From the NCBI GenBank assembly GCA_947625475.1, contig CANQOL010000001.1, positions 1-64,000 on the forward strand: DNA of 64,000 bases, given 5' to 3'. Within the stretch, counting starts at the first letter, position 1. The number at the start of each line of letters is the position of its first letter. The notes beneath the pieces were generated by a model. That model ran no database searches, had not been told where the DNA came from, and saw only the letters and a program-made list of their open reading frames with translations. A program made the translations under genes and the position numbers. Origin of the DNA: an uncultured Acetatifactor sp. Lineage in GTDB: Bacteria; Bacillota; Clostridia; Lachnospirales; Lachnospiraceae. Shown piece after piece: positions 1-64,000 of the stretch.

Positions 1-43
1 AATCCCAGAAACTATTGATTTTTCAGCAGCTTCTGGGATTTTT
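1..43 (+). terminator. Rho-independent terminator of a gene left of the window
   Basis: A 10-bp perfect stem (positions 1-10 with 31-40) is followed by a short T run on the plus strand. It would end a rightward transcript that begins outside the window. It faces the carboxypeptidase gene at 139-1791, which has its own terminator just to its left. Confidence 0.6.
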
Positions 44-78
44 GATGTCATAAAGTGTCAAAGATGAGATTATAACAT

Positions 79-115
79 AAAAAATGCGATTCGCAAAGAA
101 CGAATTGCATTTTTT
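79..115 (-). terminator. Terminator of the scp/dac operon
   Basis: A 13-14 bp stem (79-93 with 101-115) with one G-T pair has A-rich and T-rich sides, so it can work in both directions. On the minus strand it lies 24 bp after the stop of the carboxypeptidase gene and is followed by T residues, so it is the natural end of the leftward operon from about 5.57 kb. Confidence 0.75.
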
Positions 116-138
116 AGGAAAAAATATGTCGTTCCTTC

Positions 139-1791
139 TCAGATCGGGGAAAAAAGCTCCCAAATTCTCTGAAGGCACCATCCGAAACGGATGCGTTCCA
201 CCCCCTGGGTGAGTACGATATGCTCGGTCCTGTAGGTTTTGCCGTCCACCGTATACGAGACGGTGCCCACCTGGCGGCCCGCCTCCACCGGGGCCGTCAG
301 CTCCTTCTCCACGCGGCAGACCACCTGGACGCTCTCCCCGGGCTTTAGGAGCAGCCCCTCCAGCTGGAGGGCAGGGTTCTCCTGCCCGGCAGTTTTCTCT
401 TCCCCCGCAGGCGCTTCTCTCCCGGCAGGTTCCTCCCCGGCAGGCACTTCCTCCCCGGCAGACGCCCCCTCCCCGGCAGGTTCCTCCCCGGAGATTCCTA
501 AGCTGCCGGAGCGCTCCGCGATCCTCACCCGGACAAGGGCGGTCTGGCCGATGCGCTCCGTCTCTCCCCCGCGCACCGGGATGGGCTCCAGCTTCTCCTG
601 GCTGTAGGCCGCCTCCGAAAAGCTGTGATAGGTATAGTGCTCCAGGCCGAAATTCATGAGCCTGCGGGTATCGCTCCACTTGTAGGTCTTGTTGTTCGGC
701 CAGCCGCAGGCCAGCAGAGCCACCACAAAGGTTTTCCCGTCCCTCTCCAGGGCCCCCACATAGCAGTAGCCCGCCTTGTTCGTAAAACCGGTCTTTCCGG
801 AGAGGGCCCCCTCCATCATATTGAGGAACGCATTGTGATTGCTGCAGGAAAAGCTGCGCCCGTTGGCGATGGAAAAGGAGTGGGAGGCCGTGCGGGTAAT
901 CCGCAGGAAATCCTCCCTCCTGGGGGATCTCTTGATGCAGTAGGCCATGATGGAGGCCAGCTCCGCCGCCGTGGTGGAGTGCTCCCGCTCCAGGACCTCC
1001 CCGCTCTCTGACGTGACGCTCTCCGCAGCGTCCAGCCCGTTGGGAGTGATAAACCAGGTGTTCACACAGCCCAGCTCCCGGGCCTTTCGGTTCATCAGTC
1101 CGGCGAAGGCCGCCACCGCCATCTGGCTTTCCTCCCTGGTGTACTCCCCCGCGCTCTTCTCCCGCAGGCCCTTGGGCAGGTACTTCTTCCCCACATGCTC
1201 CGCAATGGCAACCGCCGCGTCATTGTGGGACTCCAGCATCAGAGAGTAGAGCAGATCCTCCAGCCGGTACTGCTCTCCGGGGCTCACGTAGAGCTTCACC
1301 TTGGGCATTCCGGCCGCGTAGGAGGAAATGTCCACCGTCTCCTCCAGCCCCGCCCTCTCCAGGGCCACGATGCAGGTCATGATCTTGGTGGTGCTGGCCA
1401 TGGGCAGCGCCTGGTCCGCGTTTTTCCCAAAGAGAAGCCTGCCGGAGTCCGCGTCCATCAGGGCCGCGGACGCGGCATAGAGCTGGGAGGCGTCGAACTC
1501 CGGGGAGACCACTTCCCTCTGCCCTTCCTCCCCGGCCGCCTCTTCCGGCAGAGACGAGTCTTTTTCCCCGCCGGTCTGGGCCGCCTCCCCGGGCAGAGGG
1601 GTTTCCTCCCCGCCGGTCTGGGCTGACTTCCCCCAAAGGAAAGACCCATTTGTCCCGCCGGTCTCCCTGGAGAGCCCCTCCCCACTCCGGGCCGGTTCCC
1701 CCACCTGCCCCAGGACGCCGGAAATCCCCCCAAAAAGAAGCAGGCACGCCGTCAGAAGGGCCCCTGCCCTCACCAGTCCGTTTTTTTTCAT
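139..1791 (-). CDS. D-alanyl-D-alanine carboxypeptidase (peptidase S11, penicillin-binding protein)
   Basis: Membrane-anchored or secreted enzyme that trims the terminal D-Ala from peptidoglycan pentapeptides. The 550 residues begin with a signal segment (about 8-29). The S11 active-site motifs are all visible: STTK at 133-136, SHN at 188-190 and KTG at 333-335. Around residues 435-473 there is a low-complexity linker built from repeats of AGEE/PAGE, and the N-terminal linker (30-95) is also Gly/Glu-rich. It is longer than the usual roughly 400 residues because of these linkers. It is the last gene of a leftward group with scpA and scpB, though separated from scpB by a 46-bp repeat array. A second S11 enzyme lies at 4393-5571. 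Confidence 0.9.
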   Translation of the reverse strand: MKKNGLVRAGALLTACLLLFGGISGVLGQVGEPARSGEGLSRETGGTNGSFLWGKSAQTGGEETPLPGEAAQTGGEKDSSLPEEAAGEEGQREVVSPEFDASQLYAASAALMDADSGRLLFGKNADQALPMASTTKIMTCIVALERAGLEETVDISSYAAGMPKVKLYVSPGEQYRLEDLLYSLMLESHNDAAVAIAEHVGKKYLPKGLREKSAGEYTREESQMAVAAFAGLMNRKARELGCVNTWFITPNGLDAAESVTSESGEVLEREHSTTAAELASIMAYCIKRSPRREDFLRITRTASHSFSIANGRSFSCSNHNAFLNMMEGALSGKTGFTNKAGYCYVGALERDGKTFVVALLACGWPNNKTYKWSDTRRLMNFGLEHYTYHSFSEAAYSQEKLEPIPVRGGETERIGQTALVRVRIAERSGSLGISGEEPAGEGASAGEEVPAGEEPAGREAPAGEEKTAGQENPALQLEGLLLKPGESVQVVCRVEKELTAPVEAGRQVGTVSYTVDGKTYRTEHIVLTQGVERIRFGWCLQRIWELFSPI

Positions 1792-1898
1792 CTATGCTTC
1801 CAACCTGTTATCCCGCCTGCGCCCAGGCGCAGGATGCCTTGCTGCATTATATGCGGCGGGAGGCCCGCCCATACCCGAAAACAGCCGGGCAGACTTGC

Positions 1899-2060
1899 AG
1901 TCCGCCCGGCTGCCAAAGGCATCCGATGGGTATGACAAAAGCAGCCCGCCCAGACCTGCCAAAGGCGTCCGACGGGCATAGCAGAGGCAGCCCGCCCAGA
2001 CCTTCCAAAGACGTCCGGCGGGCATAGCAGAGGCAGCACGCCAGACCGCCAAAGGCGTGG
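1899..2060. repeat. 46-bp tandem repeat between scpB and the carboxypeptidase gene
   Basis: Units start near 1899, 1944, 1990 and 2036, giving an exact 46-bp period for the last three. Each carries GCCCGCCCAGACC and a CCAAAGGC/CCAAAGAC block. Copies differ at several positions. The array fills most of the 278-bp gap 1792-2069, where I see no gene; the reading frames that cross it are repeat shadows. Confidence 0.85.
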
Positions 2061-2069
2061 GGCGGGCTG

Positions 2070-2639
2070 TCAGATATCCAGCTGGAGCTGCACCTCCGCC
2101 TCCGCCTGCTGCTTGAATTCCTCCATCTGCACCGGATTCAGCTCCGGAAGTTCCTCCAGGCTTCTGACTCCGAAACACCGCAGGAACTGCTCCGTGGTGC
2201 CGAAGAGCAGGGGCCTGCCCGGTGCGTCCAGCCGTCCCAGCTCCGTGATCAGGTCATACTCCAGGAGCTTATTGATGGCGTGGTCGCAGCTCACGCCCCT
2301 GATCCGCTCGATCTCCAGACGGGTCACCGGCTGCTTGTAGGCGATGATGGACAGGGTCTCGATCACCGTGTCCGTGAGCACAATCTTCCGGGGGGCCTTG
2401 GCGATCTTAATCAAATACTCGTACAGCTCCGGCTTGGTATAGAGCTGCACCCCCTTGTCGTACCAGGTCAGCCCGATCCCCCGCCCCTGGGACTGATAGT
2501 CCCGCTCCATCTCGCCGATGATCTCGCGGGTCGTCTTCACATCCTCCCCGATCACCTCCGCCAGACGGCTTACCTCCACGGTATCCCCCATGGCGAACAG
2601 CACCGCCTCTATCACTGCCTTTGCCTTTTCTCTCTCCAT
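2070..2639 (-). CDS. scpB: Segregation and condensation protein B
   Basis: ScpB is a winged-helix kleisin partner that works with ScpA and SMC in chromosome condensation and segregation in the nucleoid. The 189 residues match the family size. The N-terminal KAVIEAVLFAMGDTVEVSRL helix and the central IIAYKQPVTRLEIERIRGV winged-helix segment are typical. It lies 21 bp after scpA, and a ribosome binding site (GGGGAAAG) precedes the ATG. The product ends in a Gln/Glu-rich tail. No smc gene is in the window, which is usual in Clostridia. Confidence 0.95.
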   Translation of the reverse strand: MEREKAKAVIEAVLFAMGDTVEVSRLAEVIGEDVKTTREIIGEMERDYQSQGRGIGLTWYDKGVQLYTKPELYEYLIKIAKAPRKIVLTDTVIETLSIIAYKQPVTRLEIERIRGVSCDHAINKLLEYDLITELGRLDAPGRPLLFGTTEQFLRCFGVRSLEELPELNPVQMEEFKQQAEAEVQLQLDI

Positions 2640-2660
2640 CGGTCTTTCCCCTGCCCTCCC

Positions 2661-3404
2661 CTATAGATTTGACGTGATCCTGATATCGCCGAAGATTTCC
2701 TCCTGGGAGATCGCAATCTTTCCCGTCTTCATCAGCTCCAGTATAACCAGGAAGGTGACAATCACATTCATCTTTCCGCTCTGCTTGTCCAGGAGGCTGC
2801 GGAAGCTGAAGGTGCCGTGCTCCCTGGCGTATGCCTCCACATAGAGGAACCGCTCCTCCATGTCCACCTCGTCCTTCTCGATGTTGCCGTAGGTGCTTCG
2901 GATGGGGTCGATCTTATCCTCCTGGCGCTTTAACATCTCCTGAAAGATCCCGTGCAGCCGCTGCAGCGTCATATCGCCCAGCAGCTCCCCGTAGTCGATG
3001 GGCTTCCGGTAGGACTTCACCTCCTGGGGCAGATCCTGGCTGCGGTAATAGCTTCTCTGGGCGTCCACCTGGCGGTCCCGCAGCTCCAGGGACATATACT
3101 TGTACATCTTGTACTCCAACAGCTTTTGCACCAGCTCCGCCCTGGGATCCTCCTCCTCCCCTTCCTCGTTCACTTCCTTGGGAAGGAGCATCCGGCATTT
3201 GATATCGACCAGGGTGGCGGCCATCACCAGGAATTCGCTCATCACGTTCATATCCTGGCTCTCCATCCGGCGGATATAGTCCAGATACTGCTCCGTAATC
3301 TCCACGATGGGGATATCATAGATATCCACCTTGTTCTTATCGATCAGGTGAAGCAGGAGGTCCAGCGGTCCCTCAAACACTTCCAGCTTTACCGGTATGG
3401 CCAT
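2661..3404 (-). CDS. scpA: Segregation and condensation protein A (kleisin)
   Basis: ScpA is the kleisin subunit that bridges the SMC heads. The start is set at the ATG at 3404 (protein begins MAIPVKLEVFEGPLDLLLHL), because GGAAGGAGT lies just upstream; an upstream in-frame start at 3449 has no such support and would add 15 residues unlike the family. The 247 residues include the conserved FEGPLDLLLHLI motif and VEITEQYLDYI. The beginning overlaps the end of the metallophosphoesterase gene by 32 bp, so the two are probably translationally coupled, and scpB follows after 21 bp. Confidence 0.95.
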   Translation of the reverse strand: MAIPVKLEVFEGPLDLLLHLIDKNKVDIYDIPIVEITEQYLDYIRRMESQDMNVMSEFLVMAATLVDIKCRMLLPKEVNEEGEEEDPRAELVQKLLEYKMYKYMSLELRDRQVDAQRSYYRSQDLPQEVKSYRKPIDYGELLGDMTLQRLHGIFQEMLKRQEDKIDPIRSTYGNIEKDEVDMEERFLYVEAYAREHGTFSFRSLLDKQSGKMNVIVTFLVILELMKTGKIAISQEEIFGDIRITSNL

Positions 3405-4344
3405 GGTCCTTACTCCTTCCCCGGGAAGCCTGTCCCTCCCGCGGGGCATTCTCCCGCCCCTTTTCTGTCTGCGCCGTCACTGCCCTCTCCTTCCCCGGCA
3501 GGAAGTCCAGCACAATCAGCTCCCCCGGGTTGAACAGACGCAGGGGGACCGTGTGCATGCCCAGCCCGCGGCTCAGGATCATCCGGCTCTCTCCCTCCTG
3601 AAACAGTCCTCCGTCGTACTTGGGGAAGAGTCTGAGGCTGGGGGAGATCAGCCCTTTCCCAAAGGGGATCCGGATCACTCCCCCGTGGACATGGCCGGAG
3701 AGCACCACATCCGCCCCCCAGGCAGCGTATGCCTTGAAATGCTCCGGATCGTGCGCCAGCAGCACCCTGCAGCGGCCCGGGAGCGGCTTCCCCAGCAGTT
3801 CCTCCAGATAGCCTTTCTCCATGACCGGCCTCTTAAAGCGCCTGTAAAAGCGCCGGTCCGGCTCCAGGCCGTAGACCGTGATGCCGTTTTCGGGCAGATC
3901 CACATGGGTGTTCACCAGGGGACGTATGCCCATCTTCTCCAGCGCCCTGTCATAGCGCTCCGCCATATCCCCGTAGGTCCCCGGATAGAGCTTCAGACGC
4001 TGTTCGTGGTTCCCGTTGCCGTAGCAGACAGGGTACTCCCGGGAGAGGGCTTCCATCAGACGGAGCGCAGGCTCCAGGCTGGCCCTGGGCCTGGCCGTCA
4101 GAATATCCCCCGCCGTCCAGACCGCATCGGGCTGCCGGAGACGGATGGCCTGAATCAGCCTCTCATTATCCCTGCCGTACCGCTTGTTATGCAGATCCGT
4201 GAGCAGCACCGCCCGGTAAGGGGCCTGGACTGCGGGATCCTCAATGCGGCAGCTGACTACCACAAAACGGTTGCTGTCATAGAGCAGGACCCAGAGACAT
4301 ATGACAAAAATGGCAGCCACAAGGGCGATCAATAGATTCAGCAT
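3373..4344 (-). CDS. Membrane-anchored metallophosphoesterase (YkuE/YaeI-like)
   Basis: A 323-residue calcineurin-like phosphoesterase. An N-terminal membrane anchor spans about residues 3-22. The two-metal site motifs are present in order: DLH at 50-52, GD at 79-80, GNHE at 111-114, the H in LLAHDPEH near 198 and GHVHGG at 217-222. Relatives such as YaeI and LpxH-like enzymes act on phospholipid or nucleotide phosphodiesters, but the substrate cannot be read from sequence. The C-terminal tail after residue about 280 is Lys/Arg/Gly-rich and overlaps scpA by 32 bp. It lies 48 bp after the dacF-like gene and probably shares its transcript. Confidence 0.85.
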   Translation of the reverse strand: MLNLLIALVAAIFVICLWVLLYDSNRFVVVSCRIEDPAVQAPYRAVLLTDLHNKRYGRDNERLIQAIRLRQPDAVWTAGDILTARPRASLEPALRLMEALSREYPVCYGNGNHEQRLKLYPGTYGDMAERYDRALEKMGIRPLVNTHVDLPENGITVYGLEPDRRFYRRFKRPVMEKGYLEELLGKPLPGRCRVLLAHDPEHFKAYAAWGADVVLSGHVHGGVIRIPFGKGLISPSLRLFPKYDGGLFQEGESRMILSRGLGMHTVPLRLFNPGELIVLDFLPGKERAVTAQTEKGRENAPREGQASRGRSKDHGHTGKAGSV

Positions 4345-4392
4345 AGGATAAGTTCCCTTTTCCCGGAGTAAATTGCCTTATGTACACAAAGC

Positions 4393-5571
4393 CTAGGCGC
4401 CGCTCAGATCCAGAAGGAACTGACGGAAGGTTTTCCCCAGATAGTCCAGATACCGGGCCTTCTCCACGTCCTGCGCGTAGAGGATATCCACGGTTCCCAG
4501 CTCCCTGTCGCCCAAAAGATAGCGGGCACAGCCGGCCTTCTGGCCCTTTTCCACCGGGGCCTTCACGCTGCCCGGCACCTCCACCACCTTTTCCACCTGG
4601 TCCAGAAGGTTCCCCTCGATATCCAAATATCGGAATTCTCCCGCATAGGAAATCGGGACTTCCTCCTGCACCCCCTTCTCCACGGGGACGGCGCTCAGGG
4701 GATCCTGATTTTCATCCACATACAGGTCGCTGACGGAAAAACCGTAGCTGAGAAGCGTCTGGGCATCCTGAAAGCGGGCCTTCGGATCGGGAGCCCCCAT
4801 GACCACGGCGATCATATCCAGTCCGTCCTTGCTGGCGGTGGCCGAGATGCAGTATCTGGCTTTCTGAGTGGAGCCGGTTTTCAGCCCCGTGGCGTAGGTA
4901 TACTGCTTGAGCAGCTTGTTGGTGCTGGAGAGCCCGAAGGTGCTGGTCCCCTGAGGCGTGGTGTGGGTGATATCCTCCATCCAGATCCTGGAATAATCAT
5001 AAATGGCGGGATATTTGGTGATCAGCTCCCTGGACATGACAGCCACATCCCTGGCGCTGGTGTAGTGTCCGTCGGAGTCCGTGAGGCCGCAGCAGTCCTC
5101 AAAATGGGTGTTGGTCATTCCAAGCTCCTTTGCCTTCCCGTTCATCAGGGCCACAAATGCCTCCTCGGAACCCGCGATATGCTCCGCCACCGCCACGCTG
5201 GCGTCGTTGCCCGACGATACCACGATACATTTGATCATAGTGTCCAGGGTCTGCACCTCTCCCTGGGCCAGATAGACCTGGGAGCCGCCCATGGAGCTGG
5301 CGTACTGGCTGGTGATGACCTCATCCTCCAGAGAGAGCCTCCCCTTCTCCAGCTGTTCAAAGATCAGGAGCAGAGTCATGATCTTGGTGATGCTGGCGGG
5401 GCTTCTCTTCTCGTCCGCGTTCACCTCGTAGACCACCCGGCCCGTGGAAGCCTCCATCAGGATGACGGAGGGTGCGGACACCTCCGGGGCCGCCTGCGCT
5501 CTCAGCAAAAGGGCCGACAGCAGGACCGGGATAAGCAGAAAGGAAAGTATTCTTTTTCCCCTGTGCAGCAA
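4393..5571 (-). CDS. dacF: D-alanyl-D-alanine carboxypeptidase, DacF type
   Basis: S11 penicillin-binding protein that removes the terminal D-Ala of peptidoglycan stem peptides outside the membrane. I place the start at a TTG (5571) because GGAGGT lies seven bases upstream; the in-frame ATG at 5586 overlaps this site and has only a poor one of its own. With this start the signal peptide ends near residue 27, the SITK motif (S60-K63), SGN (120-122) and KTG (231-233) are all present, and the PBP5-type C-terminal beta domain follows. Length about 392 residues, normal for the family. It begins the leftward group dacF-metallophosphoesterase-scpA-scpB-carboxypeptidase. Confidence 0.9.
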   Translation of the reverse strand: MLHRGKRILSFLLIPVLLSALLLRAQAAPEVSAPSVILMEASTGRVVYEVNADEKRSPASITKIMTLLLIFEQLEKGRLSLEDEVITSQYASSMGGSQVYLAQGEVQTLDTMIKCIVVSSGNDASVAVAEHIAGSEEAFVALMNGKAKELGMTNTHFEDCCGLTDSDGHYTSARDVAVMSRELITKYPAIYDYSRIWMEDITHTTPQGTSTFGLSSTNKLLKQYTYATGLKTGSTQKARYCISATASKDGLDMIAVVMGAPDPKARFQDAQTLLSYGFSVSDLYVDENQDPLSAVPVEKGVQEEVPISYAGEFRYLDIEGNLLDQVEKVVEVPGSVKAPVEKGQKAGCARYLLGDRELGTVDILYAQDVEKARYLDYLGKTFRQFLLDLSGA

Positions 5572-5693
5572 GTTTGTAACCTCCATACTCTTGCAGGGGA
5601 CAGGGCAGTCCCCGGCTTATTACTACAGAATATGGAGAGGATTTGTCCATTATGCCCGCGAAACGGGCTTCCTCATTACAGGGCACACTGCCG

Positions 5694-5725
5694 TAAAAAG
5701 CTGCCGAAGGGAATTCCTCCGGCAG
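5694..5725 (-). terminator. Terminator after the CmpB-family membrane gene
   Basis: A compact hairpin (5701-5725, stem CTGCCG/CGGCAG extended by GG/CC) is followed on the minus strand by five T residues. It sits 14 bp after the stop codon at 5739 and separates this gene from dacF. The stretch 5587-5693 upstream of dacF otherwise shows no gene. Confidence 0.8.
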
Positions 5726-5738
5726 CGCCTCTTTCCGC

Positions 5739-6329
5739 TCAATACCACCTGGCCTTAAAGGATTGATACCGCTCCACCAGCTTATCCTTCTTCTCCCGCA
5801 CGTCCACATGGAACGCGCGCAACAGCTGGATGAAATAGTCCACCGCCAGCACCGCCACGATGCAGTAGATCAGGCGGATGCCCACATGGCGGTCCACCCG
5901 GTCCACCAGCCGGTACACATAGCTCTGCAGGAAGGCCACGATCCCCACCGCGTAAAACCCCCAGGCCACGGTGCTCTCCAGGCAGATAATCCCCCTGTAA
6001 TTGAAGGGCTTTTCGTTGTAGTCCCACCAGAGCTGGCCGAATACCCGAAGCATGAGCCTTCCCACCAGATACTCAAAGGCGGTGGCCAGCAGGGCCCCCA
6101 CAAAGTACACCCCCACCAGATTGCCCACAGGCTTTAACAGAAAGTACCCCGCCATGGCGCCCACCCCATAGATGGGGCAAAAGGGGCTCTTGGCAAAGCC
6201 TCTGTTGGTCAGATGCCTGTTGCAGAAGGACATATACACGGACTCCAGAAACCAGCCCAGCACACTGTAGACAATGAAAGCGCCCACCAGGTGGTATATG
6301 TCCGTTCCCAGCAGCTGTCTGCTCCACAT
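5739..6329 (-). CDS. CmpB-family putative ABC-transporter type IV membrane protein
   Basis: A 196-residue polytopic membrane protein with about five hydrophobic segments. The features VGAFIVYSVLGWFLESVYMS, GFAKSPFCPIYGVGA and WDYNEKPFNYRGIICLES are typical of the family labelled putative ABC-transporter type IV (Pfam ABC_trans_CmpB); no biochemical role is established. The start at 6329 is chosen because GGAGGGGAGA precedes it; a longer frame to 6428 would overlap rpsU and add a residue string not like the family. It follows rpsU by about 100 bp with a long hairpin between, and ends at a clear terminator. Confidence 0.8.
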   Translation of the reverse strand: MWSRQLLGTDIYHLVGAFIVYSVLGWFLESVYMSFCNRHLTNRGFAKSPFCPIYGVGAMAGYFLLKPVGNLVGVYFVGALLATAFEYLVGRLMLRVFGQLWWDYNEKPFNYRGIICLESTVAWGFYAVGIVAFLQSYVYRLVDRVDRHVGIRLIYCIVAVLAVDYFIQLLRAFHVDVREKKDKLVERYQSFKARWY

Positions 6330-6382
6330 ACTTCTCTCCCCTCCCAAAAAAGGACGCCCCCGGCGCCCCTCTCCCGGCCATA

Positions 6383-6421
6383 CGCAGAAAGTCCTCGGTC
6401 TCGGGCCAAGGACTTTCTGCG
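6383..6421. terminator. Long hairpin after rpsU
   Basis: A perfect 13-bp inverted repeat (6383-6395 and 6409-6421; arm CGCAGAAAGTCCT) begins 7 bp after the rpsU stop. There is no T run after it on either strand, so it may be a transcript 3' end or stability element rather than a classical intrinsic terminator. Confidence 0.55.
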
Positions 6422-6427
6422 TTGTCA

Positions 6428-6604
6428 TCAGTTATATTTACGCTTTCTCGCTGCTTCGGATTTCTTCTTGCGCTTTACGCTTGGCTTCTCGTAATGCTCT
6501 CTCTTGCGAATCTCCTGCTGAATGCCAGCCTTTGCGCAGCTTCTCTTGAAACGGCGCAGCGCGCTGTCCAAAGTCTCATTCTCTTTCACGATCACGTTCG
6601 ACAT
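6428..6604 (-). CDS. rpsU: 30S ribosomal protein S21
   Basis: A 58-residue basic protein read directly from the minus strand. It starts [20 protein letters not shown], contains [20 protein letters not shown] and ends in a Lys/Arg-rich tail ([14 protein letters not shown]), exactly the S21 pattern and size. Two consecutive TGA codons close the frame. AGGGAGG lies about ten bases before the ATG. A strong sigma-A-like promoter sits about 100 bp upstream (6696-6723). S21 is a small-subunit protein near the mRNA exit platform. Confidence 0.95.
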
Positions 6605-6695
6605 GCTTATCCCAACCTCCCTTCAGTCCCTTCCTAGTATCATGACTGATTGGGTTATTATGTACCGCCGGGAACAATCCCGCATACACATAGCT

Positions 6696-6723
6696 ATTAT
6701 AACACAAATTGTCCCAGCGTCAA
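6696..6723 (-). promoter_or_regulatory. Sigma-A promoter of rpsU
   Basis: On the minus strand TTGACG (6723-6718) and TATAAT (6701-6696) are separated by 16 bp, a near-consensus housekeeping promoter. It points at rpsU, leaving a leader of about 85 bases. Confidence 0.8.
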
Positions 6724-6746
6724 CCCATTTTTTAAAATTTATCCCC

Positions 6747-6788
6747 ACAATTTTGTCAGGACAATTTTGTCAAGACAACTTTGTCAGG
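6747..6788. repeat. Three 14-bp direct repeats between rpsU and the ATPase gene
   Basis: ACAATTTTGTCAGG, ACAATTTTGTCAAG and ACAACTTTGTCAGG follow each other without spacer. They lie just upstream of the rpsU promoter and just after the stop of the ATPase gene at 6801. They could be operator iterons or a simple tandem duplication. Confidence 0.8.
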
Positions 6789-6800
6789 GCAATCCATCCC

Positions 6801-8132
6801 TCATCTGCACAAAAAGGGCGTCAGATAAACCGGCAGATATCGGATTCCTTCCTCTTTTCCAAGGTCTTTTTGAGAGATGACGATACAGTCCCCTGTATTC
6901 CTGGAATATTTCCTCCGGAATTCGGACAGGGATTCATGTTTTCCAATTCCGGAAGACTTTACCTCCAAGGGGGAAACCTTGGTTCCACGGGAAATCAGGA
7001 AATCGATTTCATAATAATGGGTACTCCCTTCCTTTTCCCAGGTATGATAATATAATTCCCGTCCGGAAGCAGCGATCATCTGGGCAACCAGGTTCTCATA
7101 TAGATAGCCCAGGTTCGCCGGAAGCTTATCCGACAGCAGCTTGACATAAATTTCATTTTCCGTTGACGGCCTGTCCATAAACATCAGAGTGATGAACAGT
7201 CCCGTATCCGCCACGTACATCTTATAACTGTCCAAATCCTTTGTAAGGCTTAAGCTCACCCTTGGGTCTGTCACGTTATAAGCCGGAAGCACTGTTTTCG
7301 AATCGATCAGATCATAAATCAGGCTTTCTTCTTTCCGTGTTTTCCTTTTTCCCACTGCCGAAGCTAAACGATACCGCTTCATGTCCTTGGAAAGCTGCGC
7401 TGGGATGGAGTGATAAACTGCGGAAAGCTTTCCCGATGGATCCAACCGTTTAAAATCATCTTCATAGAGCCTGATGATCTGACGTTTTATCTGATCGATC
7501 CTGGCAAAACTATCCCCATTTACATAGGCTTCCACCGCCTGGGGCATCCCGCCCACCGCCATATAGATCCGAAGATCCTGCATAAGCTTTCGGTTCACCT
7601 GCTGTCCCAGGGATTTTTTCTTCTCATAAATCGTTTCCAACATGGAATAATTGTTTCCCGCAGCCCCGCAGAACTCTTCATAATCCATGGGATAAACAGG
7701 AATCTTCATTTCCTCAGATGGGATCAAGATATTTTCCACATTTTTCCTGATTGAAATCAAAGAACCAGTCTCAATATAGTGATATCTGCCATCCTTCACC
7801 AAATGCTTGATGGCCTGCCGGGCCTTGGGAAACAGCTGCACCTCGTCAAAAATCACCGCTGATTCATGCACATATAAATCAACGCCTTTTACCGCCTGCA
7901 GTCTCAGGAAAAACAGATTCAAGTCGGAGATGTCGTCAAAGCAGGCAATTTCTTCCTTGGAGGCCATGGAAAAATCCACCAAAATGTAAGATCTGTATTC
8001 CTTCGCCGCAAAGCGCTCCGCAATCGTGGACTTTCCCACCCGTCTGGCGCCCTCCAACAGCACCGCATAATGATCCGCATAATTCTCCTTCCAGCGCAGC
8101 AGCTCCTCGTATGCCTTTCTCTTAAAATACAT
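6801..8132 (-). CDS. AAA-family ATPase with DUF4143 domain
   Basis: A 443-residue protein of the widespread AAA_14 plus DUF4143 family, function unknown; some members resemble archaeal-type ATPases, and the C-terminal domain is nuclease-like. Walker A GARRVGKST lies at about 28-36 and Walker B AVIFDEVQ at 92-99; the C-terminal domain includes YEIDFLISRGTKVSPLEVKS, which has the D...E-x-K arrangement of a restriction-like fold. The start at 8132 has AGGGAGG upstream; the frame extends to a TTG at 8180 that sits inside a 12-bp repeat and lacks a ribosome binding site. Its own promoter lies at 8185-8213. These genes are typically patchily distributed. Confidence 0.85.
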   Translation of the reverse strand: MYFKRKAYEELLRWKENYADHYAVLLEGARRVGKSTIAERFAAKEYRSYILVDFSMASKEEIACFDDISDLNLFFLRLQAVKGVDLYVHESAVIFDEVQLFPKARQAIKHLVKDGRYHYIETGSLISIRKNVENILIPSEEMKIPVYPMDYEEFCGAAGNNYSMLETIYEKKKSLGQQVNRKLMQDLRIYMAVGGMPQAVEAYVNGDSFARIDQIKRQIIRLYEDDFKRLDPSGKLSAVYHSIPAQLSKDMKRYRLASAVGKRKTRKEESLIYDLIDSKTVLPAYNVTDPRVSLSLTKDLDSYKMYVADTGLFITLMFMDRPSTENEIYVKLLSDKLPANLGYLYENLVAQMIAASGRELYYHTWEKEGSTHYYEIDFLISRGTKVSPLEVKSSGIGKHESLSEFRRKYSRNTGDCIVISQKDLGKEEGIRYLPVYLTPFLCR

Positions 8133-8168
8133 ATCCTGCCTCCCTAATGGAATAAAACCCTCCGTTTT

Positions 8169-8246
8169 GCATTTCTTCAATAGTATTTTAAGTCATTTTG
8201 CGCATTTCTTCAAGATTTTATTCTTTCAATATATGCATTTCTTCAA
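8169..8246. repeat. Three 12-bp direct repeats spaced exactly 33 bp, over the ATPase promoter
   Basis: GCATTTCTTCAA occurs at 8169-8180, 8202-8213 and 8235-8246. On the minus strand the sequence is TTGAAGAAATGC, and the middle copy supplies the predicted -35 box. The 33-bp spacing is three helical turns, which would put all copies on one face of the DNA. Confidence 0.85.
8185..8213 (-). promoter_or_regulatory. Promoter of the DUF4143 ATPase gene
   Basis: TTGAAG (8213-8208) and TAAAAT (8190-8185) are 17 bp apart on the minus strand and lie about 50 bp before the ATG. The -35 box is part of a 12-bp repeat found three times. Confidence 0.6.
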
Positions 8247-8382
8247 GATTTTTGTGCTGCAACATTACGGGAGATGGATTTTATAAAATACGGGGGGAAA
8301 GGATATCAGCCCATTTGCGCCAGGACAGAATTAACAGATTCGCTGCAGGAAGCATTTGGTTTCTGCACCTCGAAAGAGAGCG

Positions 8383-8423
8383 AAAGTCCCAAAATCCGCT
8401 CTTTAAGCGGGTTCTGGGACTTT
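8383..8423. terminator. Bidirectional terminator after the small membrane protein
   Basis: Arms AAAGTCCCA (8383-8391) and TGGGACTTT (8415-8423) with a further inner CCGCTT/AAGCGG pairing form a long hairpin. It lies 9 bp after the stop of the 8432-8947 gene and ends the glyS-alaS transcript. The gap 8247-8382 holds nothing else that I can identify. Confidence 0.7.
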
Positions 8424-8431
8424 AAGTATTG

Positions 8432-8947
8432 TCAGGACTTTCCCTTACGGCGCAGGGCCCCCACCGCCAGCACCAGGTAAGCGACCAGCGCAATCAGCCC
8501 CACCAGGGCCAGATGCTCTCCGTACCCCATTTTTTCGCTCCAGCCCAGACACAGCATGTGGGTGAAAACCTCAAGGGCCGTCCCCAGATCATAGCTCCCA
8601 GGGAGGGCATCCACGGTAAACTCCGCGCAGGTTCCCAGATACACCGCCAGCGCCGTGCCCCCCAGGCATGTCAGCACTCCGGGCATATCCGTCCGCCCCC
8701 TCGCCTTTTCATAGCAGAGCAAGGGCAGGAAGGCCGCCACCAGCCCCGCGAAAAAATCCCTCAGATAATACCGGCTCTGGCCCATTATCGTCAAGGCAAA
8801 TGCCCCCAGCAGGGCGCCTCCCAGGGACGCCAGCACTCCCAGAAAAAAGCTTCTCTTTTTGGGGGCACCGGCCTTTTTCTCCTTCTCCTGCAGGGCCGCA
8901 GCCGCCGCACGGTTCAGTTCGTCAAAGTCATTCAGATTCCCGCCCAT
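8432..8947 (-). CDS. Small membrane protein of unknown function
   Basis: I do not recognise this family. The 171 residues have a charged cytosolic N-terminus (NDFDELNRAAAAALQEKEKK) and about four hydrophobic segments, ending VGALRRKGKS. The ATG at 8947 is preferred because GAGGGGG precedes it; an ATG at 8962 has its nearest AAGGA too close. It follows alaS after 46 bp and ends at a terminator, so it is the last gene of the lipoprotein-glyS-alaS transcript. Confidence 0.7.
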   Translation of the reverse strand: MGGNLNDFDELNRAAAAALQEKEKKAGAPKKRSFFLGVLASLGGALLGAFALTIMGQSRYYLRDFFAGLVAAFLPLLCYEKARGRTDMPGVLTCLGGTALAVYLGTCAEFTVDALPGSYDLGTALEVFTHMLCLGWSEKMGYGEHLALVGLIALVAYLVLAVGALRRKGKS

Positions 8948-8993
8948 TTCTTTCCCCCTCATCTATCCTTTGCGCAGGCAAAGCCGCCGGGGA

Positions 8994-11657
8994 CTATCTG
9001 CCCTGAAGCTGCTCTTCCAGCACCTGGGCCGCCTTCTCCAGCGCCGCCGGGATGCCGGAGGGATCCTTGCCCCCTGCCTGGGCCATACCGGGCCGTCCGC
9101 CGCCGCCCCCTCCGGTCAGAGGGGCCAGGGCCTTCACCAGATTGCCCGCGTGGGCCCCCGCCTTCTGGGCGCCCTCGGTAGCCATGGCGATCATATTCAC
9201 CCTGCCGTCCCTGCTGGAGAGCAGCACCACAACACCCTCCCCCAGCTTCTCCTTCTGCTGGTCTCCCAGCTCCCGCAGGCCGTTCATATCCACATTTTCC
9301 AGGCTGGCAGCCAAAAGCTTTACGCCGCCGATCTCCCGGACGCGGCTCCCCGCATCTCCCAGGGCGTCCTTGGCTGCCCTGCTCTTTAGGGCCTCGTTCT
9401 CGCCCGTCAGCTCCCGGACCTGGGCCATCAGATGGCCGCAGCGCTCCACTAGGGAGCCGGGAGAAGTTTTCAGGGTTCTGGCCGCTTCCTCCAGGGTTTT
9501 CTCCAGATTCTTATAATAGGCAAATACGCCGCTGCCGGTCAGGGCCTCGATCCGGCGCACGCCTGCCGCCACGCCGCTCTCCGAGAGAATCTTAAAGGCC
9601 GTCACAGCCCCTGTGGCGGACACATGGGTGCCTCCGCACAGCTCCGTGGAGAAATCTCCCATGGAAACTACCCGGACGCTCTCCCCGTACTTTTCTCCGA
9701 ACAAAGCCATGGCCCCGGTCTTTTTGGCATCCTCCAGGGACATGATCCTTGTGGTCACCGGCAGGTTCTCCCGGATCTTCTCGTTGACCCGCTCCTCCAC
9801 CTGCTCCAGCTCCTCTGGCGTCATGGGGGCGAAATGGCTGAAGTCAAAGCGCAGCCTCTCCCCGTCCACATAGGAGCCCGCCTGCTCCACATGGGTGCCC
9901 AGCACCTCCCGCAGAGCCTTCTGCAGCAGGTGGGTGGCGGAATGATTCTTACAGGTATTCCCCCGGTTTTCCGGATCCACGGCCAGGAATGCCTTCTCCC
10001 CCGCCAGGATCCTTCCCTGGACAACCCTTCCCACATGGCCGATCCGGCCTCCGGGGAGCTTCACGGTCTCCTCCACCTCAAAGACGCCGCTCTGGGTGCG
10101 GATCTGGCCCCGGTCTCCCTTCTGGCCGCCCATGGTGGCGTAGAAGGGGGTCTTCTCTGCCAGGACCGTTCCCCTCTGGCCCTCCCCCAGGCTCTCTGCC
10201 CGCTCCGTTCCGCAGGCCAGGGCAGCCACCCGGTCCTGGCCAGTCAGGGTGTCGTACCCGATAAACTCGCTGACAATCCCCTCCGCCAGGGAGTCAAAGG
10301 CGCCGGCCCCCACGTTCAGCTTGGCGGAAAAGCTCTGGCCCTCCCGGGCCTTCTGCTTCTGGCCCTCCATGGCCTGGGCAAAGCCCTCCTGGTCCACCGA
10401 AAGGCCCTCCTCCTGGGCCAGCTCCACCGTGAGCTCTAAGGGAAAACCAAAGGTGTCGTAAAGGTAGAAGGCAGACTTTCCGTCGATGGCGCCGGCCCCT
10501 TCGGCCTTTTTGGCCTCCAGGATCTTCTGAAACTCCTTCATGCCGTTCTCCAGGGTGCTCTCAAAGCGCTCGATCTCCTTTTTCAGCTCCGTGAGCACAA
10601 ACTCCCGGTTGGCGGTCAGATTGGGATAACTCTGTGCGTAAATCCGGTCAATATACAGCCGGGCAATCTCCAGCACATCCTTCTTGGCGTCAAGGCCCAG
10701 GATTCTGGCATGTCTCACCGCCCGGCGGATGAGACGGCGCAGCACATAGCCCGCCCCCGCGTTGGAGGGAAGGAGCTTCGCCTCGTCCCCCATGAGCATG
10801 ACGGCAGTGCGGGTGTGGTCCGCCAGGATCCGCATGGACCGGGTCAGCTTCTCGTCCTGCTCATACTTCACCCCGGAGGCCCCCTCCAGATAGGCGATCA
10901 CAGGCGCGAACAGATCGATCCGGTACACGTCCCTGCTTCCGTTTAAGAAGGCCAGAATCCGCTCCAGCCCCCAGCCGGTGTCCACATTTTTCTGCTTCAG
11001 GGGCGTGAGGGTGCCGTCCTGATGCTTTTCGTACTGCATGAACACATCGTTGCCCAGCTCCGTGTACTTGCCGCAGCCGCAGCCTGGCCCGCAGTCCGGG
11101 CCGCAGTCCGGTCTGTCGTCGACATAGAACATCTCGCTGTCGGGGCCGCAGGGACCGTACTCCAGCCCCCACCAGTTGTCCTCCGCAGGCAGATAGTAGA
11201 TATTTTCCTTCTTAAAGCCGGAGGCAATCCGGTACTGGGCTCCCTCCTCGTCCCTGGGCGCGTTCTCATCCCCCGCGAACACGGTGGCAGCCAGGTGGTC
11301 CGCGTCAAAGCCGAACACCTCCGTGAGAAGCTCATAGCTCCACTGGCAGCGCTCCTTCTTAAAATAATCTCCCAGGCTCCAGCTGCCCATCATCTCAAAA
11401 AAGGTCACATGGCTCTTATCGCCCACGGAGTCGATGTCGTTGGTTCTCACACAGCCCTGCACATTGCACAGCCGGGTGCCCAGGGGGTGCTTTTCCCCCA
11501 GCAGATAGGGCATCAGGGGCTGCATGCCCGCCACGTTGAAGAGAACCCCCGTGGAGCCGTCGGATACCAGGGAGACCGCTCCCACATCCACATGTCCCCG
11601 GTCCGTATAAAACTGCTTCCAGGTTTTTCTGAGTTCGTCCGATGTAAACTGTCTCAT
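8994..11657 (-). CDS. alaS: Alanine--tRNA ligase
   Basis: Cytosolic class II synthetase that charges tRNA-Ala. The 887 residues cover the aminoacylation domain (QGCVRTNDI, FFEMMGSWSLGDYF), a Cys-rich insertion (CGPDCGPGCGCGKYTELGND), the editing domain with HSATH and TELCGGTHV zinc ligands, and the C-Ala domain ending in a Gly-rich GGGGGGRPGMAQAGG segment. The ATG at 11657 begins MRQFTSDELRK, as in the family; the frame extends to a GTG at 11693 without support. It lies 72 bp after glyS. No T-box-like leader is visible, so control is probably from the shared upstream promoter. Confidence 0.97.
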   Translation of the reverse strand: MRQFTSDELRKTWKQFYTDRGHVDVGAVSLVSDGSTGVLFNVAGMQPLMPYLLGEKHPLGTRLCNVQGCVRTNDIDSVGDKSHVTFFEMMGSWSLGDYFKKERCQWSYELLTEVFGFDADHLAATVFAGDENAPRDEEGAQYRIASGFKKENIYYLPAEDNWWGLEYGPCGPDSEMFYVDDRPDCGPDCGPGCGCGKYTELGNDVFMQYEKHQDGTLTPLKQKNVDTGWGLERILAFLNGSRDVYRIDLFAPVIAYLEGASGVKYEQDEKLTRSMRILADHTRTAVMLMGDEAKLLPSNAGAGYVLRRLIRRAVRHARILGLDAKKDVLEIARLYIDRIYAQSYPNLTANREFVLTELKKEIERFESTLENGMKEFQKILEAKKAEGAGAIDGKSAFYLYDTFGFPLELTVELAQEEGLSVDQEGFAQAMEGQKQKAREGQSFSAKLNVGAGAFDSLAEGIVSEFIGYDTLTGQDRVAALACGTERAESLGEGQRGTVLAEKTPFYATMGGQKGDRGQIRTQSGVFEVEETVKLPGGRIGHVGRVVQGRILAGEKAFLAVDPENRGNTCKNHSATHLLQKALREVLGTHVEQAGSYVDGERLRFDFSHFAPMTPEELEQVEERVNEKIRENLPVTTRIMSLEDAKKTGAMALFGEKYGESVRVVSMGDFSTELCGGTHVSATGAVTAFKILSESGVAAGVRRIEALTGSGVFAYYKNLEKTLEEAARTLKTSPGSLVERCGHLMAQVRELTGENEALKSRAAKDALGDAGSRVREIGGVKLLAASLENVDMNGLRELGDQQKEKLGEGVVVLLSSRDGRVNMIAMATEGAQKAGAHAGNLVKALAPLTGGGGGGRPGMAQAGGKDPSGIPAALEKAAQVLEEQLQGR

Positions 11658-11729
11658 TGCTCTTTTTCTAATCCTTTCCCGCCGCAACCTCACGGCCTTT
11701 TCCCTGCGCCAGGCAGACCTCTCCCTCCT

Positions 11730-13121
11730 TTAGAAGGTAAATTTATCCGCAAAGTATGCGTCCAGGCCGGCGATGGCCACCCGCTCCTGCTCCATGGAAT
11801 CCCGGAAGCGCACGGTCACACACCCGTCCGTCTCGGACTCAAAGTCGTAGGTCACACAGAAGGGCGTGCCGATCTCGTCCTGACGGCGGTATCTCTTGCC
11901 GATATTGCCCCGGTCGTCATACTCACAGTTATACTTTTTGGAAAGGGAGGCGTAAATCTTCTCCGCGCCCTCCCCCAGCTTCTTGCTCAGGGGCAGCACC
12001 CCGATCTTCACCGGAGCCAGGGCGGGATGGAAACGGAGCACCGTGCGCATATCGCCCCCCTCCAGCTCCTCCTCGTCGTAGGCGGAGCACAGGAAAGCCA
12101 GCACCACCCGGTCCGCCCCCAGAGAGGGCTCGATCACATAGGGGATGTATTTCTCCTTTTCCTCGTCGTCAAAATAGGACATATCCTGGCCGGACACATT
12201 CTGGTGCTGGGTCAGGTCGTAGTCGGTGCGGTCTGCAATGCCCCAGAGCTCGCCCCAGCCGAAGGGGAAGAGGAACTCGATGTCCGTGGTGCCCTTGCTG
12301 TAGAAGCACAGTTCCTCCGGGGAGTGATCCCGGGCCCGCATTTCCTCGTCCTTCATGCCCAGGGACTTCAGCCAGTTGATGCAGAAGCTTCTCCAGTACT
12401 GGAACCACTCCAGATCCGTGCCGGGCTTGCAGAAGAACTCCAGCTCCATCTGCTCAAACTCCCTGGTGCGGAAGGTGAAGTTGCCGGGGGTAATCTCGTT
12501 GCGGAAGGATTTCCCGATCTGCCCGATGCCGAAGGGCACCTTCTTGCGGGAGGTCCGCTGCACGTTCTTGAAATTCACAAAAATGCCCTGGGCGGTCTCC
12601 GGGCGCAGGTATACGATACTCTTGGCGTCCTCGGTGACTCCCTGGAAGGTCTTAAACATCAGGTTAAACTGGCGGATGTCCGTGAAATTATGCTTGCCGC
12701 AGGAGGGGCAGGGAATCTGATGCTCCTCCACAAAATCCCGCATCTGCTCCTGGCTCCAGCCGTCGATGCCGCTCTCTAAGACAATCCCCTTCTCCTGGCA
12801 GTAATCCTCGATGAGCTTATCCGCCCGGAAGCGCTCATGGCACTCCTTACAGTCCATGAGGGGATCGGAAAACCCGCCCAGATGGCCGCTGGCCACCCAG
12901 GTCTGGGGATTCATCAAAATGGCGCAGTCCACGCCCACATTGTAGGGGTTCTCCGTGATGAATTTCTGCCACCAGGCTTTCTTTACATTGTTCTTTAACT
13001 CCACCCCTAAGTTGCCGTAGTCCCAGGTGTTGGCCAGGCCCCCGTAGATCTCGGAGCCCGGGTACACAAAGCCCCTGCCCTTGGCCAGCGCTACAATTTT
13101 GTCCATTGTCTTTTCCATCAT
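11730..13121 (-). CDS. glyS: Glycine--tRNA ligase (homodimeric eukaryotic/archaeal type)
   Basis: Charges tRNA-Gly. The 463 residues have [20 protein letters not shown], the class II motif 2 region ([20 protein letters not shown]) and motif 3 ([14 protein letters not shown]). This is the single-chain alpha2 enzyme, not the alpha2beta2 GlyQS type. The start is the ATG at 13121: its ATGA overlaps the TGA of the upstream lipoprotein gene, and AAGGA lies 8 bases upstream. Longer in-frame starts exist at 13130. The coupling makes glyS expression depend on translation of the lipoprotein gene. Confidence 0.97.
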
Positions 13122-13801
13122 TTTTGCCATCCTTGTTTTATAATAATATATTTCAGTCCTGCATCCTGGCTGCCGTCGGCGTCTCCGCTCTCCGTCAGGG
13201 CCACGTTGGGGCTGCGGTACAAAATCCTGCCCGGACAGCGCACCGTCACCGTGTCCTCAAAGATCAGGATATTTCTCTTTTGATTCTTTGCAAGAGCCTC
13301 TCCCGTCACTGGGGCGCCGTTCCCGGCGTCCACCAGCGCTCCCTCCAGCTCATAGCCCGCCGCCTGGGCCTCCGCCACGGTGCCGAAAAACAGCTCCCTG
13401 CTCATACCGTACTGGGACATATAGGTCTCATAGGCCTCACCGCTGCAGAAGGTAATGGCGGCCACCACATTCCCGCTTCCGTCCGAGGACATGGCCACCT
13501 CTCCCAGGGACATAGGCTCCTGTCCGCTCTCACCCCGCAGCTCCCGATGCTCCAGATTGAAGGAAGCCACCTCCGCCTGATAAGCCTGGGTCAGTTCCTC
13601 CATCCGATAGTAATTCTGGTTGAAGGGCTCCACCTGGTAGAGCGTCAGCTCCCCCTCCCTCCCCACCTCTATGGTGGGGGAGACCACAGGCTCCCGGGGA
13701 GGATCCTCCCCGCAGCCGGTCAGGAGCACGGCCCCCAGCCCAAGGGCTGCCAGCAGCGCGCCTCCCTTCTTCCGAATTCTCACAACATATCTAGCTTTCA
13801 A
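13118..13801 (-). CDS. Lipoprotein of unknown function, coupled to glyS
   Basis: About 227 residues. A basic N-terminus and hydrophobic stretch end in the lipobox LLTGC, so the mature protein should be anchored outside the membrane by its Cys. The rest shows no family that I recognise. The start is uncertain: a TTG at 13801 has AGAGGA nine bases before it and gives a normal lipoprotein signal; the frame extends to a TTG at 13822. The stop overlaps the glyS start (ATGATG). The promoter at 13838-13866 lies directly upstream and overlaps the end of recO. Confidence 0.75.
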
Positions 13802-13837
13802 GCCGCCTTTTCCTCTCGTCAAGATATTCTGAAAGCT

Positions 13838-13866
13838 ATTATAATCAATCGCCCCGGGTTTTTCAA
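13838..13866 (-). promoter_or_regulatory. Promoter of the lipoprotein-glyS-alaS operon
   Basis: TTGAAA (13866-13861) and TATAAT (13843-13838) are 17 bp apart on the minus strand. The -35 box overlaps the recO stop codon at 13863, so the synthetase operon can be transcribed independently of recO and era. Confidence 0.75.
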
Positions 13867-14558
13867 CCTAGAGTTTCAAGAATTTCCAGACTTTTGAATT
13901 TCCGGTCCATGACTCTGGCCCGGGCTGCGGCAGATACAGCCTCCAGCTGAGAGAACACCCTGTCGGAGACCGCAAAGGTGTAGAGCTTTTCTATGGGACT
14001 GCCGGTGATATGGGCGAGGGCATAGCGGGTGGAATCCTCCGGCTCCTCCCCCGGGGGGAGCAGCCCTTTCCACAGGGGGTCTCCGGCGGCCGCCTCCGAC
14101 AGCTCCACGGGAAATTCCCCGTTGACGGCCATTGCCCGGATTTCAAACACGCAGCGGACCAGGCCATGGGGAATGGAGGCCGCGCACAGCGCCCGCAGGG
14201 ACTGATAGAGGAGCTTAAGCATCTGGGCCTCATCGTTGTTCTCCCGTCCGTAGTAGTCCGCAATCTCCGCCAGATACATGCCGTAGTAGGCGCCTATGTA
14301 ATCCTTGCGGAGTTCCTCGAAATAATTCTGGATCTCCGCCTCCGCCACGCTGTAGGCGGTCCGCCCTTCACAGAGCCTGAACCTGCCAAAAGAGAGAGGG
14401 GCCGCCGCCCCCGCCAGACGGCTGCCGGGCCTGCGGCACCCTCTGACAAAGGCGGAGATTTTTCCCCTCTCCCTGGTGAGCAGACAGATCCGCCTGTCAT
14501 ACTCCCCCACAGGCGTCTGCTTCAATATAATTCCCGTCACACCGATCCATTCCTGCAT
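13863..14558 (-). CDS. recO: DNA repair protein RecO
   Basis: RecO binds ssDNA and helps load RecA in the RecFOR recombination pathway. The 231 residues begin with the OB-fold (VTGIILKQTPVGEYDRRICL, REGKISAFVRGCRR-like segment) followed by the helical domain (YYGMYLAEIADYY). Size is normal. It overlaps the yqzL-like gene by 22 bp and stands in the classical era-yqzL-recO order of Firmicutes. Confidence 0.93.
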   Translation of the reverse strand: MQEWIGVTGIILKQTPVGEYDRRICLLTRERGKISAFVRGCRRPGSRLAGAAAPLSFGRFRLCEGRTAYSVAEAEIQNYFEELRKDYIGAYYGMYLAEIADYYGRENNDEAQMLKLLYQSLRALCAASIPHGLVRCVFEIRAMAVNGEFPVELSEAAAGDPLWKGLLPPGEEPEDSTRYALAHITGSPIEKLYTFAVSDRVFSQLEAVSAAARARVMDRKFKSLEILETLG

Positions 14559-14722
14559 AAGCCCCGACCTCTGTCCCCTCTGGCAGCTCCCCCGGCTCCC
14601 GGCAGGGCGCTGCGGACGTCCTCTCCCAGGACTCCCGCATATCTCAGATAATCCTCCACTGCGCCGGTCCTTGTAAATCTCTGCCAGTCACTTTCCTCTT
14701 TTTCCTCTAAATGTGCCTCCAT
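14537..14722 (-). CDS. YqzL-like small protein
   Basis: A 61-residue protein between era and recO. The segment DWQRFTRTGAVEDYLRYAG matches the pattern of YqzL (Trp, then TG, then a YL pair), which sits at the same place in Bacillus. The C-terminal part after residue 30 is Gly/Arg-rich and not conserved as far as I can tell. GGGGAG precedes the ATG. The function of YqzL is unknown. The gene overlaps recO by 22 bp. Confidence 0.7.
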   Translation of the reverse strand: MEAHLEEKEESDWQRFTRTGAVEDYLRYAGVLGEDVRSALPGAGGAARGDRGRGLCRNGSV

Positions 14723-14787
14723 GCCGGCTCCCCTTTCGCTCTGGTATTCATCACACCATTAGGGTTTGCCTTTTAGAGTTTTTTCAT

Positions 14788-15768
14788 TCACTCCCTGGGA
14801 TTGTAGCCAAAATTTTTCAGCAGCAGCTCCGAATCCCTCCAGTCCTTCTTCACTCTGACCCACAGCTGGAGATTCACCTGTTTTCCCAGCATCCGCTCCA
14901 TATCCCTGCGGGCGGCGGAGCCGATGCGCCGGAGCGTCCGGCCTTCTTTCCCGATGATAATCCCCTTATGGGAATCCTTCTCGCAGATCACGGTGGCCTC
15001 GATGTCCCAGATTTCCCGCCGCTCCTTCATGCTCTCAACGGTGACCGCGATCCCGTGGGGGATCTCCTCCTCCAAAATCCGCAGGGCCTTCTCCCGGATC
15101 ATCTCCGCGGCTATCTGGCGCACGGGCTGGTCCGTCACCGTGTCCTCATCGTAAAAGGCCGGCCCGCAGGGCAGATATTTCATAATACAGGAGATCAGGG
15201 TATCCGTGTTTTCCCCCTTCAGGGCGGACACGGGCACAATCTCCTGAAAATCGTACTCCCTCCGGTAGGCGTCAATGAAGCGCAGGATTTCCTCCCGCTT
15301 TACGGTGTCCGTCTTATTGATTACCAGGATCACCGGCGCGCTCCCCTGGCGGAGCAGCTCTATAATATGCCTCTCCCCCGCCCCGATAAAGGTTCCCGGC
15401 TCCACCAGCCACAGAACCACATCCGCCTCCGACAGGGTCCTTTGGGCCGCATTCACCATATAGCTTCCCAGCTTGTTTTTTGCCTTGTGGATCCCCGGGG
15501 TATCCAGAAACACAATCTGCCCCTCCGGGGAGGTGTAGACGGTCTGGATCCGGTTGCGGGTGGTCTGGGGTTTGCTGCTGGTGATGGCGATCTTCTGGCC
15601 GATCAGCCGGTTCATCAGAGTGGACTTCCCCACGTTGGGGCGGCCGATCAGGGCGGCGAACCCGGACTTGTGGGCCGGGCCCCCTGCCCCTGCCTTCCGC
15701 TTTTCTTCCCGCTTCTGCTTTTCTCCCTGCTTTTCCTTATTTTCTTCCTGCCCCGCGTGTCCGCTCAT
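14788..15768 (-). CDS. era: GTPase Era
   Basis: Era is a 16S rRNA-binding GTPase needed for 30S assembly. The 326 residues have G1 GRPNVGKS, G3 DTPG, G4 NKTD and the C-terminal KH domain with IIGKEGRTLRRIG. About 35 extra Lys/Glu/Gly-rich residues precede the GTPase domain, making it slightly longer than the usual 300. The ATG overlaps the stop of the DUF4349 lipoprotein gene (ATGA), so the two are translationally coupled. Confidence 0.96.
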   Translation of the reverse strand: MSGHAGQEENKEKQGEKQKREEKRKAGAGGPAHKSGFAALIGRPNVGKSTLMNRLIGQKIAITSSKPQTTRNRIQTVYTSPEGQIVFLDTPGIHKAKNKLGSYMVNAAQRTLSEADVVLWLVEPGTFIGAGERHIIELLRQGSAPVILVINKTDTVKREEILRFIDAYRREYDFQEIVPVSALKGENTDTLISCIMKYLPCGPAFYDEDTVTDQPVRQIAAEMIREKALRILEEEIPHGIAVTVESMKERREIWDIEATVICEKDSHKGIIIGKEGRTLRRIGSAARRDMERMLGKQVNLQLWVRVKKDWRDSELLLKNFGYNPRE

Positions 15769-17045
15769 TTCCGCCCGTCCTCCGGGTTTCCTGCCTGGGA
15801 GGGCTGCCCGGCGGGAGCGTCCTTAGACAAGGTCTCCTGAACCGCAGCTCCGCCCGGCTCCTTTGCCTCTCTCCCGTTGGGAGTATTCTGGGGCGCCGCC
15901 ATGGGGGACGGATACACAGGGCCGGGTCCCGGCATGGGGCCTGCTCCAGCGCCCGGCACGGAACCGGTTCCCGGCATGGGGCCTGCGCCAGGCATGGGGC
16001 CTGCTCCCGGCATGGGACCTGCTCCCGGCATTGGGCTCATCCTCATCATGCTCTGCCTTCTGGCGGTCTCCTGCTCTCTCTTCTGCCGGCCCTTCCGTTC
16101 CGCTCTCTTGACCAGCGCCACTATGATCCAGACAATGGCGCCGATGATCAGGGCCCACAGGATCAGATCCGGGATATGGATCACAAACCAGATCCCGAAC
16201 TCCGCCAGGCCGTTCAGCAGGCTCTCCACTCTGCCCGCAAAGCCCTCGCTGATGCGCTCCCAGGCGTTCTTCTCCACCACCGGGGTCAGCTCCTGGACCT
16301 CCTCCACCTGCAGATACACGGTGCTGTAATCCACCTTGTTGTCATAGGTGCGCAGCTGGGACTCCATGCTCTCAATCTGATAGCGCACATCCGACAGGCG
16401 GGACTCGATGGTGATAATATCCTCGATGCTCTCCGCCCGCTCCAGGAGGGCCATCAGGCGCTCCTGCTCCACCAAAAGGGCCTGCTTGTGGCTGTCCAGA
16501 TCCACATAGGCCAGAGTCACATCCTCCACATTCTCCGAGCGGCTGATCACATTGCTGATGCCGGAGACTTCCTCCAGGAAGGCGTCCAGCTTATCCTGGG
16601 GCACCCGGATGGTCATATTGGAGTTCCGGGCGGAGCGCTGTCCGGAGGAAAGGATCCTTCCGTTGTAGGTGTCCACGCTCTCCAGATAGCCTCCCAGAGC
16701 CTCCACCCGGCTCTTGACGGTGGCCATCAGGCTGTCAAATTCCTTGGTCTCCACGGACATGTTCACCGTGGTGATCAGCTTCCGGTCGGATCTCTTGGTC
16801 TCCTGGCCGCTCTCCTGGGACGCCTCTTCCGGCCTCGGTTCCTCAGAGTAGTCCGCCTCATTCTCGTACAGATCCTCGGAAAAATACTCATAACTCCCCC
16901 CGGCCGCCTGGGGCGCGGCCGCAAAGGATGCGCTGTCGCTGGCTTTGCTGCCTCCGCTGCTGCCTCCGCAGCCTGTCAGCAGCGCCGTCAGGGACAGGGC
17001 CAGCCCAAGGCACATTCCCCTCGCCGTCAAACCTTTCTTTTTCAT
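15765..17045 (-). CDS. DUF4349 domain lipoprotein
   Basis: A 426-residue lipoprotein. The lipobox LLTGC follows a signal segment (about 10-27). The DUF4349 region (RKLITTVNMSVETKEFDSLM, then a long coiled coil with EQERLMALLERAESIEDI) is followed by a membrane helix near residues 300-320 (FVIHIPDLILWALIIGAIVW) and a cytosolic basic segment. The tail carries repeats of GPMPGA. The family is of unknown role, with an envelope location. GGAGGAGGT precedes the ATG. It is coupled to era by a 4-bp overlap. Confidence 0.85.
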   Translation of the reverse strand: MKKKGLTARGMCLGLALSLTALLTGCGGSSGGSKASDSASFAAAPQAAGGSYEYFSEDLYENEADYSEEPRPEEASQESGQETKRSDRKLITTVNMSVETKEFDSLMATVKSRVEALGGYLESVDTYNGRILSSGQRSARNSNMTIRVPQDKLDAFLEEVSGISNVISRSENVEDVTLAYVDLDSHKQALLVEQERLMALLERAESIEDIITIESRLSDVRYQIESMESQLRTYDNKVDYSTVYLQVEEVQELTPVVEKNAWERISEGFAGRVESLLNGLAEFGIWFVIHIPDLILWALIIGAIVWIIVALVKRAERKGRQKREQETARRQSMMRMSPMPGAGPMPGAGPMPGAGPMPGTGSVPGAGAGPMPGPGPVYPSPMAAPQNTPNGREAKEPGGAAVQETLSKDAPAGQPSQAGNPEDGRK

Positions 17046-17129
17046 AACCTCCTCCTTTTCCCCCGGGTATCGGGCAAAAATCCCCCTCCCCGGGCGCTTA
17101 TTCCTCCCCCGGCAGTCTTTGCCGGATTT

Positions 17130-20072
17130 TCAGTACAGATTTTCCGTATGGGCGAAAAGCGCTGCATCCTCCCGGATGCGCTCCGCGCTGCCCACCACGC
17201 AGAGGCTCTTCTCCTCCATAAAGGCCCGGATATAGGCCGCCAGCTCCCGGATATCCCGGGCAGTGGCGCCCAGCACCTCATCCCGCTCCTTCTGCAGCAT
17301 CTCCTGGGTCACCCCGGAGAAATAGGAGGACTGGCAGAACAGGCCGTAGGCCGCCGGATTCATGGGCAGATCCAGATCGCTGACCGCCCCGATGATATAC
17401 TGGGTCATGGTCCGCTCGTCCGCCTCGAACGCCTCCACCGACTGGGCCGCCTTTTCAAAGACCTCCACCGTCTTTTTCAGATTGGGATCCCGGTAGGAGA
17501 CAAAATAGCTGTCCCCGTCGGAGGCAAAGCCGCACATACAGCCGTAGGCCCCTCCCTTTACCCGGATATTGTTCCACAGGTAATCGTAGCCCATCATCAC
17601 CTTCAGCACCAGCAGCGCTCCCCGGTAGGGCAGTCCCTTTTTCCGGAAATTCCCCGCCCGGCTCACGTACTGCACCTGTCCGGCGGTCATGAAGCCCTCG
17701 TTTTTCTGAACGGGCAGCGGGTGAAAGCTCCCCTTTTCCACAGGGGTTTCATACAGGCCCGCCGCGAAGGCCGCCACCGGCCCCTCCAGCCTCTGAAATC
17801 CCTCCTGATCCCCCACGAAATCCACCGTCAGGTTCTCCCTTCGGAACACCGTGGCCGCCAGCTCCTTAAGGGCTCCTGCCAGCTCCTGCTTTCTCTCTTC
17901 AAAATGCTCCTCCAGCCCGGCAATCAGCCGATAGAAGTCCACCCCGGAGAGCACCTCCTCCACACATCCGGCGCTGCTGCCGTAGGACAGGGCCCTGCCG
18001 GAGGCCACCCTGTGGCCGGCGGAAAGCATCTGGGCCTGCATCCGCACTTTCCCCTCAGCCAGGATCTGGGAGAGACGCTTCGTATCTCCAAAGTCCGATG
18101 TGGTGAGGATCTCGCTCATCAGCTCTATGGCTCTGGGGAGTTTTTCGTAAAGGGCCTTCCCCTTGATCTCCAGAGTGGCCGTGTAGTTCTCCGGATCCTC
18201 CACCTTTGTGTACACATTGGTCACCGCCGAAATTCCGCCGGTCTCTATATTGATCTCATTGAACAGATCCCCGTAGCTGTAATGCTCCGTGTTCAAAAGC
18301 CCCAGGCAGCCCTTCAGCACCCCCACATAGGGATAGAGCCGCTCCGGCACCCGGTCCAGCCGGAAAATCATCCGCAGATACCCGATCCCGCTGGTAAAGA
18401 TGGGATGCCAGAGCACCGGCACATCCCCCAGCTTCTCGCTGCGGTTTACCAGCTTCCTGGCCTCCCTGCCGATGTCCTCCCTGGTCAGCAGAGGGATCCT
18501 CTCCAGATCCTCCCTGGGATCCTCCGCCTCCTGATAGGCCCGAAGCTCCTTCGTCCGATCCACAATCTCCTGAATCTGCCCGGGAGAAAGGCTCTCCTTG
18601 AGCCTGGCCATAGCCTCCTTCTGCTCCCTCTCCTGCCGGGCGGCCAGTCCCTCCACAGGGCGCAGCACCACCATGGACCGGTGGGGATTCTCCAACAGGT
18701 ACCGCCGGATCAGATCCTCAAAATATCCCTCCTGCACCTTCCGGCGCAGAGTCCGGTACACCTGCCCCGCCTCCAGATACAGGAAGGGCTTCGTCTCATC
18801 GTAGAGCCAGCTGGAGAGCATCTCCAGCCCATAGATCAGTCCCTTGGGGGCAGAGCCGAAATCCGCCTCCCGGTACTTAAACTCATAGTAGTTGATTCCG
18901 GCCAGCAGAGCCTTTTTGTCAAAGCCCTCCCGCACCAATCCCTCCAAGACCTCCCGGATGACGGAGAGGAACTCCTGCTCCTTCTCCAGGGAAACTCCCT
19001 TGGAGATCACTCCAAAGAAGGGCTGCCGGAGCTCATTGTCATAGATGCTGTACACATCCTTCCCCAGGCCCCTGTCCACCAGGGCCTGCTTTAAGGGCGC
19101 CCCGGGGGCGGAACACAGGGCGTAATCCAGCACCTGGAAGGCCAGGCACAGCTCCCGGTCCAGGCTCTCCCCCACGGCCGCGCTCCAGCTGAGGTACCCG
19201 CCCTGGGCCGCCTCGGCTCCGTCGCTGACCGGATACTCCTTTTCCTCCCGCCGCTCCTTCTCAAAGGGAGCCTGCAGGGACACCCCGCTGTCCACCGAAA
19301 GGGCCTCAAACCGGGACAGATATGCCTTGTCTATATAATCCAGCTTCTCGGCCATATCCATATTGCCGTAAAGATAGATGTAGGAATTGGCCGGATGGTA
19401 GTATTTTCTGTGAAAATCCAGGAATGCCTCATAGGTCAGCTGAGGGATCACCCTGGGATCCCCTCCGGACTCTGTCCCGTAGGGCGTGTCGGGGTAGAGA
19501 GAATTCATAATCTCCCTGGTGAGCACCTCGTCCGGGGAGGAAAAGGCTCCCTTCATCTCATTGTAAACCACCCCGTTGACCTTCAGCTCATCCTCCGGGC
19601 TCTCCAGCTCGTAGTGCCAGCCCTCCTGGCGGAAAATATTTTCGATCTGATAAATCCTGGGATAAAATACCGCATCCAGATACACATGCATCAGATTCTG
19701 GAAATCCTTGTCATTGCAGCTGGCAATCGGATACAGAGTCTTGTCCGGATAGGTCATGGCATTCAGGAAGGTGTTCAGGGACCCCTTCACCAGCTCCACA
19801 AAGGGATCCTTGATGGGAAACTCCTTAGAGCCGCAAAGGACCGAGTGCTCCAGGATATGGGCCACGCCGGTGGAATCCGCCGGCGGCGTGCGGAAGCCGA
19901 TGCAGAACACCTTGTTCTCATCCCCGTTTTCCACCAGCGCCACCCTCGCGCCGGTCTTTTTATGCCGCAGCAGATAGCCCTGGGAGCCTATGTCCTCCAG
20001 GGGCCCTGCCTCCACAATCTCGTAAGCCGGAAGCGCCTCCAGCCTCTTTACAGTTTCTGATTTCTCGCTCAT
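17130..20072 (-). CDS. M16C-family metalloprotease (presequence protease-like, insulinase family)
   Basis: A 980-residue zinc peptidase of the PreP/Cym1 type, which forms a closed chamber and degrades peptides. The inverted zinc motif HILEH is at 72-76 with the distal acidic ligand in the VVYNEMKGAFSS region. Four M16 domains fit the length. The start at 20072 (MSEKSETVKRLEALPAYEIV) has GAGG upstream; the frame extends to 20096. No signal peptide is present, so it is cytosolic. A short hairpin follows the stop (17107-17125) but has no T run. It lies 48 bp after the 20120-20560 gene. Confidence 0.93.
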   Translation of the reverse strand: MSEKSETVKRLEALPAYEIVEAGPLEDIGSQGYLLRHKKTGARVALVENGDENKVFCIGFRTPPADSTGVAHILEHSVLCGSKEFPIKDPFVELVKGSLNTFLNAMTYPDKTLYPIASCNDKDFQNLMHVYLDAVFYPRIYQIENIFRQEGWHYELESPEDELKVNGVVYNEMKGAFSSPDEVLTREIMNSLYPDTPYGTESGGDPRVIPQLTYEAFLDFHRKYYHPANSYIYLYGNMDMAEKLDYIDKAYLSRFEALSVDSGVSLQAPFEKERREEKEYPVSDGAEAAQGGYLSWSAAVGESLDRELCLAFQVLDYALCSAPGAPLKQALVDRGLGKDVYSIYDNELRQPFFGVISKGVSLEKEQEFLSVIREVLEGLVREGFDKKALLAGINYYEFKYREADFGSAPKGLIYGLEMLSSWLYDETKPFLYLEAGQVYRTLRRKVQEGYFEDLIRRYLLENPHRSMVVLRPVEGLAARQEREQKEAMARLKESLSPGQIQEIVDRTKELRAYQEAEDPREDLERIPLLTREDIGREARKLVNRSEKLGDVPVLWHPIFTSGIGYLRMIFRLDRVPERLYPYVGVLKGCLGLLNTEHYSYGDLFNEINIETGGISAVTNVYTKVEDPENYTATLEIKGKALYEKLPRAIELMSEILTTSDFGDTKRLSQILAEGKVRMQAQMLSAGHRVASGRALSYGSSAGCVEEVLSGVDFYRLIAGLEEHFEERKQELAGALKELAATVFRRENLTVDFVGDQEGFQRLEGPVAAFAAGLYETPVEKGSFHPLPVQKNEGFMTAGQVQYVSRAGNFRKKGLPYRGALLVLKVMMGYDYLWNNIRVKGGAYGCMCGFASDGDSYFVSYRDPNLKKTVEVFEKAAQSVEAFEADERTMTQYIIGAVSDLDLPMNPAAYGLFCQSSYFSGVTQEMLQKERDEVLGATARDIRELAAYIRAFMEEKSLCVVGSAERIREDAALFAHTENLY

Positions 20073-20119
20073 TTCCTTTTCCTCACCTTTCTGCAATATG
20101 CTTCGGCCTTCTCTGACGC

Positions 20120-20560
20120 CTACACCGTAAAGGTCATCAGGGCCAGCTTGCTCACAATAATCTCCTGGATCAGGATCCCCTCCTGCTCCTTTTGGGCCGG
20201 GGTCATCTCCACCAGACGCTCCAGGGGGATATTTTCCGTCACATAAACCCTCTTCCCGGCCCCCGGCCTCCCCGGAAAGCCTTTCTTCTCCTTCAGGCGG
20301 CTCACCTTCACCTTGACCTTCAGCTGCCGGTAGATCCGGCAGGCACTCTCAGAGGCCGTCATATAGTAAAAATGACTTTCCAGGCTGGTATCCGGGTCCA
20401 GTCCGGGCATCAGGTAGCGCTCTGCTACGGTCCGCAGCTTAAAGGGGACTTCCTCCGCCTCCAGGAGTTCCTCATAGGTATATTTTGCCCCCACATACAC
20501 GAAAGCGGTATCCGCCATCACATATTTGTAATCCTCATAGCTCCGCTTGTCCGACAGCAT
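20120..20560 (-). CDS. Conserved-looking protein of unknown function
   Basis: I do not recognise this 146-residue protein. It is soluble, starts MLSDKRSYEDYKYVMADTAF and has a basic middle (RQLKVKVKVSRLKEKKGF) before a hydrophobic C-terminus (ILIQEIIVSKLALMTFTV). GGGAGG lies just before the ATG. It lies between the sigma-like gene and the M16C peptidase and, by spacing, is probably cotranscribed with the peptidase. A 43-bp repeat array ends at its ribosome binding site. Confidence 0.7.
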   Translation of the reverse strand: MLSDKRSYEDYKYVMADTAFVYVGAKYTYEELLEAEEVPFKLRTVAERYLMPGLDPDTSLESHFYYMTASESACRIYRQLKVKVKVSRLKEKKGFPGRPGAGKRVYVTENIPLERLVEMTPAQKEQEGILIQEIIVSKLALMTFTV

Positions 20561-20572
20561 CCTTTCCTCCCG

Positions 20573-20790
20573 TCACGCGTCCTTCGGCACATCCAAATCC
20601 AAAATCCGCCGCTGTTCACGCGTCCTTCGGCACATCCAGATCCTCAGCCCGCCGCTGTTCACGCATCCTGCGGCACATCCGGGCCCTTGATCCGCCGCTC
20701 TGGCGTCCTTTGGCACATTCAATTCAAATCCTCAGCCTGCCGCTGCTCACGCGTCCTTCGGCACATCCAGATCCTCAATCCGGCTTCCGC
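20573..20790. repeat. Tandem copies of the 3' end of the sigma-like gene, about 43-bp period
   Basis: Blocks start at 20573, 20616, 20659, 20699 and 20747; the last is the true end of the sigma-like gene. On the minus strand the 20616 copy encodes EDLDVPKDA and a stop, identical to the real tail, and the 20573 copy encodes LDLDVPKDA and a stop. The other two are diverged (PDVPQDA with a stop, and VPKDA without one). Confidence 0.85.
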
Positions 20791-21505
20791 TGAGGCGGTA
20801 TGCCTCCAGAATGGATCTCTGGGTCAGGCCGCTCTCCTGGGCAAGCTCCTGGGGCGTCACCTTCCGGCCCAGATCCTGGGCCAGCTCCCTGGCCTTGTCC
20901 GCCACCCGGTTCACCTTGTCCAAGACCTTCTGCTCCGTCTTGGCGCTGTCATAGCTTTCCCCGATCAGATCCTCCATGGCGTCCATGATCATTTTGCCCA
21001 GCATCCCCTGGGCCTGGCCGGCCTCATCCAGGCAGCCCAGCATGGTGGTGCCAACAGAAAGGGCCACATTCCCCTCCCCGATCAGATCCTCCAGCAGCAC
21101 CCCCTGTCCCACGTAGAGCTTGGCGATCTCCACCACATCCGGCAGATAGATCTCCACCAGACGCCTCTGGGCCGCCGCCTCCCCCGCCATGGCCTGAATG
21201 GTGATGGCCTCCTTCTCTCCGGGGCTTACCTTCTCCAGACGCTCCAGCTCCCCCAGATAATCCTGGAGATAATCCCTCTCATCGCCGGTGAGGGACTCCT
21301 GCACATCCGCGGGCTCTCCGATGCCCACGTTGTGCTTTTTCAGATAATCAAATACCGGCTCCAGCTGCTCTTCCCCCAGAGAGAGCTCCGAAAAGGCCGA
21401 GACAACCTCCTCCCTGGTCAGCATGTTCCCCTGCTCTCTGGCCCTGCGGCGCAGTTCCTCCAGCGTCTTCGCAAATTTTACTTCCCGTTCCTGGCTTCCG
21501 CTCAT
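20747..21505 (-). CDS. Sigma-70-like protein lacking region 4
   Basis: A 252-residue paralogue of the housekeeping sigma factor. An N-terminal region 1.1-like segment (LTREEVVSAFSELSLGEEQL) is followed by a region 2-like core (RLVEIYLPDVVEIAKLYVGQ, then LLEDLIGEGNVALSVG), parallel to RpoD, and a region 3-like helix (VTPQELAQESGLTQRSILEA). It ends shortly after in RIEDLDVPKDA. There is no region 4 helix-turn-helix and the aromatic melting residues of region 2.3 are not seen. It may bind core polymerase without ordinary -35 recognition, or act as an anti-/co-sigma factor. AGGAAG precedes the ATG. Confidence 0.75.
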   Translation of the reverse strand: MSGSQEREVKFAKTLEELRRRAREQGNMLTREEVVSAFSELSLGEEQLEPVFDYLKKHNVGIGEPADVQESLTGDERDYLQDYLGELERLEKVSPGEKEAITIQAMAGEAAAQRRLVEIYLPDVVEIAKLYVGQGVLLEDLIGEGNVALSVGTTMLGCLDEAGQAQGMLGKMIMDAMEDLIGESYDSAKTEQKVLDKVNRVADKARELAQDLGRKVTPQELAQESGLTQRSILEAYRLSGSRIEDLDVPKDA

Positions 21506-21645
21506 CTGATTCTTCCTGTCTCCTGTCTATATAGACCGTTTTTTGTGCCGTCGGTTACATTTTTTGATTCCTTTGCCAAAAAGCCCGGCGGCTGTGCCCG
21601 ATGCGCTCCCGCAAAATCCCTGTGCCCCGGCCAGGCTGCCGCGGG

Positions 21646-22542
21646 CTAATGACTGCGCTTCACATGCTCATGGGTAAAAAGATGATACTGGCAGTACTCG
21701 TAGCTTCCCTCGCACTTGGAGCAGTAGCGGAATTCCAGACTGGGATCGTCCTCCGGCGTCCTGCCGCAGATGGCGCACTTGTGGCGGCTGGCGGTGGGCG
21801 ACATCTTCTCTCCCCTCTTTACCTCCTGGCGGAACTCCTGCCGCCTCCTGATCTGCTTGGGCGACAGGTGCATGTGGCTGCGCATGGAAAACCAGAACAC
21901 CACAAAGTTCATCAGGGAAGCCACAATCGCCACCCGCAGGAACAGATTGCCCAGGCTGGAGCCGGTGCCCGAGATAAACTGGGCAGCCAGCAGCACGGCG
22001 TAAAGGATGCCCATAATCTTCATTTTCACGGGAATCACGAACATCAGCAGCACCTGCACGTCCGGGAAGGTGGCCGCAAAGGCCAGGAAAATGGACATGT
22101 TGATGTAGTAGGTGCTGAAGAACGTCCCTCCGGCGGCAAAGGTCTGGGCCGGGGCAAGGACCCCCGCGGCAAAGAGATCACCGAACATAAGGTAGCACAG
22201 GGCCATGGACACAAAGCTGCCCGCTATGGTGAAGAGCATGCCGGAGAAGATGTAAAGGTTGTAGCGGTAGGTTCCCCAGGTGCGCTCCAGGGTGGTGCCG
22301 ATGGAGTAGTAAAAGTAGAGCATAATCAGGGTAAAGATGTCCAGGGACTGGGGCGGCACCAAAATCCAGGTCACCAGGCGCCAGATCTGGCCCCGGAGGA
22401 TCAGGTAGGGGTTCAGCGTAAGGAAATCCACAAAGGCCGGGTTGACCAGGCGGATCAGGTAGCCGAAGGCGTAGCACAGGATCAGTACCAGGGACAGGTT
22501 CCGGATCGCATATTTTCCGAACCGTTTTTCAAAATTACTCAT
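21646..22542 (-). CDS. Rhomboid-like membrane protein with C-terminal zinc ribbon
   Basis: A 298-residue protein with about six membrane helices in a rhomboid-like layout (LNPYLILRGQIWRLVTWILV, then YFYYSIGTTLERTWGTYRYN, which matches the rhomboid L1 loop W-R pattern). I cannot find the catalytic GxSG serine, so it may be an inactive iRhom-like protein. The tail has CAICG and CSKC pairs plus His residues, suggesting zinc binding in the cytosol. It is the first gene left of the repeat island. AAGGATG precedes the ATG at long spacing. Confidence 0.75.
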   Translation of the reverse strand: MSNFEKRFGKYAIRNLSLVLILCYAFGYLIRLVNPAFVDFLTLNPYLILRGQIWRLVTWILVPPQSLDIFTLIMLYFYYSIGTTLERTWGTYRYNLYIFSGMLFTIAGSFVSMALCYLMFGDLFAAGVLAPAQTFAAGGTFFSTYYINMSIFLAFAATFPDVQVLLMFVIPVKMKIMGILYAVLLAAQFISGTGSSLGNLFLRVAIVASLMNFVVFWFSMRSHMHLSPKQIRRRQEFRQEVKRGEKMSPTASRHKCAICGRTPEDDPSLEFRYCSKCEGSYEYCQYHLFTHEHVKRSH

Positions 22543-22721
22543 GTTTTACACACATCCTTCATATGGATTCATGATGTTAGTTATTATATTTTAACATTAT
22601 CGCGGGGAGAAGTAAACCAAGCAAAGCTATTTTTACAAAAAGTTTAGAGATGAGGGAACCGGAGGGCGGTGGGATTGATGGGTTACTTGGCGTGGGACTG
22701 ATGGGTTACTTGGCGTGGGAC

Positions 22722-22858
22722 GCTGGGAGATGGCTATTGTACCTGTTCAGGCCCGCTTTCGCTTCGGCGGAGGACGTTGCGTTACTAAGCTCGAAAAAAC
22801 CTCGCTAAGTAACGACGTCCTCCGAGAGCCATCACAGGTACAATAGTCATCTCCCAGC
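22722..22858. repeat. 137-bp palindromic element, copy 1
   Basis: Outer arms 22722-22746 and 22834-22858 pair over 25 bp with one G-T pair. An inner imperfect palindrome fills 22769-22823 (GGAGGACGT ... ACGTCCTCC). The two are joined by a 22-base and a 10-base side loop. Copy 2 at 23170-23306 is the same length in inverted orientation. I see no flanking target duplication and no coding potential. Confidence 0.9.
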
Positions 22859-22929
22859 TGGCATGGTCTGACCCATAAGACATATGGCGCGGCTTGACAC
22901 TGCGGCACTCTTGAAATATGGACTGACCT

Positions 22930-23130
22930 GTGAAACATTGACTGCTCCGTGAAACATCGACCGCCCATGAAACATAAACTGCTCCGTGAAACATAGACTG
23001 TCCGTGAAACATAGACCGTCCGTGAAACATAGACCGTCCGTGAAACATAGACCGCCCGTGAAACATAGACTGTCTGTGAAACATTGACTGTCCGTGAAAC
23101 ATTGACTGTCCGTGAAACATGGTACTGTCC
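22930..23130. repeat. 18-bp tandem repeat array, 11 units
   Basis: Units beginning GTGAAACAT start at 22930, 22949, 22967, 22986, 23004, 23022, 23040, 23058, 23076, 23094 and 23112, so the period is 18 bp with two 19-bp steps. Consensus GTGAAACATAGACTGTCC. A weaker unit may precede it at about 22911. There are no unique spacers, so this is not a CRISPR array. It lies exactly between the two 137-bp palindromes. Confidence 0.92.
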
Positions 23131-23169
23131 CAAGAGAGCAGCCGTTGCAGCCGTTCTTCGACCATATCA

Positions 23170-23306
23170 GCCGTGAGACGGATATAGTGCCTGTGACGGC
23201 TCTCGGAGGACGTCGTTACTTAGCGAGGTCTTTTCGAGCTTAGTAACGCAACGTCCTCCGCCGAAGCGAAAGCGGGCCTGAACAGGCACTATACCCGCCT
23301 CACGGC
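23170..23306. repeat. 137-bp palindromic element, copy 2 (inverted)
   Basis: Outer arms are 23170-23194 and 23282-23306; the inner palindrome is 23205-23259. The core is the reverse complement of copy 1 with very few changes. The outer 25-bp arms differ from copy 1 at six positions on the left side, five of them with a compensating change on the right arm. Confidence 0.9.
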
Positions 23307-23545
23307 GTCCCTTGCCAAGTAACCCGCACCCCTCACGCCACAAAACGTCCCCTCCGAAGCAAAAGCCCCCTTGAACAGGCACTATACCCGCCTCACGGCG
23401 TCCCTTGCCAAGTAACCCGCACCCCTCACGCCACAAAGCGTCCCCTCCGAAGCAAAAGCCCCCCTTGAACAGGCACTATACCCGCCTCACGGTGTCCCTT
23501 GCCAGGCAACCCGCACCCCTCACGCCACAAAGCGTCCCCCTCCCT
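23280..23545. repeat. 93-bp direct repeats carrying the right end of the palindromic element
   Basis: Units begin GAACAGGCACTATACCCGCC at 23280, 23373 and 23467. Each includes the right arm of the 137-bp element followed by GTCCCTTGCCAAGTAACCCG or a close variant. Short inverted versions of the last block (GGGTTACTTGGC) occur at 22681 and 22705 on the left side, so the repeat-rich region as a whole is roughly symmetrical about the 18-bp array. Confidence 0.85.
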
Positions 23546-23593
23546 CATCCTCTCTTTACATATTATTTACAGAAATTTAACACCCCTGATTCG

Positions 23594-23622
23594 TTGCAAT
23601 TTGCCCCAGGTTGTCGTATAAT
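23594..23622 (+). promoter_or_regulatory. Promoter of the CoA-dehydratase activase gene
   Basis: TTGCAA (23594-23599) and a perfect TATAAT (23617-23622) are 17 bp apart, about 57 bp before the ATG. It lies directly after the repeat island. Confidence 0.75.
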
Positions 23623-23678
23623 GTTTGAGAATGTCCATAAATGAAGTATTTTGAAAGATAATGAAAGGAAGTTACCGT

Positions 23679-26600
23679 ATGATCTGTCGTTTGGGGATTG
23701 ATATCGGATCTACCACTGTGAAGATCGTTCTTTTAGATGAGGCGCATAAGATCCTGTTCTCGGACTACGAGCGCCACTATGCCAATATCAGGGAGACCCT
23801 GGCCGCCCTGCTGAAAAAGGCACAGGCACAGCTGGGGAATGTACAGCTCTGGCCCATGATCACAGGCTCGGGGGGACTGACCCTGGCCAGCCACCTGGGC
23901 GTGCCCTTCAACCAGGAGGTGATCGCTGTAGCCACAGCCCTGCAGGAGCTGGCCCCCAAGACCGACGTGGCCATCGAGCTGGGCGGCGAGGACGCCAAAA
24001 TCATCTACTTTGAGGACGGCAATGTGGAACAGCGCATGAACGGCGTCTGCGCCGGGGGCACCGGCTCCTTTATCGACCAGATGGCCTCCCTGATCCAGAC
24101 GGACGCCGCCGGCCTGAACGAGTATGCCAAAAATTACCGCTCCCTGTACACCATCGCCGCCCGCTGCGGCGTATTCGCCAAATCGGATATCCAGCCCCTG
24201 ATCAACGAGGGCGCCACCAAGGAGGACCTGGCTGCCTCCATCTTCCAGGCCGTGGTCAACCAGACCATCAGCGGCCTGGCCTGCGGCAAGCCCATCCGGG
24301 GCCATGTGGCCTTCCTGGGAGGGCCTCTCCACTTCCTCTCGGAGCTGAAGGCCGCCTTTATCCGCACCCTGCGTCTGGATGAGGAACACGTCATCGACAC
24401 CCAGAACTCCCACCTCTTTGCCGCCATCGGCTCCGCCCTGAACGCCAAGGGGGAGGGCGCCTGCTCCATGGACGCCATGGCGGAAAAGCTCTCCGGGGAG
24501 ATCAAAATGGAATTTGAGGTGGAGCGCATGGACCCCCTCTTTGCCTCCCGGGAGGAATACGAGGCATTCCGGCAGCGCCACGCCAGGCACCGGGTGAAAA
24601 CTGCCCCCCTCTCATCCTACCAAGGGCCGGCCTTCCTGGGGATCGATGCCGGCTCCACCACTACAAAGATCGCGCTGGTGAGCAGCGAGGGGGATCTTTT
24701 ATACTCCTTCTACAGCAGCAATGACGGCAGTCCCTTAAAGACCGCCATCCGCTCCCTGAAGGAAATCTACAGCCTGCTGCCGGAGGGCACCTTCATCGCC
24801 CGCTCCTGCTCCACCGGCTACGGGGAGGCCCTGATGAAGGCCGCCTTCCTGCTGGACGACGGGGAGGTGGAGACCGTGGCCCACTACTATGCCGCCGCCT
24901 TTTTTGACCCGAAGGTGGACTGTATCCTGGACATCGGGGGCCAGGACATGAAATGTATCAAGATCAAAAACCGGACCGTGGACAGCGTCCAGCTCAACGA
25001 GGCCTGTTCCTCCGGCTGCGGCTCCTTTATCGAAACCTTCGCCAAATCCCTAAACTACAGCGTGGAGGACTTCGCCAGGGCTGCCCTGTTTGCCGCCCAC
25101 CCCATCGACCTGGGCACCCGCTGCACCGTTTTCATGAATTCCAAGGTCAAGCAGGCCCAGAAGGAGGGAGCCGAGGTATCGGACATCTCCGCGGGCCTGG
25201 CCTACTCCGTGATCAAGAACGCTCTTTTTAAGGTAATCAAGGTCTCCGACGCCTCCCAGCTGGGAAGCCGGATCGTGGTCCAGGGGGGGACCTTCTACAA
25301 CGACGCGGTGCTGCGCAGCTTTGAGAAGATCTCCGGCTGCGAAGCCGTCCGGCCGGACATCGCCGGCATCATGGGGGCCTTCGGCGCCGCCCTGATCGCC
25401 AGGGAACGGTATCTCCAGGCCCTCTCGGAGCGAAACACCTGTGAGGACGCCCCTCCTGTCAGCTCCATGCTCTCCTATCAGAAAATCTGCGGCCTGCAGT
25501 TTGAGACCAGCATGGCCAAATGCAGGGGCTGTACCAACAGCTGCCGTCTCACCGTCAACCGCTTTTCCGGAGGCCGCCAGTATATTTCCGGCAACCGCTG
25601 TGAGCGGGGCATCGGCGGCCAGAAAAACCCGGAGGGTGTGCCCAATCTTTACGACTACAAGCTCCGCCGGATCTTTTCCTACGAACCCCTGGAGGCGGAT
25701 CAGGCTCCCCGGGGCACGGTGGGGATCCCCAGGGTCTTAAATATGTATGAGAATTACCCCTTCTGGCACACCTTCTTTACCAGGCTGGGCTACCGGGTCA
25801 TCCTCTCCCCTGCCTCTACCCGCCAGATCTACGAGCTGGGCATCGAATCCATCCCCAGCGAGTCCGAGTGCTACCCCGCCAAGCTGGCCCACGGACATGT
25901 GACCTGGCTCATCCGCCAGGGGATCACATTCCTGTTCTACCCCGCCCTGTTCTACGAGCGGAACGAATTTGCGGAGGCCAATAACCATTACAACTGCCCC
26001 ATCGTCACCTCCTACTCGGAGAACATCAAAAACAACGTGGAGGAAATCAGCCGGGGGGAGGTGCGGCTGTGCAATCCCTTCCTCTCCTTCCGGGACGTAC
26101 ATACGGTGACGGAGGCTCTCATAAAGGAATTTTCCCAGATCCCCGCCCAGGAGATCAAGGCCGCGGTGGAGGCCGCCTGGGAGGAACAGGCCAGGGCGCG
26201 CCTGGACATTCAGAAAAAGGGGGAGGAGGTTCTGGCCTATCTAAAGGACACGGGCAGGAGAGGCATCGTGCTGGCCGGCCGGCCCTACCATATCGATCCT
26301 GAGATCAACCACGGCATTCCGGAGCTGATCACATCCTACGGCCTGGCAGTTCTGACAGAGGATTCCATCTCCCACCTGGCGGCCCCGGAGCGGCCCCTGA
26401 TCGTATCCGACCAGTGGATGTACCACTCCCGGCTCTACGCCGCGGCCAGTTATGTAAAGACGGTGGGCAATCTGGATTTAATCCAGCTCAACTCCTTCGG
26501 ATGCGGTCTGGACGCAGTGACCACGGACCAGGTGAGCGACATTCTCACCGGCTCGGGCAAAATCTACACCTGCCTGAAAATCGACGAGGTGAACAATCTG

Positions 26601-27980
26601 GGATCCGCCCGGATCCGAATCCGTTCCCTGCTCTCCGCCATCCGGGTCCGGGAGCGGGCAGGAGAGCCCCGCACTTTGCACTCCAGCGCCATTTACAAGG
26701 TGCCCTTTACAGAGGAAATGCGAAAGGACTACACCATCCTCTGCCCCCAGATGTCACCCATCCACTTTGAGATCCTGCAGCCCGCCCTGAGCGCCTGCGG
26801 CTATCACTTTGTGGTGCTTGACAACGACAACCGCCACTCCGTGGACGTGGGCCTGAAATATGTAAACAACGACGCCTGCTATCCCTCCCTTCTGGTGGTG
26901 GGACAGCTGATGGAGGCCCTGCTCTCCGGAAAATATGATCTGGACCGCACCGCCATCATCATGACCCAGACCGGGGGCGGCTGCCGGGCCACCAACTATG
27001 TGGGCTTCATCCGCCGGGCCCTGGAAAAGGCCAGGATGCAGCAGATCCCCGTCATCTCCCTGAATCTGGCGGGCATCGAGTCCAATCCGGGCTTCCATTT
27101 AAACGCCCAGCTTCTTCTGCGGGCCTCTGTAGGAGCCGCCTTCGGAGATATCTTTATGCGCTGCGTGTACCGGATGCGGCCCTACGAGCTCACCCCCGGC
27201 AGCGTGGACGCCATGCACCAAAAATGGCTGAAAATTGTTCAGGATTATGTGTCCGAAAAGCATCTGCGGCTGTGGAAATTCCCTTCCCTGTGCCGGCAGA
27301 TCATACGGGATTTTGACCAGATCCCCCTGCGGGACGTGAAAAAGCCCAGAGTGGGCATCGTGGGGGAGATCCTTGTGAAATTTTCCCCGGCGGGCAACAA
27401 CCATCTGGTAGAGCTTCTGGAGGCCGAGGGCGCCGAGGCGGTGGTGCCGAATCTGATTGATTTCATGCTCTACTGCTTCTACAATCAGATCTACAAGGCA
27501 GAGCATCTTGGCACCAGCAAAAAGACAGCCCGGATCTCCGCCCTGGCCATCTGGGCCGTGGAGCATATCCTCCAGGGCGCTTCCACGGCCGCCTTCCGCA
27601 AAAGCCGCCACTTTACGCCGCCCACGCCCATCCGGAAGATCGTGAGCTTCGCGGAGCCCATCGTCTCCATCGGCAATCAGACCGGGGAGGGGTGGTTCCT
27701 CACCGGCGAGATGGTGGAGCTGATCCACGACGGCGTGCCCAACATCGTCTGCACCCAGCCCTTCGCCTGCCTGCCCAACCACGTGGTGGGCAAGGGCGTG
27801 ATCAAGGCCCTGCGCAAAGCATATCCTCAGTCCAACATTGTGGCGGTGGACTTTGACCCCGGGGCCAGCGAGGTAAATCAGCTCAACCGGATCAAGCTGA
27901 TGCTCTCCACCGCCGTAAAGAACCTGGAGCGGCAGGAGCAGACGGAACAGGCCCCGGAAAAGCAGCAGGAAACTGCGTAA
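23679..27980 (+). CDS. 2-hydroxyacyl-CoA dehydratase activase, large multidomain form
   Basis: A 1433-residue protein of the BadF/BcrA/HgdC-type ATPase family, which uses ATP to push one electron into 2-hydroxyacyl-CoA dehydratases or benzoyl-CoA-type reductases. Two ASKHA ATPase units are in tandem: [10 protein letters not shown] with CAGGTGSF, then [10 protein letters not shown] (near 321) with GGQDMK and CSSGCGSF. The cluster-binding cysteines ARCGVF and GTRCTVF are present. A Cys-rich linker (CRGCTNSCR ... GNRCERG) and a C-terminal region like the dehydratase D component/DUF2229 follow. The start at 23679 has AAGGAAG upstream. No dehydratase subunits are next to it. Confidence 0.9.
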
Positions 27981-28785
27981 GGAGCGGGGACAGCTGTCCC
28001 TCCGGCACCGGCCGGGGAAGGATGGCTGCCTGCTCCCCCGCTCCGCCGCACAAAATTCCCACCAGGTGCCCCTCCCCGTCGAACACTCCTGCTCCGGACA
28101 TACCGGGGCTGGCGGGAAGGGACGCCCACATCATATAATTCTGAAAATCCTCCATGTAAATCCAGGCATCCAGCAGCTCTCCCTCCCGCAGTTCTGTCTT
28201 CTCCTGCCAAAGCTCCGGTACAAACAGGGCATCCCCCGGGGCCAGAGCGTCAAATGCCTCCTTCTCCCCCTCCGGGATCTGGCACTCCGCCCAGCGGTTT
28301 TCGCTCCCGCAGGGCACCTGCAGAAAGGCTCCGTCCGCCCCCTCCAGGGGCAGGATCCGGGAAGCTTCCGCCTGCTCCCCGTCCGAAAAAATCACCTGCA
28401 CTTTCCGGGCGCCCTCCACCACATGGGCCGCCGTCAGAATCAGCAGATCCTCCCCCTGCTCCCCCCAGATCACACCGCTCCCCTGGGTTGTCCCCGCCTG
28501 GAGGCGCACACAGCGGGCCTCCAGCAGCCGGGCCAGATCCGGCTCCCCCTCCCCCTCGGGGAAGCTCTCTTCTGCCAGCAGCTGCCCGGCCGGGGACTGG
28601 GCGCTCCCCTGGGAAGGTGCGGCGCTGCCCGGAACCGGCGCGGTCTCTCGGGGAAATATGCCGGTTCCATGGGTACAGCCTGCCAGGCTCAGACACAGTC
28701 CGATCCCAAGCACCCCCATCCAGAACCGTCTTCCCATGCCCATACCTCTTCCCATGCCTCTTTCCATCCCCATACTTTTTCCCAT
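27892..28785 (-). CDS. Trypsin-like serine protease lipoprotein
   Basis: About 297 residues, predicted extracellular and lipid-anchored at the Cys of LSLAGC. A chymotrypsin-like fold is suggested by SGVIWGE, the histidine in [10 protein letters not shown], an Asp in [10 protein letters not shown] and the serine in [18 protein letters not shown]. The family usually has GNSGGP, so the serine box is slightly divergent. The N-terminus has a Met/Gly/Arg repeat (GRGMGMGRR); the ATG at 28785 is chosen because GGGAGAGG precedes it. The 3' end overlaps the 3' end of the activase gene by 89 bp, convergently. Confidence 0.75.
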
Positions 28786-28916
28786 ACCTGTGCCTCTCCC
28801 GCACCCCGCTCCCCGCCTCTCCGGGCAGGGCAGACAGTCATCCCTTCTGCTTCCCGTAACACTCTGCCCCGGAGCCGCTTTGACAAGGCCCTCCGTCCAG
28901 GGCATCCTTCCTCCAT

Positions 28917-28963
28917 GAAAAAGCCCTGCGCGCCGGCCTTCTGGCCAAACCCGCAGGGCTTTC
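28917..28963 (-). terminator. Terminator of the RNase P RNA gene
   Basis: Arms of AAGCCCTGCG and CGCAGGGCTT (28921-28930 and 28953-28962 region) with an inner GGCC-rich hairpin are followed on the minus strand by TTTTC. It lies just after the 3' end of rnpB. Confidence 0.85.
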
Positions 28964-28971
28964 TTGCAAGC

Positions 28972-29319
28972 AGAACGATAAGCCGGGTTATGTCGTGGGT
29001 CATCATCTATCTAGGGTGCCCGTCGCCGGACACCTCCAGCGACCTACCTGAAGACAGGCCGGGCAAACCTATGGTCTTCTTTTTGGTCTTGCTTCGGATG
29101 GGGTTTACATGGCTCCGGCCGTTGCCGGCCGGACGGTAGTCTCTTGCGCTGCCTTTCCACCCTTACCCGGCGCTCCCTGAAGGGAACGGGGCGGTATATT
29201 TCTGTTGCACTGGCCTTGGAGTCACCTCCACCGGACGTTATCCGGCATCCTGCCCTGTGAAGCCCGGACTTTCCTCACCTGCACTGCTGCAGCCGCGATG
29301 ACCTGTTCTACTTGCGCGC
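28972..29319 (-). ncRNA. rnpB: RNase P RNA (bacterial class A)
   Basis: The minus strand reads GAGGAAAGTCCGGGCT near the 5' side and GATGACCCACGACATAACCC near the 3' side, the two hallmark conserved blocks that form the P4 core of RNase P RNA. Other conserved parts include GGTGGAGG-like and GGGTAAGGGTGGAAA segments. About 348 bases, fitting a class A RNA that processes tRNA 5' ends. The 5' end is inferred from the promoter at 29326-29355 and the 3' end from the terminator, so both are accurate to a few bases. Confidence 0.95.
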
Positions 29320-29325
29320 TCTGCT

Positions 29326-29355
29326 ATTCTAGCACAAAAGATGCGCTCCCGTCAA
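29326..29355 (-). promoter_or_regulatory. Promoter of rnpB
   Basis: TTGACG (29355-29350) and TAGAAT (29331-29326) are 18 bp apart on the minus strand, placing the start point near 29319. Confidence 0.8.
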
Positions 29356-29463
29356 CCGCTGCGGCCCGGCCAAGCCCGGAAAGATTTCCCTCCGCGCTTT
29401 TGGCCTGCCGGTTTTCCTTTCACACCGGCCCCTGACTGCCAGACGACGTATGCCTTTGTGTTT

Positions 29464-30600
29464 TCAGATCTTTCCCTGCTCCCTGAGCCACAGAGCCTCT
29501 CTGGCTTCATTCTCGCTGATCCCGGCCACCGCCCGGGCATCCTCCGGGGCCATGTGCATCGCTATAGCCCGCAGGTAACAGCGCTGCATCCCTAGTTTTT
29601 CACCTTCGCTCCTGCCCTGCTCCAGGCCCTCAAGCCTGCCGTCCTCCACTAACTCCCGCAATGCCGTACACATATCGTATCCCTCTCCTTCCTGATATTT
29701 CTCTTTGTTTTTCTCGAAATTCTTCATCCCCATCAGCACGCTGGCCGCCCTGGCCGTCTCTTCGTCCAGAGAGTGATATACCGCGTTTCCCTCCAGATAC
29801 TTTTTGAGCCCCTGCTTGTCCTTCCGATAGGGCACCAGCCCAAACAAGTCCTTCAGCGGGCTTTTGAAACAGCCAAAGTCCTTCATCTCATTCAGACACA
29901 CCAGATGGATCCGGTAGTCCGAAAACAGCTTCTCCCATCTCTCCCGCTCCCGGCCAAAGTCCATCATATCCTTCAGGCTCCGGGGGCCGTCCCAAGGTTC
30001 CTCCCCGTGATACAGACACAGGGTGAACACCGGCACCAGAAGGTCCTCCCTTCGCAGCCCGCACATCCGCTCCGCACTGCTCCCAAGGCGCCCTTCCCGC
30101 CGGTTTTCCCTCCGCAGACGCCGTATCTGTTCCTCATACTGGAGCGCATCGTAATTCATCCCGCGCCAGGGAAATGCGTAATCTACCTGGTCCTGATTCT
30201 CCACCGCCAGGATCCGCAGCTCACAGCCGCTTCGCATCCACTTCTTGATATCCCTGATCCGCAGAATGGTTTTTCCGGCGCCCTTTCCGTTTCTGCCGGA
30301 GCCTTTCCCGCTCCTGCCGGAGCCTTTCCAACTCCCGCCGGAGTTTTCTCCGCTCCCGCCGCAGCCCGTTCCGCTTCCGCCATTCTCCGGCCAGGCAGCC
30401 TCTTCTTCCCGAAACAGTCCCTCCACAGCAGCCTTCCGGGCTCCTTCCCGGGACAGTCCCTCCACAGAGACCTCGGAGCCCTCAAAGAGCTCTTCCGCCC
30501 GGATCACATTTTCCCCGCCAAAGAGCGTTCCGTTAAACAGGTCCGCAAAGCGGGTGTTGTCCCTCAGGTAATCCATCAGGACGTCGTTTACTTCACCCAT
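29464..30600 (-). CDS. Rpn/PD-(D/E)XK nuclease-family protein with Gly/Ser-rich insert
   Basis: A 378-residue member of the Rpn (recombination-promoting nuclease, transposase-like PD-(D/E)XK) family common in Lachnospiraceae. The start at 30600 is fixed by AAGGAGG; the protein begins MGEVNDVLMDYLRDNTRFAD. A nuclease-like motif is seen in LAVENQDQVDYAFPWRG (Glu and Gln of the E-x-Q variant). Between residues about 90 and 125 lies a low-complexity Gly/Ser/Lys insert (GGSGTGCGGSGE, then SGRSGKGSGRNGKG). The C-terminus has the family's usual short repeats EGLEQGRSEGEKLG. Exact role unknown; a second, different Rpn gene lies at 53155. Confidence 0.8.
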   Translation of the reverse strand: MGEVNDVLMDYLRDNTRFADLFNGTLFGGENVIRAEELFEGSEVSVEGLSREGARKAAVEGLFREEEAAWPENGGSGTGCGGSGENSGGSWKGSGRSGKGSGRNGKGAGKTILRIRDIKKWMRSGCELRILAVENQDQVDYAFPWRGMNYDALQYEEQIRRLRRENRREGRLGSSAERMCGLRREDLLVPVFTLCLYHGEEPWDGPRSLKDMMDFGRERERWEKLFSDYRIHLVCLNEMKDFGCFKSPLKDLFGLVPYRKDKQGLKKYLEGNAVYHSLDEETARAASVLMGMKNFEKNKEKYQEGEGYDMCTALRELVEDGRLEGLEQGRSEGEKLGMQRCYLRAIAMHMAPEDARAVAGISENEAREALWLREQGKI

Positions 30601-30768
30601 GTACCTTCCTCCTTTTCCGGGCAGGAATGCCATGGGATAGATGCCTCTGCATTTCTGCCGCTTTTTTGTCTGATCTCCGTTGAAATCGGCAGAAACGCCA
30701 GCGATAACCGCTACAAACAACAGACGAATCAAGAATTGGAACACAATTTACGTTCCTTAGATGCTTTT

Positions 30769-30797
30769 AGTTTAACGTGATGTAATGTTTTTGTCAA
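30769..30797 (-). promoter_or_regulatory. Promoter of the Rpn-family gene
   Basis: TTGACA (30797-30792) and TAAACT (30774-30769) are 17 bp apart on the minus strand. The leader to the ATG at 30600 is about 160 bases. The stretch 30601-30930 contains no gene. Confidence 0.7.
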
Positions 30798-30930
30798 GAT
30801 AGAATTTTTAAATTTGTCAGATTCCCACAAGAAAAGCCACCGATTCTGCATAGCTGCCCGCCAGCCTGTCTCAGCTCTGAATTGCCTCTGCTGCAAAACT
30901 TCGGGAATATTATATTTTCGGTACACGCTG

Positions 30931-32118
30931 TCAAGATTTGCCTTTCCGCAACAAAATGTGCCGCTCCTTCCCGGTCCCTTTCCTTTTCCCTCTCCGGCGG
31001 CTCCGCCACAGCCACAGAAGCAGGCAGACAATAGCTGACACAGGCAGATACATCACCATCCCTATGAGATACGCATTGCTGTGGATGGATTTCAGATAAT
31101 AATAGGGGGGAAGCAGATACTGCAGGACCCTCCCCACATGCGCCAGATTGATAAAAACCGGGCAGAAGACGGCCATTCCCAGCAGGGCAGCGGGGATACA
31201 GGCCGCCAGCCTTTTTTCGTCGCCTGCCAGCAGTCCCACAGCCGTGCAGAACATACCGGTACAGGCGGCAAAGAGCACGGCTGCCAGAATCTCCCGGCCC
31301 AGGCCCACAAAGATCCCTGTGGCCCGGCAGGCCGCCAGCAGCAGGATCACCCCGTCCAAGAGCAGCACCGCCTGCACCCCCAGGGCTGCCAGGGGTCTCC
31401 TGCCCACACCGAGCCGCCCGAAGACTCCCTTTCTTTCATCCTCCATCCGGTACAGCACCGCGGCAAAACCGCAGAGCACCAGCCAAAGGGACAAAAATCC
31501 CCGCATGGGGGAAAGCAGATAGTTGTTTTCCTCATCTTCCCGGACCTGCCCGTCCAGATAGGTAACCTGTACAAAGCTTCCCTGGATCAGGTTCCTCTCA
31601 TAGTTTTCCCGCAGTTCTTCCGGGGTGACCTCCAGCCCCAGATCCCCCCGGACATAGTCCTCATAAACCGCATAGGAGAACTCCGGGTACAGGGCCGCCG
31701 CCAGGATTTCCCGGGAAAAAATCAAAGGCAGGCTCTCCCAGCACTCCACCACCGTCACCACACTCTTCATGCCGCCGCCCGCCGCGCTGGAGCGGATCGC
31801 CTGGGCCAGATCCTCGGGGAACAGCCACGCCGCCTCCGCCTCTCCCCGCCGGACCATCTCCCGGGCCTCCTCCTGGGTGCGGCACACATGATAGACCAAA
31901 ACGTTGTTGTCCTCCTGCAGCTTTTCTATCACCTGCCGGGCAAGGGAATCCTGGGGATCGGCGGTGTACAGGGCAATGTGCAGCAGACCGCTCTCCTCAT
32001 GGGAAACCGCTCGCAGCCCCGCCGCCAGCAGGGGCACCAGACACAGAATCAGCACAAAACCCGGCTTCTTCAGCAGCCTTTTATTCCAGAGAAAATACCG
32101 AACCGCCCATTGCCTCAT
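30931..32118 (-). CDS. ABC-2 type transporter permease (second permease)
   Basis: A 395-residue membrane protein. A membrane helix near the N-terminus (FVLILCLVPLLAAGLRA), a large extracytoplasmic domain and five or six C-terminal helices follow the ABC-2 (YhgE/DrrB-like) plan. The start at 32118 has GGGAGG upstream; the ATG lies 5 bp after the stop of the preceding permease gene. It works with the permease at 32123 and the ATPase at 33486 as an exporter; the cargo is unknown. Confidence 0.85.
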   Translation of the reverse strand: MRQWAVRYFLWNKRLLKKPGFVLILCLVPLLAAGLRAVSHEESGLLHIALYTADPQDSLARQVIEKLQEDNNVLVYHVCRTQEEAREMVRRGEAEAAWLFPEDLAQAIRSSAAGGGMKSVVTVVECWESLPLIFSREILAAALYPEFSYAVYEDYVRGDLGLEVTPEELRENYERNLIQGSFVQVTYLDGQVREDEENNYLLSPMRGFLSLWLVLCGFAAVLYRMEDERKGVFGRLGVGRRPLAALGVQAVLLLDGVILLLAACRATGIFVGLGREILAAVLFAACTGMFCTAVGLLAGDEKRLAACIPAALLGMAVFCPVFINLAHVGRVLQYLLPPYYYLKSIHSNAYLIGMVMYLPVSAIVCLLLWLWRSRRRGKRKGTGKERHILLRKGKS

Positions 32119-32122
32119 GCCG

Positions 32123-33397
32123 CTACCTCCCGATTCTCCGCCGACGCACCAGCACCGCAAGCCCTAGGAAGGCGGCCGTATAGGCCAAGACTCCGAAGGC
32201 CTGGGCAACGGCGCCTGCATCCCCGCACTCCATACAGGCGCACAGATACCGCATGGCCAGCCCCGTTGGCAGCACCTGGGACAGGGCCTGGAGGGTCTGT
32301 GGAAACACATTCACCGGATAAAAACAGCCCGACAGATACCCCAGGACAATGGCGCAGACAAACTGCAGCAGCACCCCGCTCACCACCCCTGTCACCAGCT
32401 CGTACAGCAGAAACTGCAGGGCGGCCGCCAAGGCAGCCGCCGGAACGGCGCACCCGAAAAAGAGCAGGGCCGCCTTGGCCCTCTCCTCCTGCCACTCGGG
32501 AATCTGAAGAAACCCTGCCGCGCCGGCACCGCCTGCCAGCAGGAACACACCCGCCAGACAGCACAGCTCCAGGCACAGATAGGACACATACTCGCTCAGC
32601 ACCTGCCGCCCCCCGGACACACCCCGGGCTGCAGACAGACGCATCAGTTCCCGGCTCCTTCTACTGAACACATGACAGCTGTAAATTCCGGACAGGAGCA
32701 GGAAAAACAAAAGCAGCCCCGAAAAGTAATATCCCTCCAGGGAAATCCGGGGCCCCTCCTGGGTGACTTCCACCCGGCACAGCTGGGTCCGGTTCAGCAC
32801 CAGACCAATCAGCCGAAGATTTAAAATATCCGTCTCCAAGGGCACCCGATCGCTCATCCCCCGGGACCAGAGAATATTCTGCATCCCAAAAACCGCGCTC
32901 TGGGAACGGGTCACCAGCGTGCACACAATATCCGCCAGCTCCTGCATCAGGATACTGGACAGCCCCTTCTGCCCCTCGGGCCCCATCAGGGCGATGGTTT
33001 CGTCGTTTGCCCCGGACACCAGAGAATCCATCAGACCCTCCGGGATCACCGCGTAGGCGGAAATCTCCCCCTTCCGCAGCTGTCTGCGGGCCTCGTCCTC
33101 AGTCAGCTGGATAAGATCCAGCATAAACCGGGAATCGTCCAGGGATGTCAGGGCGGATATACCGAAGCCCAGATAGCTGTCGGACACATCTCCCACCAGT
33201 CCCAGCACATATTTAGGCTTTTCCTCCGAATCCGCCGCCCGGGAGAGCACCCCCGTCAAAAGCAGCGCCGCGCATCCCATCACAGCCGTCACCCCTGCCA
33301 CCGCAGGCAGAAGCCGCAGCATTCTTTTCATCTGTACGATAAAATAGGAGCCTGAAAAGCTCCCCTCCCTTTTTTCTTCCTTCATAGCAGTCCCCAT
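32123..33397 (-). CDS. ABC-2 type transporter permease (first permease)
   Basis: A 424-residue permease with the same architecture as its downstream neighbour: one N-terminal helix (LLPAVAGVTAVMGCAALLL), a large external domain and a cluster of C-terminal helices. The two permeases probably form a heterodimer. Either the ATG at 33397 or the ATG at 33385 could be the start; the latter has GGGGA before it. The ATPase gene ends 88 bp upstream. Confidence 0.83.
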   Translation of the reverse strand: MGTAMKEEKREGSFSGSYFIVQMKRMLRLLPAVAGVTAVMGCAALLLTGVLSRAADSEEKPKYVLGLVGDVSDSYLGFGISALTSLDDSRFMLDLIQLTEDEARRQLRKGEISAYAVIPEGLMDSLVSGANDETIALMGPEGQKGLSSILMQELADIVCTLVTRSQSAVFGMQNILWSRGMSDRVPLETDILNLRLIGLVLNRTQLCRVEVTQEGPRISLEGYYFSGLLLFFLLLSGIYSCHVFSRRSRELMRLSAARGVSGGRQVLSEYVSYLCLELCCLAGVFLLAGGAGAAGFLQIPEWQEERAKAALLFFGCAVPAAALAAALQFLLYELVTGVVSGVLLQFVCAIVLGYLSGCFYPVNVFPQTLQALSQVLPTGLAMRYLCACMECGDAGAVAQAFGVLAYTAAFLGLAVLVRRRRIGR

Positions 33398-33485
33398 TCC
33401 AGTGCGTTTCCGGCGGATGTTCCCGCCCTATGTTCCCACCAGCCGTTCTCACCATGTGTCCTCACCAAGTGTCCCCGCCCCGTAT

Positions 33486-34157
33486 TCATGCCAGTTCCCC
33501 CGCCAGCCGGTGCATATCCCCGTCCCAGACGTAGGGCGCCAGCCGTCCCTGACGCAGCACATAGCAGTGGCTGCACAGGGAAATCTCCTGCACATCGTGG
33601 GTGGCCAGCAGCAGAATCCCTCCCTGGGCCCGGAAACTGTCAAAATACCGGCAGATCCGCTCCTTGCAGGGGAGATCTAAGGCAGCGGAGGGCTCGTCCA
33701 GCAGCAAAATTCCGGGCCGGGAGACCACCGCACAGCCGATGGACAGCCGCTTTTTCATGCCGCCGGACATTTTGCGCACCGGCACCTTCAGGAATTCGTC
33801 CACTCCCAAAAGCGCCAGCACGCCTCCCTCCAGCTCCCGGCGGAGGGCCCCGGCCCCGTGCCACAGGCGCAGATTATCCCAGGCGGAAAGCTCCTCCACC
33901 AGCGGATTCTCCTGGGGCACATATCCCACCAGAGCGTTTCTCCGCCGGGTATTGCCCAACAGATCCTCCCCGTCGCAGACAAAGGAGCCGCCGTCCGCCC
34001 TCTGCACTCCCGCCAGGACGGACAGCAGCGTGGATTTCCCGCTGCCGTTCCCTCCCAGTATTCCGATACAGTCTCCGTCCCCGGCGGTCAGAGAGACCTG
34101 CTCCAATATACTCCGCCTTCCATAGGCCTTCTGGATCTCATTTACCTCAATCTTCAT
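33486..34157 (-). CDS. ABC transporter ATP-binding protein
   Basis: A 223-residue ATPase of the ABC-2 exporter. Walker A GGNGSGKST, signature MSGGMKKRL, Walker B ILLLDEP and the His-loop (ATHD) are all present. It starts MKIEVNEIQKAYG at 34157, a typical start; a GTG at 34202 overlapping the previous gene is an alternative. It energises the two permeases that follow. Substrate unknown; the neighbouring zinc-ribbon membrane proteins may be functionally linked but this is inference. Confidence 0.92.
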   Translation of the reverse strand: MKIEVNEIQKAYGRRSILEQVSLTAGDGDCIGILGGNGSGKSTLLSVLAGVQRADGGSFVCDGEDLLGNTRRRNALVGYVPQENPLVEELSAWDNLRLWHGAGALRRELEGGVLALLGVDEFLKVPVRKMSGGMKKRLSIGCAVVSRPGILLLDEPSAALDLPCKERICRYFDSFRAQGGILLLATHDVQEISLCSHCYVLRQGRLAPYVWDGDMHRLAGELA

Positions 34158-34192
34158 CCCTCTGTTACCAATCCGCTGTTTTCGCTCTTTTG

Positions 34193-36250
34193 TTACCACC
34201 ACAGTTGGAGGGCTTCCTCGCCTCCCTCATCCTCTACATCATCTGCAAAGTCCTCCAGGAGATCCAAGATATCATTTGGCAGCGCGGTCTTCTCATACCG
34301 GGCGATCACCTTATCCCAGTCCACATCCTCCAGCCAGTTTCCCAGATCTCTCAAATCCTCCACAAGCTCCGTGGAATTCTCAGCAGGGATCTTTGCCTTT
34401 TCGCCCTTGCCGATCTTTAAAGACGCACTGGCTCCCAGCAGCTCGTCCTTGCCGCTCTTAAGGCTCACGGTATAGGAGCCGGCGCTGTCGTTGGTCTCAG
34501 CCTTCAGCACAACGCTGCAGTCGTCCAGGATTCGGAATACGCTGTCCAGCACCTGGCCGGTCATTCTGTCCACATCGTCAGGATCATATCCTGCGACAGT
34601 CTGCAGCAGGTTCTGCACCGACTCCGACACGGACACCTCCACAGTGCCGTTCAGGCGGCCCCGCAGCAGAGCGGCCTTGTCCAGACCCTTCACATCGATC
34701 ACCAGCGGCAGGTATCCTCTTCCTGCGTCAACTTTAAAGGAGCCGGTTACCTTGTCCCCGGAAAGCTTTCCGCTTCCCGACAGCCCTGCGGACTCTCCGT
34801 AGTACTCATATGTCAGCTCATATCCGAATTTGGATCCCTTCACAGGCATTCGGTAGGTTAAGGCTGAGCCGTCCGCTTCCACGCTCCGGCCGCGGATCAC
34901 GCCCCGGCCGTCCACATACAGCTCCATCTTGATGCCGTCCATGGAAAATCCACCGTCCAGCTCATCCAAAGCGTCATCAATGCCGTCCAGAAACATTTCG
35001 TATATCTTGTCAGGGGAGGCGTCTCTCTTGCGCATGCCCAGCAGATCCGCGTTTTCCTCCGCTGTGGCCGCCACCTTCCGGATTATCTTTTCCACATCCT
35101 TGTCTTCCTCCAGGGCCTCCAGCACACCCTTCATCATATCGACTGCCGTATCCTCATCCACTGTCACCTTCAGCTGGGTGGTGCTCTGCTGCACATCCTC
35201 CGCCTTCAGAGTCCGCTTCTTCAGATCCACGTCCTCCACATAGGTCAGGGCCAATGTCAGATATTTCTCCGCCAGCTTCTTTACCTCCGCCTGGCTGGGC
35301 ATTGCCTTCAGAAGCTGCTTCCAAAATGCCCTGAGTTCCTCCGGATCCACATCCCCGCTCTGCACGTATCCTGGCAGTACATCCTCTATATCCATCTCCA
35401 GATAGGTGTCTGACAGCTCCGGGATCCGCAGATAGAACATTCCGTTGGCATCGTCCCCCACCGCCTCCAGGGACAGCAGACTGCTGCCATTGGCTGACAG
35501 AGAGCCCTTCAGGCCGGACACACCATCCTTTACATCCATCCCTGCGGAAACAGTGGCCTTCTCCACCCAGTCTGCTGCGGAAAAATCCACCCCTGTCAGG
35601 GTGCCCACGGTACCCATCAGATCCCGCACATCCTGGCCGACGGAAAGGGAAAACTCCCCTTCCAGGCCCATGTCATACACATCCGCATGCTCCAGGGAAT
35701 TGCCGTACCAGTCGGCTATAATGTCCGCGGCGTCCTTCACTGTCTGCTGCTCCGCATACTGATAGTATTGCGCCGGGGAAGAAAAGGTCTTATGAATCCA
35801 ATTGTTCAGCCTGGCCCAGTTCAATCCCACAACTACCAGCACCAACAGCACCGCCGCGCCTGCGCTGATGAGAATCTTTCCCTTGGTGCTCCCCAAAAAC
35901 TTCTTGGCTGATTTTTCCTTGGGCGTTTCCTGGGCTGCGGACTTGGAGGTCTCCTGGGACTCGGACTTGGACTCTTTCTTGATCTCGGCCTTAGAGTCTT
36001 CCTGAGTTTCAGCCTTGAGAGTCTCCTGGCCTTCTGACTTGAGGGCTTCCTGAGCCGCAGCCGTGGAGGTCTCCTGCTCCGGGGTTGTCTGGGTCTGGGA
36101 CGGTTCCGCCTTTGCCTCCGCCGTCTCCTGGGCCTTCGGCTGCTCTGCTTCAGGCGGGGCAGCTTCCTCAGCAGGGCTCACCGGCGCACCGCAGTTCTCG
36201 CAAAATTTGTCCTTTTCCCCTATGGGATGTCCGCATTTCTCACAAAACAT
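34193..36250 (-). CDS. Zinc-ribbon membrane protein with large extracytoplasmic domain
   Basis: A 685-residue protein. An N-terminal double-CxxC zinc ribbon (C3, C6, C17, C20) is followed by a Glu/Lys/Ser/Thr-rich linker with repeats of the type SKSESQETSK (40-112), one membrane helix (about 124-143) and about 530 residues outside the cell. The external part resembles no enzyme that I recognise but has repeated beta-type segments. This cytosolic-ribbon, helix, external-domain plan is common in Clostridia. AAGGAGAG precedes the ATG. The end overlaps the longest frame of the ABC ATPase. Confidence 0.8.
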   Translation of the reverse strand: MFCEKCGHPIGEKDKFCENCGAPVSPAEEAAPPEAEQPKAQETAEAKAEPSQTQTTPEQETSTAAAQEALKSEGQETLKAETQEDSKAEIKKESKSESQETSKSAAQETPKEKSAKKFLGSTKGKILISAGAAVLLVLVVVGLNWARLNNWIHKTFSSPAQYYQYAEQQTVKDAADIIADWYGNSLEHADVYDMGLEGEFSLSVGQDVRDLMGTVGTLTGVDFSAADWVEKATVSAGMDVKDGVSGLKGSLSANGSSLLSLEAVGDDANGMFYLRIPELSDTYLEMDIEDVLPGYVQSGDVDPEELRAFWKQLLKAMPSQAEVKKLAEKYLTLALTYVEDVDLKKRTLKAEDVQQSTTQLKVTVDEDTAVDMMKGVLEALEEDKDVEKIIRKVAATAEENADLLGMRKRDASPDKIYEMFLDGIDDALDELDGGFSMDGIKMELYVDGRGVIRGRSVEADGSALTYRMPVKGSKFGYELTYEYYGESAGLSGSGKLSGDKVTGSFKVDAGRGYLPLVIDVKGLDKAALLRGRLNGTVEVSVSESVQNLLQTVAGYDPDDVDRMTGQVLDSVFRILDDCSVVLKAETNDSAGSYTVSLKSGKDELLGASASLKIGKGEKAKIPAENSTELVEDLRDLGNWLEDVDWDKVIARYEKTALPNDILDLLEDFADDVEDEGGEEALQLWW

Positions 36251-36363
36251 TTTTTTCTCTCCTTTTCTATCTCATTTGTAATGATACAATTCATTTCTTT
36301 CATTTGTTCCCACCGGCCGGAATATCCGGCAAACCAGTGAACCCCGCCGAACTTTCTCCGGTC

Positions 36364-38580
36364 TCAGTAAAACTCCACCTCCGAGATACAGTTGTCCTCG
36401 TACTTGGTGCCTGCGTAATTGGAATCCGTCAGATACAGGTCAACCCGGTCAGCGATCACCGGCTCAGAGAATGCAAAGGACTGCTCTCCGTTGACGTCCT
36501 CCAGAGCAATTCTGACGGGCTCCCCGCCGGATTCATAGTCATCTCCCACGTAAAAGTAGAGCGTAATCGATGCCGGCCTGGTATTCTTCTCATAGGTATC
36601 CTGGGACTTCTGATAGCCGCCCCGGATCCGGAGCCCGGATATGCGGTAAACATTTTTGAAGGAGAAGGAAACGCACTGTCCCGCTCCCACGCCGTCAGCC
36701 CCCTCTACCCAGGCGGTGGCCGCATCTCCGTCACAAATGTGCCCTGCGGAGTGAGTCACAGTCCGCTCCGCCAGCTCGGAGGACGCGGAGACACCGTTCA
36801 GGTTATACATCCGAACCGAATCGTAAACGATCGCGCTGCCGGCCAGTTCCTCTGCCAACCCCTGATCCTCGCCGTAATCCACATAGGCTGCATATACGTT
36901 ACCGTAGGGGTCACCTGGTACCTGCTGAGTCATAGGACGCGGGCCATCCCCGTAGAGCGCCTCATCCAGACTCTTCTCATACTCCAAATAAGAAACATCT
37001 GATCCATCCCACCTATATGCATATTCCCACCCATCGCCAGCATCAGATGCCCATTCGTCCCACCCCCCTCCTTCCAGCTCTTCCAACTGCCCACCTGCCA
37101 GTTGATATACGGTATCGCCATAAGAATCCATATGTCCCCCACTCCAATATATCCGGCCCTTCTTATACTGATAAGACAGTAAACAATGACCGCCAAACCC
37201 ATACTCCTGAACCTGTCCATTCACATACCAAAGCATCACGTTTCCGTCAACTTCACCATAACCTGGCATATAAACCTCCGGTATATCATCCCCATCAATA
37301 TACCGCATTTCGTAACCGTCGTAGCTATATCCGTCGGCATCTGTCGGAATATCACCATAGCAATATTTCTGTTTCACATACTGCTCATAGGCATCCATGG
37401 CCACCAGGACTTCCTCATGATTGTCCTCCTGCGCCCTTTCTTCCTCCGGCAGGGCGTAATAGGCATCCCATATGCTGCCGTAGTAATTCCCGCTCATGCT
37501 TCGCCAATCTGCCCTGGGGAAAACCTCCTGCAGCTTTTCCCTGCACTCTTCCTCTGTGCTCTCCTGGCCATTTAAGCGGCACTGCAGCTCCATCTCCACG
37601 CCCGGTTCCTCGTAGATTTCCGGGTAGCTATATTCCGCCAGGAAGATAGAAACCCAATTTCCGTTCTGCACACTGTATACGGCGTCATAGGTATAAAGAT
37701 CGGCCGGTATTGCAGAAAAATACAGTTTGTTATGCCTTCTTACATACTGGAAGTCAGAACCAAACTCTTCCTCCAGCACATTTACCTGCTGCCCGTCATA
37801 GGTAAGGAAGATCGGATACCCGTTCGGCCAGCAGACCACCTCCGGCACCACGTCGTCATTCAGGTAAAAAATATTGCAGCTATAATAATCGTACCGGCTG
37901 TCCATATACTCCTGGTAAGCGTCCAAAGCCGCCCGGATCTGGTCTCTCCCCGCGTGCTTCCACAGCCCCCCGTCGTCAGGGATGCTTTTCTCCACAGGAG
38001 CCTCCGCCGGGGTCTCCTCAGGCGCTTCCACAGCTTCCTCCGGGGCCGCTTCTCCGGATTCCTCTCCTGGGGACTTCTCTGCAGAGCCTTCCGCACCGCT
38101 TCCCCCAGCGCTCTCCCGGGCCCCTTTCTCCGGGGAGCTTTCCTCAGGGACGGATGCGCTGCCCTCTCCGGGCTCCCTTCCCTGGCCGCCAGCCTCCTGG
38201 GAAACATCCGCCGAGGCCGCCATGGTCTCCCGGAGGGTCTGATCCGGCTCCGTGCCGTCTCCCAGCCCCTTAAAGAGCACCGTGCCTCCCACAGCCACCG
38301 CCGCACACACGGCCGCCGCCGTACCGGCCACAGGCCAAAACAGCTTTTTCTTCTTTTTTGGCAGAGGGGGCTCCCTCCTCTGTGCCGGCGCGGCGCTTTT
38401 ACTCCCCGCGTCCCCCTGGGATCCCTCCCCGCTTCCGGCAGAAGCCGCCCTCTGCTCTTCCTTCGGGCTGTAGGCGTCAGCCTTCTGCTGAGGCTGCTCG
38501 ATATTTTTCACCGGGCAGCCGCAGCTGTTGCAGAATTTTGCACCCTCCCGAAGCTCCTTTCCGCAATTTTTACAAAACAT
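36364..38580 (-). CDS. Zinc-ribbon membrane protein with NADase-type glycan-binding (discoidin-like) C-terminal domain
   Basis: A 738-residue protein with the same plan as the gene below it: zinc ribbon (C3, C6, C17, C20), an acidic Ser/Glu/Pro linker, a membrane helix (about 82-103) and an external part rich in Tyr and Asp. The last 140 residues (from about VTHSAGHICDGDAATAWVEG to the end) look like a discoidin/F5-8 type or NADase-type glycan-binding domain. GGAGG lies right before the ATG at 38580; the in-frame ATG at 38592 lies inside that site. A long structured leader and a tetranucleotide repeat at the promoter precede it. Confidence 0.8.
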   Translation of the reverse strand: MFCKNCGKELREGAKFCNSCGCPVKNIEQPQQKADAYSPKEEQRAASAGSGEGSQGDAGSKSAAPAQRREPPLPKKKKKLFWPVAGTAAAVCAAVAVGGTVLFKGLGDGTEPDQTLRETMAASADVSQEAGGQGREPGEGSASVPEESSPEKGARESAGGSGAEGSAEKSPGEESGEAAPEEAVEAPEETPAEAPVEKSIPDDGGLWKHAGRDQIRAALDAYQEYMDSRYDYYSCNIFYLNDDVVPEVVCWPNGYPIFLTYDGQQVNVLEEEFGSDFQYVRRHNKLYFSAIPADLYTYDAVYSVQNGNWVSIFLAEYSYPEIYEEPGVEMELQCRLNGQESTEEECREKLQEVFPRADWRSMSGNYYGSIWDAYYALPEEERAQEDNHEEVLVAMDAYEQYVKQKYCYGDIPTDADGYSYDGYEMRYIDGDDIPEVYMPGYGEVDGNVMLWYVNGQVQEYGFGGHCLLSYQYKKGRIYWSGGHMDSYGDTVYQLAGGQLEELEGGGWDEWASDAGDGWEYAYRWDGSDVSYLEYEKSLDEALYGDGPRPMTQQVPGDPYGNVYAAYVDYGEDQGLAEELAGSAIVYDSVRMYNLNGVSASSELAERTVTHSAGHICDGDAATAWVEGADGVGAGQCVSFSFKNVYRISGLRIRGGYQKSQDTYEKNTRPASITLYFYVGDDYESGGEPVRIALEDVNGEQSFAFSEPVIADRVDLYLTDSNYAGTKYEDNCISEVEFY

Positions 38581-38617
38581 TTTATCCTCCATTCCGGAAC
38601 GCTTTGCGCGACAGGGC

Positions 38618-38770
38618 GATGAGAAATCCGCGCATGCGGTTTCTCATCTGCCATCAGGAGAATTTGTGGCGCTCCGGCACAAATTCTCCTGTGAAAAATC
38701 AGCACATCCGTGTGATTTTTCGCACTATCCCCTTCCTTTTCCCGCGGCGGGCCTTGATCCGGCCCGCCGC
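38618..38770. promoter_or_regulatory. Leader with four consecutive hairpins upstream of the zinc-ribbon gene
   Basis: Hairpins: 38618-38648 (9 bp plus 4 bp), 38655-38691 (perfect 14 bp), 38693-38721 (about 9-11 bp with T run on the minus strand) and 38744-38770 (perfect 10 bp, all G/C). They lie between the promoter and the ATG at 38580. The 38649-38654 and 38722-38743 joins are short. Confidence 0.7.
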
Positions 38771-38928
38771 AGCATCCTTTCTTCTTTACTGCCTGCGGCA
38801 GGTCTTAACCCGGAAACTTCCGATACGCAAAAAAGCCGCTCCCGCTCGGAATTTCTCCGCGCGAAAACGACTTTCTGCACTCCCATATTCTTTTAAATAA
38901 AGTACCCTAACAGACAGCCCGGACGCTA

Positions 38929-38997
<69 letters not shown>

Positions 38998-38999
38998 TA

Positions 39000-39029
39000 A
39001 TTGTATCCGACACCCTCATCCCAAGTCAA
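39000..39029 (-). promoter_or_regulatory. Promoter of the zinc-ribbon genes, abutting a tetranucleotide repeat
   Basis: TTGACT (39029-39024) and TACAAT (39005-39000) are 18 bp apart on the minus strand. The leader from here to the ATG at 38580 would be about 410 bases. The remainder of the gap to 39202 holds three short repeats of AATGGGGAA but no gene. Confidence 0.7.
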
Positions 39030-39201
39030 CCTTTTTCTTTCTTTCGGATCCCCGTCCGGAACTGCCCGCGCGTCCACAGACACGCATGGAGCGGGAAGTC
39101 CACAGATAGTCTTATTTTGTTATTCTATCATCTATGTGGGCCAAATGCAAGCAAACCTGACCATTTTCCCCATTTTCCCCATTTTTATCCGCAGACAGCC
39201 C

Positions 39202-40881
39202 TTACACCCTAAAACAGCTTCCCCCCACGAATTCCCGGCAGATAGAATTCTTGGGCAGGGCCTCCGTGTCCACTCCCAGGAAATACTCCAGGAACTTGAG
39301 CAGGCGCTTGGCCTCATAGTACTCCGGATCCTCCTTCTCAATGCGGAACAGCAGCGGCTCCGCAAACTGCTTGAGCACTGCCAGCTCATAGATCAGGGCG
39401 GAGTTGAACATGGCATCCGCCTGTTCCTGGAAGGGGAAGATGTTTTCCTCCTCCCCCCGGCGCACCGAGGGCCACATGCGGATGGTCTGCCTGGCGTCCG
39501 AGCCCCGGGTCCTGGCGTCCCGCACAATCCTCCGCAGGAGCCTGCCGTCCGTGGTGGAGATCCGGTTGTGGTCGTCCACATTGATACTGGTCAAAGCGCT
39601 GATGTAGATCTTGTACTTGCTTTCCTCCGGCAGGGCGTAGGAGGTTTTTTCATTGAGCCCGTGGATCCCCTCGATCACCAGGATATCCTCCGGCCCCAGC
39701 TGTTTGTAATTGCCGTGGTACTCCCGCCTGCCGATCTTAAAGTTGAAGGTGGGCAACTCCACCCGCTCTCCCTTCAGCAGCCGCATCATGTCCTGGTTGA
39801 AGCGGGCCGTGTCGATGGCCTCCAGGCACTCAAAGTTGTAATCCCCCTTCTCGTCCCGGGGCGTATTCTCCCGGTCCACAAAATAGTCGTCCAGAGCGAT
39901 GGGATGGGGCGTCATGCCCAGGGTCCGCAGCTGGATGGACAGCCTGTGGGAAAAACTGGTCTTCCCCGAGGATGAGGGGCCGGCGATCATGACAAACTTC
40001 ACGCCTCCCCTGGCCACGATATCCTTGGCAATCTCCCCGATTTTCCGCTCCTGCTCCGCCTCCTGGACCAGGATCATATCGCTCAAGGACCCCTGGCAGA
40101 TCTGATCGTTTAACTCCCCCACCGTCTCGATCCCCATGGCATGATCCCACCGGGCGGAGGCGTTCAGAGTGGCGAACAGTTTCCTGCGCTCCTGGAAGGG
40201 GGCCACCCGGTCCGGCTCCTTCTGATCCGGCAGCAGCAGCATAAAGCCGCCCTCATAGGCCATCACCTCAAACCACTTCACACAGTCCGCCCCGGGCAGC
40301 ATAAAGCCGTAGTAATAGTCAAAGTACCCGTCCATCTCGTAGAGATTCACCTGGGAGCTGCGGCGGTAGCGGAACAGCCGGCATTTATCCTCCATCCCCC
40401 TCTCGGCAAAGAGCTCTATGGCTTCCTCCAGAGGGCAGGATCTCTTGAGGATGGGCGTGCCCGCCTCCCGGATCCGGCGCATCCGGCCGGCCAGACGCTC
40501 CGCGTTCTCCCAGGTGGGCTCCACCCATCCGTCCGTGTCCACATAGGAGCCGTTTCCCACGGCGAATTCCACCCGGCAGCCTCCCGCGGCCTCCGGTCCG
40601 AACTCATCCTGCACAGCCTTCAAAAAGAGCATGAGGGCCGTGCGCACGTAGCTGCGGTGTCCCGCCTCGTCCCGCAGCGTCAAAAAATCCAGCCGGCAGT
40701 CCCTGCTGACGGTCCGGAACAGCTCTCGGAGCTTTCCGTCCTCCACCGCCAGGGCGATCTGTTCCTCCGGCTCTCCCAGCAGGCCCGCGCAGTCCCGGGC
40801 AATCTCCCGGTATGGGGTCCCCACAGGATAATTCCTCTTCTCCCCCCGGATCTCTACCGTGACAGTTTTCCGTGCTTCCAT
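39202..40881 (-). CDS. Nucleoside (uridine) kinase-like protein with TGS and tRNA-synthetase-like N-terminal domains
   Basis: A 559-residue protein. A TGS domain (about 6-65) and a threonyl-tRNA-synthetase editing-like region (with YVDTDGW and DCVKWFE) are followed by a kinase domain: P-loop GPSSSGKTS near 305, then DDYFVDRENTPRDEKGDYNF and FNFKIGRREY, matching uridine kinase/phosphoribulokinase. These three-part proteins are common in Clostridia; the natural substrate is usually given as uridine or another nucleoside, not proven here. GGAGAGG precedes the ATG. It follows trmK and its duplicated tail. Confidence 0.88.
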   Translation of the reverse strand: MEARKTVTVEIRGEKRNYPVGTPYREIARDCAGLLGEPEEQIALAVEDGKLRELFRTVSRDCRLDFLTLRDEAGHRSYVRTALMLFLKAVQDEFGPEAAGGCRVEFAVGNGSYVDTDGWVEPTWENAERLAGRMRRIREAGTPILKRSCPLEEAIELFAERGMEDKCRLFRYRRSSQVNLYEMDGYFDYYYGFMLPGADCVKWFEVMAYEGGFMLLLPDQKEPDRVAPFQERRKLFATLNASARWDHAMGIETVGELNDQICQGSLSDMILVQEAEQERKIGEIAKDIVARGGVKFVMIAGPSSSGKTSFSHRLSIQLRTLGMTPHPIALDDYFVDRENTPRDEKGDYNFECLEAIDTARFNQDMMRLLKGERVELPTFNFKIGRREYHGNYKQLGPEDILVIEGIHGLNEKTSYALPEESKYKIYISALTSINVDDHNRISTTDGRLLRRIVRDARTRGSDARQTIRMWPSVRRGEEENIFPFQEQADAMFNSALIYELAVLKQFAEPLLFRIEKEDPEYYEAKRLLKFLEYFLGVDTEALPKNSICREFVGGSCFRV

Positions 40882-40960
40882 AACCTCCGCCTCTCCTTCT
40901 TCTCATCCCTGTCTGCGCTCCGGGCCAGACGCTCCCCGGTCAGACGCCCTCCCGGCCTGC

Positions 40961-41137
40961 CGGAACATCTCCAGCGCCCGTCCCAGATATCCGGCCTCCC
41001 GCTCCAGTTCCTCCGCCCGGGCCGCCGCACGCTCTCCGATCACACGCTTCCCCGCTTACCGGAACATCTCCAGCGCCCGCTCCAGATATCCGGCCTCCCG
41101 CTCCAGTTCCTCCGCCCGGGCCGCCGCACGCTCTCCG
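40961..41137. repeat. 99-bp tandem duplication of the trmK 3' end
   Basis: Segments 40961-41038 and 41060-41137 match over about 78 bp with two differences, at a period of 99 bp, that is 33 codons. The right copy is the true end of trmK. The left copy is in the same frame after the TAA at 41056-41058, encoding GERAAARAEELEREAGYLGR again and ending at a TGA near 40900. Confidence 0.9.
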
Positions 41138-41871
41138 CCCTGGGCCCGCAGCCCCTCTATCAGGATCAGCCGCTCCTTCAGCGTATGCCGCAGATACTGT
41201 TCCAGCACCGGATGGCGCTGCTCCAGCAGGAGCCTCCCGAAGCGGTCCTCCAGCTCCGGCCCGGCAGATCCGGCGATTTCCCGAGGCCCCCCGCAGGCCA
41301 CCGGGGATGCGCACACAGGTCCGCTTCCCGGCGCGCCCCCGGTCATCCCCCGGGCCTTCCCTCCGGCCCGCTTCCCTTTTCCCCCGGGGACGGCCTTCAT
41401 CATAGGGTAGTATTTTCCGTCCTCATACACCATATTCTCGGCCACAGTCACATATCCCCGCTCCCGCAGGAAAATCCGGAATTCCCGCAGTTCCGACTGA
41501 GGCTGCAGGATCAGTTCCTCCATGGCCTGTATCTTCTCCCCGCCCTCCCGCAGGATGCGCATCATCAGCCTGCCGCCCATACCGGCGCAGAGCATCCCCT
41601 GGGCCTCCCCCGCCCGGAGGGCGGAAAGGCCGTCCGACAGCCTGGTCTCTATGTATTCCTCCAGCCCATGCTCCCGGATATGCTCCCTGGCCCTCTCCAG
41701 GGGGCCCGGCCTCACATCCATGGCGAACACCTTGGGACAGATGCCTCTCTGTACCAGGGCGATGGACACAAACCCGTGATCACAGCCCACGTCGCACAGA
41801 CAAATCCCGGGTGTAACCAGTTTGGCCAGCGCCTCCATCCGGGCGGAAAGGATCACGTTCTCTCCACCCAT
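41056..41871 (-). CDS. trmK: tRNA (adenine(22)-N1)-methyltransferase
   Basis: Methylates N1 of A22 in tRNA, using S-adenosylmethionine. The 271 residues show the class I fold: CDVGCDHGFVSIAL (motif I), AMDVRPGPLERA (motif II) and AGMGGRLMMRIL (the characteristic GMGG motif of TrmK). It follows rpoD as in many Firmicutes; the ATG overlaps the rpoD stop (TGATG). The C-terminal third is a long helix ending LERALEMFR. An Ala/Gly/Pro-rich linker sits around residue 170-195. The 3' end is duplicated downstream. Confidence 0.93.
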   Translation of the reverse strand: MGGENVILSARMEALAKLVTPGICLCDVGCDHGFVSIALVQRGICPKVFAMDVRPGPLERAREHIREHGLEEYIETRLSDGLSALRAGEAQGMLCAGMGGRLMMRILREGGEKIQAMEELILQPQSELREFRIFLRERGYVTVAENMVYEDGKYYPMMKAVPGGKGKRAGGKARGMTGGAPGSGPVCASPVACGGPREIAGSAGPELEDRFGRLLLEQRHPVLEQYLRHTLKERLILIEGLRAQGGERAAARAEELEREAGYLERALEMFR

Positions 41872-42983
41872 CAGTCCAGATAATCCTTCAGCTTCCGGCT
41901 GCGGCTGGGGTGGCGGAGCTTCCGCAGGGCCTTGGCCTCGATCTGCCGGATCCGCTCCCTGGTCACATTGAACACCTTTCCTACTTCCTCCAGGGTGCGT
42001 GCCCTGCCGTCGTCAAGCCCAAAGCGCAGGCGCAGCACCTTCTGCTCCCGGTCCGTCAGGGTGCCCAGCACATCCACCAGCTGTTCCTTCAAAAGGGTAA
42101 AGGCCGCCGCGTCCGCAGGAACAGGCACATTGTCGTCCTGAATAAAGTCCCCCAGATGGCTGTCCTCCTCCTCGCCGATGGGCGTCTCCAGGGACACGGG
42201 CTCCTGGCTGATCTTTAAGATCTCTCTCACTCTGTCCACGGGAAGATTCATCTCCTCGGCAATCTCTTCCGGGGAAGGCTCTCTCCCCAGCTCCTGGAGA
42301 AGCTGACGGCTCACCCGGATCAGCTTGTTGATGGTCTCCACCATATGCACAGGGATGCGGATGGTCCTGGCCTGGTCCGCGATGGCCCTGGTGATGGCCT
42401 GCCGGATCCACCAGGTGGCGTAGGTGGAGAACTTGTATCCCTTCCGGTAATCAAATTTTTCCACAGCCTTGATCAGGCCCAGGTTGCCCTCCTGGATCAG
42501 ATCCAAAAACAGCATGCCCCGGCCCACATAGCGCTTGGCGATACTCACCACCAGGCGCAGGTTTGCCTCCGCCAGACGCTTTTTCGCCTCCTGATCCCCC
42601 AGCTCCATCTTTTTGGCCAGTTCGATCTCCTCCTCCGCGCTCAGCAGAGGCACCTTGCCGATCTCCTTCAGATACATGCGGACCGGATCCTCGATACTCA
42701 CGCCGTCCGGGACCGACAAATCGAGGTTCTCAACATCCACATCCTCCTCATCGGAGAGGATGATTTCCTCGTCGTCCACATCGTCCTCGTCGGTGATGCG
42801 CAGCACATCCACATTGTTCTGCTCCAGGACATCCAGAATCCTGTCGAACTGATCCTCCTCCAGAGGCATGTCCGCAAAGAAGTCGCTGATTTCCTGATAC
42901 TCCAGCACATTCTTCTTCTTTTTGGCCATCATCAGGAGTCCCTTTATCTTTTCCTCAAACCGTGCCTGTGTGTTTTCATCCAT
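41871..42983 (-). CDS. rpoD: RNA polymerase sigma factor RpoD (sigma-A)
   Basis: Housekeeping sigma factor. The 370 residues from the ATG at 42983 ([23 protein letters not shown] upstream) carry region 1.1, an acidic stretch ([20 protein letters not shown]), region 2 ([20 protein letters not shown]), region 3 and region 4 ([20 protein letters not shown]). It is part of dgt-dnaG-rpoD-trmK and overlaps trmK by 1 bp. Acidic content is normal for clostridial RpoD. Confidence 0.98.
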
Positions 42984-43040
42984 CTTCGTGGTTCCATCCT
43001 TCCTCATTGACTGTAAATATTGGTAATTTCAGTATTGACT

Positions 43041-44813
43041 TCATTCTATGGAAATATGCGTTTTAGCAAGTTCTTCCAGCGCTTTCTTGCCTGCGATGGC
43101 CTGCTTTAAGGCTCCCACGTCCCCTCCCATCTGGGCTGTAAAGTGCTCATAGCTGTTCTTCTTCACCGCCAGCAGGATATCCCGGAAGGCCTTTTCCTCC
43201 TCCTGCCTGCCGGACAGCCTGGGAAGCTGGGTGTGAAAGAGGGACGCCGCCTCCCGCTGCTGCTCTTCATCCTCAAACATGCTGATAACGGCCGCCGGAT
43301 TGTAGATCCCCGCCGCCAGATCCGAGAACATCCTCTGGGCCGCCTTCCGGTAAAGTTCCTCCGTGAAATCCTCCGCCGTCACATAGGGGGCTGCCTTGGC
43401 GTACAGCTCCGGGCGGTCCGCAATCCAGGTCAGAAGAAGCCGCTGGGCCTTCTTCCCCTGCTCCTGGGGCGTATTTTTGGGTTTTGTCCCGGACCTGGGC
43501 TTTTCCACCGGCCGCTCCAGGCCCGTCTGGGCCGCGTAGCTGGCCACCAGCTTCCTCAGATTCTCAAACCCGATGTGATACTTCTCCGCCACGGCCTCCA
43601 GATAGTTTTCCCTCTCCACATCCTCGGAAAAGCCGCAGAGCTTTTTTGCAATCTCCCTGTGGAAGCGGGTCTTCTGCTCCGGATCCCCCAGATCATACTC
43701 CCTCTCCAGGATCCGCACCTCAAAGAAAAAGCTGTTCTCCGCCCCGTCGATCCGCTCCTGAAAAGCCTCCCGGCCCAGGTTTTTGATAAACTCATCCGGA
43801 TCCTTGTAGGGCCGCATATCTATGACCCGGCCGGTCAGCCCGGCCTCCTTCAGGATTCCGATGGCACGCAGGGCCGCCTTGACCCCGGCCCCGTCGCTGT
43901 CGTAGGCCAGAAGCACATGATCCGTGTAACGCCGCAGCAGCGCCGCCTGCTCCCCGGTAAAGGCGGTTCCCAGGGAGGCCACCGCCTGGGTAAATCCCGC
44001 CTGATGCATGGCGATCACATCCATATAGCCCTCGCAGAGGATCATATTGCCGGCCCGGGAGGTCCTGGCAAAGTTCAGCCCGTAGAGGTTCCTTCTCTTG
44101 TCAAAAACCGCCGTCTCCGGAGAGTTCAGGTATTTGGGCTCCCCCTGCCCCATGACCCGCCCGCCGAAGCCGATCACCCGGCCCCGGGCGTCCTGGATGG
44201 GAAACATGACCCGATTCCAAAACAGGCTGCTCAGCCCCGATTTCTCGGAAAAACGGGCCAGCCCCGCCTCCATCACCAGCTCGTCCTCAAAGCCCTTGTT
44301 CTTCAGGTGCCTGAGCAGTCCGGCGCCGCTGTTCTCCGCATAGCCCAGGCCGAAGCGCCGCATGGTCTCATCCGAGAGCTCCCTGCCCTTCAGGTACTGA
44401 AGGCCCGCCGCCCCCACCGGGCTTCTCAGCTGATAAAAAAAGTAGGTGGCGGCCTCCTTGTTCAGGGCCAGCAGCCGCTCCCGCTTGTCCCGCTTAGCCT
44501 GCATCCCGGGGCTGTACTCCGCCTCCGGCAGCTTTACCCCCGCCCGCTGGGCCAGGGTTTTCACCGCCTCCTGAAAGCTCTCGTTTTCGTAATTCATCAG
44601 GAAGGTAAATACATTGCCTCCCACCCCGCAGCCAAAGCAGTGATACATCTGCCTGGCGCCGTTCACCGAAAAGGAGGGCGTCTTCTCATTGTGAAAGGGA
44701 CAGCACCCCCAGTAGCTGGCTCCCTTTTTCTGCAGCTTTACGTAGCCGGATATCACATCCACAATATCGTTTTTTGATCTGACTTCCTCGATCAGTTCCT
44801 CCGGATAATACAC
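43041..44813 (-). CDS. dnaG: DNA primase
   Basis: Synthesises RNA primers at the replication fork. The 590 residues have the CHC2 zinc finger (CPFHNEKTPSFSV ... YHCFGCGVGGN), the TOPRIM catalytic core (ILCEGYMDVIAMHQAG, then LLAYDSDGAG) and a C-terminal helicase-binding domain. A GTG at 44813 gives the usual start (YYPEELIEEV); a GTG at 44822 would add three residues. It is followed by rpoD after 57 bp, the classic macromolecular synthesis arrangement. Confidence 0.97.
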   Translation of the reverse strand: MYYPEELIEEVRSKNDIVDVISGYVKLQKKGASYWGCCPFHNEKTPSFSVNGARQMYHCFGCGVGGNVFTFLMNYENESFQEAVKTLAQRAGVKLPEAEYSPGMQAKRDKRERLLALNKEAATYFFYQLRSPVGAAGLQYLKGRELSDETMRRFGLGYAENSGAGLLRHLKNKGFEDELVMEAGLARFSEKSGLSSLFWNRVMFPIQDARGRVIGFGGRVMGQGEPKYLNSPETAVFDKRRNLYGLNFARTSRAGNMILCEGYMDVIAMHQAGFTQAVASLGTAFTGEQAALLRRYTDHVLLAYDSDGAGVKAALRAIGILKEAGLTGRVIDMRPYKDPDEFIKNLGREAFQERIDGAENSFFFEVRILEREYDLGDPEQKTRFHREIAKKLCGFSEDVERENYLEAVAEKYHIGFENLRKLVASYAAQTGLERPVEKPRSGTKPKNTPQEQGKKAQRLLLTWIADRPELYAKAAPYVTAEDFTEELYRKAAQRMFSDLAAGIYNPAAVISMFEDEEQQREAASLFHTQLPRLSGRQEEEKAFRDILLAVKKNSYEHFTAQMGGDVGALKQAIAGKKALEELAKTHISIE

Positions 44814-44880
44814 CCTTCTCACACCCTTTCACACCCGCCCCGGGTCCCCCCGCGGCGCTCCGCCCTGCCCCAGGCCTTCC

Positions 44881-45006
44881 GCCGGATGCCGGTTCCCTCC
44901 GTCTGGGGCCCGCGGATATCCCGCCGGATGCCAGCCCCCTCCGCCTGGGGCCCGCGGATATCCCGCCGGATGCCAGCTCCCTCCGCCTGGAGTCCGCGGA
45001 TATCCC
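44881..45006. repeat. 42-bp tandem repeat between dgt and dnaG
   Basis: Three units start at 44881, 44923 and 44965 with an exact 42-bp period. Each begins GCCGGATGCC and ends CGCGGATATCCC. The array starts 5 bp after the dgt stop codon. The gap 44814-45011 holds no gene. Confidence 0.92.
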
Positions 45007-45011
45007 GCCGC

Positions 45012-46016
45012 CTATATATGCCAGGATCTGGGTATGTAAATTTCCTCGTACTTTGCGATGGCGAAGCGGTCGCTCATGGCCCCCACGTAATCGCACACCA
45101 CCTTTTCCCGGGGCTCCCCCCGCTCCGCCAGCCCCAGGAATTCCTCCGGGAGCTCGTCCATGTGGGACAGATAATACCCGTAGAGAGTCTCCATCAGCAT
45201 CTCCGCCTTTTTTTCTTCGCTCTTGGCCTGAGGGTTCGTGTACACCCGCTCAAACATAAACTGCCGCAGCCGGGCCATGGCCTGAGCCACCGGCTCGGAC
45301 ATGCAGATATCGTTCCGATCGGAGCTGGCGGTGACAATATCGTGGATAAAATGATCCAGCCTCTCCCCCGGAGTGAAGCCGATAACCTCCCCGATCTGCC
45401 GGGGCACATCCGCCTCCGTCAGGATCCCGGCCCTCACGGCGTCGTCCATATCATGATGGATGTAGGCGATCTTGTCCGAAAGACGCACCACCTTCCCCTC
45501 CAGGGTCTGAGGGTTTCCCTTGGTCTGGTGGTTCAGGATCCCATCCCGCACCTCATAGGTCAGATTCAGCCCCTGGCCCTTTTTTTCCAGCAGATCCACC
45601 GTGCGGACGCTCTGGACGCTATGGTCAAAGCCGTAGGGGCAGACTCTGTTTAAGGCCCTCTCCCCCGCGTGGCCGAAGGGCGTATGGCCCAGGTCGTGCC
45701 CTAGGGCGATGGCCTCCACCAGCTCCTCGTTCAGCCGCAGGGCCTTGGCGATGGTCCTGGCGTTCTGGCTCACCTCCAGGGTATGGGTCAGCCGGGTCCG
45801 GTAGTGATCCCCCTCCGGGGTCAGAAATACCTGGGTCTTGTCCTTCAGCCTCCTGAAAGCCTTGCAGTGGATGATCCGGTCCCGGTCTCTCTGAAAAACC
45901 GGGCGGATATCGCAGGGCTCTTCCCAGCGCACTCTTCCTTTGGAATTTCTGCTGTGAGCCGCGTAGGGGCTTAAGTATTCCTCCTCCCACTGCTCCAGGC
46001 TCTCTCGTATGGTCAT
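45012..46016 (-). CDS. dgt: Deoxyguanosinetriphosphate triphosphohydrolase-like protein
   Basis: HD-domain enzyme that hydrolyses dNTPs to deoxynucleoside and tripolyphosphate. The 334 residues include RLTHTLEVSQ, HDLGHTPFGHAGE and HHDMDD, the HD metal ligands in the right order. The shorter form found in Clostridia is normal at this length. GGCGGAGG precedes the ATG. It opens the dgt-dnaG-rpoD-trmK group. The region 46017-46249 between it and the serpin gene has no gene. Confidence 0.93.
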   Translation of the reverse strand: MTIRESLEQWEEEYLSPYAAHSRNSKGRVRWEEPCDIRPVFQRDRDRIIHCKAFRRLKDKTQVFLTPEGDHYRTRLTHTLEVSQNARTIAKALRLNEELVEAIALGHDLGHTPFGHAGERALNRVCPYGFDHSVQSVRTVDLLEKKGQGLNLTYEVRDGILNHQTKGNPQTLEGKVVRLSDKIAYIHHDMDDAVRAGILTEADVPRQIGEVIGFTPGERLDHFIHDIVTASSDRNDICMSEPVAQAMARLRQFMFERVYTNPQAKSEEKKAEMLMETLYGYYLSHMDELPEEFLGLAERGEPREKVVCDYVGAMSDRFAIAKYEEIYIPRSWHI

Positions 46017-46249
46017 GATCCTCCGCCTTCCTTCGCAGAAGTTTCTACCTTATATATTCTGTGCTCCGGGGAAATTTCCTTTTTCAAATTCCGCACAAAA
46101 AGCGGCGGATCCAGGGGGGCTGCATCCTGCGCCGCCCCCGGGTCCGCCGCCGGGAAACCTTTCTCCTATTGGGCCGGCTGGCCTGCCCTGCCGGGCCAGT
46201 CTGCCGCAGAATCCCGCGAACCTGCTGCGGCCCGCCCGGCAGACCTGCC

Positions 46250-47776
46250 CTATTGAACCGGTCTGTCGTAGATGCCCATAAACAGGGGCGTCTGGGTCTG
46301 GGTATCCAGAATCATGTACACGAAGGGCTCCGTGAAAAACACATCCACCGGATCCCGCAGGGGCACGGCCAGGGCACATTCCATCATGGCTATCTCCGTG
46401 ACGGCCGCCGCCTCCGTCCCTTCCTCATCCACCCGGATCAGGGCCTTCTGGGCCACCAGGTCTATGCACAGAGGGATCCCGGCGTCTGTATACCCCAGCC
46501 CCGTCAGATCCGCCCGGTAGGGGTCAAAGGCCAGCTGCAGCCCCAGCCCCTGCAGATCCTCGTTCAGCGTCCGGGAAAACTCGATCTCAAATTTGGGGAG
46601 CTTCAGGTTCATCAGGGTGTCCGTGCGCTCATCCAGCAGCCGGGAGAGGGCCTGGGGATCCAGCTCCCCGTACATCTCCCGCACACTCTGTCCCCCGGTG
46701 GGCTTCAAGGCCACAAAGGCCAAAGGGCAGTCCCGGTAGGGAAGCACCACTCCGTCCAGATCCTCCCCCTTCACATAGGACAGGTTTTCTCCCCACTTGC
46801 GCATGATTTCCGCGGAAACCTCCCCGCCCTGAGCCGGATAAAAGGGCTCCTCCCCCGTATCCATGGCTTCAAAGGGATTCTCCCACTCCCCCTTAAAATA
46901 CACAGTGTTAAAGAGGGCCATCCGGGTGCCGTCCTTTAAAGGCTCCCCCAGCAGCTGGGGAATCAGCCCCTGGGTCTTCTCGGACACCCAGCCGTTGATC
47001 TGTTCCATCATATCCCTGCCGGCGAGCTCCCCTGTGCGCACCTGGGCGTGCATCTCTTCCTCCATCTGCGCCTGCCACTGGGGATCCGCCTGAAACACCT
47101 GATCCATCCACACGGAATTGGCCAGCTCCAGCCGGATATGCTCCTCCTGCCGGGGAAGCCGCTCCATCAGATCCGCGGCCTGGGCGGTCATATCCTCCCC
47201 CATCAGGTCCGTAAACTCCCGGGCCGTCTCTCCCTTGGCTCCCGCCCCCACCATGGACAGGGCCAGATAAGCTGACAGAGGGGAGAGAACCGGGTTTTCC
47301 TCATCCACTGCCCCAAACAGGTCAAAGGAAAATTTTGCCAGAAGGTTCTGTTCCTTCGCCGCTTCCTCATCAAAGACCACAGGGGGATCCACATCCTCCG
47401 GGCAGGGATCCGGCTGGGAGCTCCCCTCCCCCTCCCGGGGCTCATAGGAAACCGTCGCCACAGAGGGATCCTGTCCCTGGCCGGAAGCCTCCCTTGTCTC
47501 CCCACCGGAGTCCTCCTGGCCGGACGGATCCTCTATTTTCCCGCCAAGGCTCTCCTGGCCGGACGGATCCTCTATTTTCCCGCCAGGGCTCTCCTGGCCG
47601 GACGGATCCTCCGCCTCCCCGCCAAGGCTCTCCTGGCCGGACGGATCCTCCGCCTCCCCGCCAAGGCTCTCCTGGCCGGCCGGCTGCGTCTCCCCGGGGA
47701 CGCCCGCCCCGCAGCCGGACAGCAGGGCCGCCGCCAGCGCCAAAGCCATCATCCGCAAAACCTTCCTGTTCTTCAT
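46250..47776 (-). CDS. Serpin-family lipoprotein (serine protease inhibitor)
   Basis: A 508-residue secreted lipoprotein. The ATG at 47776 with GAGGTG upstream gives a signal ending in the lipobox LLSGC. A linker (about 30-95) made of five to six 13-residue repeats of GQESLGGEAEDPS and close variants holds the serpin domain away from the membrane. The serpin core runs from about 135 to the end (NSVWMDQVFQ, VYFKGEWENPF). The reactive loop has the mobile hinge EEGTEAAAVTE of inhibitory serpins, with cleavage expected near MMECAL. Gut bacterial serpins inhibit host elastase-type proteases. The frame continues to 48001 without support. Confidence 0.88.
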   Translation of the reverse strand: MKNRKVLRMMALALAAALLSGCGAGVPGETQPAGQESLGGEAEDPSGQESLGGEAEDPSGQESPGGKIEDPSGQESLGGKIEDPSGQEDSGGETREASGQGQDPSVATVSYEPREGEGSSQPDPCPEDVDPPVVFDEEAAKEQNLLAKFSFDLFGAVDEENPVLSPLSAYLALSMVGAGAKGETAREFTDLMGEDMTAQAADLMERLPRQEEHIRLELANSVWMDQVFQADPQWQAQMEEEMHAQVRTGELAGRDMMEQINGWVSEKTQGLIPQLLGEPLKDGTRMALFNTVYFKGEWENPFEAMDTGEEPFYPAQGGEVSAEIMRKWGENLSYVKGEDLDGVVLPYRDCPLAFVALKPTGGQSVREMYGELDPQALSRLLDERTDTLMNLKLPKFEIEFSRTLNEDLQGLGLQLAFDPYRADLTGLGYTDAGIPLCIDLVAQKALIRVDEEGTEAAAVTEIAMMECALAVPLRDPVDVFFTEPFVYMILDTQTQTPLFMGIYDRPVQ

Positions 47777-47910
47777 GATCGCACCTCGCTTCCGCAAAAT
47801 CTCTCCGCCCCCCGGGCGGTTCGTCCTCTCACCTATACAGACAGCATCCGCAGCCCTTCGGTTACAGGGAATTTCCCCTTGTACAATTTCCAAAACAAAT
47901 GCAACAGCTC

Positions 47911-47939
47911 TTGTACTTTTTTTACAAAGCGAGTAAAAT
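47911..47939 (+). promoter_or_regulatory. Promoter of the GGDEF gene
   Basis: TTGTAC (47911-47916) and TAAAAT (47934-47939) are 17 bp apart, 62 bp before the TTG start at 48001. The serpin gene is transcribed the other way from the same 225-bp gap (47777-48000). Confidence 0.65.
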
Positions 47940-48000
47940 AAACTGCGTGAAGCTGTTGGCAGGAAAATCAAAAGCGGCCCCCGGGCCAGGAGGAATACCA

Positions 48001-49293
48001 TTGACAGATCGGGAATTTATCGCCTCCACCATCATGGACAATCTCTTAAAGGTGGCGAAGGTCAACATCAACACAGGGGAATACATTTTTTATAAAAGGA
48101 TCCCCACCCAGGACGAGGCCAGATGCCTGCGGGCCGCCACCATCACGGAATACATCCAGAACATCATCGACTTCGGCCTGCTTCATCCGGACGACACGGA
48201 GAGCTACCTCCACCACACTGACTTAGACTACCTGCGCTACACTATCACCCATCAGAAGCGCAAGATGGTGCACAGCTTCCGCCGCAAGGTCAACGACGCA
48301 TACATGTGGGTCACCTTTGAGATCATCATCCCCAAGGATTTTTCCCTGGAGAGCCATCCCTGGGTGGTCTTCAGCTGGAAGGAGGCAGACAGCGACTCCT
48401 GTGACCTGGAGGATGCCCTGAAAACCCTGTCCGCCATCTACCACAAGATTTTAAAAATCAATCTCACCGCGGACACCTGCCAGGAGGTGAAGGTGTACTC
48501 CCAGGAGCTTACCCCCGAGATGGGCCACTCCCTGCAGATTTCTGAGTGGCTGCGCCGGTTTGCGGAGTGCGGGAACGTACATCCGGAGGATCTGAAGGAA
48601 TACTACGCTTTCACCGACATGAATTTTCTGAAATCCTACTTCCATTCCCATTCCGACTGTATCCGGTGCCGGTACCGCCGCATGACCAACGGGAGCTTCC
48701 GCTGGGTGAACATGGAGCTGCTTCCCAGTATCGAATACACGGACTCCAACCAGGTCCTTATGCTCTATATCCGGGATGTGCACGACAGCTATATTTCGGA
48801 CCTGCAGTACCGCAAGGATCTGGAGAGGGTGTGCAGCAGCGATACGCTCACCGGCCTGCACAACCGCTTCGCCTACAACCAGGTCTGCGACACCTTTTCC
48901 GCCTCCCCCACCAAGCCCAGCATGGCCGTGGCCTTCGCGGATCTCAACGGCCTGAAATATATCAACGACCACTTCGGGCACGTGAAGGGAGACCAGCTGC
49001 TGCAGCACTTTACCCGCATGCTGACGGAGGAATTCGGCCCGGAAAACTGCTACCGCATCAGCGGAGACGAATTCATCGTACTTCTCCCCAGCATGGAGCG
49101 GGAGGCATTCTTAAGCCAGTGCAACGCCTTCCAGGCAAAAATCCACGGCCAGAGGGTGCCCATCGCATCCTTAGGCTACCACTGGGAGGCCGCCCCCTCC
49201 TCCCTGGAGAGCGTGGTCCATGTGGCGGAGGTGGCCATGTACGCCGACAAGCAGTGGTATTACAACACCTATCCCCAGTACGCCAGGAAATAA
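48001..49293 (+). CDS. PAS-like/GGDEF domain protein (putative diguanylate cyclase)
   Basis: A 430-residue protein. A consensus AGGAGG seven bases before a TTG at 48001 sets the start; the frame reaches back to 47899 but crosses the promoter. Two PAS-like sensory segments (about 20-130 and 140-265) precede a GGDEF domain (from DTLTGLHNRFAYN near 280). The signature is SGDEF (RISGDEFIVLL), a variant compatible with activity. There is no membrane segment, so it is cytosolic. It would make cyclic di-GMP. No EAL partner is in the window. Confidence 0.88.
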   Translation: MTDREFIASTIMDNLLKVAKVNINTGEYIFYKRIPTQDEARCLRAATITEYIQNIIDFGLLHPDDTESYLHHTDLDYLRYTITHQKRKMVHSFRRKVNDAYMWVTFEIIIPKDFSLESHPWVVFSWKEADSDSCDLEDALKTLSAIYHKILKINLTADTCQEVKVYSQELTPEMGHSLQISEWLRRFAECGNVHPEDLKEYYAFTDMNFLKSYFHSHSDCIRCRYRRMTNGSFRWVNMELLPSIEYTDSNQVLMLYIRDVHDSYISDLQYRKDLERVCSSDTLTGLHNRFAYNQVCDTFSASPTKPSMAVAFADLNGLKYINDHFGHVKGDQLLQHFTRMLTEEFGPENCYRISGDEFIVLLPSMEREAFLSQCNAFQAKIHGQRVPIASLGYHWEAAPSSLESVVHVAEVAMYADKQWYYNTYPQYARK

Positions 49294-49305
49294 CCCATCG
49301 TCCTC

Positions 49306-49332
49306 AAGGTCCCGCTCCCCGGGGCCTTTTTT
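49306..49332 (+). terminator. Terminator of the GGDEF gene
   Basis: AAGGTCCC (49306-49313) pairs with GGGGCCTT (49321-49328) and is followed by four T residues on the plus strand, 13 bp after the stop. Confidence 0.75.
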
Positions 49333-49340
49333 CGGGTTTG

Positions 49341-49365
49341 AAAAAGGCCCGGATCCCACGATCCG
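49341..49365 (-). terminator. Terminator of tRNA-Leu
   Basis: CGGATC (49360-49365) pairs with 49350-49355, and GGCCTTTTT follows on the minus strand. It lies 13 bp after the tRNA 3' end. Confidence 0.65.
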
Positions 49366-49377
49366 AACCTTCTCTCA

Positions 49378-49461
49378 TGCGGATGAAGGGACTTGAACCC
49401 TTACCTCCTTGCGAAGACTAGCACCTGAAGCTAGCGCGTCTGCCAATTCCGCCACATCCGC
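49378..49461 (-). tRNA. tRNA-Leu (CAG anticodon)
   Basis: 84 bases on the minus strand. The acceptor arms GCGGATG and CATCCGC pair, with discriminator A. The D arm carries GGCGGAATTGGCAGACGC, the T arm GGGTTCAAGTCCC, and a long variable arm is typical of leucine tRNA. The anticodon loop CTTCAGGTG gives CAG (positions 49425-49427). CCA is not encoded. Sequence around it is gene-free from 49462 to 49672. Confidence 0.95.
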
Positions 49462-49603
49462 TTATCTGCCCCGCCGGCCCGCCGCTTGCGCGGTATCGCC
49501 TGCGAACAAATAGTATTCTATCTTGTTTCCCCGCAAATGTCAATAGAATTTTTTCAATTTTTTAAACAATTTTTCCGGGCCGGGGAACCGCAGGCCCGGG
49601 GCC

Positions 49604-49641
49604 GGAAAAACATACGCCCGGGGCCGGCAGGCCGGCCCCGG
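49604..49641 (-). terminator. Terminator after the EF-G paralogue
   Basis: A perfect 10-bp all-G/C stem (49618-49627 with 49632-49641) is followed on the minus strand by GCGTATG and five T residues. It lies about 30 bp after the stop at 49673. A second G/C-rich hairpin (49575-49599) follows. Confidence 0.7.
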
Positions 49642-49672
49642 ACAAACTGATCTTCCGGCAGTGCGGCGGGCT

Positions 49673-51766
49673 TTACTCCTCCCCGCTGTTCTCCGCCACC
49701 TTGGCCGCTCTCTCGGCAACCTCCTTCTCCTGGACGTCGCTGGGCGCCTGCTCATAGCGCACAAACTCATAGGCGTACTCGCCCCGTCCGCCGGTCATGG
49801 AGCGCAGATCCGTGCAGTACCCGTAGAGGCTGCTCATGGGAATATCCGCCTCCACAATCTGCTTGCCTCCCGCCACAGGGGTCATCCCCAGCACACGGCC
49901 TCTTCTCTTGTTCAGATCGCCCATCACATCACCCGTGTAGGAATCGGGCACCGTCACCTTAATGTTGGCGATGGGCTCCAGCAGGATCGGCCCCGCCTCC
50001 ATAAAGCCCTTCTTGAAGGCCTGGATGGTAGCCATCTTGAAGGCCATCTCCGAGGAATCCACCGGATGATAGGATCCGTCGTACAAAACCGCCTTCACGC
50101 CCACCACGGGATAGGCCGCCAGAGGGCCTCTGCCCACGGACTCCTGCAGTCCCTTCTCCACCGCCGGGAAGAAGTTCTTGGGAACGGCGCCTCCCACCAC
50201 CTCCTGCTCAAACACATAGGGGGTCTCCAGATCCCCGGAGGCGGAAAAACGCATCTTCACATGACCGTACTGGCCGTGGCCTCCGGACTGCTTCTTATAT
50301 TTATACTCCACATCGGAGGTCTTGCGGATGGTCTCCCGGTAAGCCACCTTGGGCTTCATCAGCTCCACCTCCACCTTGTACTCGTTGAGCAGGCGGCTGG
50401 CTATGATCTCCAGATGCTGGTCTCCCATGCCGTAGAGCAGAAGCTGCCTGTTCTCCGCATCGTTGACCGCCTTCAGGGTCAGATCCTCATGGGTGATCTT
50501 CTGCAGTGCCTGGGAAATCTTGTCAATATCTCCCTTGTTCTTGGGCAGATAACGCATATATGTGTAGGGCGTGGAAACCTCGAACTTTCCGAACTTGACC
50601 GTAGTGGTCTTGGTGGAGAGGCTGTCCCCCGTCCTGGCGCCAGTGAGCTTTGCCAGGGCGCCGATATCGCCCGCATGCAGCTCCTTGACCTCAATGGGCT
50701 TGTTGCCCTGAAGCACATAGAGCTTGCCCACCTTCTCCTCGATATCCTTGTCTACATTGTAGAGCACATCGTCGGTCTTCAGCACGCCGGAATTCACCTT
50801 GATCAAAGAATACTTCCCGATAAAGGGATCCACGATGGTCTTCCAGATATAGGCGGATTTTGCCTTGGAGAAATCATAATCCGCATGGTAGACCTCGCTG
50901 GTCTTCATATTGATGCCGGCCACCTCCCGGTTCTCGGGGCTGGGCAGGTACTTGATAATATCGTCCAGCAGGGTGTACACGCCCTGGCACAGGATGCTGG
51001 AGCCCATGGTCATGGGCACGATGCTGCTGTCGCACACATTGGTGCGCAGGGCTGCCCGGATCTCCGCCTCGGAGAATGTCTCCCCCCCGAAGTAGCGCTC
51101 CATAAATTCCTCGCTGGTCTCGGCCACCGCCTCCATGAGGGCGTCCCGGCAGATCTGCAGGTTATTCTTGCTGTAGTCGGGCACGTCGCAGGGAACCACC
51201 TCCTTGCCCTGCCATCTGTTGCCGGACTCGGTGATCACATTGATGTATCCCACAAACTTCTCGTTCTCCCGGATGGGAAGATGGAAGGGGGCCAGCTTCT
51301 TGCCGTACAGATTCGTCAGATCCTCCACCACCTGGCGGAAGGAAGCGTTGTCCACATCCATACCGGACACATAGATCATCCGGGGCAGCTTGTATTTTTC
51401 ACACAGCTCCCATGCCTTGATGGTCCCGACCTCCACGCCGGCCTTGCCGTTCACCACAATAATGGCCGCGCCGGCCGCACTGACGGCTTCCTCCACCTCG
51501 CCCACGAAGTCAAAATAACCGGGGGTATCCAGAATATTGATCTTATATCCCTCCCACTCGATGGGGACGACGGAGGTATTGATGGAAAACTGTCTCTTCT
51601 GTTCTTCCTTGCTGTAATCGCTCACCGTATTGCCGTCGGTCACCTTGCCCATTCTCGAGGTAATGCCGGAGAGATAGGCCATGGCCTCCACCAGGCTGGT
51701 CTTGCCGCTGCCGCCGTGGCCCAGCAGGCAGACATTCCGGATCTTGTCAGTTGTGTAAATATTCAT
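49673..51766 (-). CDS. Elongation factor G-like protein (EF-G2 type)
   Basis: A 697-residue translational GTPase paralogue. G1 is GHGGSGKTS instead of the canonical GHIDAGKT; G3 is DTPGYFDF; where EF-G has NKMD it has SGMDVDNAS. Domains II to V follow, with the domain IV region KKQSGGHGQYGHVKMRF and the C-terminal YEFVRYEQAPSDVQEKEVAE. These features place it in the FusA2-like group whose members often do not replace EF-G; the main fusA would be elsewhere beside rpsL/rpsG. TTGGAGGAAATGGC precedes the ATG. It has its own promoter (51843-51871). Confidence 0.9.
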   Translation of the reverse strand: MNIYTTDKIRNVCLLGHGGSGKTSLVEAMAYLSGITSRMGKVTDGNTVSDYSKEEQKRQFSINTSVVPIEWEGYKINILDTPGYFDFVGEVEEAVSAAGAAIIVVNGKAGVEVGTIKAWELCEKYKLPRMIYVSGMDVDNASFRQVVEDLTNLYGKKLAPFHLPIRENEKFVGYINVITESGNRWQGKEVVPCDVPDYSKNNLQICRDALMEAVAETSEEFMERYFGGETFSEAEIRAALRTNVCDSSIVPMTMGSSILCQGVYTLLDDIIKYLPSPENREVAGINMKTSEVYHADYDFSKAKSAYIWKTIVDPFIGKYSLIKVNSGVLKTDDVLYNVDKDIEEKVGKLYVLQGNKPIEVKELHAGDIGALAKLTGARTGDSLSTKTTTVKFGKFEVSTPYTYMRYLPKNKGDIDKISQALQKITHEDLTLKAVNDAENRQLLLYGMGDQHLEIIASRLLNEYKVEVELMKPKVAYRETIRKTSDVEYKYKKQSGGHGQYGHVKMRFSASGDLETPYVFEQEVVGGAVPKNFFPAVEKGLQESVGRGPLAAYPVVGVKAVLYDGSYHPVDSSEMAFKMATIQAFKKGFMEAGPILLEPIANIKVTVPDSYTGDVMGDLNKRRGRVLGMTPVAGGKQIVEADIPMSSLYGYCTDLRSMTGGRGEYAYEFVRYEQAPSDVQEKEVAERAAKVAENSGEE

Positions 51767-51842
51767 GCCATTTCCTCCAATTATGATGAAATTTGGGGAT
51801 TCCGCCGAAGCAAAATTGAAATATCAAACCGCCCATACGAGT

Positions 51843-51871
51843 ATATTACTAAATATTCAATCATTTTACAA
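51843..51871 (-). promoter_or_regulatory. Promoter of the EF-G paralogue
   Basis: TTGTAA (51871-51866) and TAATAT (51848-51843) are 17 bp apart on the minus strand, with a leader of about 70 bases. The palindrome ACAAATATTTGT lies just upstream (51892-51903). Confidence 0.6.
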
Positions 51872-51916
51872 GACATTTTGTGATATTTGGACAAATATTT
51901 GTTGCGCGCTCCCCTA

Positions 51917-51945
51917 TTGACCTTCGCGCTTTAAAGTGCTATCGT
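51917..51945 (+). promoter_or_regulatory. Promoter of tyrA
   Basis: TTGACC (51917-51922) and TATCGT (51940-51945) are 17 bp apart, 30 bp before the GTG start. Confidence 0.6.
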
Positions 51946-51975
51946 ATCTAAGAGAACACTGCAGGAGGGAATGGT

Positions 51976-53079
51976 GTGAAAAATCTGACTGTGGGCTTTA
52001 TCGGCCTGGGGCTGATCGGCGGCTCCATCGCCAAAGCCCTGAAAAACAATATACCCGGCCTGACCGTTGTGGCCTATGACCGGAATCCGGACACCTTGCA
52101 GGCCGCCTCCCGGGACGGGACCGCGGATCTGTGCCCGGCGGGAATCGATGAGAGCTTCCGGGACTGCGACTATCTGTTCCTGTGCGCCCCGGTGCAGAAA
52201 AACGACGAGAACCTGGCCGCGGTAAAGCGGATCCTCTCCCCGGACTGCCTTCTCACCGACGTGGGGAGCGTGAAATCCGACATTCACAGGCATATCCAGG
52301 AGGCGGGTCTTGCCTCCCAGTTCATCGGGGGCCACCCCATGGCCGGCAGCGAACGCACAGGCTATCTGAACTCCAAGGCCGCCCTCTTAGAGAACGCCTA
52401 CTATATTCTGACGCCCACGGAGCAGACCGACCCCGGACGGCTGGACGCCTGCCGGGAGCTGGTGGAAAAAACCGGGGCCATTCCCCTGATCCTGGACTAC
52501 CGCCAGCACGACTACGTGACGGCAGCCATCAGCCACCTGCCCCATGTGATTGCGGCCTCCCTGGTGAACCTGATCCGCTGCTCAGACTCCGAGGACGGCA
52601 TCATGAAGACAGTGGCGGCGGGAGGCTTCAAGGACATCACCCGCATCGCCTCCTCCTCCGCCGCCATGTGGCAGCAGATCTGCCTGACCAACACGGAAAA
52701 CATCTCCCGGCTGCTGGAGAGCTACATCGACTCCCTGAGCCGGATCAAAGAGCAGCTGGACGGCCGGGACGCCCGGGAGCTGTACCAGCTGTTTGACAGC
52801 GCCAGGATCTACCGGGATTCCTTTATCGACGCCTCCAGCGGCCCTATCAAGCGCTCCTATTCTCTGAACGTGGATATTGCGGATAAGCCGGGAAGCCTGG
52901 CCGTGATCGTGAACATTCTGGCCGGGGAAAACATCAGCATCAAAAACATCGGCATCGTCCACAACCGGGAGCTGGAGGAGGGCGTGCTCCGGATTGAATT
53001 CTACGACGAGCCCGGCGTCCTGCGGGCAAAGGAAACCCTCTGCGCGCGGGGATATGCAGTGTATGAGAGGAAATTTTAG
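51976..53079 (+). CDS. tyrA: Prephenate dehydrogenase
   Basis: NAD-dependent oxidation of prephenate to 4-hydroxyphenylpyruvate in tyrosine biosynthesis. The 367 residues have GFIGLGLIGGSIAKAL (Rossmann motif), GGHPMAGSERTG (substrate loop) and a helical dimerisation domain, then an ACT domain (DIADKPGSLAVIVNILAGEN) from about residue 290, suggesting feedback by tyrosine. No chorismate mutase domain is present. GTG start with GGAGGGA upstream. It is a single-gene unit with its own promoter and terminator. Confidence 0.93.
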   Translation: MKNLTVGFIGLGLIGGSIAKALKNNIPGLTVVAYDRNPDTLQAASRDGTADLCPAGIDESFRDCDYLFLCAPVQKNDENLAAVKRILSPDCLLTDVGSVKSDIHRHIQEAGLASQFIGGHPMAGSERTGYLNSKAALLENAYYILTPTEQTDPGRLDACRELVEKTGAIPLILDYRQHDYVTAAISHLPHVIAASLVNLIRCSDSEDGIMKTVAAGGFKDITRIASSSAAMWQQICLTNTENISRLLESYIDSLSRIKEQLDGRDARELYQLFDSARIYRDSFIDASSGPIKRSYSLNVDIADKPGSLAVIVNILAGENISIKNIGIVHNRELEEGVLRIEFYDEPGVLRAKETLCARGYAVYERKF

Positions 53080-53094
53080 AGAGCCAGGCTCAGC

Positions 53095-53144
53095 AAAACG
53101 GCTCTCTGCAGGGTATTCTCTTTCCCCTGCAGAGAGCCGTTTTA
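53095..53144. terminator. Bidirectional terminator between tyrA and the Rpn gene
   Basis: A perfect stem of about 19 bp (53095-53113 with 53126-53144; arms AAAACGGCTCTCTGCAGGG) with A and T runs on the two sides works in both directions. It lies 16 bp after tyrA and 11 bp after the convergent Rpn gene. Confidence 0.95.
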
Positions 53145-53154
53145 GTATTAACCG

Positions 53155-54108
53155 TCAGTTTTCTCCCGCTTTTTCCGGCCAAAGGTTTTCGTAGACAGCC
53201 TGCTCGTCAAAACCGCTGGCTTCGGCGGCAGAACAGATTTGGTCAACCTTTTCCTGATCTGCCAGCAGATCCTCCGCGATTTTATCCGGCGTGTCTCCTT
53301 GTCGCAGCTTCGCGCAGACCTGACGGATCAGCAGCCGCAGCTCTCCTTCGGCTCTTCCTTCGACCCTTCCGTCCTCCACGCCCTCCTCATATCTCACATC
53401 CAGGGCGTCATCCATGTTGAACTGCGTGTACAGCATATTCACCGCCTCCGTTCCGTGCTCACGCACAAACTCCGCAAAGATTCCCTCCCTCTGGCAGTCC
53501 AGGATCGCTTTCCGGATCGACTCGTCGCGCCCCAGTTCTTCCTCCTGATACTCCCGCACCCGCTGGATAAACCAGGCGTACTCGTACAAGGGCCGGCATT
53601 CCTCCAGGATCTCATGCTTCGCCGGAAGGTTGATATTGATCATTTTCACCACACATTCTAACATAGGGTGCTCCGTTTTTTCAAGATATGCTTCAGATAA
53701 TTTCAGAACCCTTTCCAGGGGCTGGGCGGTTCCCCCGTTGTAGAACATGTAAAACTCCGGGGTTGGGATCGGGATCCTCTTCTGATGATAGAGCGCCCGG
53801 GGTTCCAGGAGCTTTTCTACGGTCCGGCCATAGTAGATCACACTCCGCAGGGGCATGTTCTCGCTCACAGTCGATTGGTGCTCGGCGATCACCAATGCCT
53901 TGTTCTTTACTGTGAAAGCCAGGTCGTTTTTCCTGGCCAGGAACAGCACCCCCTCCAGGGTGCGGATCACGATGTCCTCCGGGGCAGTTTCCACCCCGGC
54001 CAGCGCGGAATACAGCTGGGCTGCATTTTTCGGTTCGCTGAAGTAGGCGGTGAAAGCGCTGGATTTCACCTCCCTGTTGGATACTTCTCTTGCTTCGTTT
54101 TGTGTCAT
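53155..54108 (-). CDS. Rpn/PD-(D/E)XK nuclease-family transposase-like protein
   Basis: A 317-residue member of the Rpn family. It begins with SSAFTAYFSEPKNAAQLYSA and has the E-x-Q nuclease motif in LVIAEHQSTVSENMPLR. The second half contains helices and a Glu/Arg/Gly repeat (GVEDGRVEGRAEGELRLL), as in relatives. AGGAGG precedes the ATG and a promoter lies at 54214-54242. These proteins are patchily distributed and thought to promote recombination. It is less than half identical by eye to the one at 29464. Confidence 0.85.
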   Translation of the reverse strand: MTQNEAREVSNREVKSSAFTAYFSEPKNAAQLYSALAGVETAPEDIVIRTLEGVLFLARKNDLAFTVKNKALVIAEHQSTVSENMPLRSVIYYGRTVEKLLEPRALYHQKRIPIPTPEFYMFYNGGTAQPLERVLKLSEAYLEKTEHPMLECVVKMININLPAKHEILEECRPLYEYAWFIQRVREYQEEELGRDESIRKAILDCQREGIFAEFVREHGTEAVNMLYTQFNMDDALDVRYEEGVEDGRVEGRAEGELRLLIRQVCAKLRQGDTPDKIAEDLLADQEKVDQICSAAEASGFDEQAVYENLWPEKAGEN

Positions 54109-54213
54109 AAGCAGATTCCTCCTATTGTTTGATGTATAAAGCTACAGTCTCAGAAAAATGCCGCGGAACCGCGTGGATCATAGAAATGCTCTCGATTTTC
54201 CAAAGACAAATAC

Positions 54214-54242
54214 AGTATAACAAAAAAGGAATCCCTTGTCGA
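54214..54242 (-). promoter_or_regulatory. Promoter of the Rpn gene at 53155
   Basis: TCGACA (54242-54237) and TATACT (54219-54214) are 17 bp apart on the minus strand. The AT-rich stretch 54109-54274 has no gene. Confidence 0.55.
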
Positions 54243-54274
54243 GGTGTTATACTATTAAAATTATCTAAAATTTT

Positions 54275-55297
54275 CTAAAATTGTCCCACCTCCTCCGCCT
54301 CCCTGTACATCAGATCGTCCTCCGGCTGAATCTGCCCGGGCTCTGCCTTTACCATATCCCGCAGCATAGCCATGCAGAACGCTTTCTCTGCCCCGGCAAG
54401 CTGCGCCTCCTCTATATTCCGCTTCCAATATCTCCCATACCGCTCCCGCCAACGGATCAAATGCTCCAAATACACAGCCCGATCCCCGCCGGACGCCAAA
54501 AAATCCTCCACACGCCGAAAAGACTCCGTCATATCAGATATATTTTTTTGAATCGCCTGAAAGGACCGCAGGTTTATGTTGGACTCAGGATGCTCCTTGT
54601 AATAATAGACCGCCTCCTCCGCAAAAGCACATTTTTTCATCACCGACAAAATAACGGAAGAATAAATAAAGTCCTCCAGCATAACCAGATGACCCTGAAA
54701 AGACTCCAAAACTGGCAGACATTCCCCTATGCGCGCTCTCTTATACAGCTTATTCCAGACCACATGCCAGTGGTAATTGGTTCCCTCCTGCTGCCAGTAC
54801 CGCTCATAAAAGTCTTTCCCGCCCTGCCCGGCCTCCCGCGATAACAGACACCCCGTCTGCAGGTAGGCGTGGGCGTCCGCACTGACATTCACAATCTTCC
54901 CCACCGCAAAATCCGCACCCTCCTGCTCCGCTGCGCGGTACAGCCGGTCAAAATAACCCTCTGAAACAAGATCATCGCTGTCCACAAAACCGATATAATC
55001 CCCCTCCGCCCTCTGAATCCCACATAAACGCGCCCGATACAGTCCCACATTTTGTTTCAGGTTATAAATCCGAATCCTGCCTGACCTCTTTTGATAGGTC
55101 TTTACAATTTTAAGGCTTCTGTCCGTAGAGCCGTCATTGACACAAAGCATTTCAAAAGGACACTCTGTCCCGCTTATAATACTCTCGAGGCAGTCAGCAA
55201 TCCATTTCTCTGCATTGTAAAACGGCACAATAATAGATACCTTTGGGGGTGCCGTCCGCTTTTCCCTAATCTTCCTCTTCCATAACCGCGCTGACAA
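54275..55297 (-). CDS. Family 2 glycosyltransferase
   Basis: A 340-residue GT-A glycosyltransferase. KVSIIVPFYNAEKWIADCLE, VNDGSTDRS and the metal-binding DxD (FVDSDD) are at the expected places. The start is a TTG at 55297 with AAGGAAG upstream; no ATG is in frame before the catalytic domain. It overlaps the gene upstream by 32 bp. As the last gene of the surface-polymer operon it probably adds a sugar to a cell-wall or capsular chain. Confidence 0.87.
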   Translation of the reverse strand: MSARLWKRKIREKRTAPPKVSIIVPFYNAEKWIADCLESIISGTECPFEMLCVNDGSTDRSLKIVKTYQKRSGRIRIYNLKQNVGLYRARLCGIQRAEGDYIGFVDSDDLVSEGYFDRLYRAAEQEGADFAVGKIVNVSADAHAYLQTGCLLSREAGQGGKDFYERYWQQEGTNYHWHVVWNKLYKRARIGECLPVLESFQGHLVMLEDFIYSSVILSVMKKCAFAEEAVYYYKEHPESNINLRSFQAIQKNISDMTESFRRVEDFLASGGDRAVYLEHLIRWRERYGRYWKRNIEEAQLAGAEKAFCMAMLRDMVKAEPGQIQPEDDLMYREAEEVGQF

Positions 55298-58200
55298 TGT
55301 CTTCCTTTATCCTTTCTCCGGCCAGGCCGTCCCGAAAAGGAATACAGGCCGCATAAGCCTTCTCCCTTTTCACCCGTCCCACATCCTTTCCCTCGCAGAA
55401 CCGTTCCAGGAACCGGATCATATCCTCGCACGTGTTCCCCTGCTCATAGCTTTTGACCAGAGGTTCAATCGCCCTGGTAACCGGCTCATAATAATTCCGA
55501 TTGGTCAGGAAAAGCACCGGCACATTCAAAGCGCCGGCCTCCACCATAACCGCGCTGCGGTCTATTATGACACAGTCCGCGTTCACCAGAGATGCCCTGT
55601 AGTCTTCACGCTCTTCCACCCAGGCATTCTCCGCCTCCGAAAAACAGGAAACAATCCTCTCCGTCATTTCGCGGGTTCTCGGATCCTTTCTCTCCTCCAG
55701 GAATTTGGGATGCGGCATCAAAATAAAAAACAGCTTTTCATACTCCCTTATCTTTTCCGCAAACCGCACATATTCCTCCAGCTCCGGCGTGACGGCCACA
55801 TTTACCCCTTTTTCCACAATTGTTTTCGGAAAATGAACCTTCCACAGCACGATGGGCCTTCCGGCCCGCCTCTTCTCCACATAGGCCGGGAGGGGAAATG
55901 GCTTCCCGGTATCGTAGGCGTCAAACCGCGGCAGTCCCGTTACCCTCACTGCCCTGCGATTTCCGCAGTATTTCCAGTAATCCTCTTTCATACAATCGGA
56001 AAATGTGTAGATTCTCCAGCAATTATTGATTACGTTTGTCTGAAAATGAAGCCTGTGGGAATCCTCCGTGTCCGAAATTTCCACCCCATAGGGGATGTAA
56101 ACCAGACGATATCCCCGCATCCGGAACACATTGGACCAGTGCTGCCTTTGCCTGTGCCACTCATCATAGGGAGTCTGGATCACCACCGCGTGAGGCGCAA
56201 ACTCCTCCATGGGGAACCTTTCGTACAGTTCATAGGGCAGCCCCTTTTCCTCCAGGAAATCCTTCGCATGCTGCATCTGCGTCTTTTCAGAGTTGGTCTC
56301 GTCCAGGAAAACCAGCCTTGCGTCAACTCTTTCATCCTCTGTGCAGGCCGCATAAAAAGATTCCCATGATGGCCAAAAGGAAGGGATCTGGAATAAAAAA
56401 ACAATGCGGATCCGCTCCCCCGGCCGGTAAGGCACCCGGTTTTGCCGGAACAAAAAATCTGTCAGCGCATTCTGCGTCCCTATATTTTCCTGCTCCAATA
56501 CCGCAAGGCGTTTCTCAAGACGCTGATATCTCTCCCATGTCCAGCGCTCAATCTGCTTGTCTACCCGGTAAAACTGCGCCTCCGAAACATCCTTGGTCAC
56601 ATTGCTTAAATGCTCAATATTTTTTGCCCCTATATGCAGGCTCAGGCTCTGAAGCATCTTCAGCGGCGCTTTTATCAGTATCCTGTATGCCCCCCGCTTA
56701 CAATTTCCAAACCAGGTCGGAATTTCCAGCGCCTCATAAATCCCGGAGGTCTCGGGAGGTTCAAACCACGGTTCATTGTATTTGGAAAAGCGCCACTTTG
56801 CTGTGATTGTTTTCAACAATTCCCTTTTCCCGTAAAACCGCACCCGCTGATTGGCCTTCCAGATATCCAGCAGCAAATTCCGCAGTTCCGTCAGCGCCGT
56901 CTGCTTTTGGGAATCCGGCAATTCCAGAAAAACATTCCTCCAGCTTCCCAGCATCCAGCATTTTTCCTTTGGCACTTCCATGCCCAGATTTTCAGAAAGC
57001 TGCCTTTTGATGATCTGGCACATTTCACTCTGGATAGCTGTTTCCTTCCCGAGGGAAATATTCTGCGCTCCCACACGGTACTCCCCGTAAATCAGAGGGA
57101 TCGTTTCAAAAGAAGTGACTTTTACCATCCTTGTCCAAAGTTCATAATCCTCCAATTCCGAGGATTTGTTATAATAAAGCTGATATTTTTCCACCGTCTC
57201 TTTCCGGAACATCACTGTGGAATGACAGGCATCGCAGAAAAAAAGGAGCTTCGCTCTCATCCCTGCCGCCGTCTGGGGTGGACGGTGGATAAACCCATCC
57301 GGCCGGCTTCCAAAATAATGCTGATAAAACTGCGTAATCCCAGTCTTTGGATGATGCTCCATGTAATGCACCTGTGTGCTGAGCCTTTTCGCGTTGGACA
57401 GATCGTCCGCGTCCAGCCGTGCCAGATAAGCCCCTCTGGCCTCCCGTATCCCCAGGTTCAGGGATTCCGGCAGGCCCAGATGTTCTTTATTTTCTATTAC
57501 CCGAATCCGGTGGTCGTACTTTTCATAATACCTTGCCAGCTCCGTACTGCCGTCTTCGTTCCCGTACTCACAGATCAAAAGGAGCTCCCAATCCTCATAT
57601 TCCTGCAGCAGAATACTGTCAATGCTCTCCCTGAGCGTGTGCATGGCACGGTATACAGGCATAATGACAGACACGGCCGGCCGCGGATTTCCTTCATGAG
57701 CAATCTGCTCATAAGTAAATTCCCGGAAGAAAATGCCGCAGGTTTTACACACCCAGTTCCAGCGCTTCCATAAGATCCTGTGCAGGGCCGCCTCCTCAAT
57801 CTTATGCAGTCTCCGATTGGCGGCTTCCAGCTCCGTCAGCAGGCGATAGCTCTTTTTCAAAAACGCAGACCGCTGTCTCCTCGCAAAGCCTTCCGGCCGG
57901 CTTCTCCATCCCGCCAAGATCGGCAGATCCTCCTCCGGGACCTCTATGCCGAATTCCCGCAGGGAACGCGCATTGATCTCACAGACCTCCCTCTGCAGCC
58001 TCTCACCCTTTTCCAGAGAAATATTGTCAAATCCCCAGCGGTGACTGACCAACACCTCCGGCAGATTGACCAGCCTGGCCTGAAACATAATCCTTGTCCA
58101 AAGATCAAAGTCCTCTCCCAGCCGATTCCCGTCGTATTTCCAGCCGTTTTTCAAAAACAGCTCCCTGCGGAAGAACACTGAGCAATGGCTGATCTCACAG

Positions 58201-58661
58201 CCAAACAATAATCCCGCTTTCAGTTCTTCCCCCTCCCGGGGAACCTCCTCCACATAACTTCTGTCCGGTAGCACACTGCGCTGCATGGTTCCGCACAAAG
58301 CCACATCCGGATGCTCCCTCATATAGCTAAGCTGCTTTTCAAACCTCTCCGGGTCAGAGGGGTCGTCCACATCCACCCTCGCAATAAACTCTCCCACAGC
58401 CGCCTGAATTCCCCGGTTCAAGGATTCTGCCAGGCCCAGCTTCTCCTCATTTTGAAGCAGACGGATCCTGGGATCCCCTGCCCCATAGTCCCGGACAATT
58501 TCCGCGCAGCCGTCGTCACTGCCATACTCATTTACGATGATAAACTCCCAGTCTGTAAAGGTCTGACGCTGGATGCTGCAAAGGCACTCCTCTATATATG
58601 TCCGGCCATTGTAGAGTGGCAGGACTGCGGATATCACAACTTGACTTTCCTCGGCCGCCAT
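55266..58661 (-). CDS. Tandem GT2 glycosyltransferase fused to a CDP-glycerol glycerophosphotransferase-like domain
   Basis: A 1131-residue three-part protein. Two GT2 domains each begin with the family pattern (AVLPLYNGRTYIEECL, then VSVIMPVYRAMHTLRESI) and have VDVDDPSD and LDADDLS metal motifs. From about residue 770 a GT-B-like domain resembles CDP-glycerol glycerophosphotransferases (MPHPKF, IIDRSAVMVEAGALNVPV). Such proteins build teichoic-acid-like or sugar-phosphate polymers at the membrane face. The start is uncertain: an ATG at 58700 overlaps the upstream gene by 16 bp; 58661 has AAGGAAGGA upstream at long spacing. Confidence 0.87.
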   Translation of the reverse strand: MAAEESQVVISAVLPLYNGRTYIEECLCSIQRQTFTDWEFIIVNEYGSDDGCAEIVRDYGAGDPRIRLLQNEEKLGLAESLNRGIQAAVGEFIARVDVDDPSDPERFEKQLSYMREHPDVALCGTMQRSVLPDRSYVEEVPREGEELKAGLLFGCEISHCSVFFRRELFLKNGWKYDGNRLGEDFDLWTRIMFQARLVNLPEVLVSHRWGFDNISLEKGERLQREVCEINARSLREFGIEVPEEDLPILAGWRSRPEGFARRQRSAFLKKSYRLLTELEAANRRLHKIEEAALHRILWKRWNWVCKTCGIFFREFTYEQIAHEGNPRPAVSVIMPVYRAMHTLRESIDSILLQEYEDWELLLICEYGNEDGSTELARYYEKYDHRIRVIENKEHLGLPESLNLGIREARGAYLARLDADDLSNAKRLSTQVHYMEHHPKTGITQFYQHYFGSRPDGFIHRPPQTAAGMRAKLLFFCDACHSTVMFRKETVEKYQLYYNKSSELEDYELWTRMVKVTSFETIPLIYGEYRVGAQNISLGKETAIQSEMCQIIKRQLSENLGMEVPKEKCWMLGSWRNVFLELPDSQKQTALTELRNLLLDIWKANQRVRFYGKRELLKTITAKWRFSKYNEPWFEPPETSGIYEALEIPTWFGNCKRGAYRILIKAPLKMLQSLSLHIGAKNIEHLSNVTKDVSEAQFYRVDKQIERWTWERYQRLEKRLAVLEQENIGTQNALTDFLFRQNRVPYRPGERIRIVFLFQIPSFWPSWESFYAACTEDERVDARLVFLDETNSEKTQMQHAKDFLEEKGLPYELYERFPMEEFAPHAVVIQTPYDEWHRQRQHWSNVFRMRGYRLVYIPYGVEISDTEDSHRLHFQTNVINNCWRIYTFSDCMKEDYWKYCGNRRAVRVTGLPRFDAYDTGKPFPLPAYVEKRRAGRPIVLWKVHFPKTIVEKGVNVAVTPELEEYVRFAEKIREYEKLFFILMPHPKFLEERKDPRTREMTERIVSCFSEAENAWVEEREDYRASLVNADCVIIDRSAVMVEAGALNVPVLFLTNRNYYEPVTRAIEPLVKSYEQGNTCEDMIRFLERFCEGKDVGRVKREKAYAACIPFRDGLAGERIKEDIVSAVMEEED

Positions 58662-58684
58662 ATTGCTTGAAATTCCTTCCTTCT

Positions 58685-60793
58685 TCAAAAGTGCTGACAT
58701 AAAAATTCATACGTTGTCTGGGGAACCAGTTCTTTTATTTCTTCCCACTTTTTCTCCTTCAGGCATTCTCTCACCCTCGAAGCAGATATTACATTCCCAC
58801 CGCATGCTTTTCGGGGGACTTCACGAACTTCCAACCCATATTTAGGTAATATCTCTTTCATACTTTGATTGTACTGAGCTGTAACCGGATCTAATGGCTC
58901 CTCCCCAACAAACCGCACTGTAATATCCAGAGTTGGTGCAATTTCTTCCGCGAATATTTCAACATCCAGAGATGTATCTATTACCGTTCCCTGCAAATTT
59001 GCTTTGTCAAAATACTCAGAAAATGTTTGTGAAGATATGATAAATTCACCGCTGGGAAGGCATTTCACATTTTTTAAATGCGACGTTCCTTTCTTCACCA
59101 GTTCTATTCGATCTTCAAATTTAAAATAGGATTTATCCTCTTCAACAACAAATACATACAAATACGAAACTTGTGATGCAGCATATTCAATCAAATATTG
59201 ATGTCCCAGCGTAAATGGGTTACAATTCATAACAATCGCGCCTATCCTTTGTTTTTCATGAATTGCTTCCGACAGGATCAAGTTTTTATATGCTTTCAAC
59301 TTCGGATCACCTGCGTACATATTCTTTTTGTCATGTGTACTGTCGTCCTTTTTTCTAACCTCTGGTTTGCCTCCAATAAATCCACGATGCGACTGCACAT
59401 AATCAAATAATAGTTGACTGACTGCTTTCATCCCTTCCCGGCCGCAGTGAACCGGCAAATCATAATAAAAATCTGTTCCATACTTTGCAAGCAATTTCTG
59501 GAAGGCGGGAAGCACATCTAAATCCCAGTAAACACCTCGGAACGTTTGATCCAGCATAAAAACTTTATCTCCATTCTTGATGTCATAATCCTCCAAAATA
59601 TTGCAAAAATAATATCTATCAGCCTCATTGGGAAGCCCCAAAGCAATTACCCGATATGGAAATGACTTTTGGTTAAATAACTCCTGTAAATAATATCCTA
59701 GACTATCTTCATCTCGACTAAACAAACTTGATACTATACAAGAACCAACCAAATAAATTGTGTTCTTATAATTTTTGGGAATGTTAATTACTAATCGAGA
59801 TTTATTTACATAATTGATATATTTCCCATTAAAATCCGCAAAATATATCTTTCCTCTTTGTTTCTTTATTCTTTTCGCTAATGAATGACGCTCTTCATTA
59901 AATTCTTTTACCTCTTCGCTATCGGTCTTCCATCCGTTTTGTCTTGCTAACCATTCAATTCGTTCCTCAAGCGTCATATGATCCTGTTTGGTAATTTTAA
60001 TACTTAGATCTTTTTCTGTTGGGATCCTTACCGTCAAAAATTCACAGCCTTTATCCGCCAATTCACCCTTCCACTTTTGTGCCATATATGAGTTCATATA
60101 TCGCATAAATTCCTGTCCCTTTAAAAGTTTATTAATATATATAGCATCTACCTTGCTCTTTCTAACATAAAGGCTCTCATCCAAGTGGCGCATTGTCCAA
60201 TCGCTGATGAGCAACAAATCAATATCCCCTGCTTCAAATACAGATTTTATGGAGTCTACAAATATGATATTTGCATCGGAATTTAAATAATCTACTTTAC
60301 AATATTTCTTTAACTTGGTATTTTCATATATTCCTATTACTTCAACCCCTTCACATTGAAGTAAAATATTAGAAAAAGCGAGCGCCTGCTTATCAATGCC
60401 CCAAAATGCCACTCTGGTATAATGCTTTTCACGAAAATAATACCCTATATCATATTTTTTCTCTTTTAAGTAATTTAAATATGTCACTGAATTAATTATG
60501 TCATTATCCCATGTTTGATCCGTACAAATAATCCCCCCCTTTATTACACGATTTTTATCAACAACGGGCAAAATACCATTATAGATATTTTTTGCCATGA
60601 TCAATGCAACCTGCTGTTGTATATCAAGATTTAAAGAAAAATAATTATCTGGGAACTCATCTTCATAAACGCAGGGTATCTTCTTTATGCTGTCACAACT
60701 GCCTCCATCCTTGCAATGATCCATCTTGTATGCTCCTAATAATTCCTGTTTATCATTTACAAGGAATACAGTTCCTTTAACAGAAGACAACAA
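58685..60793 (-). CDS. CBS/SGNH-like/cytidylyltransferase fusion protein, 5' end shifted at a G9 run
   Basis: The continuous frame from the TTG at 60793 encodes 702 residues. Parts: a CBS-like N-terminus (GTVFLVNDKQELLGAY, NGILPVVDKNRVIKGG), a Rossmann-like section, an SGNH-hydrolase-like section (VGSCIVSSL, then DLPVHCGREGM) and a C-terminal nucleotidyltransferase of the CitC/TagD superfamily (NPFTLGHQYL and ISASRVR as the T-x-G-H and ISxxR motifs). With one extra G in the run at 60805-60813 the protein would start at the ATG at 60873, which has GAGG upstream, and be 729 residues. As sequenced the upstream start ends after 23 codons. The sequence is AT-richer than the flanking core genes. 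Confidence 0.75.
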   Translation of the reverse strand: MLSSVKGTVFLVNDKQELLGAYKMDHCKDGGSCDSIKKIPCVYEDEFPDNYFSLNLDIQQQVALIMAKNIYNGILPVVDKNRVIKGGIICTDQTWDNDIINSVTYLNYLKEKKYDIGYYFREKHYTRVAFWGIDKQALAFSNILLQCEGVEVIGIYENTKLKKYCKVDYLNSDANIIFVDSIKSVFEAGDIDLLLISDWTMRHLDESLYVRKSKVDAIYINKLLKGQEFMRYMNSYMAQKWKGELADKGCEFLTVRIPTEKDLSIKITKQDHMTLEERIEWLARQNGWKTDSEEVKEFNEERHSLAKRIKKQRGKIYFADFNGKYINYVNKSRLVINIPKNYKNTIYLVGSCIVSSLFSRDEDSLGYYLQELFNQKSFPYRVIALGLPNEADRYYFCNILEDYDIKNGDKVFMLDQTFRGVYWDLDVLPAFQKLLAKYGTDFYYDLPVHCGREGMKAVSQLLFDYVQSHRGFIGGKPEVRKKDDSTHDKKNMYAGDPKLKAYKNLILSEAIHEKQRIGAIVMNCNPFTLGHQYLIEYAASQVSYLYVFVVEEDKSYFKFEDRIELVKKGTSHLKNVKCLPSGEFIISSQTFSEYFDKANLQGTVIDTSLDVEIFAEEIAPTLDITVRFVGEEPLDPVTAQYNQSMKEILPKYGLEVREVPRKACGGNVISASRVRECLKEKKWEEIKELVPQTTYEFLCQHF

Positions 60794-60804
60794 AGCATCC
60801 TCTA

Positions 60805-60813
60805 CCCCCCCCC
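60805..60813 (-). other. Homopolymeric G9 tract, candidate phase-variation switch
   Basis: Nine C on the plus strand, G on the minus strand, 21 codons into a frame starting at the ATG at 60873. With nine G the frame reads to a TAG directly after the tract. With ten G (or seven) it joins the 702-residue frame with a CBS-like junction (MSEILGGGGVEDALLSSVKG). Confidence 0.85.
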
Positions 60814-60916
60814 AAGAATTTCTGACATTCTATAAATTGTGATGTCTTCAGTTTTTATATTTATATTTTTCATCATTTTTCCTCGTTTTCGCCGAATTAC
60901 AATTCACATTTCTATC

Positions 60917-61495
60917 CTAGGTGAGGTTTCCATTTAACCTTTTTCCCTGTAGATATTTTATCGTTGTCGATGGCACCAGCTTTGAAACTCCTTCCATGTC
61001 CCCTTCCTCTAACAGCATTCTCACCCGGCTGGCACTGATTACTCCGCCCTCCGTTTCCTTTCGGGGAATGACACGAAACTCCACTCCGTATTTTGGCAGG
61101 ATTCTCGCCATGGTCTCATTATATTGACGGGTCACTTTGTCTAAGGGCTCCTCTCCCGCAAACCGCACAGTGATCCCCAAGGCCGGCGCAATCTCCTTCC
61201 CAAACAGCTCCACATCCATGCTGGGATCCACCGTGCTCTCCTGCAGCTGGGATTTGTTGAAATATCCTTCAAAAGTCAGGCTGGAGATGATAAACTTTCC
61301 ACTGGGCAGCACCGTTACATTTTTCAAATCACTGGTTCCCTTCCTCACCAGCTCTATACGGTCAGCAAAAGGGAATATGCTTCTGTCCTCCTCCACTACA
61401 AACACGTACAGCCGCTCTACACACCCTGCCGCATACTCAATCAAATACCTGTGCCCCAGGGTAAAGGGATTGCAGTTCATTACGATGCTTCCCAC
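60917..61495 (-). CDS. Cytidylyltransferase-like C-terminal half, split off by a frameshift
   Basis: The frame encodes a CitC/TagD-type nucleotidyltransferase (NPFTLGHRYLIEYAA and ISASRVRMLLEE), parallel to the C-terminus of the 58685 gene. No ribosome binding site precedes any possible start; the GTG at 61495 is inside what reads as a continuous protein. Reading one base differently at the G7 run at 61561-61567 joins it to the SGNH-like gene, with linker SIQNQPELEEYKEKLRKLRP, which resembles the matching linker of the neighbouring fusion. I think it is the tail of that gene, not a separate gene. Confidence 0.8.
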   Translation of the reverse strand: MGSIVMNCNPFTLGHRYLIEYAAGCVERLYVFVVEEDRSIFPFADRIELVRKGTSDLKNVTVLPSGKFIISSLTFEGYFNKSQLQESTVDPSMDVELFGKEIAPALGITVRFAGEEPLDKVTRQYNETMARILPKYGVEFRVIPRKETEGGVISASRVRMLLEEGDMEGVSKLVPSTTIKYLQGKRLNGNLT

Positions 61496-62751
61496 AGCCG
61501 GACGGAGTTTTCGCAGCTTCTCTTTATACTCTTCCAGCTCAGGCTGATTTTGAATCGATACCCCCCCGCAATTTTGACAATTCCATACTGATGGACGGAA
61601 GGGAACTCCTCCGGAATACCAGAATACTCATACTGCCGGAAAAAATCGTTCTCCACTAAATATTCATAAAATTTCCGGGCGTAGATCTGATTGCCCCGCT
61701 CGTTGATGTGAGCACTGTCAGCAAATACTTCCCCATAGTTGTGGGGTCTGTCAAACAGATTCCGGCAGTCAAAGTACGGCAATTTTTCTGCACGCAGATT
61801 CTGCAAGCAGATCAGCACAATATCCCCCTCCTTTACTGGCAGACGATTCAAATTATAAAAAATGTCCTGATATCGGCCCGAATAAAACTGAGAGGCGTTC
61901 TCCACCCTCCACTCATGCCCATTCTCATTCAGGATCTGCTGCAGATAACTCTCAATGGTTTTATCATAGGGAGAACCGATTCCATAATAGACACAAGTCC
62001 CCATACACCAGATAGTATGCGAATACTCCCCATTCTGATAAGCAGTCAACCTTTTCCCGTTCTCAGTTCTGATCAGAGGATCAGTACTATCCACCAGATC
62101 TGAAGTTCCATCCAAGTTTGTTCTCGCATCGGAAAGAGCTAAAATAGAATACACCTGATCATTGCTGTATCCGAACTCGTCAAACCGGGTTTTCAACACC
62201 TTCCCATTCCGTTCTTTCAACTCTTTTCGAAGCACATGAACGTTTTTTTGAACAATCACTTTTTCCCTTTCTGTGGAGAGCTCATTTCTCTTCAATACGG
62301 GATACCCTGTCAGCACCACTCTGACCCCTCTATGGGTGTCCAAATAGTGATACAACGGTCTCTCCGCATACACATACTGAGCACACTGCCTCAACAGAGT
62401 ATCAAAATAGACCGTACGGTCTACAGGAAGCTGTGGAAAACGGTTTGTTGTCAAAAGAATGATTTTATCATACCCTTCCACTTTATTCAGATCTAGCTTC
62501 TCAAACCGACATCCTCCCACAACACATTCCATGCCATGGGACACCGCAGTTCCCTCCCCCGCCAACATTCGGAAAGCAGGCAATATCTCTTTATCATAGC
62601 GAAACTGTACATACAACTCCCACAGAAATTCCGGGTCATAGGAAGCAATTAAAGGCTTCTTAATCCCCCTATCCCTGCAGTACTGAGGCATGGAATATCC
62701 TCCATAAAAACAGTCCCTGAGCTGTATGCATTTCAACTGGTCCGGTGTCAT
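61480..62751 (-). CDS. SGNH-like N-terminal part of a frameshifted cytidylyltransferase fusion
   Basis: The 423-residue frame has an N-terminal domain of unknown type (about 1-160) and an SGNH-hydrolase-like domain (WCMGTCVYYGIGSP, then FADSAHINERGNQIYARKF as the D..H block). The last 26 residues (after about 397, SWKSIKRSCENSVRLWEAS) are out-of-frame translation past the G7 tract. With one more G the full protein would be about 611 residues and end in the cytidylyltransferase at 60917. AAGGAGAG precedes the ATG. The nucleophile position appears as GTC or GSC, so activity is open. Confidence 0.78.
   Translation of the reverse strand: MTPDQLKCIQLRDCFYGGYSMPQYCRDRGIKKPLIASYDPEFLWELYVQFRYDKEILPAFRMLAGEGTAVSHGMECVVGGCRFEKLDLNKVEGYDKIILLTTNRFPQLPVDRTVYFDTLLRQCAQYVYAERPLYHYLDTHRGVRVVLTGYPVLKRNELSTEREKVIVQKNVHVLRKELKERNGKVLKTRFDEFGYSNDQVYSILALSDARTNLDGTSDLVDSTDPLIRTENGKRLTAYQNGEYSHTIWCMGTCVYYGIGSPYDKTIESYLQQILNENGHEWRVENASQFYSGRYQDIFYNLNRLPVKEGDIVLICLQNLRAEKLPYFDCRNLFDRPHNYGEVFADSAHINERGNQIYARKFYEYLVENDFFRQYEYSGIPEEFPSVHQYGIVKIAGGYRFKISLSWKSIKRSCENSVRLWEAS
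61561..61567 (-). other. Homopolymeric G7 tract splitting the second fusion gene
   Basis: Seven C on the plus strand; on the minus strand GC followed by G7. Reading GCG GGG GGG then TAT leaves the frame; eight G would give GCG GGG GGG GTA and restore a continuous fusion of about 611 residues. Confidence 0.85.
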
Positions 62752-62791
62752 AAATCTTTCTCTCCTTATCTCCCATCATTCTATATCGAAA

Positions 62792-63529
62792 TTAAACTTT
62801 CCCCGACACACTGTTTTCCAAAAACGCTTCCAAATCCTCCGGCACACCGAGCCCCCACATTCCCTTCTGCAGGGAGCCGATGTTATAATAGACAAACTTC
62901 TTCTCCTTCTCAATCAGGATATTGTAAACAGGGGCAACATAAAATTCATTATTTACACGGATGTTTTTCCCTATCATTTCATGTGCCCCGGCAACAAAAT
63001 CGCTTCCCTTAGCAAAGTTGTAAATGCCTACGGTGGCTTCATCTGAAATTACTTCCTTCTCTCTTACCTCGGTCACAAAACCCTTTCCGTCATACTTAAT
63101 AAACGACCATTTGTTGTCGTGCGCAGTCATGGTCATGATAAGGCCGTCATACAAACTCTGCCTTTTCAGATAATTATTTATGTTTATATCAACATATTGG
63201 TCAGAATTTGCAATCATCAGCGGTTCATTGTTGTTTATGTACTTTTCCGCCAGCAGAACTGTGCAGGCCGCTCCCTCCGTCACCTGTGAAACAGGGACAA
63301 TCACACAGCCGGGAGCGATCTTTTTCAGCTTTTCGGTAAGACCGTACTTTTCTATATGCTCCGCAAGGCAAAGGTAAATAAATCTGTGCTCACATCCGGG
63401 TCTGAGATTGTCGGTTACAACCTCGATCATGTATTTCCCTTTTACATCAATCAGCGGCTTCGGCATTTTATAACCTGCATTGGCAAAGCGGCTTCCTCTT
63501 CCCGCCATGGGTATTACAATATTAAGCAT
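62792..63529 (-). CDS. Sugar nucleotidyltransferase
   Basis: A 245-residue enzyme of the NTP_transferase family (glucose-1-phosphate thymidylyltransferase/GlmU type). LNIVIPMAGRGSRFANAG is the nucleotide-binding signature, with ANSDQYVDI as the metal-binding DxxxD region. It would activate a sugar phosphate for the operon. The ATG at 63529 overlaps the cupin stop by 8 bp, and the next gene follows after 40 bp. Confidence 0.88.
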   Translation of the reverse strand: MLNIVIPMAGRGSRFANAGYKMPKPLIDVKGKYMIEVVTDNLRPGCEHRFIYLCLAEHIEKYGLTEKLKKIAPGCVIVPVSQVTEGAACTVLLAEKYINNNEPLMIANSDQYVDININNYLKRQSLYDGLIMTMTAHDNKWSFIKYDGKGFVTEVREKEVISDEATVGIYNFAKGSDFVAGAHEMIGKNIRVNNEFYVAPVYNILIEKEKKFVYYNIGSLQKGMWGLGVPEDLEAFLENSVSGKV

Positions 63530-63863
63530 TTTCCTCTTCCTCCTTCACCAGATACTTGTCGTTGTTCGCCCCCGGTATCTTTACTACCACGTTCACGCTG
63601 TCCTCCAGGGCCCGGAAACCCGTCACATCCCCCGGCTCTGCAATAATAATATCTCCCTCCGAGAACTCCTCTCCAAACATCCTCACACGTCCCAAAACCA
63701 CAACCGTAATTTCTGTAGCAATCTTGTGATAGTGAGCCTCCTCACTCTCCCCCGCACGGTAGCTCTTTACAGCCACTTCCACGTCTTTCGTCCGATACAG
63801 GGTCGGGGAAAAATTCCCCACAAACCATCCCTTCGTCATTTCCGAAAGCCTACTTGTCCGCAT
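63522..63863 (-). CDS. Small cupin-domain protein
   Basis: A 113-residue single-domain cupin. YRAGESEEAHYHKIATE carries the His-x-His-type metal ligands with Glu, and EGDIIIAEPGDVTGF is the second motif. Such proteins in sugar operons can be isomerases, epimerases or binding proteins; the exact role cannot be read. GGAGGAAG precedes the ATG. It overlaps the genes on both sides. Confidence 0.8.
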   Translation of the reverse strand: MRTSRLSEMTKGWFVGNFSPTLYRTKDVEVAVKSYRAGESEEAHYHKIATEITVVVLGRVRMFGEEFSEGDIIIAEPGDVTGFRALEDSVNVVVKIPGANNDKYLVKEEEENA

Positions 63864-64000
63864 CCTTCTTCCTCCTGCAGTATTCTTCGTACAATTCGAT
63901 CCCTTTGATATGGTTAAAATTGAAATACTGCTCCTTCTTTATCTTGTATGTCCCTATCCTCTTCTGGTTCAGTATCATTTCATTGTAAACAGGGCAGACA
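63850..64000 (-). CDS. C-terminal fragment of a sugar nucleotidyltransferase-like protein
   Basis: The minus-strand frame from the right edge ends at a TAG at 63850-63852. The last 50 residues contain CPVYNEMILNQKRIGTYKIK and GIELYEEYCRRKKDADK. The PVYN segment with following residues resembles the end of the neighbouring nucleotidyltransferase (APVYNILIEKEKKFVYY), so this is probably a paralogue, but only the tail is visible. It overlaps the cupin gene by 14 bp. Confidence 0.6.
   Translation of the reverse strand, partial: VCPVYNEMILNQKRIGTYKIKKEQYFNFNHIKGIELYEEYCRRKKDADK

Follow-up and report, generated by a model that had tools for sequence, protein, structure and literature searches.

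Candidate phase-variable fusions of SGNH-like and citrate lyase ligase-type domains in a surface-glycan gene cluster of an uncultured Acetatifactor sp.

Citrate lyase ligase (CitC; EC 6.2.1.22; PF08218/TIGR00124), which hands acetyl to a thiol, is the described enzyme closest to two fusion proteins encoded in the stretch of DNA analysed here (the window: 64,000 nucleotides of contig CANQOL010000001.1 from an uncultured Acetatifactor sp.). The fusions share with CitC the full-length C-terminal adenylating domain and both nucleotide-site motifs, but they carry an SGNH-like domain in place of its GNAT-like N-terminal domain, score below the TIGR00124 cut-off, contain homopolymer tracts and come from a genome in which no CitD was found. 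The tRNA(Met) cytidine acetate ligase TmcAL (PF05636) is a related nucleotidyltransferase whose reaction has an acetyl-AMP step; unlike the fusions, it acts on tRNA and is not known to carry an SGNH domain. The title of Taniguchi 2018, as quoted in PMC6393311, describes the TmcAL acetylation as acetate-dependent. In PatB, according to an excerpt of PMC9487903, an SGNH domain passes an acyl group to glycan through an acyl-enzyme on the block-I Ser, and the acyl group is thought to be received via a membrane partner. The fusions differ from PatB in carrying a proposed ATP-dependent ligase in the same chain and in having mostly Cys as the nucleophile. DltD is likewise an SGNH acyltransferase of the cell envelope. 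In the Dlt D-alanylation of teichoic acid, adenylation by DltA is combined with the SGNH-like DltD, and this pairing of an adenylating enzyme with a transferase on a polyol-phosphate polymer resembles the arrangement proposed below, but the Dlt components are not fused, work with a carrier protein and use another adenylation fold. As to switching, Cj1295 of C. jejuni is a phase-variable gene with a homopolymeric tract that modifies a surface glycan (excerpt of PMC3068675), whereas in many of the fusions the tract lies within the interdomain linker and the hosts are gut Clostridia and Selenomonadales.

The gene cluster and its surface-polymer context

The preliminary description of this DNA had reported a tight operon with two fusions at G runs. 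The leftward string of genes (54275 to 63863, ends close or overlapping), the fusions and the runs are real, but fusion 1 does not read through as a single open frame here. Genes on the same strand continue outside the window, as far as contig position 76818 or so. The features are as follows.

54275..55297 (-): family 2 glycosyltransferase (GT2); PF00535, E 7.9e-38
55266..58700 (-): 1144-aa transferase, GT2-GT2-(PF04464-like at the C-terminus); PF00535, 3.5e-57, two stretches
58685..60793 (-): fusion 2, open part, 702 aa; PF08218, 4.5e-70 at residues 517-698
59738..59740 (-): conserved Cys codon at the SGNH nucleophile position of fusion 2 (residue 352); Cys in 19/19 rows
60533..60539 (-): G7 run within the CBS-like part of fusion 2, counted on the coding strand
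60805..60813 (-): G9 run (coding strand) directly ahead of the open part of fusion 2; the upstream frame stops right after it
60917..61495 (-): CitC half of fusion 1; PF08218, 2e-65 over 2-182 of 182
61480..62751 (-): SGNH-like half of fusion 1, 423 aa, with G-T-C and H-x-N-E-x-G (alignments A1, A3)
61561..61567 (-): linker G7 run of fusion 1, at which the SGNH-like and CitC halves go into different frames
61993..61995 (-): Cys253 codon at the SGNH nucleophile position of fusion 1; Cys in 61/62 rows of A3, an alignment of close relatives (1 Ser), and 23/23 rows of A1 (window sequence included)
62792..63529 (-): sugar-phosphate nucleotidyltransferase; PF00483, 6.2e-08
63522..63863 (-): small cupin; PF07883, E 0.002

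Two of the earlier assignments are not borne out, their matches staying under the curated cut-offs: the CDP-glycerol-polymerase-like (CDP-glycerol glycerophosphotransferase-like) domain of the 1144-aa transferase, which matches PF04464 with an E-value of 0.002 (17.6 bits, cut-off 22.1), and the cupin (18.3 bits, cut-off 27.2). Upstream, a 514-aa protein exceeds the PF04464 cut-off (32.8 bits), and a D-ribitol-5-phosphate cytidylyltransferase is encoded by a separate gene upstream of the window (NF001183, 318 bits, cut-off 166). The alcohol dehydrogenase beside the latter is TarJ-like by place only and matched no family over cut-off in the library used.

The suggested surface-polymer context is supported, with CDP-glycerol-polymerase-like transferases lying near some such domains in other genomes: PF04464 proteins occur within 10 kb of 9 of 53 CitC domains (1.1 expected). 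Of 45 genomes with fusions, 12 yielded no PF04464 protein. Recurrence of the gene set was found in part, since two rabbit-gut relatives keep the nucleotidyltransferase-cupin-HAD-fusion set, but neither a polymerase-like relative nor one of TarI turned up in their loci. The homologues beside the fusions in loci L083 and L090 are 87-89% identical (nucleotidyltransferase) and 68% identical (cupin). The neighbours of the fusions are heterogeneous between lineages. From 69 loci, 181 neighbour proteins (110-600 aa) were taken, and 150 of them were scanned against Pfam. No glycan family dominated: the most frequent matches were to PF08218 and the TPM domain (6 each), and the glycan-type families shown reached at most 3. 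Thus, the glycan link rests not on broad synteny but on the window cluster, on L083/L090 and on the proximity of PF04464 proteins. The teichoic-acid link is partial.

Domains of the fusions

The C-terminal domains of both fusions, previously taken for cytidylyltransferases, had been placed in the wrong family: their best match is the C-terminal domain of CitC and not a CTP:polyol-phosphate enzyme. The PF08218 matches are full-length and score 235.5 and 220.4 bits (cut-off 20.9), and by sequence these halves belong to this ATP/acetate-ligase family. The nucleotidyltransferase sites, whose loss had been named as a possible objection, are intact in both fusions: the motifs NPFTLGH and ISASRVR are identical in the two window proteins, an in-frame paralogue and one true CitC, and a second true CitC exhibits the variants NPITLGH and ISASKVR. 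The fusions have EP-x-D where two true CitC proteins have EP-x-C, hence their substrate may differ from that of CitC. Their scores against the NCBIfam equivalog TIGR00124 (215.1 and 210.1 bits) fall below its cut-off of 262.1. GNAT-type matches at the N-terminus came up in both true CitC proteins examined, above the cut-off in L018 and below it in L016, and no GNAT-type match was obtained in the window fusions, three other fusions, ten more, or the 62 rows of A3. PF05636 matches both window proteins at sub-threshold level and 45 of the 62 rows with E up to 0.1. A role of the fusions as servants of citrate lyase was rejected because the citrate lyase acyl carrier CitD (PF06857) gave 0 matches in their own genome, with a positive E. 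coli control.

The first halves of the fusions are best described as SGNH-like, on the basis of motifs and weak profile matches. Among 64 diverse rows, the block I Gly is present in 62, the nucleophile position is occupied by Cys in 49 and Ser in 15, and the block V His is invariant (64/64), with the Asp of D-x-x-H retained in 46 and missing in 18. In the family of fusion 2, which itself carries G-S-C and D...H, both G-x-C and D-x3-H occur in 19/19 rows. The SGNH-like half of fusion 1 has no significant Pfam match of its own; PF13472 (GDSL) is matched weakly (E up to 0.1) by 16 of the 62 rows and by 2 of 10 Ser-type fusions, and a profile search of PDB sequences returned one weak GDSL chain (4rw0, E 0.41). 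The listed structure matches of a model used to check the SGNH fold (pLDDT 89.1) cover only the CitC domain, and no SGNH chain occurs among the best 50 matches of either structure search, which were filled by the other domain. The SGNH part may handle acyl groups, as guessed earlier; a CitC partner is in keeping with this. The N-terminus of fusion 2 (model pLDDT 85.5) is CBS-like, with CBS chains matching profile positions 13-112 (E 7e-4 to 0.06). A Rossmann-like part, judged by eye, lies between this region and the SGNH-like domain.

Homopolymer tracts and reading frames

In this assembly the halves of fusion 1 lie in different frames, parted at G7, and fusion 2 is out of frame at G9, while a third fusion copy at another site of the genome stays in frame across G10. 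The runs of fusion 2 sit at or near its N-terminus and not in the linker; 16 of 18 relatives in alignment A2 extend 25-34 residues beyond the first residue of the window protein. The number of runs was dropped as an argument for significance, as the window holds fewer than dinucleotide shuffles do (G7: 7 against 59 expected; G9: 1 against 6.9). It is the placement of tracts, not their number, that exceeds chance: a tract recurs in this linker both in the paralogue and among relatives, and 15 of the 51 G/C tracts of at least 7 in 80 fetched loci fall within the SGNH-CitC linker, which makes up 1.2% of the DNA. The linker tract is poly-G in Ruminiclostridium-type loci and poly-C in Selenomonadales loci. 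Eight of nine broken fusions have a linker tract of at least 6, the exception being L141, without a tract. Among the copies and relatives with a homopolymeric tract inside the reading frame both intact and broken alleles occur. No tract of at least 7 was found in 63 of 78 placed linkers, so the switch is not common to every fusion. A possible length change within a species is represented by a single protein pair (P0010) with one Gly difference at the tract, seen at the protein level only, and both lengths leave the SGNH and CitC halves apart.

The phase-variable layout proposed in the preliminary description is thus upheld by linker tracts together with intact and broken alleles, and that the fusions are phase-variable is, as far as layout can indicate, well supported; assembly error at homopolymers is possible. 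Simple repeats appear to connect and disconnect enzyme halves here and in distantly related gut bacteria.

Proposed acyl relay and alternative readings

We tentatively propose, as a reading that may well be correct, that the fusions serve a surface-glycan cluster as phase-variable enzymes that transfer acyl groups at the expense of ATP, working through an acyl-AMP/thioester relay. The CitC-type domain would adenylate a small carboxylate, most likely acetate, and load the acyl group onto the SGNH-like domain fused to it, at the Cys or, in some relatives, Ser. With no need for acetyl-CoA, the SGNH-like domain would then esterify a sugar or polyol, either in the polymer or in a precursor of it. 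The order would be acyl-AMP, Cys-thioester, glycan-ester. The homopolymeric tract, in many relatives within a flexible interdomain linker, would gain or lose bases, whereby the ligase half would be joined or severed and the cell could modify or not modify its surface, each copy independently. We observe which families the domains belong to, which residues are conserved, where the tracts lie, that copies and relatives include intact as well as broken alleles, and the glycan context; we infer the acyl-AMP chemistry, the Cys thioester, the acceptor and the reversible switching.

A wider generalization is possible though more doubtful, namely that these proteins represent a widespread class in gut microbes, in which an acetyl-CoA-independent ATP + carboxylate acyl ligase is fused to a Cys-nucleophile SGNH acyltransferase decorating surface glycans, and in which evolution repeatedly placed a tract prone to slippage, poly-G in Clostridia and poly-C in Selenomonadales, in the linker, slippage uncoupling acyl loading from transfer. 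In the open PMC literature no assay of an enzyme of SGNH-CitC architecture was found, and no paper pairs citrate lyase ligase with SGNH or with acetyl-AMP. Judging by titles and abstract beginnings, none of the citrate lyase ligase papers there (including PMC8537297) concerns phase variation, and one title concerns polysaccharide (PMC2810433). Among the matches listed (15 of 34 and 10 of 510) there was no report of such enzymes varying in phase through simple repeats in gut Clostridia or Selenomonadales, which is no proof of absence, and no such system appeared among the best 20 of 1493, 15 of 54 and 10 of 22 matches of further searches. If true, the proposal would add a biological use of the acetate-activating CitC/TmcAL fold, a cytoplasmic route to acylated surface glycans not drawing on acetyl-CoA, and, for gut anaerobes, a switch located between two enzyme domains. 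Acylation of surface glycans matters for phage adsorption, for sensitivity to lysozyme and for recognition by the immune system.

In another version of the relay, the acid activated is not acetate but, for instance, lactate, glycerate or a different small acid, or else the acyl group ends up on an amine, a carrier or a nucleotide sugar instead of the polymer. This is an unlikely variant, suggested by the EP-x-D motif and by the variable neighbours, and opposed by the alignment of the CitC domain with true CitC along its whole length. It is decidedly improbable that the SGNH half is a stand-alone esterase, so that an enzyme without its CitC half would remove acyl groups instead of adding them: the off state does keep the SGNH frame, which in the window ends some 26 residues past the run, and in three relatives between 7 and 26 residues past the Gly run, but a truncated product may be unstable, and Cys in place of Ser is unusual for a hydrolase. 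Slightly less probable still are assembly errors or decaying pseudogenes, although homopolymers are error-prone and the genomes are drafts, many of them MAGs; neither half of fusion 1 contains a stop, DNA identity to the in-frame paralogue is 92-100% for its CitC half and 53-89% for most of its SGNH half, and linker tracts occur in Clostridia and Selenomonadales alike.

The earlier idea that the fusions are cytidylyltransferases supplying a CDP-polyol to the polymerase-like transferase now seems very improbable. It could draw on membership of the same HIGH-motif superfamily (PF01467, 1.5e-4 and 0.0065) and on the CDP-polyol-type transferases nearby, but the PF08218 matches are better by some 60 orders of magnitude, the SGNH domain would contribute nothing to such a reaction, and CDP-ribitol is served by the separate upstream cytidylyltransferase; it was rejected on this family evidence and that gene. 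Programmed or leaky ribosomal or polymerase slippage, with some full-length protein always made and no heritable switch, is hardly tenable: long G runs are slippery and the broken alleles are one or two bases off frame, but tract lengths and states differ among copies and relatives, as for a mutating tract.

Reading frames of the window fusions and their relatives

The leftward gene string that the preliminary description placed at 54275..64000 was found there in the window sequence, as claimed. It contains two genes joining an SGNH-like half to a citrate lyase ligase C-terminal domain (CitC, PF08218), here termed fusion 1 and fusion 2:

61480-62751, minus strand: SGNH-like half of fusion 1, in its own reading frame
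61561-61567, minus strand: G7 run, where the frames of the two halves of fusion 1 diverge
60917-61495, minus strand: CitC half of fusion 1, in a different reading frame from the SGNH-like half
60805-60813, minus strand: G9 run, immediately before the open part of fusion 2
60793 to 58685, minus strand: open part of fusion 2, beginning immediately past the G9 run

Fusion 2 has a CBS-like N-terminus as an extra part. The short frame 5' of its G9 run meets a stop immediately past the run, and we read it as the missing N-terminus, because 16 of the 18 relatives in the alignment of this second family carry 25–34 residues more than the first residue of the window copy. By count, the window shows no excess of G runs (7 G7 matches vs 59 in shuffles, and 1 G9 match vs 6.9).

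A third copy, on contig C4 of the same genome, is in frame through a G10 run situated at this same place, the linker between the halves. Its CitC half has 92–100% DNA identity to that of fusion 1, vs 53–89% for most of the SGNH half, which suggests exchange between the copies. Protein sequence comparison revealed that the database protein P0010 equals the window SGNH half with one extra Gly at the run, while P0016, P0046 and P0071 stop 7 to 26 residues past the Gly run and P0138, from the second family, stops 3 residues past a GGG in its own linker. In the database protein P0005, the first 381 residues are those of the C4 copy (L045:883-2718) and the final 76 those of the window copy (61480-62751); it would be either a recombinant of the paralogues or an assembly chimera.

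The SGNH-like half and a proposed reaction

The fusion 1 family alignment comprises 62 rows, i.e. the C4 copy and 61 of 120 listed proteins (truncated and over-long ones are among those omitted). At its G-x-C position 61 rows have Cys and one has Ser, and the four named residues of the H-x-N-E-x-G motif never vary. A diverse set of 64 rows was drawn from the fetched loci (62 of their 73 CitC-motif frames), with the C4 copy and fusion 2 added. In this set the corresponding site is Cys in 49 and Ser in 15, preceded two residues earlier by Gly in 62; the His is present in all 64, with Asp three residues before it in 46. The second family exhibits both G-x-C and D-x3-H in 19/19 rows. We read the conserved Cys as a putative nucleophile, since Ser occupies the same site in the same architecture. 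The GDSL profile PF13472 gave weak support, matching 16 of the 62 fusion 1 family rows at E up to 0.1 and not the window's own half. In the predicted model of the C4 copy (pLDDT 89.1) the Cys lies between strand 245–250 and helix 253–256, and the His is immediately N-terminal to helix 351–367; a Cys/Ser after a strand and before a helix, with the His preceding a helix, is the layout expected of SGNH proteins. Confidence in the model is among its lowest in the linker (block pLDDT 51; residues 395–401 below 50). The matches listed by structure searches were taken up by the other domain and so are uninformative on the SGNH-like half.

Most likely, an acyl-AMP would be formed, the acyl group would pass to a thioester on the SGNH Cys and an acyl ester would then be made on a glycan, while homopolymer length would set whether the ligase half is attached; we infer the chemistry, the acceptor and the switching rates. 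Of described systems, those that come closest are CitC, TmcAL, SGNH acyltransferases and phase-variable glycan genes such as Cj1295, and among the literature matches listed no paper unites CitC/TmcAL-type, SGNH-acyltransferase and phase-variable-glycan-gene features.

Homopolymer tracts in linkers and elsewhere in the genome

From 522 confirmed matches among those listed, the best 80 make up the fetched loci, and 78 linkers could be placed in 72 of these loci. Fifteen of the 51 G/C tracts of at least 7 fall inside placed linkers, which make up 12.1 of 1015 kb (binomial P-value 3e-17, too strong a value because related loci were counted as independent); 63 of the 78 linkers have no such tract. 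A linker tract of at least 6 accompanies 8 of 9 broken fusions vs 10 of 69 intact ones (Fisher P-value 1.5e-5), the broken fusion without one being L141. Three of the linkers with tracts are of Ruminiclostridium type and have poly-G, the other twelve are from Selenomonadales and have poly-C, and a Lachnospiraceae locus outside the 78 (L132) has an open frame with G10 between SGNH and CitC; we therefore infer from these sequences that linker tracts arose at least three times. Codon choice alone explains the tracts poorly, because CCC constitutes 28% of Pro codons across eleven Selenomonadales loci and GGG makes up 13% of the codons for Gly in four Ruminiclostridium loci (though 30% for seven window genes), yet tracts of at least 7 occur in 15 of 29 family-1-type linkers. 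One Selenomonadales contig (L081) carries four tandem SGNH-CitC linkers, one with C14 and intact, one with C10 and broken, and two intact without a tract, a possible combinatorial array.

In twelve stretches of the own genome outside the window, TA follows 12 of 15 G runs of at least 8. G runs mostly followed by TA occur on contigs C4, C9, C12, C14, C15, C17, C21, C35, C50 and C73, and in the window at 60805-60813 and 61561-61567. GGGGGGGTAT has 11 copies in the own genome vs 0 for the reversed control, and across 60 further genomes from the same order its 8-G form has 28 vs 11 for the control. Nine other long-G-run proteins were scanned, with coordinates including:

L045:5894-6652, L049:3492-4316, L054:6103-6933, L055:2123-5353, L051:7605-8231, L056:37-1206: long-G-run proteins

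Several are of glycan type, namely a hexapeptide transferase, two CTP_transf_3 cytidylyltransferases, a sub-threshold GDSL protein and a large HAD protein in which inspection by eye showed an SGNH-like G-T-C motif; the rest are one AraC-type regulator, one protein matching only ILEI and two without a match.

Glycan-gene neighbourhoods

Upstream of the window, the gene string continues with heptose-type genes (HddA-like kinase, GmhA-like, HddC-GmhB-like), all below equivalog cut-offs, a D-ribitol-5-phosphate cytidylyltransferase (TarI type) above its cut-off with an adjoining alcohol dehydrogenase, and a 514-aa protein of the CDP-glycerol-polymerase-like family PF04464. GT2-like and GDPD-like proteins were identified there by eye only; the family search matched no family to the GDPD-like protein or to an 875-aa protein. 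The upstream end of the cluster is flanked by open frames resembling tyrosine recombinases by eye (L010:12815-14997), which would fit horizontal spread.

In two rabbit-gut relatives (L083, L090) the fusion lies beside counterparts of the own cluster's GDPD-like protein (67–68%), HAD protein (94%), nucleotidyltransferase (90–92% and 87–89%) and cupin (68%); at these loci neither TarI nor the polymerase-like domains were found to have a relative. Among the 45 genomes reached through 50 of the 80 loci, 33 contain a PF04464 match and 12 lack one, vs 3 of 14 control genomes with such a match. PF04464 lies within 10 kb of 9 of 53 CitC domains, in 8 genomes (expected 1.1, Poisson P-value 3e-6), the 53 being those of the 33 PF04464-positive genomes and of genome G099. 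A further case in another genome (L017) has an adjacent PF04464 protein scoring 21.9 against a cut-off of 22.1 bits. At two loci (L068:4305-7532, L099:4765-7992) a 1075-aa protein immediately upstream of the SGNH-CitC fusion is by eye like the HAD protein on own-genome contig C50, which is itself open through a G9 run.
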